From Brachionus manjavacas (taxonomy: Eukaryota > Rotifera > Eurotatoria > Ploima > Brachionidae), in NCBI GenBank assembly GCA_019054805.1, contig JAHQIY010000006.1, forward strand, positions 4,030,001 to 4,094,000: a stretch of DNA of 64,000 nt, read 5' to 3'. Made by a program: the position numbers and the translations under genes. Within the stretch, counting starts at the first letter, position 1, and each line of letters opens with the position of its first letter. The notes below the pieces were generated by a model. That model was not told the origin of the DNA. It did no database searches and saw only the letters and a program-made list of their open reading frames with translations. Positions 1-64,000 of this stretch are shown one piece after another.

Positions 1-1095
1 GCCGCCCACAAGCACAATTTCGTCGATGTCACTTTTTTTGAGTCCAGCGTCCTCTAGCACCTTTTGAACTGGCTTCATGGTGTTGCGGAACAAGTCCATG
101 TTGAGCTCTTCAAAACGAGCGCGGGTAAATGTTTCGGAAAAGTCTTCGCCATCGAAAAAAGACTCGATCTCAATTCGGGTATCGAACTGGGTGGACAAAG
201 TTCGCTTGGCTTTTTCGACCTCGCGACGCAACTTCTGCACCGCTCTGTTGTCTTTTCTGATGTCTTTGCCGGACTTTTTCTTGAACAATTTGATAAAGTG
301 CTCCATCACTCTGTTGTCGAAGTCCTCGCCGCCCAAATGAGTGTCGCCATTGGTGGCCACCACTTCGAACACGCCATTGTCAATAGTCAACAACGAGACG
401 TCAAAAGTGCCGCCGCCTAGATCGAAAACTAGAATGTTCTTTTCTCCTTCTTTTTTGTCGAGGCCGTAGGCGATGGCGGCCGCGGTGGGCTCGTTGATGA
501 TTCTCATGACAGTCATGCCGGCGATCACGCCCGCGTCTTTGGTTGCTTGACGCTGAGCGTCGTTGAAATAGGCAGGCACAGTGACGACTGCGTGAGTAAC
601 CTTTTTGCCCAAGTAGGCCTCGGCTATTTCTTTCATTTTGCCCAAGACCATGGCCGACACTTCTTCGGCAGCGAACATTTTTTCCTCTTGGCCCGACTTG
701 ACTTGGATGTGAGGCTTGTTGTTTTTGTCGACCACTTTGAACGGCCAGTACTTCATGTCGCCTTGGACGGACGAGTCCTTGAACTCGCGGCCTATTAGAC
801 GCTTGGCGTCGAAGATCGTGTTCTCCGGGTTGGACGTGAGCTGATTTTTGGCTGCGTCGCCGATCAATCGCTCGCCCTCGCTGGTAAACGCCACATACGA
901 TGGAGTGATGCGGTTGCCTTGGTCGTTGGCGATTATTTCGACACGACCGTTCTTGACAACGCCCACGCATGAGTATGTAGTGCCCAGATCGATGCCTATG
1001 ACCGTTCCGTAGCTTTCTTTTTTCTCGTCCTTCTCGGCGTTCAGACAGGAGCTAGTGCTAAGCACCAGCAGAACAAATAGACCTAGTTTGTTCAT
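1..1095 (-). CDS. HSPA5: ER-resident Hsp70 chaperone BiP/GRP78, N-terminal part
   Basis: Reads as 365 uninterrupted codons from ATG at 1095 to the window edge, so the 3' half (rest of the ATPase domain, substrate-binding domain and ER-retention tail) lies outside. The first ~20 residues form a hydrophobic signal peptide ([12 protein letters not shown]...), which separates it from cytosolic Hsc70. Actin-fold ATPase signatures are present: [14 protein letters not shown] near residue 35, the [17 protein letters not shown] block, [14 protein letters not shown], and VLVGG at the very end. BiP binds unfolded proteins in the ER lumen and restrains the stress sensors of the unfolded protein response; that role is known for the family. 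No intron is seen in this part. Codons are G/C-richer than most of the window, fitting a highly expressed gene. BiP is preferred to other Hsp70s because of the signal peptide. Confidence 0.95.
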
Positions 1096-1159
1096 TATGT
1101 GTCTAAATTTGAAGAATTTTTCCAATTTAATAATGATGAAAAGAGAGAAAGTTCGTGGG

Positions 1160-1326
1160 TATTTAAGCGCTGCTTAATTATGATCCATGGAAAGGAAGAA
1201 CTATGTCAGTGACATAGCTTTTTAGTTTGGAGGATGTTTTGTACAAAATTTACTTGTTTAAATTCGGCTTAGATTGTAGCGTGTCTTCGTCTAATTGGTT
1301 GCTTGCAGTATGCTCACTAGACGTCA
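1160..1326 (-). promoter_or_regulatory. Candidate BiP promoter: TATA-like box, ERSE-like and CRE/UPRE-like sites
   Basis: On the minus strand upstream of the BiP start there is TTAAATA at 1166-1160 (about 65 bp before ATG), a perfect 17 bp palindrome with arms CTATGTCA/TGACATAG at 1201-1217, a CCAAT box followed after exactly 9 nt by ACACG (1298-1280), and TGACGT at 1326-1321. The animal ER-stress element is CCAAT-N9-CCACG, so this is one mismatch away; TGACGT is the core of ATF6/XBP1-type sites. The arrangement is what is expected in front of BiP, but function is inferred from motif and position only. Confidence 0.35.
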
Positions 1327-3008
1327 CTTGACTATATGTTAAAATTCAATTGGATGCTTTTTTAAATTTGGAGTGATTGAATTTTAGACGACTTACGTGG
1401 TTTTCGAATAGATCTAGAAATTTTGATATCGACACCTTTTTTGTCTTAAACGAGCAAAATTAACTTAACATTAGATGAAGAGGAATCAATGAAAAAGCTT
1501 TTGATAAACAATTATTTTTTCATTCTTATAGTGGCACCTTCTTTGTCTTATGCAATTGAAACTAACTTTTTTTTAATTATTTTTTACTCTATTTTAAAAT
1601 TTTTCTTTTTGAAGCATCTTGTATGAGAAAGTTTTTTCAGATTATCAGGTGATGATTTAATTGAAATTTTATTATTTTTTTTTTGCGTAGTGCTCAGTTT
1701 TATATTTAATTTTATTTACAAATAATTAATATAGATCTACTAGCCTTTTTTATTCTATCTTTATAGCCAAGCCTTAATCTTAATCTTATGATATGTTGGC
1801 GAGTGATCACATGTATTTTTCTGGCATATATTTAAGATTACGATAAAAAAAATTACTGTATTGAAACACGTTTTTTATTCGTAAATAAGCCTACGTAAAT
1901 AAGTAAAAACGTTTTTTGGAAATATCCTTTTATAAGCGTTATTTAGAGTACATTTACGTAATTTAACTAAACTTTCCTTAATGTCAAAAATCACGAATAA
2001 ATACTCGATTTTTTAACATATAATCTAAAGTTTTTCAATTTTCTAGCTTCATTTTTTCAAAAAGAAATCAAAAATCAAGTCATTCTAATTTTTTTTTTAT
2101 AAATACAGATATATGAGTATGTGATCTTTTTAGGTCTCATTTAATGTGAACAGCATAAGCATCACCTTTATAAATTTGTTTCCTGTATCGATTATTATTT
2201 GACCTTTGATTTTACAATTGTCTCCGGTAAATTTTTGACTTGAAAGAAATAAGCCTTGTGAAACCATTTGATTGAAATATATTCATTTGAATTTTGAAAG
2301 TGGATTTTAGAAATTTTTTAATTAAGCAAAATGATTTTCCTTTGTTGGGTTATCCTAGTAAACTTTAATAACATTCTTTTTCGCTCCTCTTGATTCATCA
2401 TTAAATCGAAATGAAAATGGATAAAATCTATCTTTTGTGTATTAAATTAAAAAATGTTTTAACTAAAGATTTAATTTTAGAATAATAATAATGTGCTGTT
2501 CAACTCGGATCTTCAAATAAATAATAAATAATTCAAATTACTTTAAAATAAAAAGGACCAAAAAGAGTCAGTTTTTAAATTTTTTAAACAATTGAAGCAA
2601 AATCAGAAATATTTCTAGTTATATCAAATATCTAAAAATTTACGAAAATGTACCAACATTTGGCAACTTGCAGTTTGTCAAGCAAGTAACCGAAATATAA
2701 ACTATTGAGAACATTTTCGGTTGTAAGAATTCGAAAATTACAAATTTTAACTTAAAATCGCTATTTTTTAAAATTTATTCTTAATTTATAAATTTAAAAA
2801 AATTTAAAAAATTTGACTTCTAATTGAGCCTTTGTTTTAAATTAAACTTTTCTAATGGAATTTTTTTTTTGTTCAGAATCATCATAAATGCACGTATATT
2901 AAATTGAATGAAGCTTTAAAATATTTTATTCAAAAAAAATTTTAAATGATATCAACTCAATCTCGACCAAGGCAAAAATTAAGCTAAATTTAAATAAATT
3001 TAGAGAAA
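1327..3008. other. AT-rich intergenic DNA
   Basis: No open reading frame, RNA gene or recognisable repeat was found between the BiP promoter region and the 3' end of the K+ channel gene. It is homopolymer-rich, with T- and A-runs of up to about ten. The part next to 3008 presumably holds the K+ channel 3' UTR. Confidence 0.6.
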
Positions 3009-4157
3009 TTAAACGATTTTTGTTTTTGGTAAAAAAAAACCTGAACGATTTTGTGTAGCTCTATTTATGCTACTTTTACTCTCTACAGTAATTTCATCTG
3101 ACATATTGTTAATACTTTCTGATACAATTGGAAAAATTGAACATGAATTTTCTGGATCATAGTTATCTTGATCATTTTCTAAATATTCAGTACTTTTTGA
3201 CCCGAATTTAAACAACTTTCGTCTTTTTAGCTTTAGCCATGATCCATGAATTTTGGCAAAAAGTGGTAGTCGCAAGATCATGTTTAAAAAAAGCATGTTC
3301 GAAATGACAGCTATTATTAAATAAAAGGTAATTACAAGCCTATAATTACCTCTCTCATTGCCTACATGAGTTTCGCCAGGAACCAAATCTCCAAAGCCAA
3401 CTGTTGCAGCTGATATGTAACAATAATAAAGAGAATCTAAAAATGTCCACTTGGGTTCTGTGTAATTTCTGAATACATACGAAGGAATCAAGAAAACGAA
3501 AATTGATACAAATAGAACAACTTTAAAGGTTTGTCTGTAGATGTAGTGCTCATTTGAAAAATATTTTATTTCACTGGAATCTTCATTATCAATCGAAGAG
3601 TATTGCCTTGAAATTATTTTGTACCTTTTATGATCCAAATAGCTCAAAAATCGATTTTTAGATAAATTTTTGGTCAACTCGTATTCCAATTTGTCAACGA
3701 TCAGAGTTAATATGAGCATAGTTAATGGAACACCAGTAATTATGTAAAATATACAAAAAATTTTTCCAATTTCAGTCAATGGTGATATTTGTCCATAGCC
3801 GATGGTAGCCAGAGTAGTAAAGACAAAAAATATGGTCTCACCTCCATACGACCAATTTGAAGTAAATTCTTGGGAGTTTTCAACAAAAACAATTCCATTT
3901 GTCATAGCATCTTCTATTTCTGATATCAATTCGTTCAGACTTGATTCATCTACACATTTATGGTTGTCCAAAAACCATTTTTTATATTCAAAAATTTTCT
4001 GTCTTTCTTCTAATTCGGTTGGTAAATTTAATCGCTGAAATACAAAGGCACCGAGAAACAAATATATTAAAAATATAACTAAGAGGGCTATGGTGCGTTT
4101 TAGCTTTGTGGGACGAAAAAATTTCTTGTTGAAAACTAAATATAAAGACACGCCCAT
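3009..4157 (-). CDS. Two-pore-domain potassium channel (K2P family)
   Basis: 382 residues in one exon with the complete K2P layout: M1 (about 22-40), an extracellular cap with Cys68 in the place of the family's cap disulfide cysteine, first pore helix and filter TLATIGYGQ (about 115-123), M2 (about 131-154), a charged cytosolic loop (155-210), M3 (about 212-229), second pore with AATVGFGD (about 250-257), M4 (about 273-296), and a polar C-terminal tail. The GYG/GFG filter pair is the usual one for K2P channels, which carry background K+ current across the plasma membrane as dimers. The length is ordinary for the family. Start chosen: the first Met, just before M1. I cannot assign it to TWIK, TREK, TASK or another subfamily from sequence reading alone. 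Confidence 0.93.
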   Translation of the reverse strand: MGVSLYLVFNKKFFRPTKLKRTIALLVIFLIYLFLGAFVFQRLNLPTELEERQKIFEYKKWFLDNHKCVDESSLNELISEIEDAMTNGIVFVENSQEFTSNWSYGGETIFFVFTTLATIGYGQISPLTEIGKIFCIFYIITGVPLTMLILTLIVDKLEYELTKNLSKNRFLSYLDHKRYKIISRQYSSIDNEDSSEIKYFSNEHYIYRQTFKVVLFVSIFVFLIPSYVFRNYTEPKWTFLDSLYYCYISAATVGFGDLVPGETHVGNERGNYRLVITFYLIIAVISNMLFLNMILRLPLFAKIHGSWLKLKRRKLFKFGSKSTEYLENDQDNYDPENSCSIFPIVSESINNMSDEITVESKSSINRATQNRSGFFLPKTKIV

Positions 4158-4348
4158 TTTAGATTAGAAATTTTTAAATATTTAGAAAATTGCTAGACAT
4201 ATTTCCAATGCTGATCTTTTTTTGGAACCACTAGATTCAGTTAAGTAAAAAAAAATGATTAAATCATTCACATGACCATAAATAAATTATAAAATTTTTT
4301 GTATTCAAATATAACTTAAAAATTAAACTCACTTTTTTAAATTAAATG

Positions 4349-5344
4349 TTAAGTTAAATTTATTGTGAAAAAATTTTTGAATTCAGTAAATAGATTATTT
4401 CTTAATAAAAAACAAGATTTTGCAATAAATATCAGTAAAGTAAGTATTTCAACAAGAAGCTTAATTATTTCAACTAAAAAATAAGGTGATGCACATCTGT
4501 GCTTATGATCCCAATAGGACATTTGACCAATTAATTGCACTAAACCAATTAAAAAATAAACAAATAGTTGAATTATCAGCACCAATAATAAATTAAACTC
4601 AAACTTATTTCGATTAATTGAGTTTTTAAGGACTGATTGTACAAATATAATTGAATGTAGAATAGATAACAGGGCTCCAAGAACTGTTACTAACATTTGT
4701 TCATGTGAATTGACAAAGCTATTAATGAAATAGATTAAATGTTTGATAAATAAATGGTTTATATTGCTAAGCAGTAAATGCAAAATAAAACCTGGTGTGA
4801 TAAAATCAAAAAATCCGATAAAAAAATCTTCCAATTTTATGGATTTAAAATTTAATAATTTGTCTTTTATTTTTTCTAAAAAAGACTTATTTTTTAGAAC
4901 CGGTTTAACAGTTTTAGGATCTAATTTTTTAGGGGCTTGTTTGTGCACATTGGGAACCGTATTTTTTGTATTGACTACTGATTTTTGTGTGTTAAAAGCA
5001 GGATTTTTTATATTGAAAACTTGTTTCTGTGAATTGATTACTAGTTTTTGTGCATTGACTACAGGTTTCTGTGAATTGATTACTGGTTTTTGTGCATTGA
5101 CTACTGGTTTTTGTGCATTTATTACTGATTTTTGTGTATTAGTAACTGGTTGTTGTCGAAATTGAGTCGATAAGGTAGGTTTTTGGACTGTTTTAGCAGA
5201 TACCTGGGTTTTTGTTTGGTTGGGTATTGCCCTTACTGGCTGATTAGGAGAATTTTTAACTGGGCTATTAACCAAGACTGGCCCTTTCTGGACAGCTTGC
5301 TTCGATTGTTGAGCAGTTGAAGTAGCTTTTTGGAAAGGCCTCAT
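4349..5344 (-). CDS. Unrecognised protein: N-terminal NAQKPV-type repeats plus multi-pass membrane domain
   Basis: A 331-residue ORF. Residues about 1-60 are low-complexity (Gln, Pro, Lys, Ser, Val). Residues about 65-135 hold roughly nine imperfect 7-8 residue repeats of the type VVNAQKP / VINSQKP / VFNIKNP. A basic linker follows (KKLDPKTVKPVLKNKSFLEKIKDKLL, cited in part). The C-terminal half (about 170-320) has four to five hydrophobic segments consistent with transmembrane helices. No conserved enzymatic motif is visible and no family is recognised. The four-span pattern could suggest a tetraspan/MARVEL-like membrane protein with a cytosolic repeat tail, but that is only topology. A 112 bp stretch coding for the linker is duplicated at 6488-6599. 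Start is the first Met; no intron was needed. Confidence 0.65.
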   Translation of the reverse strand: MRPFQKATSTAQQSKQAVQKGPVLVNSPVKNSPNQPVRAIPNQTKTQVSAKTVQKPTLSTQFRQQPVTNTQKSVINAQKPVVNAQKPVINSQKPVVNAQKLVINSQKQVFNIKNPAFNTQKSVVNTKNTVPNVHKQAPKKLDPKTVKPVLKNKSFLEKIKDKLLNFKSIKLEDFFIGFFDFITPGFILHLLLSNINHLFIKHLIYFINSFVNSHEQMLVTVLGALLSILHSIIFVQSVLKNSINRNKFEFNLLLVLIIQLFVYFLIGLVQLIGQMSYWDHKHRCASPYFLVEIIKLLVEILTLLIFIAKSCFLLRNNLFTEFKNFFTINLT

Positions 5345-5908
5345 TATCCTTTAGGCTCATATATTAAATTTTAGGCTCATGATTTCATCTAATCAAGACG
5401 TAATTTTTCTATATTATTTTATAATCAAATCTAATTGAAATTTTTATAAGATAGATGCGGCATTTCCATAGATATTTGCTAAATTTAATTGAAAGAAAAG
5501 TTTAATAAACTGAGAAAAAGATAATATTGCAATTTATTTAAAAATTGGGAACTTCAAATAACTATAATTTGAAAAAATAATTAAATGAAAGAATTTAAAA
5601 AAATTATTTGAAAAAAATTACCTAAAATTTCAGTCAAATCTTTTTCCTTCTTCAAAACACTTTTTCAAAGAGCTGTTGTCTTTTGTTCATTGCTACATGG
5701 ACCTCAGCAATATTTTTTACATGCAATACAGGTAAAATTAGATTAGATTTTGATTACATAACCTAATCTGACCTTTTTTTTTTCTCAAAACACAATTTTT
5801 TTGATGGAGTAGATTTAAATATATTTTCAACCGAATTTTTTTTATGATTATGATTGTGAAACTCCTATAGAACAAAGAATGTGCTCCTTTGAAAAGGAAA
5901 GACTACGG

Positions 5909-6347
5909 TCAATGGTCTGTGCAAATGCATTTGGGCACTAATACCATTTTCAGCATTGACAAATCAAAAATAAGTAAAAAAGCTGATAAAGCACTCTTAT
6001 CTAAACGTGTACTTGCAAAACTTGTTAGGCCAGCTTTTTCATTAAAATAGACTTTTTTTCTTATTCTTGTCTCAAGACCGTCATTAAATTTTTCCAAAAA
6101 CCGATTTTGATGTATTATCTTTATCTAAAGATTGTCCAGGTGCTTTTGGCTCACCATTTGAACAATCAGAAGAAGCTACGGCAAAACTTTCATTATCGGA
6201 TTCATAAACTGTTGAACCAGGCAGTTCAATAAAGTCCACTTCAGATCCAAAGTCTTCTTCATAATCGGACTCACTGGCATCTGAATCAGCATCATTAGCT
6301 TTAGTTAACTGTTCCAAGGCAAGTAAAGCTGAAAATCGTTTTGACAA
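5909..6347 (-). pseudogene. Two overlapping acidic/basic ORF fragments, possible transposon remnant
   Basis: An 87-codon ORF (6347-6084) rich in Asp, Glu and Ser (DSDASESDYEEDFGSEVDF) overlaps by 14 bp, in another frame, a 62-codon ORF (6097-5909). Acidic Ser/Asp-rich starts of this kind are seen in piggyBac-type transposases, but no catalytic domain is present, so the link is weak. A single -1 shift near 6090 would join the two. The fragments sit between the unrecognised membrane protein and the duplicated piece of it. They could equally be a short exon of an unrelated gene or chance ORFs. Confidence 0.2.
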
Positions 6348-6487
6348 TTTATTTTTATTTTTTTATTTATAATAAATGTAAAAATACAATTAAAAAGAAA
6401 ACTTTTACATTTGATTTCTTAAAGGGGTTTAAATGTAAAAAACCCTCCGGACGTTAATGTGTATTTTTTTTTTATTAAATTTTTTAT

Positions 6488-6599
6488 AATTTAATAATTT
6501 GTCTCTTATTTTTTCTAAAAAAGACTTATTTTTTAGAAGCGGTTTAATAGTTATAGGATCTAATTTTTTAGGGGCTTTTTTGTGCACATTGGGAACCGT
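6488..6599 (-). repeat. Duplicated coding fragment of the membrane-protein gene
   Basis: These 112 bp match 4849-4960 in the same orientation with 5 mismatches (about 95%). They encode the segment from TVPNVHK to the linker KNKSFLEKI(K/R)DKLLN of the 331-residue protein. The reading frame is still open (63 codons, 6620-6429) but flanking sequence does not match. It is most simply a partial segmental duplication. Confidence 0.85.
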
Positions 6600-6795
6600 T
6601 TTTTTTTGCATGCAAATCAAATTTAAAATTATGTTTTAAATTAGGAGATAAAAGAAAAATTAAAATAATTTTTTTTTAAAGTTTTTATTGACTTTAAAAA
6701 ATCAAAAAGTTCTAGTGTTAAATCTAAGATTAAGCAATTCATTTTAATTTCTAACTATTTTACTAATATTGATAACATTATTCAAGATTGATTTC

Positions 6796-7172
6796 CTAAA
6801 AATTAAAAAGACCATTTTCATAGTTGACCACAAATTCGACAAACTCAATCGTTCCATTACCATTTCTAAATGAATAAAATATTATTACTAATCAACATCA
6901 AAAATTTCTTTCACTTGTCAAGTGTTTGAATTATTCTTTCCTGTTCGCTTTCGGGTATATGAATGCTAAGAGTGTCTAAAACTTTATCAACCTCACCAGT
7001 TGAAACAGTACCATCTCCATTAATATCAAATTCATCCCAAGCTTCTTTGATAGCTAGAAAAATTTGATTAAAAAATTACGAATAATTGCTTTAATAATTG
7101 ATTACTTTTGATCTGCTCAACTTGAAGATTTTTGGCTCTTTCAGCAGCTTCTTTTACTAAATCTCGTGACAT
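6796..7172 (-). CDS. Small two-EF-hand calcium-binding protein
   Basis: Three exons read on the minus strand: 7172-7106, 7053-6915 and 6865-6796, with introns of 52 and 49 bp (GTAATC...CTAG and GTGAAA...TTTAG). Joined length is 276 nt, giving 91 residues and a stop. The product begins MSRDLVKEAAERAKN and has two canonical 12-residue loops: DINGDGTVSTGE (about residues 30-41) and DKNGNGTIEFVE (about 68-79), each with acidic or polar ligands at positions 1, 3, 5, 7, 9 and Glu at 12. One loop is assembled right at the second exon junction, which supports the splicing. Calmodulin-like calcium sensing is the likely role; the target is unknown. It is shorter than calmodulin (two rather than four hands) and may act as a dimer or be an isoform of a longer gene. 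Confidence 0.8.
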
Positions 7173-8623
7173 GTTGACAAATTGTTTTTTAAATCTTAAT
7201 AATTAAAGAAAAATGCGTTTTTTAAAAAATGAAATCTGAAAACCACTATTAGTAATAAATTGCGAAATTTATTTTTAAAAAATATTTTCCTATTTTTGAC
7301 TAAAATATTTAAATTTTAGCAATATTAACAATATTATGTTTATGACATAATTTATAAAGAATAAACTTAGAAATACCAAGAAAATTTTAAAATTTGAAAT
7401 TTAATATCAACCTTAAAAGGTAAAAATCGATTTTGTTTTATATTTAAATATTTTTTATTAATTTTTTGTTTCCGATTAAATAATTATAAAAACGTTTAGC
7501 AAAATTCGATACAAGAGAACAGAAAAATTGTTTTTGAAAAAATATGAAATTTTCAAAAATAAATCTACAAATCTAATTACCTCATAAAAATAAAATTCCT
7601 TTTAAATTTGAAGGATTTATACAGAAATTTTGAAAAAATGAAGCAATACATGTTGCATTTAACACAAGAATTCCAGTTGAAAAAAACACAAAAATTTAAA
7701 TACTGTTTTCATATAAATGAGCAAAAAAAGAATTTTGATATTGTTTTTTTTTATTTTTTAAATGCGTTTGCTAAAAATATAGAATATCAGACTATTATTT
7801 TACAAATTAAATAAAAAAATTTCAGCTTCTAGAATAACCTTAAAGATTTAATATCATTTCGTTCTTTTCTTCTACTCTTTAAACCTTATTTTATAAGATA
7901 TTTCTTTATAAAATATCTGAATTTTCTTTGATAGAAATTGATAATTTTGCTTGATTCCTATAAATCAAGTATTTATATCCAAAATTTTCGATATTAATTT
8001 GGTCAAATTTGTTAGATATTTGCTAATTTCTTTTGAATATTTAAAAAAAGATTTGTCTAGGAAAAGTAAATCAAATAATGGATTAGCGATTTAATGTTTC
8101 TTTTGGTAATTGATTGTAAAATTTAGATTAAATGAAGCAGAGCTTAAATATAGTCTGGATGGTTAGTTAAATTTCTTTTCATTAACTATTTTGATAAATT
8201 GGATAAACTTAATATTTGATTTACGATACTGATATTTATGTATATTTGATCCAACCTTTTCTAAATTTAATTTTAATTTATAATTAATTGAATTTAACAA
8301 AAAAAAATTAAAAAATTATTTTTCAAAATTTTGTTTTTTTATTATACAAAGATAAAATTTGAAAAGAATGTAAACTAAAAGTATTTTTAAAATAAATTAT
8401 ACAAAATTTAATTCGAATTTTACAATAATGGTTTAATAAAAAGACTTAATCAAACTAAAGGTGCAGGATTAAATCATTCTTTGGATTATATTTAAGCTTA
8501 ATTCTTCATGTCAAATGTGTACGATACTTAAGTGATCATTTTCAAAATTAGAGCTGCAGGAGTCAGTAAAATATCCTCTTCTTTTTAACAAATTCATAAA
8601 TAATATTACAATAACGAAAAACA
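7173..8623. other. AT-rich intergenic DNA
   Basis: Nothing recognisable between the EF-hand gene and the MULE target duplication. A 68-codon plus-strand ORF at 7608-7814 is Lys/Phe/Gln-rich without domain features and is treated as chance. Confidence 0.5.
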
Positions 8624-8631
8624 AAATTAAC
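8624..8631. repeat. MULE target-site duplication, left copy (second copy 11685-11692)
   Basis: AAATTAAC directly abuts the left terminal inverted repeat, and an identical 8 bp follows the right one. Confidence 0.85.
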
Positions 8632-8700
8632 GGTGAACTATCAAAATAGAGAAAAATAAAATTAGAAAAAAAAATATAGAGAAAAAATATAGAGAAAAGC
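8632..8700. repeat. MULE left terminal inverted repeat
   Basis: It starts GGTGAACTATC and then carries three or more ATAGAGAAA-like units. Its partner is at about 11600-11684 in inverted orientation. The outermost ~20 bp are best conserved. Confidence 0.8.
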
Positions 8701-8764
8701 ACAGACAATATTTTTAATACAAATAAATAGCTTTTTTATTCATCTTTTTTAAATTCAAATAAAA

Positions 8765-11513
8765 ATGAGCCAAATTAATTCTCCGCTTGTAAGTAGACTT
8801 AGATCTAACAAGGATTATAAGCCTAGCAAAGAGAATTTAATAAAAAAAACAAGAACTAAAATGCAATCAATTAATGTAAATGGTTTTGGAATTTTAGTTG
8901 ATCAATTGTGCTCAGGTCAAAGTATGGTGACGAGTAATAATGACGATGAAAATCCGGATACAGTTTTTGCTGATATTGATTTTTCATTTTATAATATTTG
9001 TGAAAGAATGATTGACTGTATGCAAAATTTGAAGATTAATATTTTAGACGAACATAATTGGAGTCTAAATATTTCCCAAAAAAGTGGCTATAAACTTTAT
9101 TCAAATGGTTTTTGTTATGTTGTAGATAAACCAAAGAAAGAACTGGTACAAGAAGCGTCAAAGATTTATTGGCGTTGTGAGTTTTACAATGAATGTGGTG
9201 AACGAGGCGTGTCTTGTGGACTTAAACCACCTTTCAAGGAAACAAAAGTGCATAATCACATGCAAAAACCTAAGAGCAAAGAGTTTCTTGTAAGTAAACA
9301 AGAATTAAAAAAACGTGCACTAATGTCAAATGATGCACCAAGAGCACTAATAAGCGAATTTCAACTCAGCCAAAGTGATAATTGTATCGGAAATTGGCCA
9401 AACAAAAATGCGATTAGGCAGCAGATAATTCGGACAAGAAATGTGAATGCAAAGGGTAACCCTAAGTGCTTAGAAGATGTAGATATTCCCGAAGATTTAA
9501 GATTGACTAATAAAAATTCTAAATTTTTTTATGTTGATTCTGGAAAGAATGAAAAAAAAAGAATATTTTTTTTTTACAAAAGAGCAAAATATAAAACTTT
9601 TGAGCTCATATCATGACTGGTACTGTGATGGTACGTTTGATATTTCACCAACTGTGTTTAAACAAGTTTATACTATTCATATAATCATTAGGTGCACTAC
9701 TCTTCCAATGTTATACGCTTTTCTTCCGAATAAGAAGCAAATAACTTATAAAAAATTATTCAAGTTAGTTAGTGATTTGATTACAATCAACCCAAAATCT
9801 GTAAATTGTGACTTTGAATTAGCTGCTATAAATGCTTTGAGGTTAGTATTTAAATGTAAAATCTATGGTTGTTTTTTTCACCTATCACAGTCGTTCTGGC
9901 GACGTGTTCAAACAAACCATTCAAAGATTTGGTTTAACGAAGATTTTAGGCAAACTTTTCGTCAAGTTCAGTCACTTGCTTTTGTTCCGTGTGAGGATGT
10001 TGTAAAAGGCTTTGATTTAATTAAGAATAAAGCAGCTAAAAACTTTGTTTTTTTTTTAAATTATGTCGAGAACAATTATATTGGAGTTTTTAGAAACAAT
10101 AAACGTGTGTCACCCCGTTTTCCAATAGATATTTGGAATTTACACGAGAGAGTTAAAAAAGACTTGCCTAGAACCAATAATAATGTTGAGTCTTGGCATT
10201 CCCGTATAAAAAGCGATGCAAGACATAATCTTATTTTTTGTAAGTGTAAATAATTTTTGTACCAATCAGGGTTGTATTTTTACAGGTGTTCCTCAGGGTG
10301 CTGTTATTAGCCCATTACTTTTTACCATCTTTATAAACAATATTCCTAAAGTAAATTCAAAAAATAAGAACTATTCTCTTCTTTTTGTGGATGACCTTGT
10401 ATCTTTTTTTATCTTTAAAAAATATGGAAATATTCCCAATACAATAAATAATTACCTTAAAAAAATAGAAGAATGGCTTATAAAATGGAAAATGAAGATG
10501 GCCCCTGAAAAATGTAGCTATACTATATTCTCTGGGAACTATTCTAAAAATCAACCTTTAAATATTAAAATTTTTAAGAAAACCATTCCTTATGATAAAA
10601 ATCCTGTTTTTTTAGGAATAACTTTTGATGAAAGTTTATGCTTTAATGCTCATTTAAATTTTGTTCGTTCTCGATGTGCTGATCGTATTAATATTTTAAA
10701 AGTGTTGTCCCATAAATCATGGAAATTAAACCCTCATACTCTAGTTACAATATACAAGTCCCTTATCGGTTCAATCATTGATTATAGTTTTTTACTCCTA
10801 TCCTAATGTCAGATACAAATTTTTCCCGTATCCAAACTATTCAAAATGTCTCAATAAAATCAATTTGTAAATTTCCTAATGACACCCCTACAAATCTCTT
10901 AGATCAATTCTTTGAAGGCATAAAACTTGACAAAATAGAAATCCGTCTTAAAAACCTCTTTACAAAATATATTAGAAAATGTGTTACATTTAAAAACAAA
11001 CTTGCACTTAATCTCAATGAGGACTATGTTGGTGCATTCGTTAACAGTTCAAGGACCTGTAAAAAAAAAACGCCACTTTGCAGTATCTGGGATGAAAACA
11101 AGCTATGGATCAATGAAAGTGGTCTTTAAATTTTTCTTTATAACAAAAAAACTGTAATCACGCAGTGCATTTTTTTTTTAATTCTTGTTGTTGCTTTTTT
11201 TTTAACTAATCTTAATTTACTTTCAATTCCAATGGCGGAAGGAGTTTTATTACTCAGAGCCATTTAAAAAAATTTAATAAACGTAAAAAAAAAAAAAAAT
11301 CTTACAGTTAATAAAGTAGTTGAATTTTTCCGTTTAGAGCAAAGTAATATGGAATCAGATTTGTTGTTATTATTTTCAGGTAGTCAATTAAAGTCAACAA
11401 GCAGTAAAGCACAAAAAAAAGAAGATAAAATAAAGCGCCAAGTTAATGAATATAAAACAGAAAATTTAGAGTTGTTCCTTACTGGATTTTCAATTTTATT
11501 GATGGAATATTAA
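8765..11513 (+). pseudogene. FLYWCH zinc finger / MULE transposase, broken by frameshift and LINE insertion
   Basis: The reading starts at ATG 8765. An N-terminal FLYWCH-like finger (about residues 105-165) shows GYKLYSNGFCYVV, WRCEF, two further Cys and HNH. The MULE catalytic core follows: first Asp in WYCDGTF, second Asp in VNCDFE, a C-x2-H in IYGCFFHLSQ, and a Glu in NNVESWHSRI. Two lesions are visible. One extra T in the ten-T run 9566-9575 shifts the frame, and a LINE interrupts the codons after DARHNL at 10233. Removing 10234-11304 (insert plus one target copy, 1071 bp) rejoins the same frame to a typical MULE C-terminus (KVVEFFRLEQSN..., stop at 11511-11513). The undamaged protein would be about 558 residues. 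The frameshift could also be an assembly error in the homopolymer. Confidence 0.9.
10234..11297 (+). mobile_element. 5'-truncated non-LTR retrotransposon (LINE) with poly(A) tail
   Basis: It begins abruptly inside the reverse transcriptase domain just before TGVPQGAVISPLLF. It keeps the catalytic box as FVDD (about 10384-10395) and the thumb/connection region (KSLIGSIIDYS), shifts frame near 10797-10806, continues as SRIQTIQN..., and ends at about 11127, followed by ~170 bp of 3' UTR and a run of about fifteen A. A 7 bp duplication AATCTTA (10227-10233 and 11298-11304) flanks it, the hallmark of target-primed reverse transcription. The style of the C-terminal part resembles Jockey/I-like LINEs; the clade is not certain. 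It has no endonuclease domain left and is non-autonomous. Confidence 0.9.
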
Positions 11514-11599
11514 TTAATTAATTAGTTTATCAGGCTTTTTCTATTTTTTTTTCAATAAAAATTTTGTAATTTTTTTTCTCTAATAAAAATATTCTCTAA

Positions 11600-11684
11600 T
11601 TAATTGACACATTTTTTTCTCTATAAATTTTTCTCTTTTTAAGCTATTCTCTAAAAATTTATTTCTCTATTCTGATCGTTTACC
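11600..11684. repeat. MULE right terminal inverted repeat
   Basis: It ends ...TCTGATCGTTTACC at 11684. The reverse complement aligns with the left end from 8632, including the TAGAGAAA units (here as TTTCTCTA). Confidence 0.8.
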
Positions 11685-11692
11685 AAATTAAC

Positions 11693-13051
11693 AGATGCTT
11701 TTCTCCTGGCTTTTTCAGTGGAAGATAAATATACAATGTATATTAAAAATTGTAATCAAAAAACAAAATTAATCAAAAATCAAAAAACACAGTAGCTCAA
11801 ACAGTTTGACAATAAAAATCAATAAAATTTACAATCTAGAATAAAAAAAACATTTTTATTGCAAAAAAAAATCAAATAAGTATGGTCAACAAAAAAAAAA
11901 AACCTTGAAATAAACTGTCAATCAAGAATTTTTTACACCAATATGAGTTGTTGAAAAAATTTCAATGTAATTTTATCTTAACAGATAGTAATAAGAATAA
12001 AATGACAATTCTATTGAGGTTCAGTTTTTAATAGAAACAGCAATCAAAAATAAATCAACGACATCTTATTTTCTTAAAAAATAATTTTTTAGACTTTTTA
12101 TTATTATAATTTTGGGTTTTCAAAAACCAAAATTTTGGTTTAAAAACATGATGAATTAGGTTTCCTATAACATGGGACCGATGGTATGTAGCCTTAGAAA
12201 CATAACCCGAAATCTGTTTTTAACCATTTTTTTGCAAGAGTATGTGGTAATACAAAATCAACAACAACATATCGCTTTCGAAAAATTAATTTAAAAATCA
12301 TTAAATGCTGCTCTAATAACAAAGTAAAATAATAAATAATAAAAACAAAGTAAATACAAAATTAAATATTTTTATGTATTTGTTACAAAATTGATTTTTT
12401 AATTTTTAAACTTCTTATACAATAACTACCATAATCATAAACTTTTGATTTTAGAAGCTTGCCTTTCAGATATTAAACACTTAGTAATCTTTTACGTTCG
12501 TTTTGTATTTTAATTTAAATAAGTTATACAATATTTAATAATTTTGAATTTAAAAACTATTTGAAACATTGGTAAATTAATTAATTTATTGAAAATAAAT
12601 CTATTTGAAAAATTTGATCTAAAATTTAAAAATCGTATTAAGATGATATGATAAAATTTTTAGCAATTAATATATTCGTTTGGCATAAACGAATAAAAGT
12701 CGAAATTGTTTAAATATTTATTTTTTTTATGTCAAAAAAATTTTTTTGAGTAACAATGAAAATTAAAAATAAAAGCCTTAACTAAATTTTAATTTTAGAT
12801 ATAATTTGAATATTTTAAATTTTAAATTATTATTATTATTTTTAATGAAAATAAAAAAAAAGCCTGAACTCAATTTTAAATAATTCTATTGTATTAATTG
12901 AAATATTCGATCGTTTTTTGAATATTAATTTAGATTATATTGTTTAATATAATTAAAACATATTTCAATAAATTAATTTATTTTAACTAAAATTTTTTCT
13001 CAATTATTGATATAAATACAAAGAAAAGTAGAATAAAAATTTAACATCATC
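11693..13051. other. AT-rich intergenic DNA
   Basis: No ORF, structured RNA or repeat was recognised between the MULE and the 3' end of the BLTP3 gene. Confidence 0.55.
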
Positions 13052-13057
13052 TTTATT
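13052..13057 (-). terminator. Poly(A) signal of the BLTP3 gene
   Basis: AATAAA on the minus strand begins only 12 nt after the stop codon (13071-13069), which would give a very short 3' UTR. Confidence 0.5.
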
Positions 13058-13068
13058 AGAGATCTCTA

Positions 13069-16000
13069 CTAAAATTTAGACTGGCTTATTTTTTTCATCA
13101 AACATTCACGCTCAATATTTAGCAGAGCTACATAATCTTCTGTTTTTTTAAGCTTTGATTTTAGCAATTCATTTTCTTCCTGACATCCTAAAAGTAAAGA
13201 CTCAAACTGTTTTCTTTCAATTTCAAGTGTTTCATTTAAACCCTTTACTCTATCGTCTTCACAGCCATTTATCATACTACCCATCTTTAATTTTTCTATT
13301 TCTTTTTTTAGTATCTGATTTTCTGTTTCGACCAAGTCCAATTTAGAGCTCATTTCTTTCTCTTTTGCATTAAATTCTAATTTTTGTTTTTCCATTTTAG
13401 TCTGTAACAAATGATAAGTTTCTTTTTCTTTTCGCAGCATAACAACCATCGAAGCAAATTTGTCAGAATCAATTTTCAAATTTTTTCTAGATCTAAACTC
13501 AAAAGCTGATAAGTCAGATTTGGATTCTTGGACAAATTTCGATTCACAAAAAACGTTCTTGTTTAATTGTAGCTTCAAATTAGCCGAGTCAGACTCGCTA
13601 TTATTTCTAATTTTTGTTTCATTAATAAAAACTTTATTGTCCGAGCTTTTTCTGAATAATAAGCTATCTACATATAGATCTAAAACCTTGGGGTTATTTT
13701 CATAATCTTTAAAAGGATCATCGTTTAATTTAACTCCACAATTGTAAATGTAGGCTTTAATAGTTATTGAGTCTTTAATTTCAGCTTTAAATTCATCAGT
13801 GTCATCAACGAGGTCTACTAAAGCGGTCAAAGTCGGAATGTCGAGCTCAAATTTAAAATTTTCCGCAAAAATCTCAGCAAATCCATTGGAACTTTCAAGA
13901 TCATGGGAACTTTTTTTAAATCTAATTAAAATCTCTCTCAATTTGTTTTCATCAAAATTTTGGGATATTTTATCTCTTATTTTAATTTGATCTAAACTAA
14001 TCAAAGACATTAAATTTTCACCTTGTGTTTGAACATAAACTTCCAAATTTTTAAGCTTTATTCCAACTTTAGTCTTAACAGAATCGGTTTGAATTATTTG
14101 ATTATTACTTGAGGTAAATTTTGATGTATTCGAACTGGTCGAATTACTCTTCAACTGGTCTAATTTGTTCATTTGACCAATTGAGGCTGTAAATGAGCTA
14201 GTCTCGGACGCAGAACTGATAGATCTGCTTGGCGAATATTTTAGTGTGTCCAACATATTTTCACTTACCACACTTACATTGTCCTCTTGAGCCAAACTCA
14301 TTATCATCGAAATATTGTCATTATCATCAGCTAGGAGATCTTCACCTGATTCGGACAGTTTATTTGTCAATTTAGTCAAACCACTGAGTGCTTTGTTTGA
14401 TAGATTGGAAGCCAAGCTTGACTTTTCAGTCACATATCCCGAATCTGAGCTTTGCCCTTTTTGTAAATCTTTAAAACTGGGAACACAATTAAAATTGAGT
14501 GAGGAATTGGGCATGTCTGTAGATAGACCATAAACAAATTTTATGTAATTAAATATAAGATCCTTTTCCATTTGCATGGTAACAACATTAAAGTCGTCAA
14601 TGGTAGTGTTTAATTTGTCGCTAGATTTTTTTTCTTCTAAATTAGCGAAAGATTCAAACAAGTCCTCTTGAGATTCTTGAACTTCATTTGTTTGTTGGGG
14701 GTGAAATTGTATGTCCCTTCTTAAATCATCAATAAGCAGCTCAACTTGTACATTGTCAATACGTAGTGCCAAATTAACATTTGGTTCGTTTACTTCTTGG
14801 TCAATTTCTTCATCAAAAAAATCTAATTTAAACGATTTGCGACGAGGTTTCCTTACATTTTCTGCTATCTGGCAACGGCCTCTAAACTTAAGCGTTTGTT
14901 CGGTATCAATTTTAATTTGATTAAAAAAATTATCAATCACATCAACAAATCTTAAAAGAAACAAAATTTGTGAATGATTAACATAGACATTTATATTTTT
15001 GATTCTCGTAGCCACATTTAATTTCGAGTAAATTTTTTTACACAATAATTCAGATTTAATCTTAGATCTAATAAAGGTGGATCTATTTGTGAGACTATTT
15101 GAACGCTTGCGTACTTTAGCATCAAACCCAGTTTTTTTTTCGATTTTTATTATCTTTTCCAAGCGTTTATACGCCTTCATGTACTCACTACTTGATGATT
15201 CATTCCAAGTTTCCTCTTGTTCATTCTGTTCCATTAAAATGGAGCTTTTGCTCAAAAAGTCCCAAACATTGACAGCATAAATTTTGAATGAAGCGTTCTG
15301 AACAAATGGAACACAATCCTTTTCAAGCATATCTACCCATAAACTCTCGATATCCATCATCCATATATCCTTGGCTGCGTCTTTGTTTAAGGCGTTTTTA
15401 TTTAGATTTTTCAAAAAAAGTCCCTCTTTGGCATCAACAATCTGATCATTATGTATTCCTAAGCTATCCCGTATTAAGCTTAAATTATCATTTTGTAGAA
15501 TTTCATTAAAACAAGGCGCCAAATTATTAACTCTTATTTCATTATCTTCAAAATAATTTTTAACTTTAGTTTTAAAATTTATATCTTTATCAATTAGATT
15601 CGATGAAAGTTTGTAAGCTTTTTCGCACGTAGCACTAAACTCATCATAATTTTTATTAGATTTGTTAAGTGTTCGATTAGTCAACACCAACTTTGCCATT
15701 CCGATTTCTATGCCATTGGGTCTAGGGATAAAATTTTGATGTCGAAAATTTACATTTGAATCCATTTTAGCCGGATAAATTGTTAAATTAACTTTTGGAA
15801 GGATCACTTCCAAATATGTGTCACAATGAATGTAATTTTTGGCAAAGTGATTTTCATGCTTTTTTTCAGACTTGTCTTTTTCGTCAGCTATCAACTTCTC
15901 CCTCCAAAGCGAGAACGCCAGCGTGTTCAACCACAAGAGGGTCAAAAAATCGATGTTCAAAAGAATAGGAGAAATTTGGACGTAGATTTGTTGCAAAGGC

Positions 16001-19000
16001 ACTGGATAATTGACATTTTCAGCGAAATAAAAATCGCTTAAAAAACAATTAGCGAACAATGTTTCAGTTGGAAGATTGAACTCGGAGGAATTCGAGCTCA
16101 TAAAAGGGCGCATATTAAACATTTGCTGGTCAAGAAAGTAATTTTTCATTTTTAAAAAGTCGTTTATAGAATCGTAGGTTATAGGTTCTGACATTGATTT
16201 TTCTTGATTTAGTTTTTTTGTTCGCATGGAAGACACATTAGCCTGCTTATTGGATAGATTAGTAGTTACTTTATAAATACAAAAATCTTTTAGAGAAAAA
16301 ATTGTGCAGCTCTCGAGCAAATAAATGCCATTTTTAAAGTGGGAATTATTAATGCCATCAATATTTGATTTTTTAAATATTTCTTCAAGTTTAGAAGTGA
16401 ACTCGTTCAGTAAGCTTTTAGACCATTCATCTCTTTGTACAAATGTGTGGTTATAATTGTTCCAGTGTTTTGTTGAAGAGCCAACTTTATGATACGGATA
16501 ATGGTCTAAGCAAACATTTTTGAATAAAAATTGCATTGAACCACCATCAATTAGTTTATTTCCTTTAAATAAATTTTGTTTAATATATCTAATAAAATTT
16601 AAAAGCAAATTTCGGGACTAATAAATTTTGTGACCTACAATTTTTTTTATAAATTGAAGATCGGATACTCGAAACAAATTACAAATATTATTGATATTAA
16701 TTGATGATGAAAATTATATAATTTTTGAAAATGATCTTCTATTTTCTTTAAGATAAAATTATCACAAAATTTAAATTAAAAAAAATCTAATTCTTAACCT
16801 TGTTTTTAATATTTTGTTTACCCGAATACTTGTAAGGAATGGAATGAAGTCTATTAAATCCACTGAAAAAAAAATCTAGGGAAATAAGATAGAAAATATA
16901 AAAGGATAATTTTATATTGAAATTTCTTCATCTATTTAGAAAAAGGCTAATGTAATGATAAAAAATAATATAGAAAAAATAATTATATAAAAAATTTAAA
17001 GTTTTGCGGAGGAGGTAAATTTTGCGAAATAGATGAATCTTTGTCCGCCAAAGTCAAACACTTAAAGGCTGAAAAATTTATTTTAATTTTCTTTAATTTT
17101 TATTATTTTTGTTGAAAGGCAAAGATTTAAATAGAGAGCGCATTTAGGTATTTGAAATTGTTGAAAAAGAAATACCAGGTCAAAAAGATCAGTGCAAATT
17201 CTAAGCTATTTCTAAAGCTCCTTCAAAAATTAAAAAAAACCTAAAAAACTATTTACCGAATTTTACGTAAAATCTAGTAAATTTACGTCTTTTTACTTTT
17301 GTAAATTTACGTAAATTTACAATATATTACGTAAAATTCGGTAAATTTACTATTTTTTACGTAAATTATCGTAAATTACTAAATCCGGAATACCACTGTA
17401 TAAGTATGCTTTTGACACTGAAGTTGATGATAATACTAATGAGAAAGAAGAGGTGTAAATAAGTGCTATTAAATGATACTAAATGCAAGATCGATCTGGG
17501 ATACTTCGAGAATAATATCAAATATTTTGAGACATGGTGGATCATAATTGAACAAAATGAAATATGTTAAACTTAAAGCCCAAGTCAAATCTATAGATAG
17601 AATAATAAACAGACAATTTAAAAGAAAAATACTTCCAAATTGTGAGAATAAATATCAAGCATTAAAGATTTACTAAACCTTTAATATTTGAAATAACCAT
17701 ATTGGTAAAACTCACAGGTGATTTCTCAGACTTTTTTTTTAAATTTACTGACATAATCATAATAATCCATCTCGATCTTAGGACTCAAAGTACGCTATTT
17801 TTGACAAAAACTTTGTTTAAATGTTGCATTCGTTCTATTAAAGTCTCTAATATGAAAAGCTGAATATTTAAAAGACTGTTACCTAAGCTTTAAAAAATAT
17901 TTAAACATGTAAATATGATTGATCTTTAACTAAAAAATTAAATTTGAATTTTTGAAAAAGTGTCAAATTGACACCGCCGGTCCTTTGAGTGTTAGTAAAT
18001 CTAATTCAGAGGTAGACAGTGTCTAAAATTAGGATGTTCCATTTAATTTTTATAGTGTAAAGTGTAGTTAAGACCGGTTTCGACGGGGTAATAATTGCGA
18101 TGTAGTAACCTGTGTGTCAGATCGGAGCCGTTCTAGACAAGGAGATGAGCACCTCCCCATTATCCGCTTGGATAGAAAAGGGACAATTATATAATTTTAA
18201 GTGTCTAGAATTTAGAGCTTAAAAATCGGGTTTTTTTAGATTTAAGTTTCAATTTGATTCTTATTAATTTGAAGATCTATAATATGTGTAGATCAGCTCA
18301 TACTTTTTTACAAGAATCAAAAATCTAACATTATTACCTGAGTAGTTGTCATCAGCATATAGATGGATATTTAGATTAGAAATTTGCAAATGAATAGATG
18401 TTTCTTTAATGTCATACTGCAAAAAAACTTTAGATAAAATTTCGTTGGACGTTTTGTCGGAAGTGTTCAAATTTTTGACCGGAGAATTAGATTTCTAAAT
18501 AAATTTTATTTTAGAAATGATAGATTTTTATATTGCTTTGAATAAAACAAATATTTACATTTTGTTGTTGTTGAATTTGGACATATTTTTTCTTCTGTTC
18601 GAATGATTTAGCCATTAATTTAGATAAAGTTTTATAAGTTCCAATGGCAGCTTTTAACTGAGTATCGCTAGCCATCCAATATATTTCATTAAGAAGAATG
18701 CGAATTGTAGAGTTGATTAAAGATTTATCAGATAGCTTTTTTTTAAGAACTATTCTAATTTTCGATGGATTCATAATTAACTTAATGGAAGTCTGATTTT
18801 GTGAATCAGATTCAATATTAAACGCTTCCAAACGACATATTTCCCAAGAAACTTCTTTAAATAGAATTATCTCATCTTTTTCTAAGTCTTTAAGGCGCGT
18901 GTTTCGGATATCGTTGGTAACTTTCCAATTTGGGGTTACACTGTAGATTCGAATATTTGATATCTTTGTCAAAATTTAAAAAAAAATTAATAAGGTTAAT

Positions 19001-19779
19001 TAAAAAATTACGTTCAAATTTGCATTGAAAGTTTTTGATTTTATGGTTATTGTTATTGAATCAATAATTAACTGAATTGCGTCAATACATTTGTCAATAA
19101 AGCCGTATCTAAAATAAACAAAATTTATTTAAATTCTAAAGTTTAATCAATCGGTTTATACGCTCCAGTGCTATCTTTATCAAACATTGTACTGAGATTT
19201 GATGACGTGTACTCTCTTAATGGATCAGCTATTTCCATATCCAATTCTATTTTGTCCAGTATCTAATTTAAATTAGAATTTTTTTCGATTTCCATTTAAA
19301 AAGTCAATATTTACTATAATAATTGGATTTGTTTTTAACTTGGTCCATTGAATCTAAAAATGAATAATTAAAATCGTGGAATTGTTATATATTTTAAAGA
19401 TTTAAGGAAACTGAAATAAATCTTTCCCTATCTTGCCTAAAAATAATATCTCAAATGGTATCAAAATTACTATATTTCTATAAAGATAAATTTTTTATTA
19501 AGATTTCAAAATTTAAACAAACTTTAACGCTTGCTTTGTTACATCTAGCACTAGTGATCCTTAACCATGTTGGAATTTCTAGCACATTCATTAGCATCTC
19601 CTCATTCAATTGAATATTTTTCATTTCGCCTTCACCTTTAAGGGTACTGATGTTGATTTGACTTGGGGAAACATTCTTTAGAAATCTTGGAAAAGCAAAG
19701 TGTGATTTAGGATTATTTGGTGATTTTAAAAATACTTGGATATTTGTTTGACCAAGGCATTTTTAATTAAATTAGCCAT
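13069..19779 (-). CDS. BLTP3: Bridge-like lipid transfer protein 3 (UHRF1BP1/UHRF1BP1L, SHIP164 family)
   Basis: Eight exons read in frame: 19779-19736, 19685-19523, 19353-19315, 19262-19162, 19108-19012, 18963-18559, 18494-18338 and 16562-13069. They sum to 4500 nt (1499 residues), close to vertebrate UHRF1BP1L. All introns are GT-AG; six are 48-169 bp and one is 1775 bp. Family landmarks occur in order: chorein N-terminus (NISTLKGEGEMKNIQLNEE, then LEIPTWLRITSARCNKAS), IQWTKLKTNP, the block KIRIVLKKKLSDKS, ASDTQLKAAI, DIKETSIHLQISNLNIH, and DHYPYHKVGSSTKHW. A Lys/Glu-rich coiled coil makes up the last ~110 residues. Relatives form rod-like hydrophobic grooves that move bulk lipid between membranes on endosome/Golgi vesicles. 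The large intron holds several repeats. The gene is head-to-head with PRPF40, 1.1 kb apart. Confidence 0.9.
16917..17245 (+). repeat. Dispersed repeat family A, copy 1
   Basis: About 330 bp align in the same orientation with 58078-58397, at roughly 80-85% identity by eye. Both share TTCATCTATTTAG near the start, GTAAATTTTGCGAAATAGATGAATC in the middle (cited in part) and a CTGAAAGGCAAAGATTTAA-like block. AAATAGATGAA in the middle is the inverse of TTCATCTATTT at the start. No ORF; class unknown. Confidence 0.8.
17252..17345. repeat. 94 bp palindrome built from ACGTAAA motifs
   Basis: Perfect 19 bp arms TTTACCGAATTTTACGTAA (17252-17270) and its reverse complement (17327-17345). The loop contains further GTAAATTTACGT units, and more ACGTAAATT copies follow to 17380. 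It is consistent with a foldback/MITE-like element. Confidence 0.75.
18097..18190 (+). repeat. Dispersed repeat family B, copy 1 (GC-richer, SINE-like)
   Basis: It aligns with 40988-41095: CGATG(T/C)AGT(A/T)ACCT(G/C)TGTGTCAGA, then GGA(G/A)CCGTT, then GAGATGAGCACCTC against AAGATGAGTGCCTC. About 75-80% identity by eye with a short internal indel. It is preceded by GACCGGTTTCGACGGGG, which copy 2 lacks. Confidence 0.6.
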
Positions 19780-20924
19780 GTTTAGAAAAATAGCAATAAT
19801 ACAAAAACGTAATAATAAAAAAAATTTAGTTTTTCTTGGGCATAACCTTGATAAAAATAAAATATGTTTAAATTTAGTTTGAAAAAGTCGTTTTATTGCA
19901 CTCTTTTATTGCAATAAAAAAGCATCAAAAAAAAAATTTAATTTAATATTAATTTAAAATAGAAAAGAAGTAATGAAAGAATCAAATTGATTTTTACACT
20001 TTAAATTCACAAAGAAATTTGGAATTTTTTAATTTATGGAGTTGCAGAATAAATTTTAAATCACGTTGGTTTTTTTCGTTAAGGGTGTTGAAATGTGTAT
20101 TCAAATAAATGGTTTTATTTGAATTTTTTAACTTTTACTAAAAATTAGACTTCGATTTAAAAATATTTATTTTTAAAAATTCATAATCAACATCCAAAAA
20201 TTATTTATAAAAAGACATAATTATAATAAATTTTTGGTTATTTAAAAAAAAAACAAAAAAAAATACCTTTTTATAAATTCAATCAAGGTAGAAAATGTTT
20301 AAATTTAAATCATGATAATCAATAACATAAAATAGAAGCATAAATTTGAAAATTTAAAAATGTTTTTATTTTTATTGATTTACTTGATTAGAAAATATCT
20401 AATATGAAATGATAATTAAAATTTCTTCCTAAAATAAATAAGATTTTCATATGTCAAAATAATGCACTCATAAGAAACTAAATTTCAAATTAAAATAAAA
20501 TTAATTATTTCTGTAAAAAAAGTTAACTTTGAGCACATTTTATCCCTTAATCCTTTAATGAGACAATTTAAACTAATTTTATATTAAATATCTGAATTAA
20601 TTGACTAAATGCTTTAGTCAGAGAAAAAAAAAATTTTCCTATTTTTTTTTGGTAAATTTTTTATTTCTTAAGCTAGATTGATTTTATAAATTAAATAAAT
20701 AATTTTTATTAATTTGCTTTATTTTTATTCGAAAATGTCGTCTATTTAGTTATGTTTGTTATAAAACACAAGACATTTTGTTTGTCTTCAAATTCGTACA
20801 GGAAAAACTCAGACTAATGTATTTAAGTATATACACTTAGTAAAATCTCATAAATATTCATTTTTAAGAAGGTATAATAAATTTTAAATTCCTTAATATA
20901 AAGTAAGTTTGAAGAAGAAACACG
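19780..20924. other. Divergent intergenic region between BLTP3 and PRPF40
   Basis: 1145 bp of very AT-rich DNA that should hold both promoters. No recognisable motif beyond A/T runs was found. Confidence 0.5.
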
Positions 20925-23173
20925 ATGGCAGGTAGTACACCTCCATTTCCTTTTAATCCTTTATTTAATCCGTCCATGCCAATGCCTTTTCCGCCTCCTA
21001 TCATACCAGGCGCATCTATGCCTCCGCTCATGCCCCCAATGATGCCAAGTAATTTTGAATTTTATGTGATTACTCTTCATTAAATGTTTACTTGCAGCTG
21101 GGAATTTACCACCAATGAGTGCTAAAATTGGTGAAAAAGGCAAATCCGAGGTTGGTCTGTGGAGCGAGCATTTTACACCAGAAGGTCGAAAATACTACTA
21201 CAATTCGGTTACAAAAGAATCTAGATGGGAAAAACCTGAAAGCTTCAAATCTCCGAATGAAGTTACGGCCAAAAATTTTTGGATGGAATACAAAACAGAT
21301 GATGGCAAGCCTTATTATTATAACACAGTTACCAAGGAATCTAAATGGGAAAAGCCAGCTGAATACCAAGAAGCTGATGTGGTAAAATCAGGCTCCAAAA
21401 CTGATTTAGAACAAAAAAAAAATACTGAAGTCAAAGAAACTTCAAGCCAAGACTTAAAAAAATTAATCCTTAATGAAATTAAGCTTCCGAGCGAAGCTCA
21501 ATCCGCCAATAACTCTGTAAGTAGTGACGCTTACGGCAGTGATAACAGCAATTTGGGAAGCTCGACCCCAAAATCTGGTGATTCAAAACTTCAAACTACG
21601 TTTGACTTTACGGACAAAAAAAAAGCCATAGAAGCATTCAAAGATTTGTTGAGAGAAAAAAATGTATCAAGTAATTCTAGTTGGGAACAAGCATTGAAAT
21701 TAATTGCAACTGATCCTCGTTATGGCAGTCTAAAGCATTTGAATGAAAAAAAACAGGCCTTTAATGCTTATAAAGTCCAAAAGCAAAAGGAAGATAAAGA
21801 GGAGGAACGACGCAAGCTAAAACAAAACAAGGAAGAATTGGAGAAATTCTTGTTAAGTTGTGAGCATATGAGCTCGACAATCAAATATGCCAAAGCGGAA
21901 AAAATGTTTTCTCATTTAACTGTGTGGAGTAGTGTACCTGAAAGAGATAGACGTGATATCTATGACGATATTGTTGTTATATTAGAAAAAAGGGAAAAAG
22001 AAGAAGCCAAAAATATGAGAAAACGTAACATTAAAGTGTTAAAGGACATTTTAGAGTCTATGAGTAAAGTAACCTATAAGACTAGATGGAATGAGGCACA
22101 AAAACTTTTGTTCAAAGACCCGCATTTCACACAGGACATGGACTTGCAAAATATGGACAAAGAAGACGCTTTGATCGTCTTTGAAGAACACATACGCTCT
22201 CTGGAAAAAGATCATGTAGAAGATCTGCAAAAGAGGAGAAAGTGGATCAGACGCCAAGAAAGAAAGAACCGAGACGCGTTTCTGTGTCTTTTGGACGAAC
22301 TGCACGATCAAGGTAAGCTAAATTCGACTTCTCTATGGATGGATTTGTATACGACTATATCCGCTGATGAAAGATTTAATGCATTGTTGATGCAAGAGGG
22401 GTCCACGCCATTAGATTTGTTCAAATTTTATGTCGATGATCTCAAGGCAAGGTTTCACGATGACAAAAAATTAATCAAAGAGATAGCCAAAGAAAGAAAA
22501 ATTGAAATTCAACTCAAGACAACTTTGGACGAATTCGGAGAGCTCTTAAAACAAGACAAAAGAATCGAATCTGTAGATCCGGCGAACATTAAACTGGCAT
22601 TTAATCATCTAATGGAGAAATGTGAGCAAAAAGAAAAAGAAAAACAAAAAGAAGAGCACAAAAAAACAAGAAAAATTGAACAGTCATTTAAAAGTTTGTT
22701 GAAAAAATTGGAGGTCATTGAATCAACTAAGTACGAGGAAATCAAGTTAAAAATTTCAAACGATGAGGCTTATACCGCCATTAATGATGACAAAGAATGT
22801 GAGCGCTTGTTTAATGAATTTCAGCAACAAATGCAAGAATCATGTCTTCATCATGTTAAAAAAAAGAAGGAAAAACGCAAAAAAAATAAAAGATCGCGAT
22901 CCTCGTCAAAAGATTCAGAGATTGAATTGAAAATAAGCAAAAAAGATCAAGAGCATCCTGATAGTAAAAACAATTCGGATTCTGAAGTTGGCAAAAGCGA
23001 AAGGACAGATGAACAAAAATCAAGTAGAAAGCATAAAAAATCAAAAAAAAGAAAACGACAAAAATCTGTAGGAATATTTAAATTGCTTTTAATTTTTTGA
23101 ATAAAATTTATAATTTGTTTGATAAAAAAAGGAAAGTTCGAGCGGATCAGATGATGAAGCACAAGAAAATTAA
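20925..23173 (+). CDS. PRPF40: Pre-mRNA-processing factor 40 (PRPF40), WW/FF-domain protein
   Basis: Three exons, 20925-21048, 21098-23067 and 23132-23173, with 49 and 64 bp introns; 2136 nt, 711 residues. The N-terminus (1-45) is Pro/Met-rich ([11 protein letters not shown]). Two WW domains follow, about 62-91 ([20 protein letters not shown]) and about 102-130 ([20 protein letters not shown]). A charged linker leads to a run of four or more FF domains from about residue 215 to 640, the first containing [21 protein letters not shown]. The C-terminus is Lys/Arg/Ser-rich and ends [12 protein letters not shown] from the tiny last exon. PRPF40 is a U1 snRNP-associated factor that binds the branch-point protein SF1 and RNA polymerase II CTD in the nucleus. 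Without the last intron the ORF would end early at 23100; the spliced end gives a typical acidic tail. Confidence 0.93.
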
Positions 23174-26100
23174 AACAATTTATTTAAACAACCATTTTTG
23201 TTTATTTGTCTCATTTATCTAATATAATCAAATTTCTTTTAGCCCATTATTAGAAAAAGAGACTTCAATATCTCAAAAACAGGGTGGAATAACAAAGCGC
23301 TTAAAATTGTTAATTTCAATTCAATGTATTTTATTAATTAAAATTTAAAAAAATTTTGTTTTTTTTTGTTGTTCAAAATCAAAATAATAAAATTTAAAAT
23401 TTATCTTTAATTTATTTATCCAAATATTGACGAAAAAAAACACTAGAATCTAGACTAAAAAGCGGAAATAAAAAATTGTTGTATTCTCAGACCAAAAATT
23501 TTGTCCGGAACAAATTCTTAAAAATTTAATTACTCTAAAAATTAGTTTAGCATAGATAATTTTTAGAAACTGAAAACTAACTGATTGAGAAAAATTATTC
23601 TTACGGTAAAAAGATAAAATGACAAATTTTTTAAATTAAATTACAATTTTTAATAAGAAAATGTCAGGCCTAAGTGTCTTTTTCGTGTATTTTGAATAAA
23701 TGTTGAGTTATGGAAAAAGGATGTTATGCACCAAATGTGTATTAACATCTTTCGTTTTTGATTTGGCCTTTTCTTTTTTTCGCTAATTCTTCACCTGTAA
23801 AAATTTACTTATATCTTTATAAAATAAATTTAATGAATAAAACGATTTTATTAAGACAAAAATGCCTTTTATTTGTTAAAGAATTTTCATTGTAATAATA
23901 CTTTTTTTTTGTTTGAAAAAAATTTATATTTCTTAAAAGACTTTTAAACTCCGAAATACTCGGCAACTTTTTCTATCTTTATTTAAATAGCAAATGCTTG
24001 AGTGACATGAGTGTCCAATTTTTAAATAAAACTACTATCGGATTCACTTTCCAAATCATGCATTTTAGAATTAGATGAAAATTTTTTTTTCATAATTATA
24101 ATGGAAATAGTTCTAATGTCAAAAAAGATTTTTATAATTTTGAAAAAGAGTTTTTTAAATCAAAAAAGTTGTTTATTTAAAAAAAAATAATTTAAATGCA
24201 TGTAGTATTTTAATAAAGTAAATTTATTTTAGTGATAAAAAGTAATTTTAGTTGCAATTGCAATATAATTCCAATTTATTTTTTGAAATTGTGTCAAAAA
24301 TTTTTTCAATCACTGTTCTGTGGTGTTGAAATTTATTTCAAAAATGATATTTTTGATTCAATCACAATATTTAAGGCATTAATTAAGTTATTTGAAGTCT
24401 GGACACCTAAGTACCAAATTAAAAAAATAACCAAAAATTTAGATTAATTTTTAATCAATAAATTCTGATCGAGATTAACTCAAACAAGAAATGGAACAAA
24501 TAGGAATAGTATAAAATAAGTCTGTATAATTAATTTTTTCGATGTAGAATAAGTGTTCTTATTTAAGAAAACATTTTTAAGTATTTGAATACGTACATAA
24601 GAGTCTTGTTGTAAATGGGGATTGGTGTTAGAAAAATTCTCTCGGGTCAAGATCTATACCTTTAATAATTGCGATATCCTATCTTATATAGAATTTTTTA
24701 TTTAAATTACAAACATAAATATCAATGTCTATTATAATTTTCCCTTTAAATTAATTTATTCTATAGGCGTTAAGCTTAGTTAAAATATGAACCATATCAC
24801 GATTTTTTTTTCACAAGATAAATGTAATTTTTATTAACACAAAAATTCTGAGATTAATGTATTCTAATTTTTAAGTTGTGTCTTTTTTCCATAAAAATAT
24901 TGATTGATTTAATTTTGAGTAGATTAGTTCTTTGAAAAATATTCCAGAGAAAATTTTTTTGCTCAAAAGATTAAAAATATTTTTAAGATTAGTTTAATTG
25001 AAATTTTGATTTACGGAATTTTAACTCTTAAGGTCAAACACTTAATTTTACGAGCGAATAAATAAAGTCACATTTCTATTGTTCATAAGTCGACCATAAT
25101 TATATTGAATTTCATTTTTACAAAACCAATATGAGCCTCTCAGTCCAAACTAAACAAGATTTGAGTTTCAAGTCTTTCTAGAGTATTATTAATTTATAGC
25201 CTATAAATCAACTATATTTATTTGCCAACTATATTCTCAAATTGATCAGCATATCAATAAATTCAAACATATCAAGTTTCTTTTATCTTATCTATATCAA
25301 ATACAATTCAAAATTTTTATTTTCCTATGGAGTAAAAATAGTACGGCTTTTTAGCCGAGCTTAGCTATAGTCGCCGAAATTTTGATTTTATCTAGAATCT
25401 GCTAAATAAAAGTTAATTTTTATTATAGTATTTATTACATCATATATTAAATCTAATTAGGTTATCTTATTTATTCGCCCCTTAGGTCTATAGGCTTGGA
25501 CGATTTCTATCTCAGTTAGTCTCTTAAAGCCTAGTTTTTTTTTATTAAAAATTCTAATTTACAATAGGAAGTCCTATACACACACACAAATAAATTTTAT
25601 TCGATTTTTATGAGTCTTCTTTTATTAGTTTTGTTTAAGCTTCAGTTGGTTCAGCACAGTGAATGGCGCTTCTTTACACTTCTAGTTTGTACTCATACTC
25701 TCACTTTAGCACATGTATATCATGATATTTTGGTTATTTTATTTAAAATGTTTTTCTTTAGATTTACAGTTTTTTATTTTTTATTATTATGAACTTTGTT
25801 AAATAAGATCTTTATTTGAGCGTAACATGTAATTTTTGAATAGGCTGTCAAATTAGAATTTTACCTTGAGCTAACTTAATTAAATTTGAAAGATCGTATG
25901 ATAACACGAAAGGTTTGGTCAAGTTTTAACAAAATCGGATCGATTTTAGTAGAAATATTTTTTCCTTCGAGCTAAACAGAAATTGAAAGTTAATAAAAAA
26001 TATGAGCCAGGAGCCTGGAGCTGTTTATCCATTTTGGTTTAGTCCATTTTAATGTCATTTTTAATATTTTCTTACATGTTCAAATATCATTAAGATTTTA

Positions 26101-29100
26101 GTTGAGTTTGGTTCTATCATTGAACCATTAATGGCTTTTTGCTACGCATTAAAGCGCCATTAATCACTCACAGAAGTTTTCGTTCGCATATACTTAAATT
26201 CGGAGCCAAATTGATAAATAGCCTCGGAGGCAAATCAGTCGGCTACATTCTAAGTATTCTGAACAAACCTCAAAACAAAATTTAGTACAACAAAAATCTT
26301 AACAAATCCTTAGAAATCAATAAAGCGGAGATTTTTAAGATGGCTCTGTTTTGTAGTCAGCAGCAAGTGTGTGAATCAAATCAAATATTCTATCATAAAA
26401 TTTTGAAAATTGTTTTTTTTTTTCTCTTTTTTTAAATCGAAAAAAAAATTCGATTAATCAAGTGCTTTTTTAAGACTAAGAAAAAATTGTAACCATTGCA
26501 TGATTCACGATGAATTCATTAGAAATGACAGAGATCATTTTAGGACAGCGTTAGTTATAATAAAACAAAACAACAACAGAAAGAATAATTAAAATCGTCC
26601 ATTGACCAAATGAGACATGTGCTTAATTGTTTGGGCTTTTGTTTTCAAAACTGCAATTAAATATGACGACTATTCCCCTTGGTTTTGAGACCAATTAGTC
26701 AAGCTTTTTGAAATATGAACGTAAATTTTTGCTGTCCTTATTTGACGATAGATGCAGATTTTATCTTCAGACAAGTGCGTTTTGATTTGAGCCAGAGATA
26801 AACACCACAATAGCGGAAGCAAACACACAAACACAATCTGCTGCTCTGTTTGTAATTAGAGCTGTTTGGTTTGTGTACTCAACGAATTATGAGTAACCGT
26901 TAGTTTCGGTCTAACGATCGTCTGACCATACAGGACCCGGACATATCATTAGCATATATTAATGAGTTCAAAATCAATAATTTATAAACTAGGCCCTACA
27001 AAATTATTAGCATAAATCGAAACAAACTAACAAGGGGGTTATCGATTTTTTTCTATGAGAATGCGCTCTCATCGTTTCGATTTTGACTATCAACTCTCGT
27101 TTTGTAGTTCTAAGTTTGTTTTTTTTCTTCTTCTTCTTCTACTCGATCAACGAGAGCTATACGATTAATATTCATAAATAATTATAATCGCGGAACTACA
27201 ATCTATCGTGTGTTTAAATTTGATGCCTATTTTATGTTCATTGTGCTGGTCAATGAATAAGCTATAAACTTTTTTATGTTTATAGCATAAGTGTTTATCA
27301 TCTCAAACCATTCCTTTTCGAAAATGTTTCGTAGATGCGTTAGCCTAAGCAAGCAGAGTTTAGGGCCGTTGACTTTTTTTTTTTAAATCGGATCAAATCT
27401 TTATTGCTTGGCGTAATTTCTACTTTTGATAAAAAGTTGTGAGACGCAGCTTTTTTTGTTTTACAGATAAACTCTAACAGTAGCTTTTTCAACTATTTCA
27501 ACCTTTATTTATATGTCTTTATTGCCTTTTCCGAATGACAAGAAACTATTGTTCTTTATTTCAGTATTTTACTTAAAGTCTCAACTTTTCGATCGTAAAG
27601 TTGAGAATTTATTTAATAATTAATTTTGTTCAAGTTTCGTATTTTTTTATTAAAGACTTCAAAGATTAGGTCTTTGCAAAAATTGATTTTATTCCAGGAA
27701 CTGTACAGAAAAAAATTTTTATTTGATTTTTTTAAATTAGTTTAGAACGCCAAAAACCCAAGACAAATTGTTGGGTAGTAAATATTGATTTTGTCAGAAA
27801 TTAAATTAGGAACTAGAAAATGATTTTTAGATTTTTGGTTGATTTCTTTTTTAGAAATCCTATGGAGACTTGCCGAAAAAGAAATTCGACGTCTGAAAAA
27901 GTTAAGGCGATAAATAATATTTTTGAATTAAAAAGAAAAAAGAATTGTTTAAATTTTCCTAAGTTTATTGATACTTAATTTTGTAAGTTCAGTTTTTAGA
28001 GTAATGAACTATTTGTAAGTCGGTTCATCATTAATGATGGCCCAAAGTAACTGATTAGAACAAATTAAAAATAAATACCATTTAATTAAAAAGCTTCTTT
28101 TATTTACATAAAATAAGAAAGAGTTTTCTCAAAATTTTCATTTAGACGATGCTCGTTTGTAAAATAAGAAAGAGTTTAAAGAAGATTAAGCATGAAAATT
28201 GGTCAACTAATCTTGGAAAAATTTTTTGTATATTTTTTATTGTCTAATTAACGAAAGTATTTTTAACTTGGAAAAAAATGACTTCATTTTGTATAAAATT
28301 AAAACATCTGTCATTGATTCATAGATCAAAAATGTTTCTAATTCATGAGCATGTTGCATATTTTCAAATCAATCTTCTGAATTATTAATGAACCCACTCA
28401 AGAGTGTTTTGCTACTCCAAAATATTTGGACAAACAAAATCTAGTCGACTGACTAAACAATTCTTTTGTCATTGTTCATTTTAAAATTATTGAGGTTTTT
28501 TTTTGTTCGTTTTTTGTTTGATAGCTAGTACAATCAAAAGCAATTGAGGTCAATTTATTTTTTGATCTTGTTTTTTTTTTAGTAAGACCTTATCTTCGAG
28601 GTGAATGAAAAAGATATGTTTTTTTCTTAATGAATCATGGGTGAGAATGTCAAAAAATTAAGTAAATACTCTTACTATTTCCAAGAGCAAGCAAGCTGTA
28701 ACGAGCTTTGTAATTGAGCGAACTCGAAAAAATTTCTGCATGATACGTATACTTTCCAAAAAATATTGCAATCAAAAAAAATAAAAATTGCATAACAAAC
28801 CTAACTAAATTTCATTTTTAATTCGAATACAAAAAAGAAAAAAAGACTAACTAGTATTACGAAGGAGATTTAGCACTTTTTATTTTTATTGAAAAAGTTT
28901 TCCTTTCTATTCGTAAAAGTCAACCTACAGCTTACAAGAAAAATACATCGCTCTGTGAGCAATTGAGAAGCGTATGTTTATTAACTGCTGGGAGTATGAA
29001 TCAAAAATTGTGAAATGGATTATTTCATTTAGTTCTAAAATTTGTTATATCTACTATAACTAATTAAATGGAAATGAATCGAGAATTGTTTATATATATA

Positions 29101-30296
29101 TATATATATCGTGTTAAATAATTTATTAAAAGTAAACTATGACCGTATATGGCTAATTTGTGTAATTAATTTTTGAATTGTGAATTTATCTATTTAGCTA
29201 CTTCAATAGAATTATCTTCCATTGTGATGAGGTAAATTTAAAAAAGAATAATTATTGAGGAGCTTAGACCAAAGTCAAAGGTATCATCAATTTTTTAATA
29301 GTTCATTTAAGATATTTCTAAAATGCTTAGACTTCAAGTTACACAAGCAAAGTGTTATCAAGCCACAGATTCCGTCATCTGATTTAAACATTTCTTTGAG
29401 TTAAATTTTGAGTTTGGAAGAATTCCTTTTGATTGTTGACAAGTTAAAATTAAAAAATTTGTGGAGAAGAGCAAAATCAGCTAAAAATGAATTTTTTGAT
29501 GGTGCTTGCTCGTGCATCTAATGAAAGATAAGAGATAAAACATGGTCATATCTGATTAAGTTCATGAAAGAAAGTTTTGAGAAGAGATAAAGTTCTTCAA
29601 AGTTAAATATCTTCCATACTTTGAGCACTCTGGGCATGTGAAATGTTGGTCGAAGGTTAAAAATTTGTCTGATTAGGTTTTTTTGTTAGAGATTAAGAGT
29701 GGCTTTAGTCACACATTTGAGTTTTTAAGTTTTCAAAACCGTAGGTATATTGGGATAAGCAGTAAATTTTTTAGATGAGGGATTTGAGGTCCGGAGACGA
29801 TTCACCGATGTTTTACATGAAGAATATCTATGAATTTTCATGTAATTCGAATTCATTTTTCTAATTGGATTTGTTTAATTAATTAGAGAAAAAGTTGTAT
29901 TTTTTTTTGATAAATCGGGAGTGAGAATGTCAAATTACTAAGTAAATACTTACATTATTTATAAATTATCCTAACTAAGGCCTCTTTTAAATTAGTTTCT
30001 AATAAATTTTAAATCAAGAGCTCTGAAGAAAAAAAAATTGTAATTTTGTAGAAAAAAATACTTTTATTAAGCTAATAATAAAAATACTTATTAATAATGA
30101 ACACTTGAGAACTTTTCTAATGGCTTCCTGCTGGCCTAGCTTTGAACCAAAGATGCGATGTCAGTTAAAACGATACGATCAATTAATTAAGGCCACATTT
30201 AATCAATCATTTGAAAACAAAAAAAAATTATTATTTTTAATTCTACCATTTTTGTTGTTGTTAGATTAGAATGAGATTTATGAACTAGATTAGAAA
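23174..30296. other. 7.1 kb non-coding region upstream of the cadherin
   Basis: No convincing coding exon on either strand. Seen in it: CACACACA at about 25580, TTC-repeats at about 27127-27140, an inverted pair GCTATAAAC/GTTTATAGC at 27261-27286, a (TA)n run at 29091-29109, and a ~60 bp motif present twice (28619-28680 and 29899-29960). The stretch 26000-27200 is less AT-rich than its surroundings and may hold cadherin 5' UTR exons or regulatory DNA; this is a guess. Confidence 0.5.
28619..28680 (+). repeat. Duplicated ~60 bp motif, copy 1 (copy 2 at 29899-29960)
   Basis: Both copies share GTGAGAATGTCAAA, then AAGTAAATACT and an ACTATTT/ACATTATTT end, in the same orientation and spacing, 1.28 kb apart, both upstream of the cadherin start. 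Confidence 0.65.
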
Positions 30297-33200
30297 ATGA
30301 TGTTAATTCGTATTGTTTTTCTAACATTGTCAATTGTGTGTTTTGTTGTCTCAGACGAATGCTTCACATACAAACGTCTGAGCATAGAGGATCTAAACGA
30401 GCATCCAATTGAGATAGAGTTGAATGCCAAGTCTGGCATTTGTCAATCGTTTACCAAACGCATCAAAGCCATTTACACACTGCACTTGAAAAATGTATCG
30501 AGTGAATTGTACGACGAGTCTTTGTTCGAATTTCAGCTCAATAGTGACAACAGAGTGCAATTTCTAGTTAGAAAAAGACAAATAATTGATCAGTTAATCA
30601 ATGCAACATTTGTGTTCGATTTGAATTTAAAATGTGATCTGGTCATTGATTTCTACAGACCAAACATAGACTCGTTTATCGACGACCTAACAGCACTTGT
30701 CAATCTCAACCGAGCACAGTCGTTCTTGTTCACGCAAACACACACCACACTAACTCACATTGAAATGGACAAGCTTTTGCCGCAACTAGACTCCAGCGCC
30801 TATTCACTAGTTTGTCTCAAATGTGACATAAACAACAAAGAGCTAAACTCAGTTAACATATCCATAAACGAACAGCACGTTCTGGTGCTCAAAGTGGAAC
30901 AATTCAGCCGACCAGACCTGGCCTACAACGATGTGATCTTACTAGTCGAACAATCAAAGACTCGCTTGTACTTGGTGGTGCGGGTGTTCAAGCCACACGG
31001 CCATTTCGACCATTTGGTCTTTAATTTGGAAGAAAAACGCCAAAAACGATACTCCAACCCGTTGATGTATATGCAAAGCGGCGCCCATCTAAGCCCAATA
31101 CCCAGCTCTAACTTTAACATGCTAAAAACAGCTCAGCTGGCCATAACCGAAGAAACGGTCGGTCTGCAGACCAAACTAAAAATCTACGACTTTGTCTGGA
31201 TGGACTATCAAATAAACGCCACGGACTACGTCAAAGAACGCATTCAGCTGATAGCGCCCGACAATCCCATTCTGAACATTACCAAGCCTTTTGACTACGA
31301 ACTAGGCGGGCCCATGCACACATTTCAGATAGTGTTTACGCGCAAAATCGACAAACGTGTGGTCAAGGACATTAAGCCGATAAACATCAAAGTAATCGAT
31401 GTGAACGACGAGCCGCCTGTGTGGCGAATGGACGAGCCGGTGCCGTACACAGCTGTGGTCGAGCGCGATCCACGACCAGGCCAATTGGTCTTTGAGTTCG
31501 CGGCCGACGATCCGGACTCACAATCGCACATAGTCTACACTCTGCACTCCAAGTCGCCTAATACCACGCGGTTCGCAATGAAAGAGGGAAAGATTTACAC
31601 GGTGGCCGGAGCGCCCTTCCAATTTGACACGTACAAAATTTTGGTCTCTGCCTACGACGCCAAAGCGGCCAACTCGCACAGGTCATTTGGTCATGCGGTC
31701 GTCGATCCATTCGCGGCCAACAAATCGCAGGAGATATTCGCCGAGTTGACAATTGTTGTGGGCAAAAAAGCGCCTCAGTTCTATCAAAGCGAGTACAAGG
31801 TGAACATTAGCGAGAACGCGCCGATCGGATTTAGTGTGGTGCAGATGCGCGCCAAGTCGTTTAATCCCGACGCCATGAACAAAAAGCATCTGAGATACTC
31901 GTTGGAAACGCGACACGGTCAATCGGCCGAGTTCAGCATCTATTCGGAAAATGGCACGGTGATTTTGGCGCGCAAAGTCGACTACGAAACGGACAAACGA
32001 GAGTTCAACCTAGTGGTGCACGTTACCGAACAATCGGGCTGGCTATTGACGTCGTCGGCCCGTCTAACCGTTCACATCGAAGACTACAATGACAACTCGC
32101 CTCAGTTCACGCTGTCCGAGTATGTGCGCAACAAGCCAGTGGCCGAGGACATCGAGCCGGACACGTTCATCATTCAAGTGGAAGTGCAGGACAGAGACAG
32201 TGGGCCGAACGGACAAATCGAATGGCAAGTGTCCAATGCTAACTTTTACATTCGACCGTACTCGAGCACACAGAGCAAACGCGCCAAAATCTACAACGCA
32301 CACACGCTCGACTTCGAAATACCGCAGCACATGTATCGGTTTGACGTGATCGCGTGTGACCAAGGCGAGCCGAGGTTGTGCGCCTCGGCCAAAGTGTCCG
32401 TGCCCGTGAGCAACGTGAACGACGAAAAGCCCAAGTTCGACCAAAAGGTCATATTGGCCACGCTGGACGAAAATGTGCCGCCGGGCGCCTACGTGACCAC
32501 AGTGCAGGCGAGTGACGGCGACGGCGACCGAATCTTTTTTTCGCTCAAAGACCAGTCGGGCCCGTTCGAAATAAATCGCGAGTCGGGCATTGTGAAAGTG
32601 AAAGCGGACCGTCGAATCGACCCCAACGAAGACTACTACAATTTGACTGTGTACGCCGAGGACGACGGCTCGTGTTGCTCTCTCTCATGGTCGTCGCGCA
32701 CCCCACTCAAATTGCACGCGTTCATTGCAGAGCGAAAATCGGCCAAAGACATGGTCGTGAAAACGAATCGCGAAGAGGCCACTTTGGTCATTAAAATACG
32801 CGACATAAACGATCACGCGCCAAAATTCTACGACTGCGACAACTATTCGCGTTTGGCCCAAGTGCAAGAAGAAATGGCCGTGGGCACCAAAGTAATTCAA
32901 GTGGAAGCGATTGACGCGGACAAAGGCGAAAATGGCCAAGTCGAGTACGAAATTTTGTCGACTCACACGAACGAACGCAATCAGCCGTTTCGAATTGACG
33001 CCGCCACCGGCCTAATCACCACCAACATTGTGTTCGACAGAGAGTCCAACAACAAATACAACGAGTACAGCATTACGGTCAAGGCCAAAGACAAGGGCAA
33101 GCCGCATCCGCTATCGGACGCTTGTTCGTTTCGAATCAAAATACTGGACATAAATGACCATGCGCCATTCTTCTACGAGACCGAGTACAAATTGTCCATC

Positions 33201-36200
33201 AAGTACAATGCTCAGCCGGGCCACAATATTCATCGAATAATTGCCAGTGATGCGGACTCGGGCAAAAATGCCGAAATAAAGTATCGAATTGAGGCAACGA
33301 ACGGCCGCTATGCCGACCACTTTAGCGTGGACGAGTCGACTGGCATGATCTCGTTGCGTAAAGCGTTGTCGCCCAGTGTCAAGCAGCCCATAGTGTTCAA
33401 TTTGATTGCGCAGGACCAAGGTGTGCCGCCGCTGAGCTCGTCGGTGCCAGTGAGCTTGTCGTTTGCGGACAGAGACAACGAGCCGCCCAAATGGTTGGCC
33501 GAGACCGAGAAACGCTTCGAACGAGTGGTGCGCATACCCGAGGCCATTTCGTTGAATCAAGTGGTCGAAACTCTTGACGCCGAGTCCAACTACGCGCCAA
33601 ATTCAAAATTGATATTTGACTTTTCGCCCAAGCCTCAGCCCGAGTCGTTCATCATTCAACAAGACAAAATACCGGGCACCAATCGATACCGCGGCAAAAT
33701 AATTGTCTATCAGCCGCTCGATGCCGAAACCCAAAATTTCTACGAGCTTCACGTGCGCGTACAGAACGCGGCCGCCCAGCCCATGGAAATAACGGGCTTG
33801 GTCCGCGTCGAAATACTCGACTCGAACGACAACATGCCCTTGTTCACGTCGCCCACTTACTTGGCCAATGTGAGCGAGAACTCGGCGCCCAACACCTACG
33901 TGACCAAAGTGACCGCCGTCGACAAGGACATTAGCGCGCCCAACAATTTAGTCGTCTATTCGATCAACGATCCGGACGCCACTCGCCAATTTCAAATCGA
34001 CCCGTACACCGGCAACATCACAACTCGTGTGGTCCTCGATCGCGAACAAACCAAAGTCTATTTCATTGACATAACTGCGTGCGACTCGGCCATGTCCGAC
34101 CGGCCCAACATGAACTCGCCAAATTGCCGCACGGCCAATGTTCGAATCGACGTGGCCGACACCAACGACAACGCGCCCTACTTCAACTATTCGCTGTACG
34201 AGGCCAGTGTGGTCGAGAATAGCGAGCGCGGCACCCCGATCATAAGCATTCAGGCGAACGATTTGGACGAGAACGCCCAGCTCAGATACTTGATTGCGGA
34301 CGGCAACGAACAAAATGTGTTCGGCGTACGAGAGTCCATTGGCGAAATTTACGTGGCCAACAACGCCAAATTGGACTACGAAATATTCGAGTTGTTTCAC
34401 TTGACGTTGACTGTCAGCGACGGCATCCACAACGCCAGCTGCAAAGTTAATATCAGACTGTTGGACGTCAACGACAATCCGCCTCAATTTACCCAAGTGC
34501 CGCCCTACGAAATCGAATTGATCGAAGAAGACTTGAGTTTTCCGCGCACCATTCTCAAAATAAATGCCACCGATGGCGACACCAAACGACCCAATACCAT
34601 AGTCTACAAAATAAACTACAATTACACGCACAACGGCTCCAGTTTTCGTCCGTTCTCCATTGACGAGCACACCGGCGAGATTATACTCGACGAAAAGCTC
34701 GACAGGGACTATCCGAACGGTCGGCCTGTGTGGTCGTTTAATGTGATCGCGTCGGACGAAGGCGGCGCCAAAGGATGCATGGACAGCACGGCTGTGGTCA
34801 ATGTGCGGCTAACCGACATAAATGACAATGCGCCCGTGTTCGATCGGCCGCCCTATTTGGGCCACATAATGGAGAATTCGGCGCCGCGCACACTGATCAT
34901 GACCGTCGCTGCCAACGACTATGACGACCCGCTAATGGGACACAACGCAGTGCTCAGATATCAAATAGCCGAGAATAAGAAATTTGGCAATTTGGACGTG
35001 TTCAGCATCAACGAGACTAGCGGTCAAATATTCCAGAATATCAAGTTGGATCGAGAGCAAATAGACAAGTACACGATTGAGGTGTGTGCCACGGACGGAG
35101 GCGGAAAGCGCGGATGCGGCCAAGTGACTATTTATGTGGACGATGCGAACGATCAAGCGCCTCAATTTCAATCCAACACGTACACAGAGACAATTAACGA
35201 AGACTTTGGCATTGGCGATCGTGTCATCATTGTGACAGCAAGCGACAAAGACATCGGAGTGAATGCCGAGCTCAGCTACGGCCTCAAGTCCGAGTGTTTG
35301 GTCCGCAATTCGATTTACACGGGCAATGACCAGCTCGATTGTGTTGATGGTGTGCGCGAGCCAATCTATTTCAAAGTGGACACTGAACGCGAGGTCAATA
35401 GTGGCTTTGTTAAATTGGCCAAAGCCGTCAATTTCGATCCGCCCGACTACCATCGATTGTTCAAGCTCAACGTTAGTGTAAGCGATGGTGTGCATTTGAA
35501 TTACACGACTGTGTTTGTGAACATAGCCGATGTGAATGACGAGGCGCCGCAATTTTTTCAACCGGTCAAAAATGTGCCCGTCTACGAGTCCATAGCACCG
35601 TTGAGTGTGATCACTAATTTTAGTGCTCGCGATTTGGACACCAACGAAATGAATCGTCGATTTAGCTACTCGCTCGATCGAAAGTCAGACGGCAGTCATC
35701 AATTTAGCATAGACCAGTACGGCAATTTGTACAATTTGGAACCGTTGGACCGAGAGCTCAAGGACAAGTACATATTGAGAGTGTTTGCCATAGACGAGGG
35801 CTATCCGCCTCAAACCGGCATTGCTACTCTAAATTTGGAAGTGCTCGATGTGAACGACAATTATCCGGTCTTTGCCGATCACTATGCGCCTATTGTTATG
35901 GAAAATAGTGCACCGCATCAATTTGTGAGCTCGATTAGAGCCAAAGATTTGGACTCGCCTGACAACGGTCCGCCGTATTCGTTCGAGTTTCCGGACAAAT
36001 TGAATGTGTGGCCGGATAGGAAAAACGCCAAATTTAATTTAAGCTATGTGTTTGACGAAATAAACGGCGACAATCATGCCAATGTCTATTCGTTGTCTCA
36101 ATTTGACCGCGAGGGTAAGAATTGCGCCTTTGGTCATGGCACTCATGGTAGTCATGGTGATGGTAGTCATGGTGATAGTAGTCATGGTGACGGTAGTCAT

Positions 36201-39200
36201 GGCAATGGTGGTCAGCTAATGAACGAGTACGAAATTGAAAATCAGTGCAAAGTGATCAGGGTGCCGGTGTTGATGCGGGACAGTGGTCGGCCGCCTCTCA
36301 GTGGCATCAATTATTTGAGTGTCACAATCGGAGATGTGAATGACAATTTGCACTATTCGGGCATAAAAAAAATAGTTGTCTACGACTACAAGGGAAGTGT
36401 GTCCAAGCGTGTGAACATGATTGGTAATGTTTATGCAGAGGACAAAGATGACTGGGACGCTGCGGACAAACAATTTAAATTTGTGCCTCAGACCGACGAT
36501 TTGATCCGCACCTATTTTGATCTAGTCGAAAATGTCAACGATCTAAAGTACAGTGAACATTTTAGTTTGCCCGGGTCGATTATTCTAAAGGCCGGTGTGC
36601 CGCCAGGCGACTATCAATTCACAGTGAGTGTCAAAGATTTGACCAGGCCCAAATACGAAGCGCAAATGGCCTCTGTTTACGTTAGTGTTAAAAAATTAAG
36701 CGAAGATTTGGTCAAGAATAGTGGTTCGTTTCGCTTGAGTGGCCTCGGAGTAGAGCGCTACGTTGAGACTAGATATTCGCGCGATGGCAACTCGTTTTTG
36801 TCCCAAATACAAGCCTATTTGGCTGAGGACGTTTTTAACTTGGCATCCGTAGACAATTTGATTTTTTTTAGTCTCATGACTCACAAACACAACTCGGCCA
36901 CAGTTGACTTTAGATATTCAGCACACGGCTCGCCCGTATTCACTGCACAAAAGCTAAACGGTCTTCTAGCTCACAATCGCAAGCATTTCGAGCACTTTTT
37001 GCTGCAGCTACATCCGAACATTAGACTGGCGACGGTGGGCATTGACGAGTGCGCCGAATCCGAGCGCAAATGCAAAGACTCGGGCTGTCACAGTCGAACA
37101 GTCTATTCGAACAGGGCAGCGCTGGTGAACGCCAACGAGACCAGTTTGGTTGGCGTGCACGCCGTCGAAGAGTACGAGTGTGTGTGCAAATCGCTGCAGG
37201 GCTATTCGTTTGAGTCGATGATCGCTCGATCGTGTTCGGATCCCAATTATTGTCTGAACGGGGGCATGTGCATCAAATCGGGCTCGGTTCAAAAATGCCA
37301 GTGTCCGCGAGGCTTCGACGGTCCACGCTGCCAAAAAACAATGCGAAGTTTTAACAGCAGCGGCGGCTTTGCCTGGTTGCCCTCGCTGCCCCAGTGTCAA
37401 CATCTAGCGCTCTCGTTCGAGTTCATTACATCGAACAGCCAAGGCATGCTCTTCTACAACGGGCCCATAAACAACCATCAAAGCAACGAGCCCACCAACC
37501 CCAATCGCTACCAGCAAGACTTCGTTGCTCTGCAATTGGACAGAGGCCGGCTTGTTTTTCAAATAAAACAAGGCCTACACGGCAAAACTCATTCGTATCT
37601 GTTGAACAATTACAATCGAAGTCTTAACGATGAAAATTGGCACCGAGTGGACATTTACAAGACGGGCTTCAAGTACCGAATCACCGTCGATCGATGCTTG
37701 CACACACATGCCAATCTTTTCGAGTCATCATCATCGCCACCATCATCATCATCATCATCATCTTCATTTGACACATCATTTGACACGTCATTTGGCAAAG
37801 TGGCGCACAAATCAAGCACTAGTCAAACATTGGTGTTTGTGAATGGATGCGAGCACGAACTTCAAGTTCAAATACACGATTTGTTCATCAATTCAAATCA
37901 GTACTATCCGCTGCAAATTGGTGGCCTATACGACAAGAACAGTGTGCCCAAGACACTTGACTACAAAGGCAATTTTGTCGGCTGTGTGAGAAATTTTAAA
38001 GTAAATGGCGAATTGTACGATCTACAAATTGACACGCATCGAGTCCAAGGATTTCACTTGAACAGCGCTGGCGATTGTGCTCGCGCTGACCGACACTGCA
38101 GCATAATGAACTCGACCAACTATTGTCTGAATGGCATTTGTGATGCAAATTTTAGGCGATCGGAATGCATTTGCAAGCCCGGATACCGAGGCGCTCAATG
38201 CGAACTTAAAACACTGGCGTTCGATTTTCAAACACCGGGCATTAACAAACGCGCTGGCAGCTATCTCAAGTACAGATATGTGTACAAAAGTGATGGCCGC
38301 AACTCGGCCTATGACGTCTATCTAAAGCAACACACCAAAATTCAATTGTTGTTCAGAACCAGAGAGAATACGACGGACAGGGCGCAAACTTTGTTTCAAA
38401 TAACTTCGCCCAATCGGGCCCAGTATGTCTACTTGGAAATAGTGAACAATGTGGTTCAGTTCAGGTTCGACATTGGTGGCGGAGAGAGCACTGTTTCGAT
38501 TCAAAGTGTCAAAGTAAATGACGGAAAGTGGCACTTTGTCAAAGCGCACCGATACGGCCGTGAGGCTAGTATTGTGCTTGACGACGGCGAAGGCCTCAAC
38601 ATGAACTATACATTCGGCTTGCCCAATGGTGCCCAAGAGATGGACGTCGACAGAGATTCGATATTTTTGGGCGCCAAAGTTGTGCAAATTAAAGTGAGTG
38701 GCTACGAAATATCACGTGACTATCACGACAGTTGTATGATGGACGTTCGTTTCGATGGCAAGCCATTGCCCTACTTGGCCATCGAAGAACAAGAGTACGA
38801 GGATATTGCCATTAAAATGGAGTCGGTCAATGTCAATGATGGCTGCAAGAGCGAGGACTATTGTAAGGGCATATTTTGTCCATCTAATCAAAAGTGTGTG
38901 GACAAGTGGCGACTGGGCGAATGCCAGTGTCCCAAGGGACAGTTTTTGAATGGTACCAAATGTCACAGTTTGAACGATTGTCAACTGTGCTACCATCAAG
39001 GAACAAAATATTGTGAAAAATATGACAACAATCAAATAATTGCGTACGAAAACTTCCAAAATGGTTACCATGAACCAGGTTCCAAGTCGGCCGTTGGCAA
39101 CTATCCGCCCGACAATTGGTACATAGCTAGAGAACTGGGTGTTGAAAGCAAAGAGGCAAACAAAATTTGGAGAGTTTCGGATGACGAGAGCTTGGAAGCG

Positions 39201-40685
39201 TCGGCGTTTAGATGTGTGTGCAAAAAGGGCTTTTTCGGACAGTATTGTAATGCCCAAGCGAGCCGCAGAGCTGCTGTGTTCATTAGTCCTGAAGCTATTT
39301 CCATCATTGTTCTATGCATCATTATGAGCTTGTGTGAGTATTTAATTTATCAAGATATTATTTTTAAAATATGATTTTTCTAATTTTTTTTCTTTTGCTT
39401 ATTAGTCTTGATATTAGCTTTTATTGTGTACGCTCGCACCAAGTCTCCGACACCTAAGCATTACATGTTAGGCGTCGATCCTCATGACGAAGTAAGAGAG
39501 ACAATTATCAATTATGTCGAAGAAGGATGTCCTGATGTTGATCAAGTAAATTTTTATTTTTGTTAGCATAAAATTTTTGAACAATTAGTAAAGACCAAAA
39601 ATTAAATAAAATAAAAGTTAATAGAATTTTTTATTTTTTATGAAATGTAAATAATCATTTAGAAATTTTGTTTTTAAAAATCAAAAATATGGTATAGTTT
39701 AATTTTCCTAAATAAGTTTTCTTTCTTAAGTTTTTATTGCACATTTCAAATAGATCAAATAAATATTCACCATCATTTTCCCAACAACTAAATTTCAAAT
39801 ACGAAGCTTAGCATTTGGAATTTTTTTATTTAAAAATTGATTTTTAACAAATAATTATTTTCATTATTGCTATTTATTGATTTAAGTCTCTGAGGCAATT
39901 CCAAACAAATTAATAATAAATCCTAAGTCAAGTCCAAGTTCGGACTTTTTTTTTTTTAATTTCATACTCTGGACTTGGACTTTAATTTGTGATTTTATGG
40001 AACAACTCTGATTTTAACATTAGAGATAAATTAATGAGTATCGTTTTTTTTCCTTTTACTCCAAATTAAATATTAAATATTCTTAATGATCAAAAATTTT
40101 TGGTTTTTTCCATTTCTTCAAGACTAAAAAAATAATTCTATGATAAATTATTTTAAGAGTTCGTATGATATAACACGATTGGCCAAACCACTGGACCCAA
40201 CTGGTTCTATGTCCTCTCATCCGTTGGTTAACAATTCGCTCAATATTTCGGATGGATCAACAGCAGTTGATGGCGATTTTCCTCCTGCTATACCAAGACA
40301 AAGACCACCACTACAAGAGATGAACTACATTCGAAGAGATGTTCCGCCTGTGACGCACATCACAGGCTTAAAAGCCCAAAGACCGCAAAACAACGAAGTT
40401 GGAGATTTTATCAATACAAAACTAAGAGAAATCGACAATGATCCTGTACAGCCACCCTATGATAGCCTGCAAGAGTATGCCTATGAGGGCGAGGGTAGTA
40501 TCTACGGATCAACACTAAGTGCTCTTGAAATAAATAAGTTAGATGACTCGGCTTTAATAAAAGGAAAAAAAGAAGATAATTTAGATTCTGATTTGGAGCA
40601 AATGAAAAATTGGGGTCCTAAATTTAGTAAAATATCAACTATCTATGGTTTAGTATCCGATGAAGAAACGAATGAAGAAAAATGA
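30297..40685 (+). CDS. CadN: Neural-cadherin-type classical (type III) cadherin
   Basis: Exons 30297-39333, 39406-39545 and 40158-40685 (9705 nt, 3234 residues). It has a signal peptide (1-19) and a prodomain ending at a furin-type RQKR near residue 250. At least fourteen cadherin-repeat linkers follow up to about residue 2130 (DVNDEPP, DYNDNSP, DINDHAP, DSNDNMP, DTNDNAP, DVNDNPP, DANDQAP and others). Then come EGF (about 2313-2346), LamG (2351-2595), EGF (2596-2637), LamG (2638-2850), Cys-rich/EGF modules to about 2988, and a transmembrane helix from about 2993 that crosses the first splice junction. The tail has the p120-catenin-type DEVRETIINYVEEG and the beta-catenin-binding PPYDSLQEYAYEGEGSIYGS, ending KNWGPKFSKISTIYG. 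This architecture is that of Drosophila CadN, a calcium-dependent homophilic adhesion protein linked to actin through catenins. The first exon is 9 kb without an intron and relatively GC-rich. Confidence 0.95.
36126..36215 (+). repeat. Coding minisatellite in the cadherin (His/Gly/Ser/Asp tract)
   Basis: About six imperfect 12-15 bp units of the type CATGGTGATGGTAGT encode a GSHGDGSHGDSSHGDG-type tract inside a cadherin repeat near residues 1943-1975. The neighbouring exon sequence is not repetitive. Confidence 0.85.
37722..37794 (+). repeat. Coding (TCA)n and 12 bp repeats in LamG1 of the cadherin
   Basis: A TCA run encodes a Ser tract (near residues 2476-2491), followed by three 12 bp units TTTGACAC(A/G)TCA encoding FDTS. 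It is an insertion in a surface loop of the first LamG domain. Confidence 0.8.
39546..40157. other. Second intron of the cadherin gene
   Basis: 612 bp, GTAAAT...TTTTAAG, between the juxtamembrane exon (ending VDQ) and the catenin-binding exon (starting SSYDITRL). The acceptor was chosen because an earlier AG would read into a stop. Confidence 0.75.
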
Positions 40686-40916
40686 ATTCATTTGTGTCAA
40701 CGATCAACAAGTCAACACCGATTATTCAAATACCTCGGCTCTTCTTTTCTTTTTCATTTTTGTTATAATTATGAATAATTTTTGTGTAAATTTTATCGAA
40801 TTTTAAAAAATGTTTCTGTTCAATTTAGAAGTGTTAAACGTCTTTTTACAATTTTTCTTTTTACATTTTTTTAAAATTAGAATTTGTAATTTACTTATTA
40901 TCATTAAATTATATTC

Positions 40917-40922
40917 AATAAA
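40917..40922 (+). terminator. Poly(A) signal of the cadherin gene
   Basis: AATAAA lies 232 nt after the cadherin stop, in AT-rich 3' sequence. Confidence 0.5.
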
Positions 40923-40987
40923 AAATATCTTAATATTTCTGTTTTTGTAAGATAAAAATTAAAAAAAAATGCGGTGTAGAAGATCAA

Positions 40988-41095
40988 CTCGATGCAGTTA
41001 CCTCTGTGTCAGACTGGAACCGTTGCTCAAAAAGCTACTAGTAAAGAAGATGAGTGCCTCTCTCATTATTATTCTGTTTGATAGATAGGGAAATT
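40988..41095 (+). repeat. Dispersed repeat family B, copy 2
   Basis: Partner of 18097-18190 in the same orientation. It is preceded by GCGGTGTAGAAGATCAA and followed by AT-rich sequence. It has an extra GCTCAAAAAGCTACTAG-like segment compared with copy 1. Confidence 0.6.
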
Positions 41096-41099
41096 GTTT

Positions 41100-42785
41100 C
41101 GATAAAAATTATGTTGACTCTCTATTCAATGAATAAATAGAGAGAAGTTTTCAACTAATGTTGAATACAAAAACCAAAGAAAATAAATAATTAAATAATT
41201 TTCTCTTTTGAAAAGTTAATATGTATCAAAAAATATATTTTAAAATGATTGATAGAGAAAAAAAATAATAGCAAAGTTAATTGACAAAAATAAAGACCTC
41301 AATACATATAAACTAAATAGAAAAAAATTCTTAGTTCGCTTTCTTCTTGATAAAATCTCATTACTATTCTGGCAATATTGGAATTACAATTTTTTCCAAA
41401 AAAGCATCCTAATGTTTAATATAAAACATCTGTTTAAAATGAAATCTTTTTTTTTCTATTTTAAATCAATAGAGTGATGCAATATTTTTTTAAATGATTT
41501 CAATCAATAGACCCCTTTTTTTAGCTTTATTTATTTTTAAATCATTAAACAAAAAAATAACTAGTTATATGATTAATTTTTTTCAAATTATCAAATAAAA
41601 ATTCATATCTTTAATTTAATTCATCATTTCATTTCAATATCTTTTCTGTTAGCTATTACTTTTTTGTGTTCGAAATTTTTTAATTAATTTTTCTGTTTTT
41701 TTAGCTTGACTCAAAAATTAATGTCGACCATTTTCTATCACTGATATTTATTTGAAACTGCATCAATTAAAAAATAAAAATATTTTTTTTTAAAATAGAC
41801 GAAGAAAAAAGACTGAAAATAATTTTTTATCTTATTAGCTTATGGAAAGAGAGGGATATAACTTGCTTATAAAGAAAAAACATGTTTATGTGTGTGTGTG
41901 TTGAAATTTTGCAGCGTGAAACTAAAATCGTTTTATAAAATAATTTCACGATTAATTTTAGATTTTTGTAAACAATATCTATCAAGCTTTGTCATTTGAA
42001 TACAGCATTTTGAATTTTATTTTCTTCTATTTTTTAGATCATAAAAATATCTATTTTAATTTCGGATTGAAAATGAGCTTATTTTAAATACTAAAAATAT
42101 TTTTGTGCCCTTTTCGGAAAAGGGCACAAAAAACAGAATATTCTCCTTACTAAAGCTTATTAGTAAGGAGAATATTCTGTCCTTTTCTTGGTAAGTAGAA
42201 ATTATTGTTTTGTGCGTCCTTTGGTCCTTTATTTAGTTTTACAGAGAAAATTTTGTTATAATGTTCCAAGACGTTAATGACGTTTACGATGAGCTTTTTC
42301 GTTTCTGGAATAAACAAGTGGGATAGAAAAACGGGGTCCAGGGAAGACCCCTGGTTTCATGGAATCGGCTCAATTTAAATAAGAGAGAAGTTTTTTTTAA
42401 TTTGTTTTATTAGCCAGAAACAATATTAATATATTACTAAGAGAATGATACAAAAGGATATAAAAGGACAGAATATTATGATTATCGAGAAAAAGACGCA
42501 ATGGCTCAAAGAATATTAAGCTTTAAAAACACGCTCATTGTCAATTGCTCATTTTAATTTCATTTTATTTTAATTTTTTTTAATTAGCCACAGTTACAAT
42601 ATTATTCATAAAGTCATTATATACATTTAATTAAGTTTTTTATTTTATTTAATTGTAATTTAGAATTTTAACATCGTCGTTTGTATATTTAAAATATTTT
42701 TTTTTAGTTTTATAATACAAAAGTGAGTCAAAATAAAAACGGTTGCTTTTTTTTAATTATTGGTAAAAAAGAAATCGAAAAAAAG
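41100..42785. other. Intergenic DNA between cadherin and XPB 3' ends
   Basis: Convergent 3' ends. Apart from the foldback cluster at 42101-42477 nothing is recognised. A (TG)n run is at about 41890-41900. Confidence 0.5.
42101..42477. repeat. Cluster of perfect hairpins and inverted repeats (foldback/MITE-like)
   Basis: Hairpin 1: 15 bp arms 42101-42115 and 42117-42131 (TTTTGTGCCCTTTTC). Hairpin 2: 21 bp perfect arms 42133-42153 and 42160-42180 (ACAGAATATTCTCCTTACTAA), loop 6 nt. In addition AATATTCTGTCCTTTT at 42171-42186 is inverted perfectly at 42462-42477, bounding a 307 bp segment with a GC-rich core (GGGGTCCAGGGAAGACCCCTGG). Elements with such ends are typical of MITEs, and the stems also recall Helitron 3' hairpins. 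Confidence 0.75.
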
Positions 42786-45304
42786 TTATCGGAGAAATTT
42801 CTTGAAAAGAGGATGTCTGTTCTTTTCTTTGGACGATTGACTACGTCTAACTTCAGCATACATTCCTTCATCTCCACCAGAAAGCGAACTTAAAGTGGCT
42901 TGAGAGCGGAATATTTGCGAGCCCGCAGTCGATTTCACATTGCTTGGCATGTCTTCTTCATCAGCTGCCGTTTCACTTGCCGCAAGAACTTTCTGCAACA
43001 AATCCTGCTGTTCTTCTTTTTTGGAATAGAATAAATTCTCATTTTCCAGATTACCGAGTCGGTTTATGACTTTGTAGCTATAGCCCTGATTGATCAAAAA
43101 GCGCTGTCTCTTAGCAGCTAAAAAAATATTCAAAAAAATTTTTTTTGAAAAAAGTTAACTTACAATAATACATCTCCATGGTATCATTGGATACTAAAGT
43201 ATAAAAAAAAGCATTAAAGTCTTCTCCATTTGAGTCCTTTTTAGCTCTGAGAATACGACCTAGACGCTGTGCTTCTTGTCTCCGCGAACCACCATGACTC
43301 GATATTTGAATCAAAACATTGGCATCAGGCAAATCAAAGGAAGTATCGGCAACTTTGGATACAAAAATACAATTTACTTTTGGGTTATGCTGAAAATTTT
43401 GCAAAATTTGCAAGCGTTCATTTTGACTTGTGGGACCATAGATATACGGACATCCTAATTTTATTGCATAGTGAATCAACGCAAAGACATTGTCCGAAAA
43501 AACAATTATTTTATCGTTTCTGGTCTCATGTAACTTGATTAAATATTGACAGATTCTAAACTTGTTTGGGTTCATGATAAAAAGCAAAGACTTTTTTCTA
43601 GATCTGTTGATTAGGTATTCTCGGTAAAATTGCGGAGTCATTGGACACCACACTTCACAGCATTGAACTTTGGCCAAAAAGCCTCTATTTTGCAATTCCA
43701 TCCAATTGGCTTCATAAAGCTTAGGACCGATCAAAAAATTAAGATCGGTGATCTTATCGTCCTCTCGGACCAAAGTGGCAGTGAGACCTAGCTTACACTG
43801 TGCTGAAACTATGGTCAAAACTCTTCTGAACATTTTGGCAGGTATGGTGTGTACTTCATCGAGCAGCATCAAACCCCATTCTTGACCCTTTAGCCAGTCC
43901 ATTACTTTCTCGGCTTCATACGACCTCTTTGTTGTAATTGTTATCATAGAATATGTGGTAATTAATATTTTTGAGCCTATCGGCTTATCTTTGGCCTCAT
44001 GAGTAAAGCGACAAATTATGTTATCATCAGCTGTAGACCAAGTTTTAAATTGTTGCTTCCACTGTTCGACTGATACACTTGAATTACAGAGAACCAGCGC
44101 ACGTTTGTTAACTGTACAAGCAGTAGTTACTCCGACCAATGTTTTACCAGCACCACAAGGTAAAACGATAATTCCACTTCTTGCACGACCATTACCAAAC
44201 ATTTTGCGCAACGCCTTTTCCTGATAAGGTCGCAGAGTTGCGTTAGGACGCAGAGCTATGTCAATATTGGGAATATTGGGATCGTTTTTGAAGTCGTATT
44301 CAGCCAACAATGGATAGTCGATTTCTTGGCATCTTTTTTGTAAATTTTCAATTTCTTCCTTTTTTATTTCAAACGAATAAACTTTTTGCTTAGAACTAAT
44401 AGCTACTTCGTCCTGGTCCATTTTGTCGTAAAACTCGAACATGTCATTTGCATTTGTTTCGCGTCCAGTTTCTTTGACTAAAAACTGGTCAAAATTTATT
44501 TGACTTCCTTCTCCATTAACATCTTGATGAATGATTATATTTTTGATTACAGGATCGCTAAGAATAATTTTAACTACATCCTTTACAACAAAAACATGGA
44601 AAAAAATTTTCAAAATATTTTATTTTATTAAAGAAATAAAAGCTACCTCATGCCTTGTTTCTACAAAGTAGCGGTTTTCTTTGAGGACCAATTTTACTTT
44701 TCCGTAAGTCAACGTTGAATCTTTGATAAATTTCACAACACTTTCAGGTATACTTGTTTTGCTCAAGCGTTTTAGGTACTCGATTATATCGGCTGTTTGC
44801 AGGCCGACAGAGACTGCCGCGTAAAGCGAATAAGATGATAATTTGTATTCATGAATAAATTCTGGTCGACACACTGGTTCTGATATAGTTATCAAAAAGT
44901 CTTGGGCATGCTTGTAAACAGGTGAAAATGATTCTAAAAAAATGTGGCCATCTGGTGTCTTAATAAACAAAATAAAAGTTTTTAAAAAGTTAATTTGAAT
45001 TTAATTTACGATCCAAATTGGACGATTTTGATGGTCGTTTTTTAATTCGAGATTTTTGCTAAAATCTTTAGCTCCGAATTCATCTTCATCTTTATATTCT
45101 GAGAACTGATTTCTGGCTGATTTTGGCACTAAATCATTGCCTTTTAAAAATATTTTTTGTTAATTATTAGTGACAATTATTTTATGGGAAAATTTTAAAA
45201 TATTTTACTAATTACTAAGGTTATTTTTTCAATTATTTTGTAAGCTCAATTTATATATATATATAAATAAATATCATACCAAATTTATCATCATGGTCGT
45301 CCAT
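42786..45304 (-). CDS. ERCC3: TFIIH DNA helicase subunit XPB
   Basis: Five exons: 45304-45280, 45140-45010, 44958-44647, 44580-43164 and 43117-42786; 2217 nt, 738 residues (human XPB 782). Introns are 46-139 bp. The N-terminal damage-recognition region reads [36 protein letters not shown] and [14 protein letters not shown]. The SF2 helicase core has Walker [12 protein letters not shown] (about residues 296-306), the DEVH box in [11 protein letters not shown] (about 397), the XPB-specific RED motif in ATLVREDDK, and motif [16 protein letters not shown]. The C-terminus has [15 protein letters not shown] and a Ser-rich tail. XPB is an ATP-driven 3'-5' translocase that opens promoters with RNA polymerase II and DNA lesions in nucleotide excision repair. 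All key motifs are intact. Start at 45304 gives MDDHDDKFG..., shorter than the human basic N-terminus. Confidence 0.95.
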
Positions 45305-48300
45305 TTTAAATTGAAAATTTTCTATTGATGCAATCAAATGTGAAAAAATATTAATAGAAAATTTTGAATACTAATTTAATTTCTCATAAAAAGATATATT
45401 ACAAAATTAAAGGTGTCGTCAAAACAAACTAAACTTTTAATTCAAAGCTTTTTACTCTTTGAGAAACCAAAATGCTTAAGTAAGAAATCAATAAGTTACA
45501 TAATGAGTTTTATCTAGATTCCTAAAAATATTCCTTAAATCATTTGGCATTTTATTCAGATGAAAATTGTCAGAAAAATCTAGCAATTAAAATTTTCTTG
45601 TTGCCGAGTTTTAGAACTTTTTTTGGTCTAAATTTTTTTTCATTTTATTTTAAGTATTCAAGAATATAAAAATTAAGTTTATAATTTCTATCTAGTTTAT
45701 TACATAAAGTTTATTAGAAAATAAAATTGTAAATTAGTCTATTTTTTTAGTCTATTTATTTTCTGTTTATATAAATATAAAAGAATATATGGCATAATTT
45801 TTAAAATAATATTTTCTTAGATTGAGCAGAAATCTTCATTGAAAAATAAAACTAATGTAGTAGCAACGATAAAAACATTGAATTCAAAAAAACTAGCACA
45901 CATGTGTCTTGGCTAAACTCGGCAATTTTTTAATTTGTTTAATTTTAGTTCTAATTTGCTAATATTTGAATTCAGTGTTGCTATCATGGACACTTTTATT
46001 GCAAATAATTGAGACATCAAATTTTGGTTTTGTGAAAAAATAATTGATAAAAGAGCTACAGGTAAGCATTATTAATATTTAAATATTTCAAATTAAATTT
46101 GACGCAAAATGTTAGCATTGTAGAAATTTCTCAATTTTAGCATTTGAATATTTTTTTTATCAAATTTTCAACTTTATTCAACTAATTCTAATTATTATAA
46201 TTTAAACCGCAACTAAAGTCAATTAGACGTTTTTTTACCAAGGTGTTCATTGGACCGCAAATTACCAAATTAATAAACGATGCCAAGAGCGTTTAAAAAC
46301 AACCACGCTTTTTTGCCAATTTCAACCAAATTGGCAATCGAATCAAATTTTATAATAACCATCTAAATAATGTATGCTTTTTGTTGTTGTGTTTAGACTA
46401 ACAAAAAAAAGGGGTATATAGAGGAGACTTAATTTTTAAACTAGTTTTTTATTAGTGTTAGCTCGAATTTAAGTTCAATATTTTGAATATATTTCTAGGC
46501 CATGCTTATTCCTATTTTTTAAAATACCATTATTTGGGTTATTTGTGCTAGTTGAAAATTTTTAATAGTTTTCTACAAAAAAATTTCGACTTTGATACTT
46601 TAAAAAAGCATTTTCCGCTTTAACAAAAAAAAGATCTATCAGTCAGTTAAAGAGCTTTACCTTTTTACAAAAAAAAGTTCCAATTATTTCTAAATAGTTT
46701 ATAATCTTCAAATTCCATCAAATAAAATTCTAATAAGTTTTCTTCTTGACCTTAAAATTTCGTTTAGTTCGGCCTTAATCACGTTTATTTTACTTGATTA
46801 AGAAAAAAATTACAAATAGCCCCCGCCAGAACATTGTATCGAATTTTAGCCCGGCTAAAACATTTAAAAAATATATCCTAAAATTAGTTCATTATGATTC
46901 AACTCAATTAATAGCTCTATTGCCGACATCTGGCACTTGGATCTCCGCATGTGTCCATTCTTTTACAAACACTTAACTAAACATAATTTCAACTTGAAAA
47001 TTGATTATTTTAATTTTTGAATTTATTTTCAACATTGTAAACTAAACATCAATCAATACCATTAACATCGGATATTTTCCATATGGATTTTTTTTAAATT
47101 GAGTTTTATTTTTATGTTATATGAACATTAGATATATTCCAGTCTAATTATTAATCCTTATTCGCTCAGAGAGGTTAACGAATATGTTTATTTATTTATT
47201 TTCAAATCTCTAAATTAGGTCTTAACAAAAATTTAGTCATCTCGAAGGGACGCACTATTTTTTTTTTAATTTTTGAATATTAATTAAAATAAATCTCGAA
47301 GCCTCTTATATCCCATAATAATTCCATCAGTATTCATTATTTTTTGTAAAGTAACTTAATTTCTAGCTCAAATAATTAGACAATCTAAAAATATTATATT
47401 CAAAATCAATAAATAAACAAACGTTTTTTAGTTTTTGAGCAAATGTAGGCACACGGTGAGCGGGGAATGAACACGAGACTTGGATGATGTAGAAATATTT
47501 CACAATTTTGTCACAGGTCTAAGTAATCGCATTAAGAAATAGATTTTTAAACTTTTATTAAAACTAAAATTTATCTAATTTTTTAAGAGATTATTTTGGA
47601 GTAAAATATTTACAATGCAACAAGTTGTTTCTAAGCAAATTGGCAAAGTGAGCAGATTTTTTTGGATTTTTGCTAAAATGCAATTAAGCATTATTTAAAA
47701 AAAAGCTAAACGTTATAGAGCCTAAATGCGTGTGTATGTGCTTAGAGTAATGACATAGCCGATAGGTTATAATAAATGTTAAATATTAGGTTGGAAAAAA
47801 AAGTTTTTTCAAAATATTTATGCCTCAAATTATCATAATATTTTCATATATTAATAGACTTAACCAAGATGGTAATCACTGCTGTTTCTACTTTGCTATT
47901 TTTATAAGCTTTTTCATTTTTTCTAATTTCGCAATCTAAAATTTAGAATACCGGTATTTGCTCTACCGGTCCCGAGCCTCCCGAAAATTATAATATTCAA
48001 ATCGATCTCTCTCTCTCTCTCTTTCTTCGTCTCTCGTTCTCTGTTCAAATCTTTGCCTTACATAGTTGTGTACACACATGGTTGTTAATTTTACGAAAGT
48101 TTTCTACAGGCCACAAAATTTGGAAAAATTTGAAATAAATTATTTTAATTATATCTACAAATTTATTCTACTTTCTCGATAGATTCTTTATTATTATTAA
48201 CTTGGCGAACCTTTATTGTAGTTTTTGATTCGAGTTGTTTTTATTTCGAACCAACACACAGAGCTTGTATGTCCAAAAACCGGGCCTGATCGACATAGAA

Positions 48301-48330
48301 TGAGCTTGTTGAGAGTGCACAGATTCTAGA
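45305..48330. other. Intergenic DNA upstream of XPB and TENT4
   Basis: 3 kb, AT-rich, with no coding exon recognised. A (CT)n run lies at about 48006-48023, some 300 bp before the next ORF. It probably contains both divergent promoters. Confidence 0.5.
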
Positions 48331-48903
48331 ATGGACTTGATCGACCCAAGAATATTCCTTAGCATGCCTGAGCATGTGTCCAACGCGTACTCTACGTGGA
48401 ACAGCGCGCTGTTCCTGGCTCAGATAAGCAAAATTGAGTCGGCACTAACCGACACGTTTGCCAAGCAAGGCAACGATGACGAGCCATCTTGCCTCAACTC
48501 GGCCAACTTGCCCATCATTAACAACTTCAACATGCTCAAGACATCGTCGTCCAGCTCCAATTTGGACAACCAAAGGAATGTGCATCAAATAGAGCAGATT
48601 TTCAACAATTTCAATGAGTCTATGATGAAAATATACAAAGTAAAAAAGCGCAACAAAGCCAGTCTCTACAATCTGATAATTCCGTTTGATTTTAACATCA
48701 ATGAGACTGACAAGCAAAACAGAATGATCTCGTTTTTAAAGTCGACCACGCCGTGGCTACCCGACCAATCTTTACGCAACGACGGCTATCAACGGTTTGG
48801 CTTTTTCCCATTTTTAACTCTTGAGATGTGTTCAACGACATTTGACAGCTGTTTAGTACCTAAAATTTTAGCTAAGGACCTGGGCAAAATAAACAAGACA
48901 TGA
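48331..48903 (+). CDS. Possible 5' coding exon of TENT4 (TENT4 N-terminus-like ORF)
   Basis: A 190-codon ORF with good coding composition starts MDLIDPRIFLSMPEHVSNAYSTW. Human TENT4A begins with a DPRI...PEQ...LW motif and later has an NKASxYxL and a TPW motif just before its catalytic region; this ORF has DPRI, PEH, NKASLYNLI and STTPW in that order. It lies 1.3 kb upstream of the first clear TENT4 exon on the same strand. However, I found no convincing donor site with the right phase before the stop at 48901-48903. It could therefore be an alternative first exon, a separate short gene or an ORF whose splice site I missed. Start is the first Met. Confidence 0.45.
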   Translation: MDLIDPRIFLSMPEHVSNAYSTWNSALFLAQISKIESALTDTFAKQGNDDEPSCLNSANLPIINNFNMLKTSSSSSNLDNQRNVHQIEQIFNNFNESMMKIYKVKKRNKASLYNLIIPFDFNINETDKQNRMISFLKSTTPWLPDQSLRNDGYQRFGFFPFLTLEMCSTTFDSCLVPKILAKDLGKINKT

Positions 48904-50226
48904 TAAGGAGAAAATCAATTTTTTGTTTCTTGATTATTTCTTTGTGGAAACGCTGAATATTGACTAGGAAAATTTATTTTTTTTATCATTTGAGAATGAA
49001 GCAGAAAAAATTTGAAGAATTTGCACACAAATTACGCAATAGAATGTGATTTTTAAAAGTAATTTGGAAAAAAAAATAAAAAATTCAATTAGTTTTATCA
49101 AAAAAAAGAACAGTATTTTTGGATGTTTTTTGTGCGTAAAAATGTGTGACCAGAGAAAGATTGGGCATTTTTTCAATATTCCAATTTGAATAGAAAAATT
49201 GTCAAGTATTTTTGGCAGAAATTAAATAATTTTCAAAAATATTTAATGTGTACATTCTTTTGGCCGAATTGGAACTATTTTTAAAAATTTTTTAGTCAAC
49301 AGTGAAAAAAAATGTGTTTCTAGAGAAGAGTGTTATTTTTCACTTAGGACCATGAAAATGTGTGATCATATGTGCGTAAAATGGTTGTTCATACAAAAAA
49401 ATTTTATTCAATTTTAAATTTTGACTAAAAGGTTTAAACTTAAAAAAAAAACAGTATTCTTTAAAAAATTCTAGTCTGAAAAATTGGGATCAGACGAACG
49501 ATTAAGGGATTTGTTATTTTATGATCAATTTAAATTAAATTTTGGACTTATATCAAAATTGAGAAAAAAAATAAATAATTTAAAGAAACCTATTTTGAGT
49601 ATTTTTAGCCGGGAAAAATATGAAAATAAGTTTAAATATTGGATTTAAGTACGAAATGAAAAAAAAGTAGAAAAAAAATGACAGTTTTTAGTTGAATGTA
49701 TTTTTAGGCTTTTAGGGCTGAGAAAAATGTGTGCTCAGATGTGCGGCTAAGAATTAAATTCGAAGAAAAAATATCCAAATCTCACGATTATTCTCTCGCG
49801 GACCGGGTCTCTGTCTCTAGCACTCACGTTCTTGCATGTAATTAAACTCACACTCGCATTTAGCTCTTCGACTAAACCAACTAAATTTATTTCATTGAGT
49901 GAAAAAAAACAACAAAAAAATATAATTTTTTTATTTTAGAATTAGAAAATAAAATTGATGGTTTTTTATTTTATAAAGTTAATGTAGTTTGTTGTTAGTG
50001 TTGGTAGCAAGCTAAACTTAATATAACTTTACTCTTTTCTGTTTTTCATAGCTTTCTTATGAAACAAAATTTTCATTTTTATTTCATGGCAGTTTTAAAT
50101 ACTATTTAATATTGAACGATAAAATTAATTTAATTTTTTTCTCTTTTATTTTTTTGGATTTTTGTTTGTTGATCATTGTTCGAGTATCGATTGAAATTTT
50201 TATCTTGCACCCATTTATTCAACCAG
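48904..50226. other. Intergenic or intronic AT-rich DNA before TENT4 main exons
   Basis: No coding features. A consensus-like acceptor (TTTATTCAACCAG, ending at 50226) precedes AAAGTAAAAAAATG, so at least the last part is probably an intron in the TENT4 5' region. Confidence 0.45.
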
Positions 50227-50237
50227 AAAGTAAAAAA

Positions 50238-55127
<4,890 letters not shown>

Positions 55128-57144
55128 CCAGGGTTCCTAGTTTAGTGTTTCGAACCTTTTTCCTTCTAATAGAAAACCCTTTACTCTTAACAAAAAAAAA
55201 ACACTCAAAACTTTAAAAATCCGATTTTTGTAGCCGATTTTTTTCTTTTAATTTTCTGAATTTTAAATTGAAAATTTATTTTATTCACTCTCTCTATCAA
55301 GTCCGTGAGGCTCGCACATCAACTCAGGTTCGGTCAGTCGAATATTTGAGTGACAATTTAAAAATAGAGAATTAGAATTTTTTTAATTTAAAAAATTTTT
55401 ATAATTAAATAAAAAAAAAAAGTAAAAAAAAAAAAGTTAGAAAAAAAAGTCGAAAAAAAAGCAACAAAAAAAAATAAAAAAAAAAGTTTAAAAAAAAAGT
55501 AAAAAATTGCGACTTAAGCCAAGATAAATTGACAAAACAAAAAAATTTTAAATTGGAAAAAATGTCTCCATTTATCACTGGCTGACTGAGCCGAGCTCTT
55601 TTGCTTACTTGTTCGAAATTCTTGTTCAAAAATGTACCTGAACCGAATTCGAACACATTAAATCGTTCACCACTCAGTTTTCCACAATCGAATGCAAAAG
55701 AAAGAACAAATTTGTTTTGGTTCGTTGATTAATGTGAGCTTTTCACGGACCAAATAAGAAAAAAATCAACAATTTTTAAATTTTCATTAGATTTATTTTT
55801 ATTTTTCTGTTTTAAATGAAGAAAGCCAGTTTATTGGCATAATTCAAAAAGCGGTGCAAAAAACGGAAATTTGTCCGTCTACTGTCAAGCTCATTTTGGC
55901 AATTAACAGTTTTTAAGAGTTTAAGGTTTTTTATGCAGCACCCGGAAATTTAAATAGTCTTTTCGTAAAATTTTATTGTATTATCCATTTTTGTAAATAT
56001 CGTTTTTTTTTTTTAATTTTCATTTCATTTTGAACATTTTTTTAATTATTTTTCTACTTTTTAAGCTTAATTAAAAGCAAGCAAAATGTTTCAAAACTTA
56101 GGAATTATTTTTTTAAAAATTTTCTTCTTATTAAGTTATTTAAAACAAAAAAAAAGACTATCTGTAAACGGAAATTTAATGAACAATTTAATTTTTGAAA
56201 CTGATAAATTACTAAAATTAAACTGGTTTTTTTTTCTCGAATTTTAGAGCTTAATTATTTTCCACTATTTCTCAACATTTTTCTCGCTTCCTCGAAATCA
56301 TTTTTTCATGTCAATTGTTGAAGTATCTTGTAAAACTTTTAAATTGTCAAATAGAATGATCTTAAAGCAACTAATTTTCAGGTAAACTCTGGCAAATCAC
56401 TGGACATTTAAAGTTTATAAAGAGATTTCTACGATATTTTGAATAACGGTCCATTTTTGTCAATGAAATTTTCAAAAATGTTGGTTTATTATATAAATTA
56501 AATATTATTTGTTATCAACGATTATATTTCTGTTTAAAATTATAAAAAAAACAAAAAAAAATACTAAAAATCAATAAAAGGCTTTAAAACTAAAATCATT
56601 TTTTAAGATCCTTATAAACATACATTCTCCATTAAATCATTAAAATTTAAATTTTTTTGTCATCTAAATTTTTAATCAAAAATTTTTGATCATACATTCA
56701 ACTTAATTTTTACTAATCGGTAACTATTCTAGTTATATTAAAGTAAATTAAAATTTAATTTTTTTCAATTAAATCAAAAATATTCTATTTAAAAAAAAAA
56801 GTTTTCATATTTCAAATCAATAACAAATTGTGTAAATTTTTATAAATAAATAGTCTCCAAACGATTTCTAATTTTTAAAATTACTCGTCTCAATAAAAAA
56901 ATGAATATTATGAATTTTTTTTAAACGATTCTAAAATAATTTATTTATATATTTGAGCTAATTTTAACATTTTTTTTTTAATTTTCTCTATTCAAAATTA
57001 AAAACTAAAGTTCTCAGCATAAAAATTATATGTCTAAATGATTAAAATAACCGGGATTAAAAAAAACACTGGATCATTATTTTATAATATTGATAAAATT
57101 ATCTCTTTAGATTTAAGCAAAAAAGATAAAATATTATCTTTAAA
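55128..57144. other. TENT4 3' flank and AT-rich DNA
   Basis: A/T homopolymers dominate, with a poly(A)-rich block at 55410-55510. A short GC-richer stretch at 55290-55350 probably belongs to the TENT4 3' UTR. No genes seen. Confidence 0.5.
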
Positions 57145-57285
57145 TATAAATGGTTTAATTTTTTGTGTTTGAATTACAAAATGTATCCAATGTTGAAATA
57201 ACATTGAAAAAGTGCGATGTTTCAAATAATTTTTTCACTTTCAAAAAAATTAATTTTAAGTTAGTATTGCACACATGAAAAACTT
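57145..57285 (+). repeat. Inverted repeat family C, left arm
   Basis: About 110-140 bp match the reverse complement of 58895-59036, over 90% in the core. Both encode FELQNVSNVEITLKKCDVS in an open frame, with one conservative DNA change inside it. Outside the core similarity falls gradually. Confidence 0.8.
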
Positions 57286-57416
57286 TGTTTTTTTTTTATA
57301 AATTTTGACTTTGGGTTTGTGATATGATGATCCTTAAAGATAATATTTGAAGTTTAAAAAACTATCTTCGCTCTGTTCTTAATATTTCATTAATTAAGTA
57401 TTTGTTTAAATGCACC

Positions 57417-57908
57417 CAGAGTTGTTTTTAAGTCACAAGTCTTAAGTCAAGTCAAGTCAATGACTTGACTTAGATTTTTTTTTTTTTTAAGTCAAGTCAA
57501 TGACTTAAAATTTTTTTTTTTTTTCTTAAGTCAAGTCAATGACTTAAAAATTTTTAAGTTTAAAAAATCGGTAAAAAAAAAGCGGCAAGTCAAAGTTACG
57601 GTCAACATTGTGGCGGGCGGTCATTTAGCCGTTCAGCTTGGCGGCCAGAATTTGGGACTGCGGCGCTGAAAAAAAAGATGCCAAAATATCATAAAAAATT
57701 AAAAAGTTAAGAAAATTAAATATGTTTATTAATTAAAAAAAACCATAATTTTATTAAAAAAAAAAAAACCAACGGCCAACAATCATCCACTACCAATAAT
57801 ACTCAATTTTAATGAAATAAATAATTAAAAGTATTTCTAATCTAACTCATGACTTTGACTTAAATTTTTGTGACTTAGACTTAAAACTGTGACTTAAAAA
57901 CAAGTCTG
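57417..57908. mobile_element. Non-autonomous hAT-like element (MITE), 492 bp
   Basis: The left end is CAGAGTTGTTTTTAAGTCAC. The right end read inwards is CAGACTTGTTTTTAAGTCAC, with 19 of 20 positions matching. A perfect 8 bp target duplication AATGCACC flanks it (57409-57416 and 57909-57916). CAG(A/G)G-type ends and 8 bp duplications define the hAT superfamily. Inside are several AAGTCAAGTCAATGACTT palindromes between T runs and a GC-rich core (57590-57670). No transposase ORF. Confidence 0.9.
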
Positions 57909-58077
57909 AATGCACCAAATGAAAGTAAATTTTCACTAAAGTCAAAGGATTAAAAAACAAAGTTTTTCGGGTCTAGTCGCTTAGGTTAACTATGGTTCCC
58001 CTGCTACTGGAACAATTCTTGTTCTCATGTTTTATGAACTATTAATTGACCATTACATTATTTAAAAATTGTTTAAC

Positions 58078-58397
58078 TATTTTGAAATTTTTTCATCTAT
58101 TTAGAAAAAAGCTAATGTAATGATAAAAAATAAGATAGAAAAAATAATTACATGGAAAATTTGAAGTTTGACGGAGTAGGTAAATTTTGCGAAATAGATG
58201 AATCTATTTTCCCCAAAGTAAAAAACTTAAAGGGTGAAAAATTAATTCTAATTTTCTTCAATTTTTATTATTTATGCTGAAAGGCAAAGATTTAAGTATA
58301 GAGCGCATTTGGGTATTTGAAATTGTTCAAAGAGTAATACCATGTCAATCAGATCAGAGCAAATGCTATTTCTAAAGTTCCATGAAATAAAAAAAAA
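58078..58397 (+). repeat. Dispersed repeat family A, copy 2
   Basis: It aligns with 16917-17245 in the same orientation: TTCATCTATTTAGAAAAA, GCTAATGTAATGATAAAAAA, GCGAAATAGATGAATCTA, TATAGAGCGCATTTGGGTAT. Confidence 0.8.
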
Positions 58398-58485
58398 ATA
58401 TTAACTAATTTTTATATTAGTTTCGAGAAATAAGAATTCTATTAAATAGCTTTATTCAATTTGCTTTATTCAACCTGATTCTATT

Positions 58486-58531
58486 TTGGTTCACCCTAAT
58501 TCTATTTTGAAAAAAAAATTGGGTGAACCAA
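58486..58531. repeat. Short hairpin
   Basis: 11 bp arms TTGGTTCACCC (58486-58496) and GGGTGAACCAA (58521-58531) around an A-rich loop. Confidence 0.6.
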
Positions 58532-58894
58532 TTGTTGACAAAACCTAAGAACAAGAATTTTTTGGATAATAAGTGAACTATGGTTTAGCTAACCGACTTG
58601 ACCCAGTTTTTCAACAATTGAATAAAAACTTTATTCTATATTATTATATTATTTATTCTTTCTTCTTTATTAAGTGAATTATTTATCTTTTTTTTTTAAA
58701 TTCATTTTTTATTTTATTTTATATTATTGAACTTTATTTTTAATTTTTTCATATGTTTTTGCTCTGAAGGAGCATTTGCTCGGTAAAAATAAATAAATGA
58801 ATTGTTTTAAATTTAAAAAAGAATTTTCAAAAATATTTTTCAAATTTCCAAACAAAAATTAAACTCATTCTATTTTACCAAAGAGTTTAATTTC

Positions 58895-59036
58895 AAATAT
58901 GAAAATGCTTGCAATAAAAACTTAAAATTATTTTTTTTTTTGAAACTGAAAAAATCTTTGAAACATCGCACTTTTTCAATGTTATTTCAACATTGGAAAC
59001 ATTTTGTAATTCAAACACAAAAAAATTAACCAAATA
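58895..59036 (-). repeat. Inverted repeat family C, right arm
   Basis: Reverse-complement partner of 57145-57285. Here the minus-strand frame is open for 68 codons (59099-58893). Confidence 0.8.
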
Positions 59037-60284
59037 TATATATAAATATAATAAATATAGAATTAATATAAATAATAATATGCTTATAAATATTAGCATT
59101 TGTCAAAGTCAAGACTTTGCATCTTCTCATCAATATGTTTATTTATTTAATTACAAATAGCCATTTAGGCCGGCTATTTGGAGATCACACGCTCCCCTTT
59201 CAGCAAGATAAGCGCTATACAGAAAAAAAAAAAGTTTACATGATTTACAAATTATAAAAATTTAAATGATTGAAAAAAAATTTAAATGAAGCTTAAATAA
59301 AAAATTATTTATATATATAAAAAAGAAGAAATTTGTTTAGTTGAGACTTTTTTGAATATATTTAATAAATGAATTGTTGTATGAGTTAACAATTTCCCTA
59401 ATGTCATCAATATGTTTAATTAAGTACCGAGATTAAGTTCTTTCAGGTAAAACTAAAAATAAGGCAATTTTTTTATTGGATATAATCGAATTTACCTTGA
59501 AAAAAAATAGAAAGAAAAATCAGACACAAAGTAAATTGTCTAATTAAATTTTTTTTTCAATTTTTTTCTTGATCAATTAGTATCTAAACCTTCTAAACAT
59601 GATTCAATATTCTCACTTTTATAATTTGTCACTAATCGTAAAATTCTCAAATTAGTCTCATGTTTGTTTTTTTTGGTTTAAATTGTTCACCGTTTTTGAT
59701 TCTAAGCTTATCTGAATCTACTCGAGCTTACAGAAAGTTTATTTGGTGATGAGTAATTATTATTTTGTTCCAAAAATTTTTTGTTAATTTTTAAGCTTAT
59801 TTTGTCATGTCTTTATTCTGTCTTTCTATATTTTGAAAAATACCATCCATTTCGTCTTTCTATATTTTGTCTGCCTCCAAAAAATAAACTTGAAAAATCT
59901 ATTAAAATAGATTGAAATAATTATCAAAAAAGTAAAATAAAATTTAAAAGAACATAAGAATTGAAATAATTACAGTTTTTACATTTCTGACTGTTGGACG
60001 GTTCAGAATAGAGAGAATTGATGGTAAAGTAGCAATTACACAAAGAATTAGGATATTTGATAAATCTGGGATATTAATTACGATGAATACTTTTCACTGC
60101 TTAATTTTACCAATATAATTGCTGGATGACTAAGTTATAATATAATATAAAAATAGAATCAATTAAAGTAAAATTTCAATAAACATGTTTTGTGAAGAAA
60201 TAAAGAGGGTCTCATGCTGCAGCTAGTTAAATAAATTTACCCAGGATTGATTATTTTTCTAAAGAGTTAAAACTAACCATATCA
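59037..60284. other. AT-rich DNA with a possible retroelement 3' end
   Basis: At 59158-59220 a GC-rich block (GGCCGGCTATTTGGAGATCAC...) runs into about a dozen A, as the 3' end of a retroelement would. Elsewhere nothing is recognised. Confidence 0.4.
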
Positions 60285-60323
60285 TTTTTTTAAACCTCTA
60301 AATGATTTAGAGGTTTAAAAAAA
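60285..60323. repeat. 39 bp perfect palindrome
   Basis: 19 bp arms (TTTTTTTAAACCTCTAAAT and its inverse) separated by a single G at 60304. Confidence 0.8.
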
Positions 60324-60935
60324 TTGTGTCTAATGTGTATTGTAACCAGATGATCACCAACCTAGTGACCGATCTGATCAGTCCCGGTTTTGTGACTTTT
60401 TTGTTGTTGATGAAAAGAAATCTAGAAAACTGGTTACATTTCAACAATCCAGGTCTCTAAAAAAATCAAATAAATAATGTCACTGATAACGAAGTTCATC
60501 ACAATTTTATTGATTGAGCTTGAATTTTAATTCATGAATTGAAAACTGTAACTTTAGCTGATGCAAAATCCAAGTCAAGTTAATTTAAAAAAAAATGTCA
60601 TAAGAGCTTCCTGAGACGCGCAAAAAGTATAAGCGGGTGAAAAAAATTTCGAATGGATAGGATTTAGAATAATTTGAATATATGGTAGGTTAGACTTATT
60701 GAATTTAGCATTACAAAGTTTTTGTTATGTTTTGAGTTAATTAATTAAACGACTAAAGTAAAATTCCACGAGTGATAAGCAATCTCCAATTTGATAATTT
60801 TCTGATTTTTGGTCAAATTTGTCCTGGATGAATTTTAGTTTCCAAAAATCCAAAAATTTAAAGAAAAATATTTTAAATAAATTCAATAAGAAGTCAAAAT
60901 TTTGGACATTTCGAAGAGATCATTTTAAATTTCAT

Positions 60936-61221
60936 TTGTTTATTTTATTTTATTTTATTTTATTTTATTTTATTTTATTTTATTTTATTTTATTTTATTT
61001 TATTTTATTTTATTTTATTTTATTTTATTTTATTTTATTTTATTTTATTTTATTTTATTTTATTTTATTTTATTTTATTTTATTTTATTTTATTTTATTT
61101 TATTTTATTTTATTTTATTTTATTTTATTTTATTTTATTTTATTTTATTTTATTTTATTTTATTTTATTTTATTTTATTTTATTTTATTTTATTTTATTT
61201 TATTTTATTTTATTTTATTTT
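60936..61221. repeat. (TTTTA)n pentanucleotide array, about 57 perfect copies
   Basis: About 285 bp of uninterrupted TTTTA units. It keeps one frame open on the plus strand (FYFIL repeats), which is an artefact of the period and not a gene. Confidence 0.97.
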
Positions 61222-61400
61222 GTCCTGAGGCTCGGTAGAATCGATACGAGGGAATGGTGACCTAAGGAATAATCAATCTTCAGTGTGATGAAGGCAGAGC
61301 TGGAAGTGACTGTGCTCTAAACACAGTGTACAAACCACAGTTACCATAGATGGGATCCTACTGTTTCTCATCTTCGCAAGTCTAGCTTGCTAGCTTGTTG
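61222..61400 (-). mobile_element. Candidate retroposon (SINE or LINE 3' end) with AAATA tail
   Basis: Read on the minus strand, a GC-richer ~180 bp body (from about 61400 to 61222, ending ...TACCGAGCCTCAGGAC) passes directly into (AAATA)n. A unique body joined to a simple-repeat tail is the usual structure of SINEs and some LINE 3' ends. No Pol III A/B boxes could be assigned with confidence and no target duplication was identified. Confidence 0.5.
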
Positions 61401-61826
61401 TAACTTATATTATTATTATTATTATTTATTTTTTTTATAAATTTGTTCTAACCCAAAAAAACTAAGATTTGATTTTAATCTTTATTTAGATAATAAATTA
61501 ATCTATCGTTTATAAAAAAATCGTCCTTTAAGACTACTAGAGTTATAACTTTATCAATAAAAGGAAACCTTTCGATCTAGTATACATTAATAAATCTTTA
61601 AATGAAACATAACAAGAATATGCTTTTATTAATAGCCTATTAATAAAATTTTTAAACAAGGTTTCGATACTTTTTTTGATAAAAAATTATTACTTAAATT
61701 CAATAATGAAAAAAAAATAAACGAAATTCCAACTAAAGTTATTTTAATAAATTAAGCAGGATTTAATTAATTTTTTTATTAATCAAGCATTATAGATTTT
61801 TTACTTTTCTTAATTGTTTCTAAATT

Positions 61827-62335
61827 TTATCTCGTTTCAGAAGCTTTAGTAAAAACTGAGGGCAATTGGTATTTTGAAGGACTAGATTCGATCATATTGC
61901 AATAATAGACATTTTCCCTGTTTTTTCTGTGATAAAACACGAAATGTTTTTTTTCCGTCTCATTAAACACACCATCTTTTAGATTAGGATATAAGCTTTC
62001 AGAATATATGCTCATTGTTTGTGATTCATGATTCGTGTTAAAATATCGGTTAGGAATGATGACCAGCTTATTATTGATGTTTAAAACTAGATAAAGAGGG
62101 GTTAATTTTTTACGAATATACAAAAAATACTATAGGATTTTTAAATACATAGATTCCGAATCTAATGTAGAAACTGAAAAGTTTTGAGCTCCCGAAACTT
62201 TAATATTTATATAATTAAAATGCCTAGTAAAATATTTTGACAAAAACTATTTTTTATGAATACATAAAAACAGAAATTGACTGAATTGACCGATTTGAAT
62301 AAATACTTACCGTATATTTTAAAATGGCTGTTCAT
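61827..62335 (-). pseudogene. Unrecognised gene or gene remnant with an in-frame stop
   Basis: A minus-strand first exon ATG (62335) to 62311 ends at a perfect donor GTAAGT. A CAG acceptor before 62173 puts the downstream sequence in frame, but TAG at 62132-62130 interrupts it. After the stop the same frame is open for over 100 codons to 61827 (LVLNINNKLVIIPNRYF..., FVFYHRKNRENVYYCNM). No family is recognised. It may be a pseudogene, an ORF with different splicing from what I chose, or a chance ORF. Confidence 0.3.
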
Positions 62336-62518
62336 GTGAAATAAAAATTAAAATATATTAAGCATAATGACAATGCTTAGATGGCAAGATAAAATTAGCG
62401 ATAAAATTAAAAAAAGATAAACTTTACAAAAGAGGGCTTGACTAGACCCAATTTTAAGATACAAGTTTAGAAGATTTAATTTATAAAAATTTAGAATTTG
62501 AATCCAAAACGACCAAAA

Positions 62519-63290
62519 ATGAGTGCTTTAGTCGAATGTGTTCCAAATTTTTCTGAAGGCCGATGCAAAGATGTTATCGACGCCATTTCAAATGCTATTT
62601 CTCAAACGAAAGGCTGCTATCTATTAGATGTTGATCCTGGAACATCCACAAATCGAACAGTCTATACATTCGTTGGTGAGCCAGATGCTGTTATTAATGG
62701 AGCTCTAGCAGCAGCACGAGTAGCTCACAATTTAATAGACATGCAGACTCAAAAAGGAGAGCATCCAAGAATAGGTTAAATAATTTAAAATCTTAAAAAT
62801 TAAATATTCTTTCTATTGATTATTTTACAAGGCGCCATGGATGTTTGTCCATTCATTCCTATTAGAAATATAACGTAAGTTAAGCCTTTAAAGATTAACA
62901 CTATAAAATTGCACAACAATTTTAAGAATCGAAGAATGTGCTGCAGTATCTAAAAAATTTGGTAAAATGCTCGGCGAAGAGTTGGATGTTCCAGTATTTT
63001 TATATGGTGAGTCGCAGTCACTGGAGTACAGAAAAGAGTTGTCAACTATTAGACAGGGTGAATATGAGGCTCTAGAAGAACGATTGAAGGATCCGAAAAT
63101 GAAACCAGACTTTGGTCCGGCTGAATTTAGACCAAAATATGGTGCATCATGTGTTGGTGCACGAAATTTTTTGATTGCTTATAACATTAATATTCTCGGC
63201 ACCAAAGAGCAGGCTCATAGAATAGCTTTGAACATTCGTGAACAAGGACGAAGTGAAAAAGAAGTAAAAAAATTTGTACATTCAAATTAA
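62519..63290 (+). CDS. Formiminotransferase N-terminal-domain protein (FTCDNL1-like)
   Basis: Three exons, 62519-62774, 62832-62874 and 62927-63290; introns 57 and 52 bp; 663 nt, 220 residues. Start is ATG 62519 ([14 protein letters not shown]). It follows the N-terminal formiminotransferase subdomain of [91 protein letters not shown] (cited in part) and [18 protein letters not shown]. It stops shortly after this block with [11 protein letters not shown], so the C-terminal formiminotransferase subdomain and the cyclodeaminase domain are missing. FTCD moves the formimino group from formiminoglutamate to tetrahydrofolate in histidine breakdown; the short relatives have no settled function. A missed downstream exon cannot be excluded, but none was seen before 64000. 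Confidence 0.85.
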
Positions 63291-64000
63291 ATCTTATTCT
63301 TTCAATTTAATTTATTTTAAATTCAATGATAAAAATTAAATTAAAATGAAACCCTTTAAAGGCGTAGATCAGACCCTAAGAGATCAATTTAAAGTTTTAT
63401 ACGATTTCCTAGTTTTTAGGGAAAAAAGTTCAGAAAAAAAACTCAACCTATCACTCCCGGAACGATAGGATGAATTTTTTCAATTCTCATTTTTTAATTA
63501 GAGATGACAAAAAAACTACCATAAACCTTTGCCCAGCATACTAGGAATAAACCTGAAATTTAACCGGAATTCTATATGGAATAGTTCGAAACCATGTCGA
63601 AACCATGTTAAAGTAATTTTTTTGAATTTTTTGAGAATTCCGGTTAAAATTAAGAAATGTTCTATTAATAAAAGCTAAATTTAACTAATGTTCTAATAAA
63701 TTTCTGACGTTTATTCCAGAATTAAAAAAAAAATTAAAAAAATGTAGAATTAAATTCGATTTGGTTTATAAGTCAAAATTAAGGATTCTTCCAATTTTTG
63801 AGTTTATTCTATGTGTAAAAAATGAAAAAAATTTTCAAAACTGCGTTGAAGCATCTTAAGTTTGATATTTTTTCTTGAATAAAATATTGCATACTTTTAT
63901 TTTGTAAGAATAAACTCAAAAATTTTTTTCAATCAAACTAAAATTACTTAAAATTTAATAATTTTAGAGCGTTTTTAATAATAATAATCACATAATTTTC
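63291..64000. other. 3' flank of the FTCD-like gene
   Basis: AT-rich. Contains an inverted pair TAACCGGAATTCT (63561-63573) and its inverse (63634-63646) around a tandem GAAACCATGT(C/T) duplication. No further exon of the FTCD-like gene was recognised. Confidence 0.5.

Follow-up and report, generated by a model that had tools for sequence, protein, structure and literature searches.

The root-knot nematode MULE Tm1 contains a nested element flanked by a 7 bp target-site duplication (TSD), as described in PMC3169594, and nested insertions in MULEs of maize and rice are treated in PMC3903597. TSDs of MULEs range from 8 to 11 bp in PMC6446971, while those of the Phantom type are given as 8–10 bp or not indicated in PMC6446971 and PMC3169594. 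The locus described here is alike in that one element lies inside another and is bordered by a TSD of its own; the guest described for Tm1 is an inverted-repeat element, whereas the guest in our case is a LINE. Phantom-type animal MULEs resemble the host element in carrying a FLYWCH finger upstream of the MULE domain, and the 8 bp TSD found here falls within the range given for them. Tm1 likewise resembles it in having MITE-like derivatives (PMC3169594), although the Tm1 TSD reported there is most commonly 9 bp, compared with 8 bp here. The guest, for its part, is similar to 5′-truncated insertions of APE-type LINEs, with endonuclease and reverse transcriptase (RT) in a long copy, variable truncation, a poly(A) and a TSD.

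The window, the whole stretch of 64,000 nucleotides that was analyzed (C6:4030001–4094000), was compared with the 114 Mb, 61-contig genome assembly from which it derives. The main finding is that a 5′-truncated LINE was inserted, presumably by target-primed reverse transcription, into a pre-existing MULE, a reading to which we assign a probability of about 0.97. The features of the locus, in window coordinates, are as follows.

8624..8631, no strand: left TSD of the MULE, AAATTAAC (8 bp); aaattaac abuts both element ends
8632..11684, plus strand: MULE from TIR to TIR, 3,053 bp with the LINE and 1,982 bp without it; delimited by the TIRs and the paralog ends
8765..9616, plus strand: N-terminal part of the MULE transposase with the FLYWCH zinc finger, ended by a frameshift; open reading frame, PF04500 (E 3.4e-6)
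9531..10253, plus strand: part of the MULE transposase with the DDE domain, its stop lying inside the LINE (10251–10253); open reading frame, PF10551 (E 4.7e-6)
9562..9588, plus strand: frameshift region with A- and T-runs, one base longer than in all four paralogs; from the alignment
10227..10233, no strand: 5′ copy of the LINE TSD, AATCTTA; direct reading and paralog alignment
10234..11297, plus strand: 5′-truncated LINE, from the RT palm to the 3′ UTR and poly(A); family matches, alignment and Pfam
10234..10806, plus strand: LINE reverse transcriptase fragment with the motif FVDD, ending at a stop beyond the frameshift near 10787; open reading frame, PF00078 (E 5e-15)
10806..11129, plus strand: remainder of the LINE reading frame, in a shifted frame; open reading frame and alignment
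11238..11265, plus strand: 28 bp block of the LINE 3′ tail, for the most part within a predicted hairpin; 41 exact genome copies
11285..11297, plus strand: poly(A) of the LINE; direct reading
11298..11304, no strand: 3′ copy of the LINE TSD, AATCTTA; direct reading and paralog junctions
11305..11510, plus strand: codons for the C-terminal part of the MULE transposase (TVNKVVEFF...LLMEY), which share their phase with 9531–10233; from the translation
11685..11692, no strand: right TSD of the MULE, AAATTAAC; aaattaac abuts both element ends

The 7 bp sequence AATCTTA is present twice, at 10227–10233 and 11298–11304, and the poly(A) stands directly 5′ of the second copy; two further A residues could belong either to the poly(A) or to the TSD. 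Counting the second AATCTTA copy, the segment 10234–11304 measures 1,071 bp. Both the flanking repeat and this length had been given in the initial annotation and are confirmed. Its further statement that excision restores the reading frame was found to hold locally at the junction, but not for the transposase as a whole: owing to the upstream frameshift at about 9562–9588, removal of the LINE leaves no intact transposase. Frame restoration is therefore weak evidence for insertion, since the length is divisible by 3 and the transposase frame of this copy is in any case broken upstream.

Further evidence was obtained from MULE paralogs. The genome was searched separately with the left part (8560–10233) and the right part (11298–11720) of the MULE, and four close paralogs containing both parts were identified: C6:5239844 and C6:5253553 (c6a and c6b; loci L050 and L051), C12:211069 (c12) and C3:7391746 (c3). 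In all four, exactly 7 bp are common to the matches of the left and the right part, and GACATAATCTTACAGTTAATAAAGTA is read at the site, with a single AATCTTA and no insert; the empty junction is GACATAATCTTACAG in each case. Every paralog can be translated through the site without a stop, as ...SDARHNLTVNKVV... in c6b, c12 and c3 and as ...SVARHNLTVNKVF... in c6a. In the c3 copy, part of the transposase interior is missing, but the junction is intact. The two C6 copies, located 14 kb apart, share the same flanking bases at both ends, with one differing base on the right side, and their flanks suggest that they are probably a segmental duplication of one MULE insertion; the independent empty sites thus number three, not four. 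Additionally, a relative of about 70% identity (C3:403559–404142, L024) crosses the site uninterrupted. No LINE match was observed inside the element in any of the 13 close and distant MULE loci fetched. Among these loci, a LINE match appeared only in two views of the C3 copy, as a 74% fragment outside the element. This LINE-like fragment (about 74% identity) lies about 450 bp past the end of the C3 MULE copy (L053, also L013 and L015).

The insert itself displays an RVT_1 domain (PF00078, E 5e-15), a 3′ UTR and a poly(A) run. The segment 10234–11297 belongs to an interspersed family with at least 55 matches listed in the genome, 28 of which reach at least 93% identity (one of them belonging to a second LINE family and covering only 39 bp of tail). 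Inspection of the 5′ side of the seven best other copies revealed that six continue past the truncation point with nearly the same sequence, while the seventh viewed, L008, begins 12 bases further in. Many matches begin at one query base, which could be read as a fixed LINE 5′ end; as six of the seven continue upstream, the common match start is the end of the LINE part of the query. An intron reading of the first 50 bp of the insert (GTAAGT...ACAG) was also rejected, the bases being RT codons (FFVSVNNFCTNQGCIFTGVPQG) continuous with the longer copies. Twenty LINE-family loci were fetched for comparison of 5′ ends and for alignment. Their 5′ ends vary (L061, L062, L067–L070, L074, L076, L077), forming the usual truncation series; other copies are A-rich at the 3′ end, and the longer ones extend on their 5′ side over the remainder of the reverse transcriptase. 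The alignment to longer relatives proposed in the initial annotation thus bears out its claim that the LINE lacks its 5′ part.

The longest copy examined, L064, contains an APE-like endonuclease (PF03372, E 2.8e-14; PF14529, E 2.4e-13) and a reverse transcriptase (PF00078, E 8.2e-24), in separate open frames of this one copy. A phmmer comparison of its RT part with solved structures placed R2 proteins nearest, yet the R2 endonuclease differs from the one found here, which belongs to the APE type. The window copy has the TSD, poly(A) and 5′ truncation expected of an APE-type LINE, and its identification as a 5′-truncated APE-type LINE copy is supported. Twelve further LINE copies have a definable 5′ end, and of these only L080 is bordered directly on both sides by a long repeat (17 bp), so TSDs are not general in this sample. 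In L074, a 13 bp repeat has its 5′ copy several bases off the LINE start; the repeat of L061 is also displaced by several bases, and that of L069 is mostly A. The remaining 8 of the 12 copies showed no convincing TSD.

Sixteen of the twenty fetched copies were aligned, L077–L080 being excluded for insufficient length. Within the 1,056 bases compared, the window LINE contains 14 substitutions shared by no aligned copy, and in this 16-copy alignment it is gapped at the T-run near 10787 and near 11179. A substitution at 10388 changes the RT motif from FADD, as in L061, L064 and L072, to FVDD. The LINE reading frame shifts near 10787, where the window copy lacks one T relative to 14 of the 16 siblings; the run of L062 is as short as that of the window, and L069 lacks a further base. 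The frameshift noted in the initial annotation is therefore present, but not strictly the element's own, and it may be old, recurrent, or due to slippage or assembly error.

The host MULE is bounded by TIRs of at least 22 bp, GGTGAACTATCAAAATAGAGAA on the left and GGTAAACGATCAGAATAGAGAA on the right on the other strand, and its four paralogs have nearly the same ends. The MULE domain (PF10551) scored 27.4 bits in the window and 25.3 bits in c6a, against a curated cut-off of 27.6, while FLYWCH scored 27.5 and 30.4 bits, respectively, with a cut-off of 23.6. A single open reading frame in c6a holds FLYWCH followed by the MULE domain, in that order. In a TIR and TSD survey of 12 loci (5 MULEs and 7 MITEs), both ends were recognized in 11. 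Eight of these are flanked by a perfect 8 bp repeat, c6b and m_c1 match at 7 of 8 bases and c12 at 6 of 8; c6a and c6b do not count as independent here, and several of the repeats consist of A and T only and are hence weak. The frameshift at about 9562–9588 is private to the window copy among the five MULE copies compared, none of which has an unbroken transposase frame. The LINE thus sits in a MULE copy that is also broken elsewhere. Its insertion point is C-terminal of the Glu in NNVESWHSR, which we take to be the third catalytic residue of the MULE transposase. Neither the MULE nor the LINE of the window would be expected to move by itself.

Seven MITE loci related to this MULE were fetched, six of them complete (370–493 bp; L054–L058 and L060). 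The complete MITEs consist of 8632–8729 of the MULE fused to 11457–11684, position 8729 being joined to 11457 in five and to 11460 in the sixth. As they are joined at the same place, their sequences suggest that all six probably descend from one internal deletion of the MULE. An exact 8 bp TSD was observed in five, and a 7/8 match in one. The seventh locus, L059, has no recognizable left end.

The order proposed in the initial annotation, MULE first and LINE later, follows from the nesting and is corroborated by the 7 bp duplication, the empty paralogs and the longer LINE copies. Sequence divergence points the same way: private substitutions amount to 35 of 1,574 sites in the MULE and 14 of 1,056 in the LINE, counts that are defined slightly differently, and this fits an older MULE, yet the difference is not significant (Fisher p = 0.11). 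A fused element, in which the RT segment would be native to the MULE family, is consistent with the insert keeping the MULE phase (1,071 = 3 × 357) and with its first codons being open in the MULE frame, but this frame is closed by a stop after 20 bp of the insert. The presence of the RT segment in all MULE copies had been named in the initial annotation as the observation that would speak for such an element; the segment was found in none of the four other close copies, and it is absent from the 70% relative. Moreover, after setting aside the 39 bp tail match of the second family, 26 of the 27 LINE stretches with at least 93% identity lie outside the five MULE intervals, and the single one inside is that of the window. 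The empty paralogs refute the fused element, and its probability is negligible.

The same comparison bears on whether the LINE entered the MULE elsewhere and the composite was then brought to this locus by MULE transposase acting in trans. Such a move would be mechanically possible, the TIRs and the 8 bp TSD being intact around the composite, and the existence of MITEs in the family suggests mobilization of copies with internal changes. However, a composite was observed in just one of the five MULE intervals compared, with no sign of it moving as a unit, and a simple later insertion is more economical; we consider this history highly improbable. The joining of two loci by gene conversion or an assembly artefact could draw on the two frameshifts, in the MULE and in the LINE, both of which lie in homopolymer runs, a common place for assembly errors. 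Against this, an exact duplication of 7 bp, a poly(A) bordering the junction and empty sites with a single AATCTTA are the signature of retrotransposition, not of misassembly, and the likelihood of such an origin appears minimal.

Under the preferred reading, insertion of the LINE into a resident MULE, the MULE with its FLYWCH finger, MULE transposase, TIRs of at least 22 bp and 8 bp TSD would have inserted first. Later, the mRNA of an APE-type LINE would have been reverse transcribed into it by target-primed reverse transcription, with the LINE endonuclease cutting the target at AATCTTA and the poly(A) end annealing. Synthesis would have stopped about 1.06 kb in, and joining of the second end would have produced the 5′-truncated copy and the 7 bp duplication, truncating the transposase C-terminally of the presumed catalytic Glu. 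We infer these biochemical steps from LINE biology, while the insertion and the order of events are read from the locus and its paralogs.

The 3′ tail of the LINE contains a 28 bp block (11238–11265) with 41 exact copies in the genome, compared with 0 for the reversed control. This block is shared with the second LINE family, whose coding part is only about 70% identical. Twenty-three of the 41 sites overlap the listed matches of the first family; among the other 18, 13 fall in 3′ UTR matches of the second family (from the best 40 of 484 candidates scored), and five lie beyond the listed matches of both families (C2:2788725, C2:6990237, C7:3961618, C16:1561384 and C24:362525). Tail-sharing SINEs may be a candidate reading for such 28-mer sites. 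At C7:3961504–3961645, an 82% match to the MULE left end was observed within 50 bp of an exact LINE-tail 28-mer, which may be a further LINE fragment next to or within a relative of the MULE. The hairpin ATGGC...GCCAT is predicted at −10.0 kcal/mol over 37 bases, a value calculated without a shuffled control. No compensatory change was seen in the hairpin in eight second-family tails read by eye; L084 breaks an outer-stem pair, L086 and L088 break an inner-stem pair, and L085 keeps a G-U. As three of the eight tails break a pair and covariation is lacking, the tail block demonstrates conservation of sequence only. The block and hairpin could possibly constitute an RT recognition signal that has stayed nearly unchanged across LINE families of about 70% identity, a proposal we regard as somewhat doubtful. 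Stem-loops at the 3′ end common to LINEs and SINEs are a known theme (PMC5135761 and PMC6510757).

Beyond the nested pair, a frame open for 1,179 codons was found on the minus strand at 13069–16608, matching Pfam BLTP3A_B (bridge-like lipid transfer protein, E 3.5e-26). It lies 1.4 kb downstream of the MULE, and the match points to a eukaryotic host, probably an animal.

Overall, the locus represents a textbook nested insertion and ordinary genome history, and it changes no general idea. If the tail block were indeed a recognition signal, the poly(A)-tailed LINEs of this genome would be 'stringent-type' in template choice. The case can serve as an example of a nested insertion that is cleanly documented and relatively dated, and for annotation of the genome it supplies two LINE families and one family of MULEs together with its MITEs.
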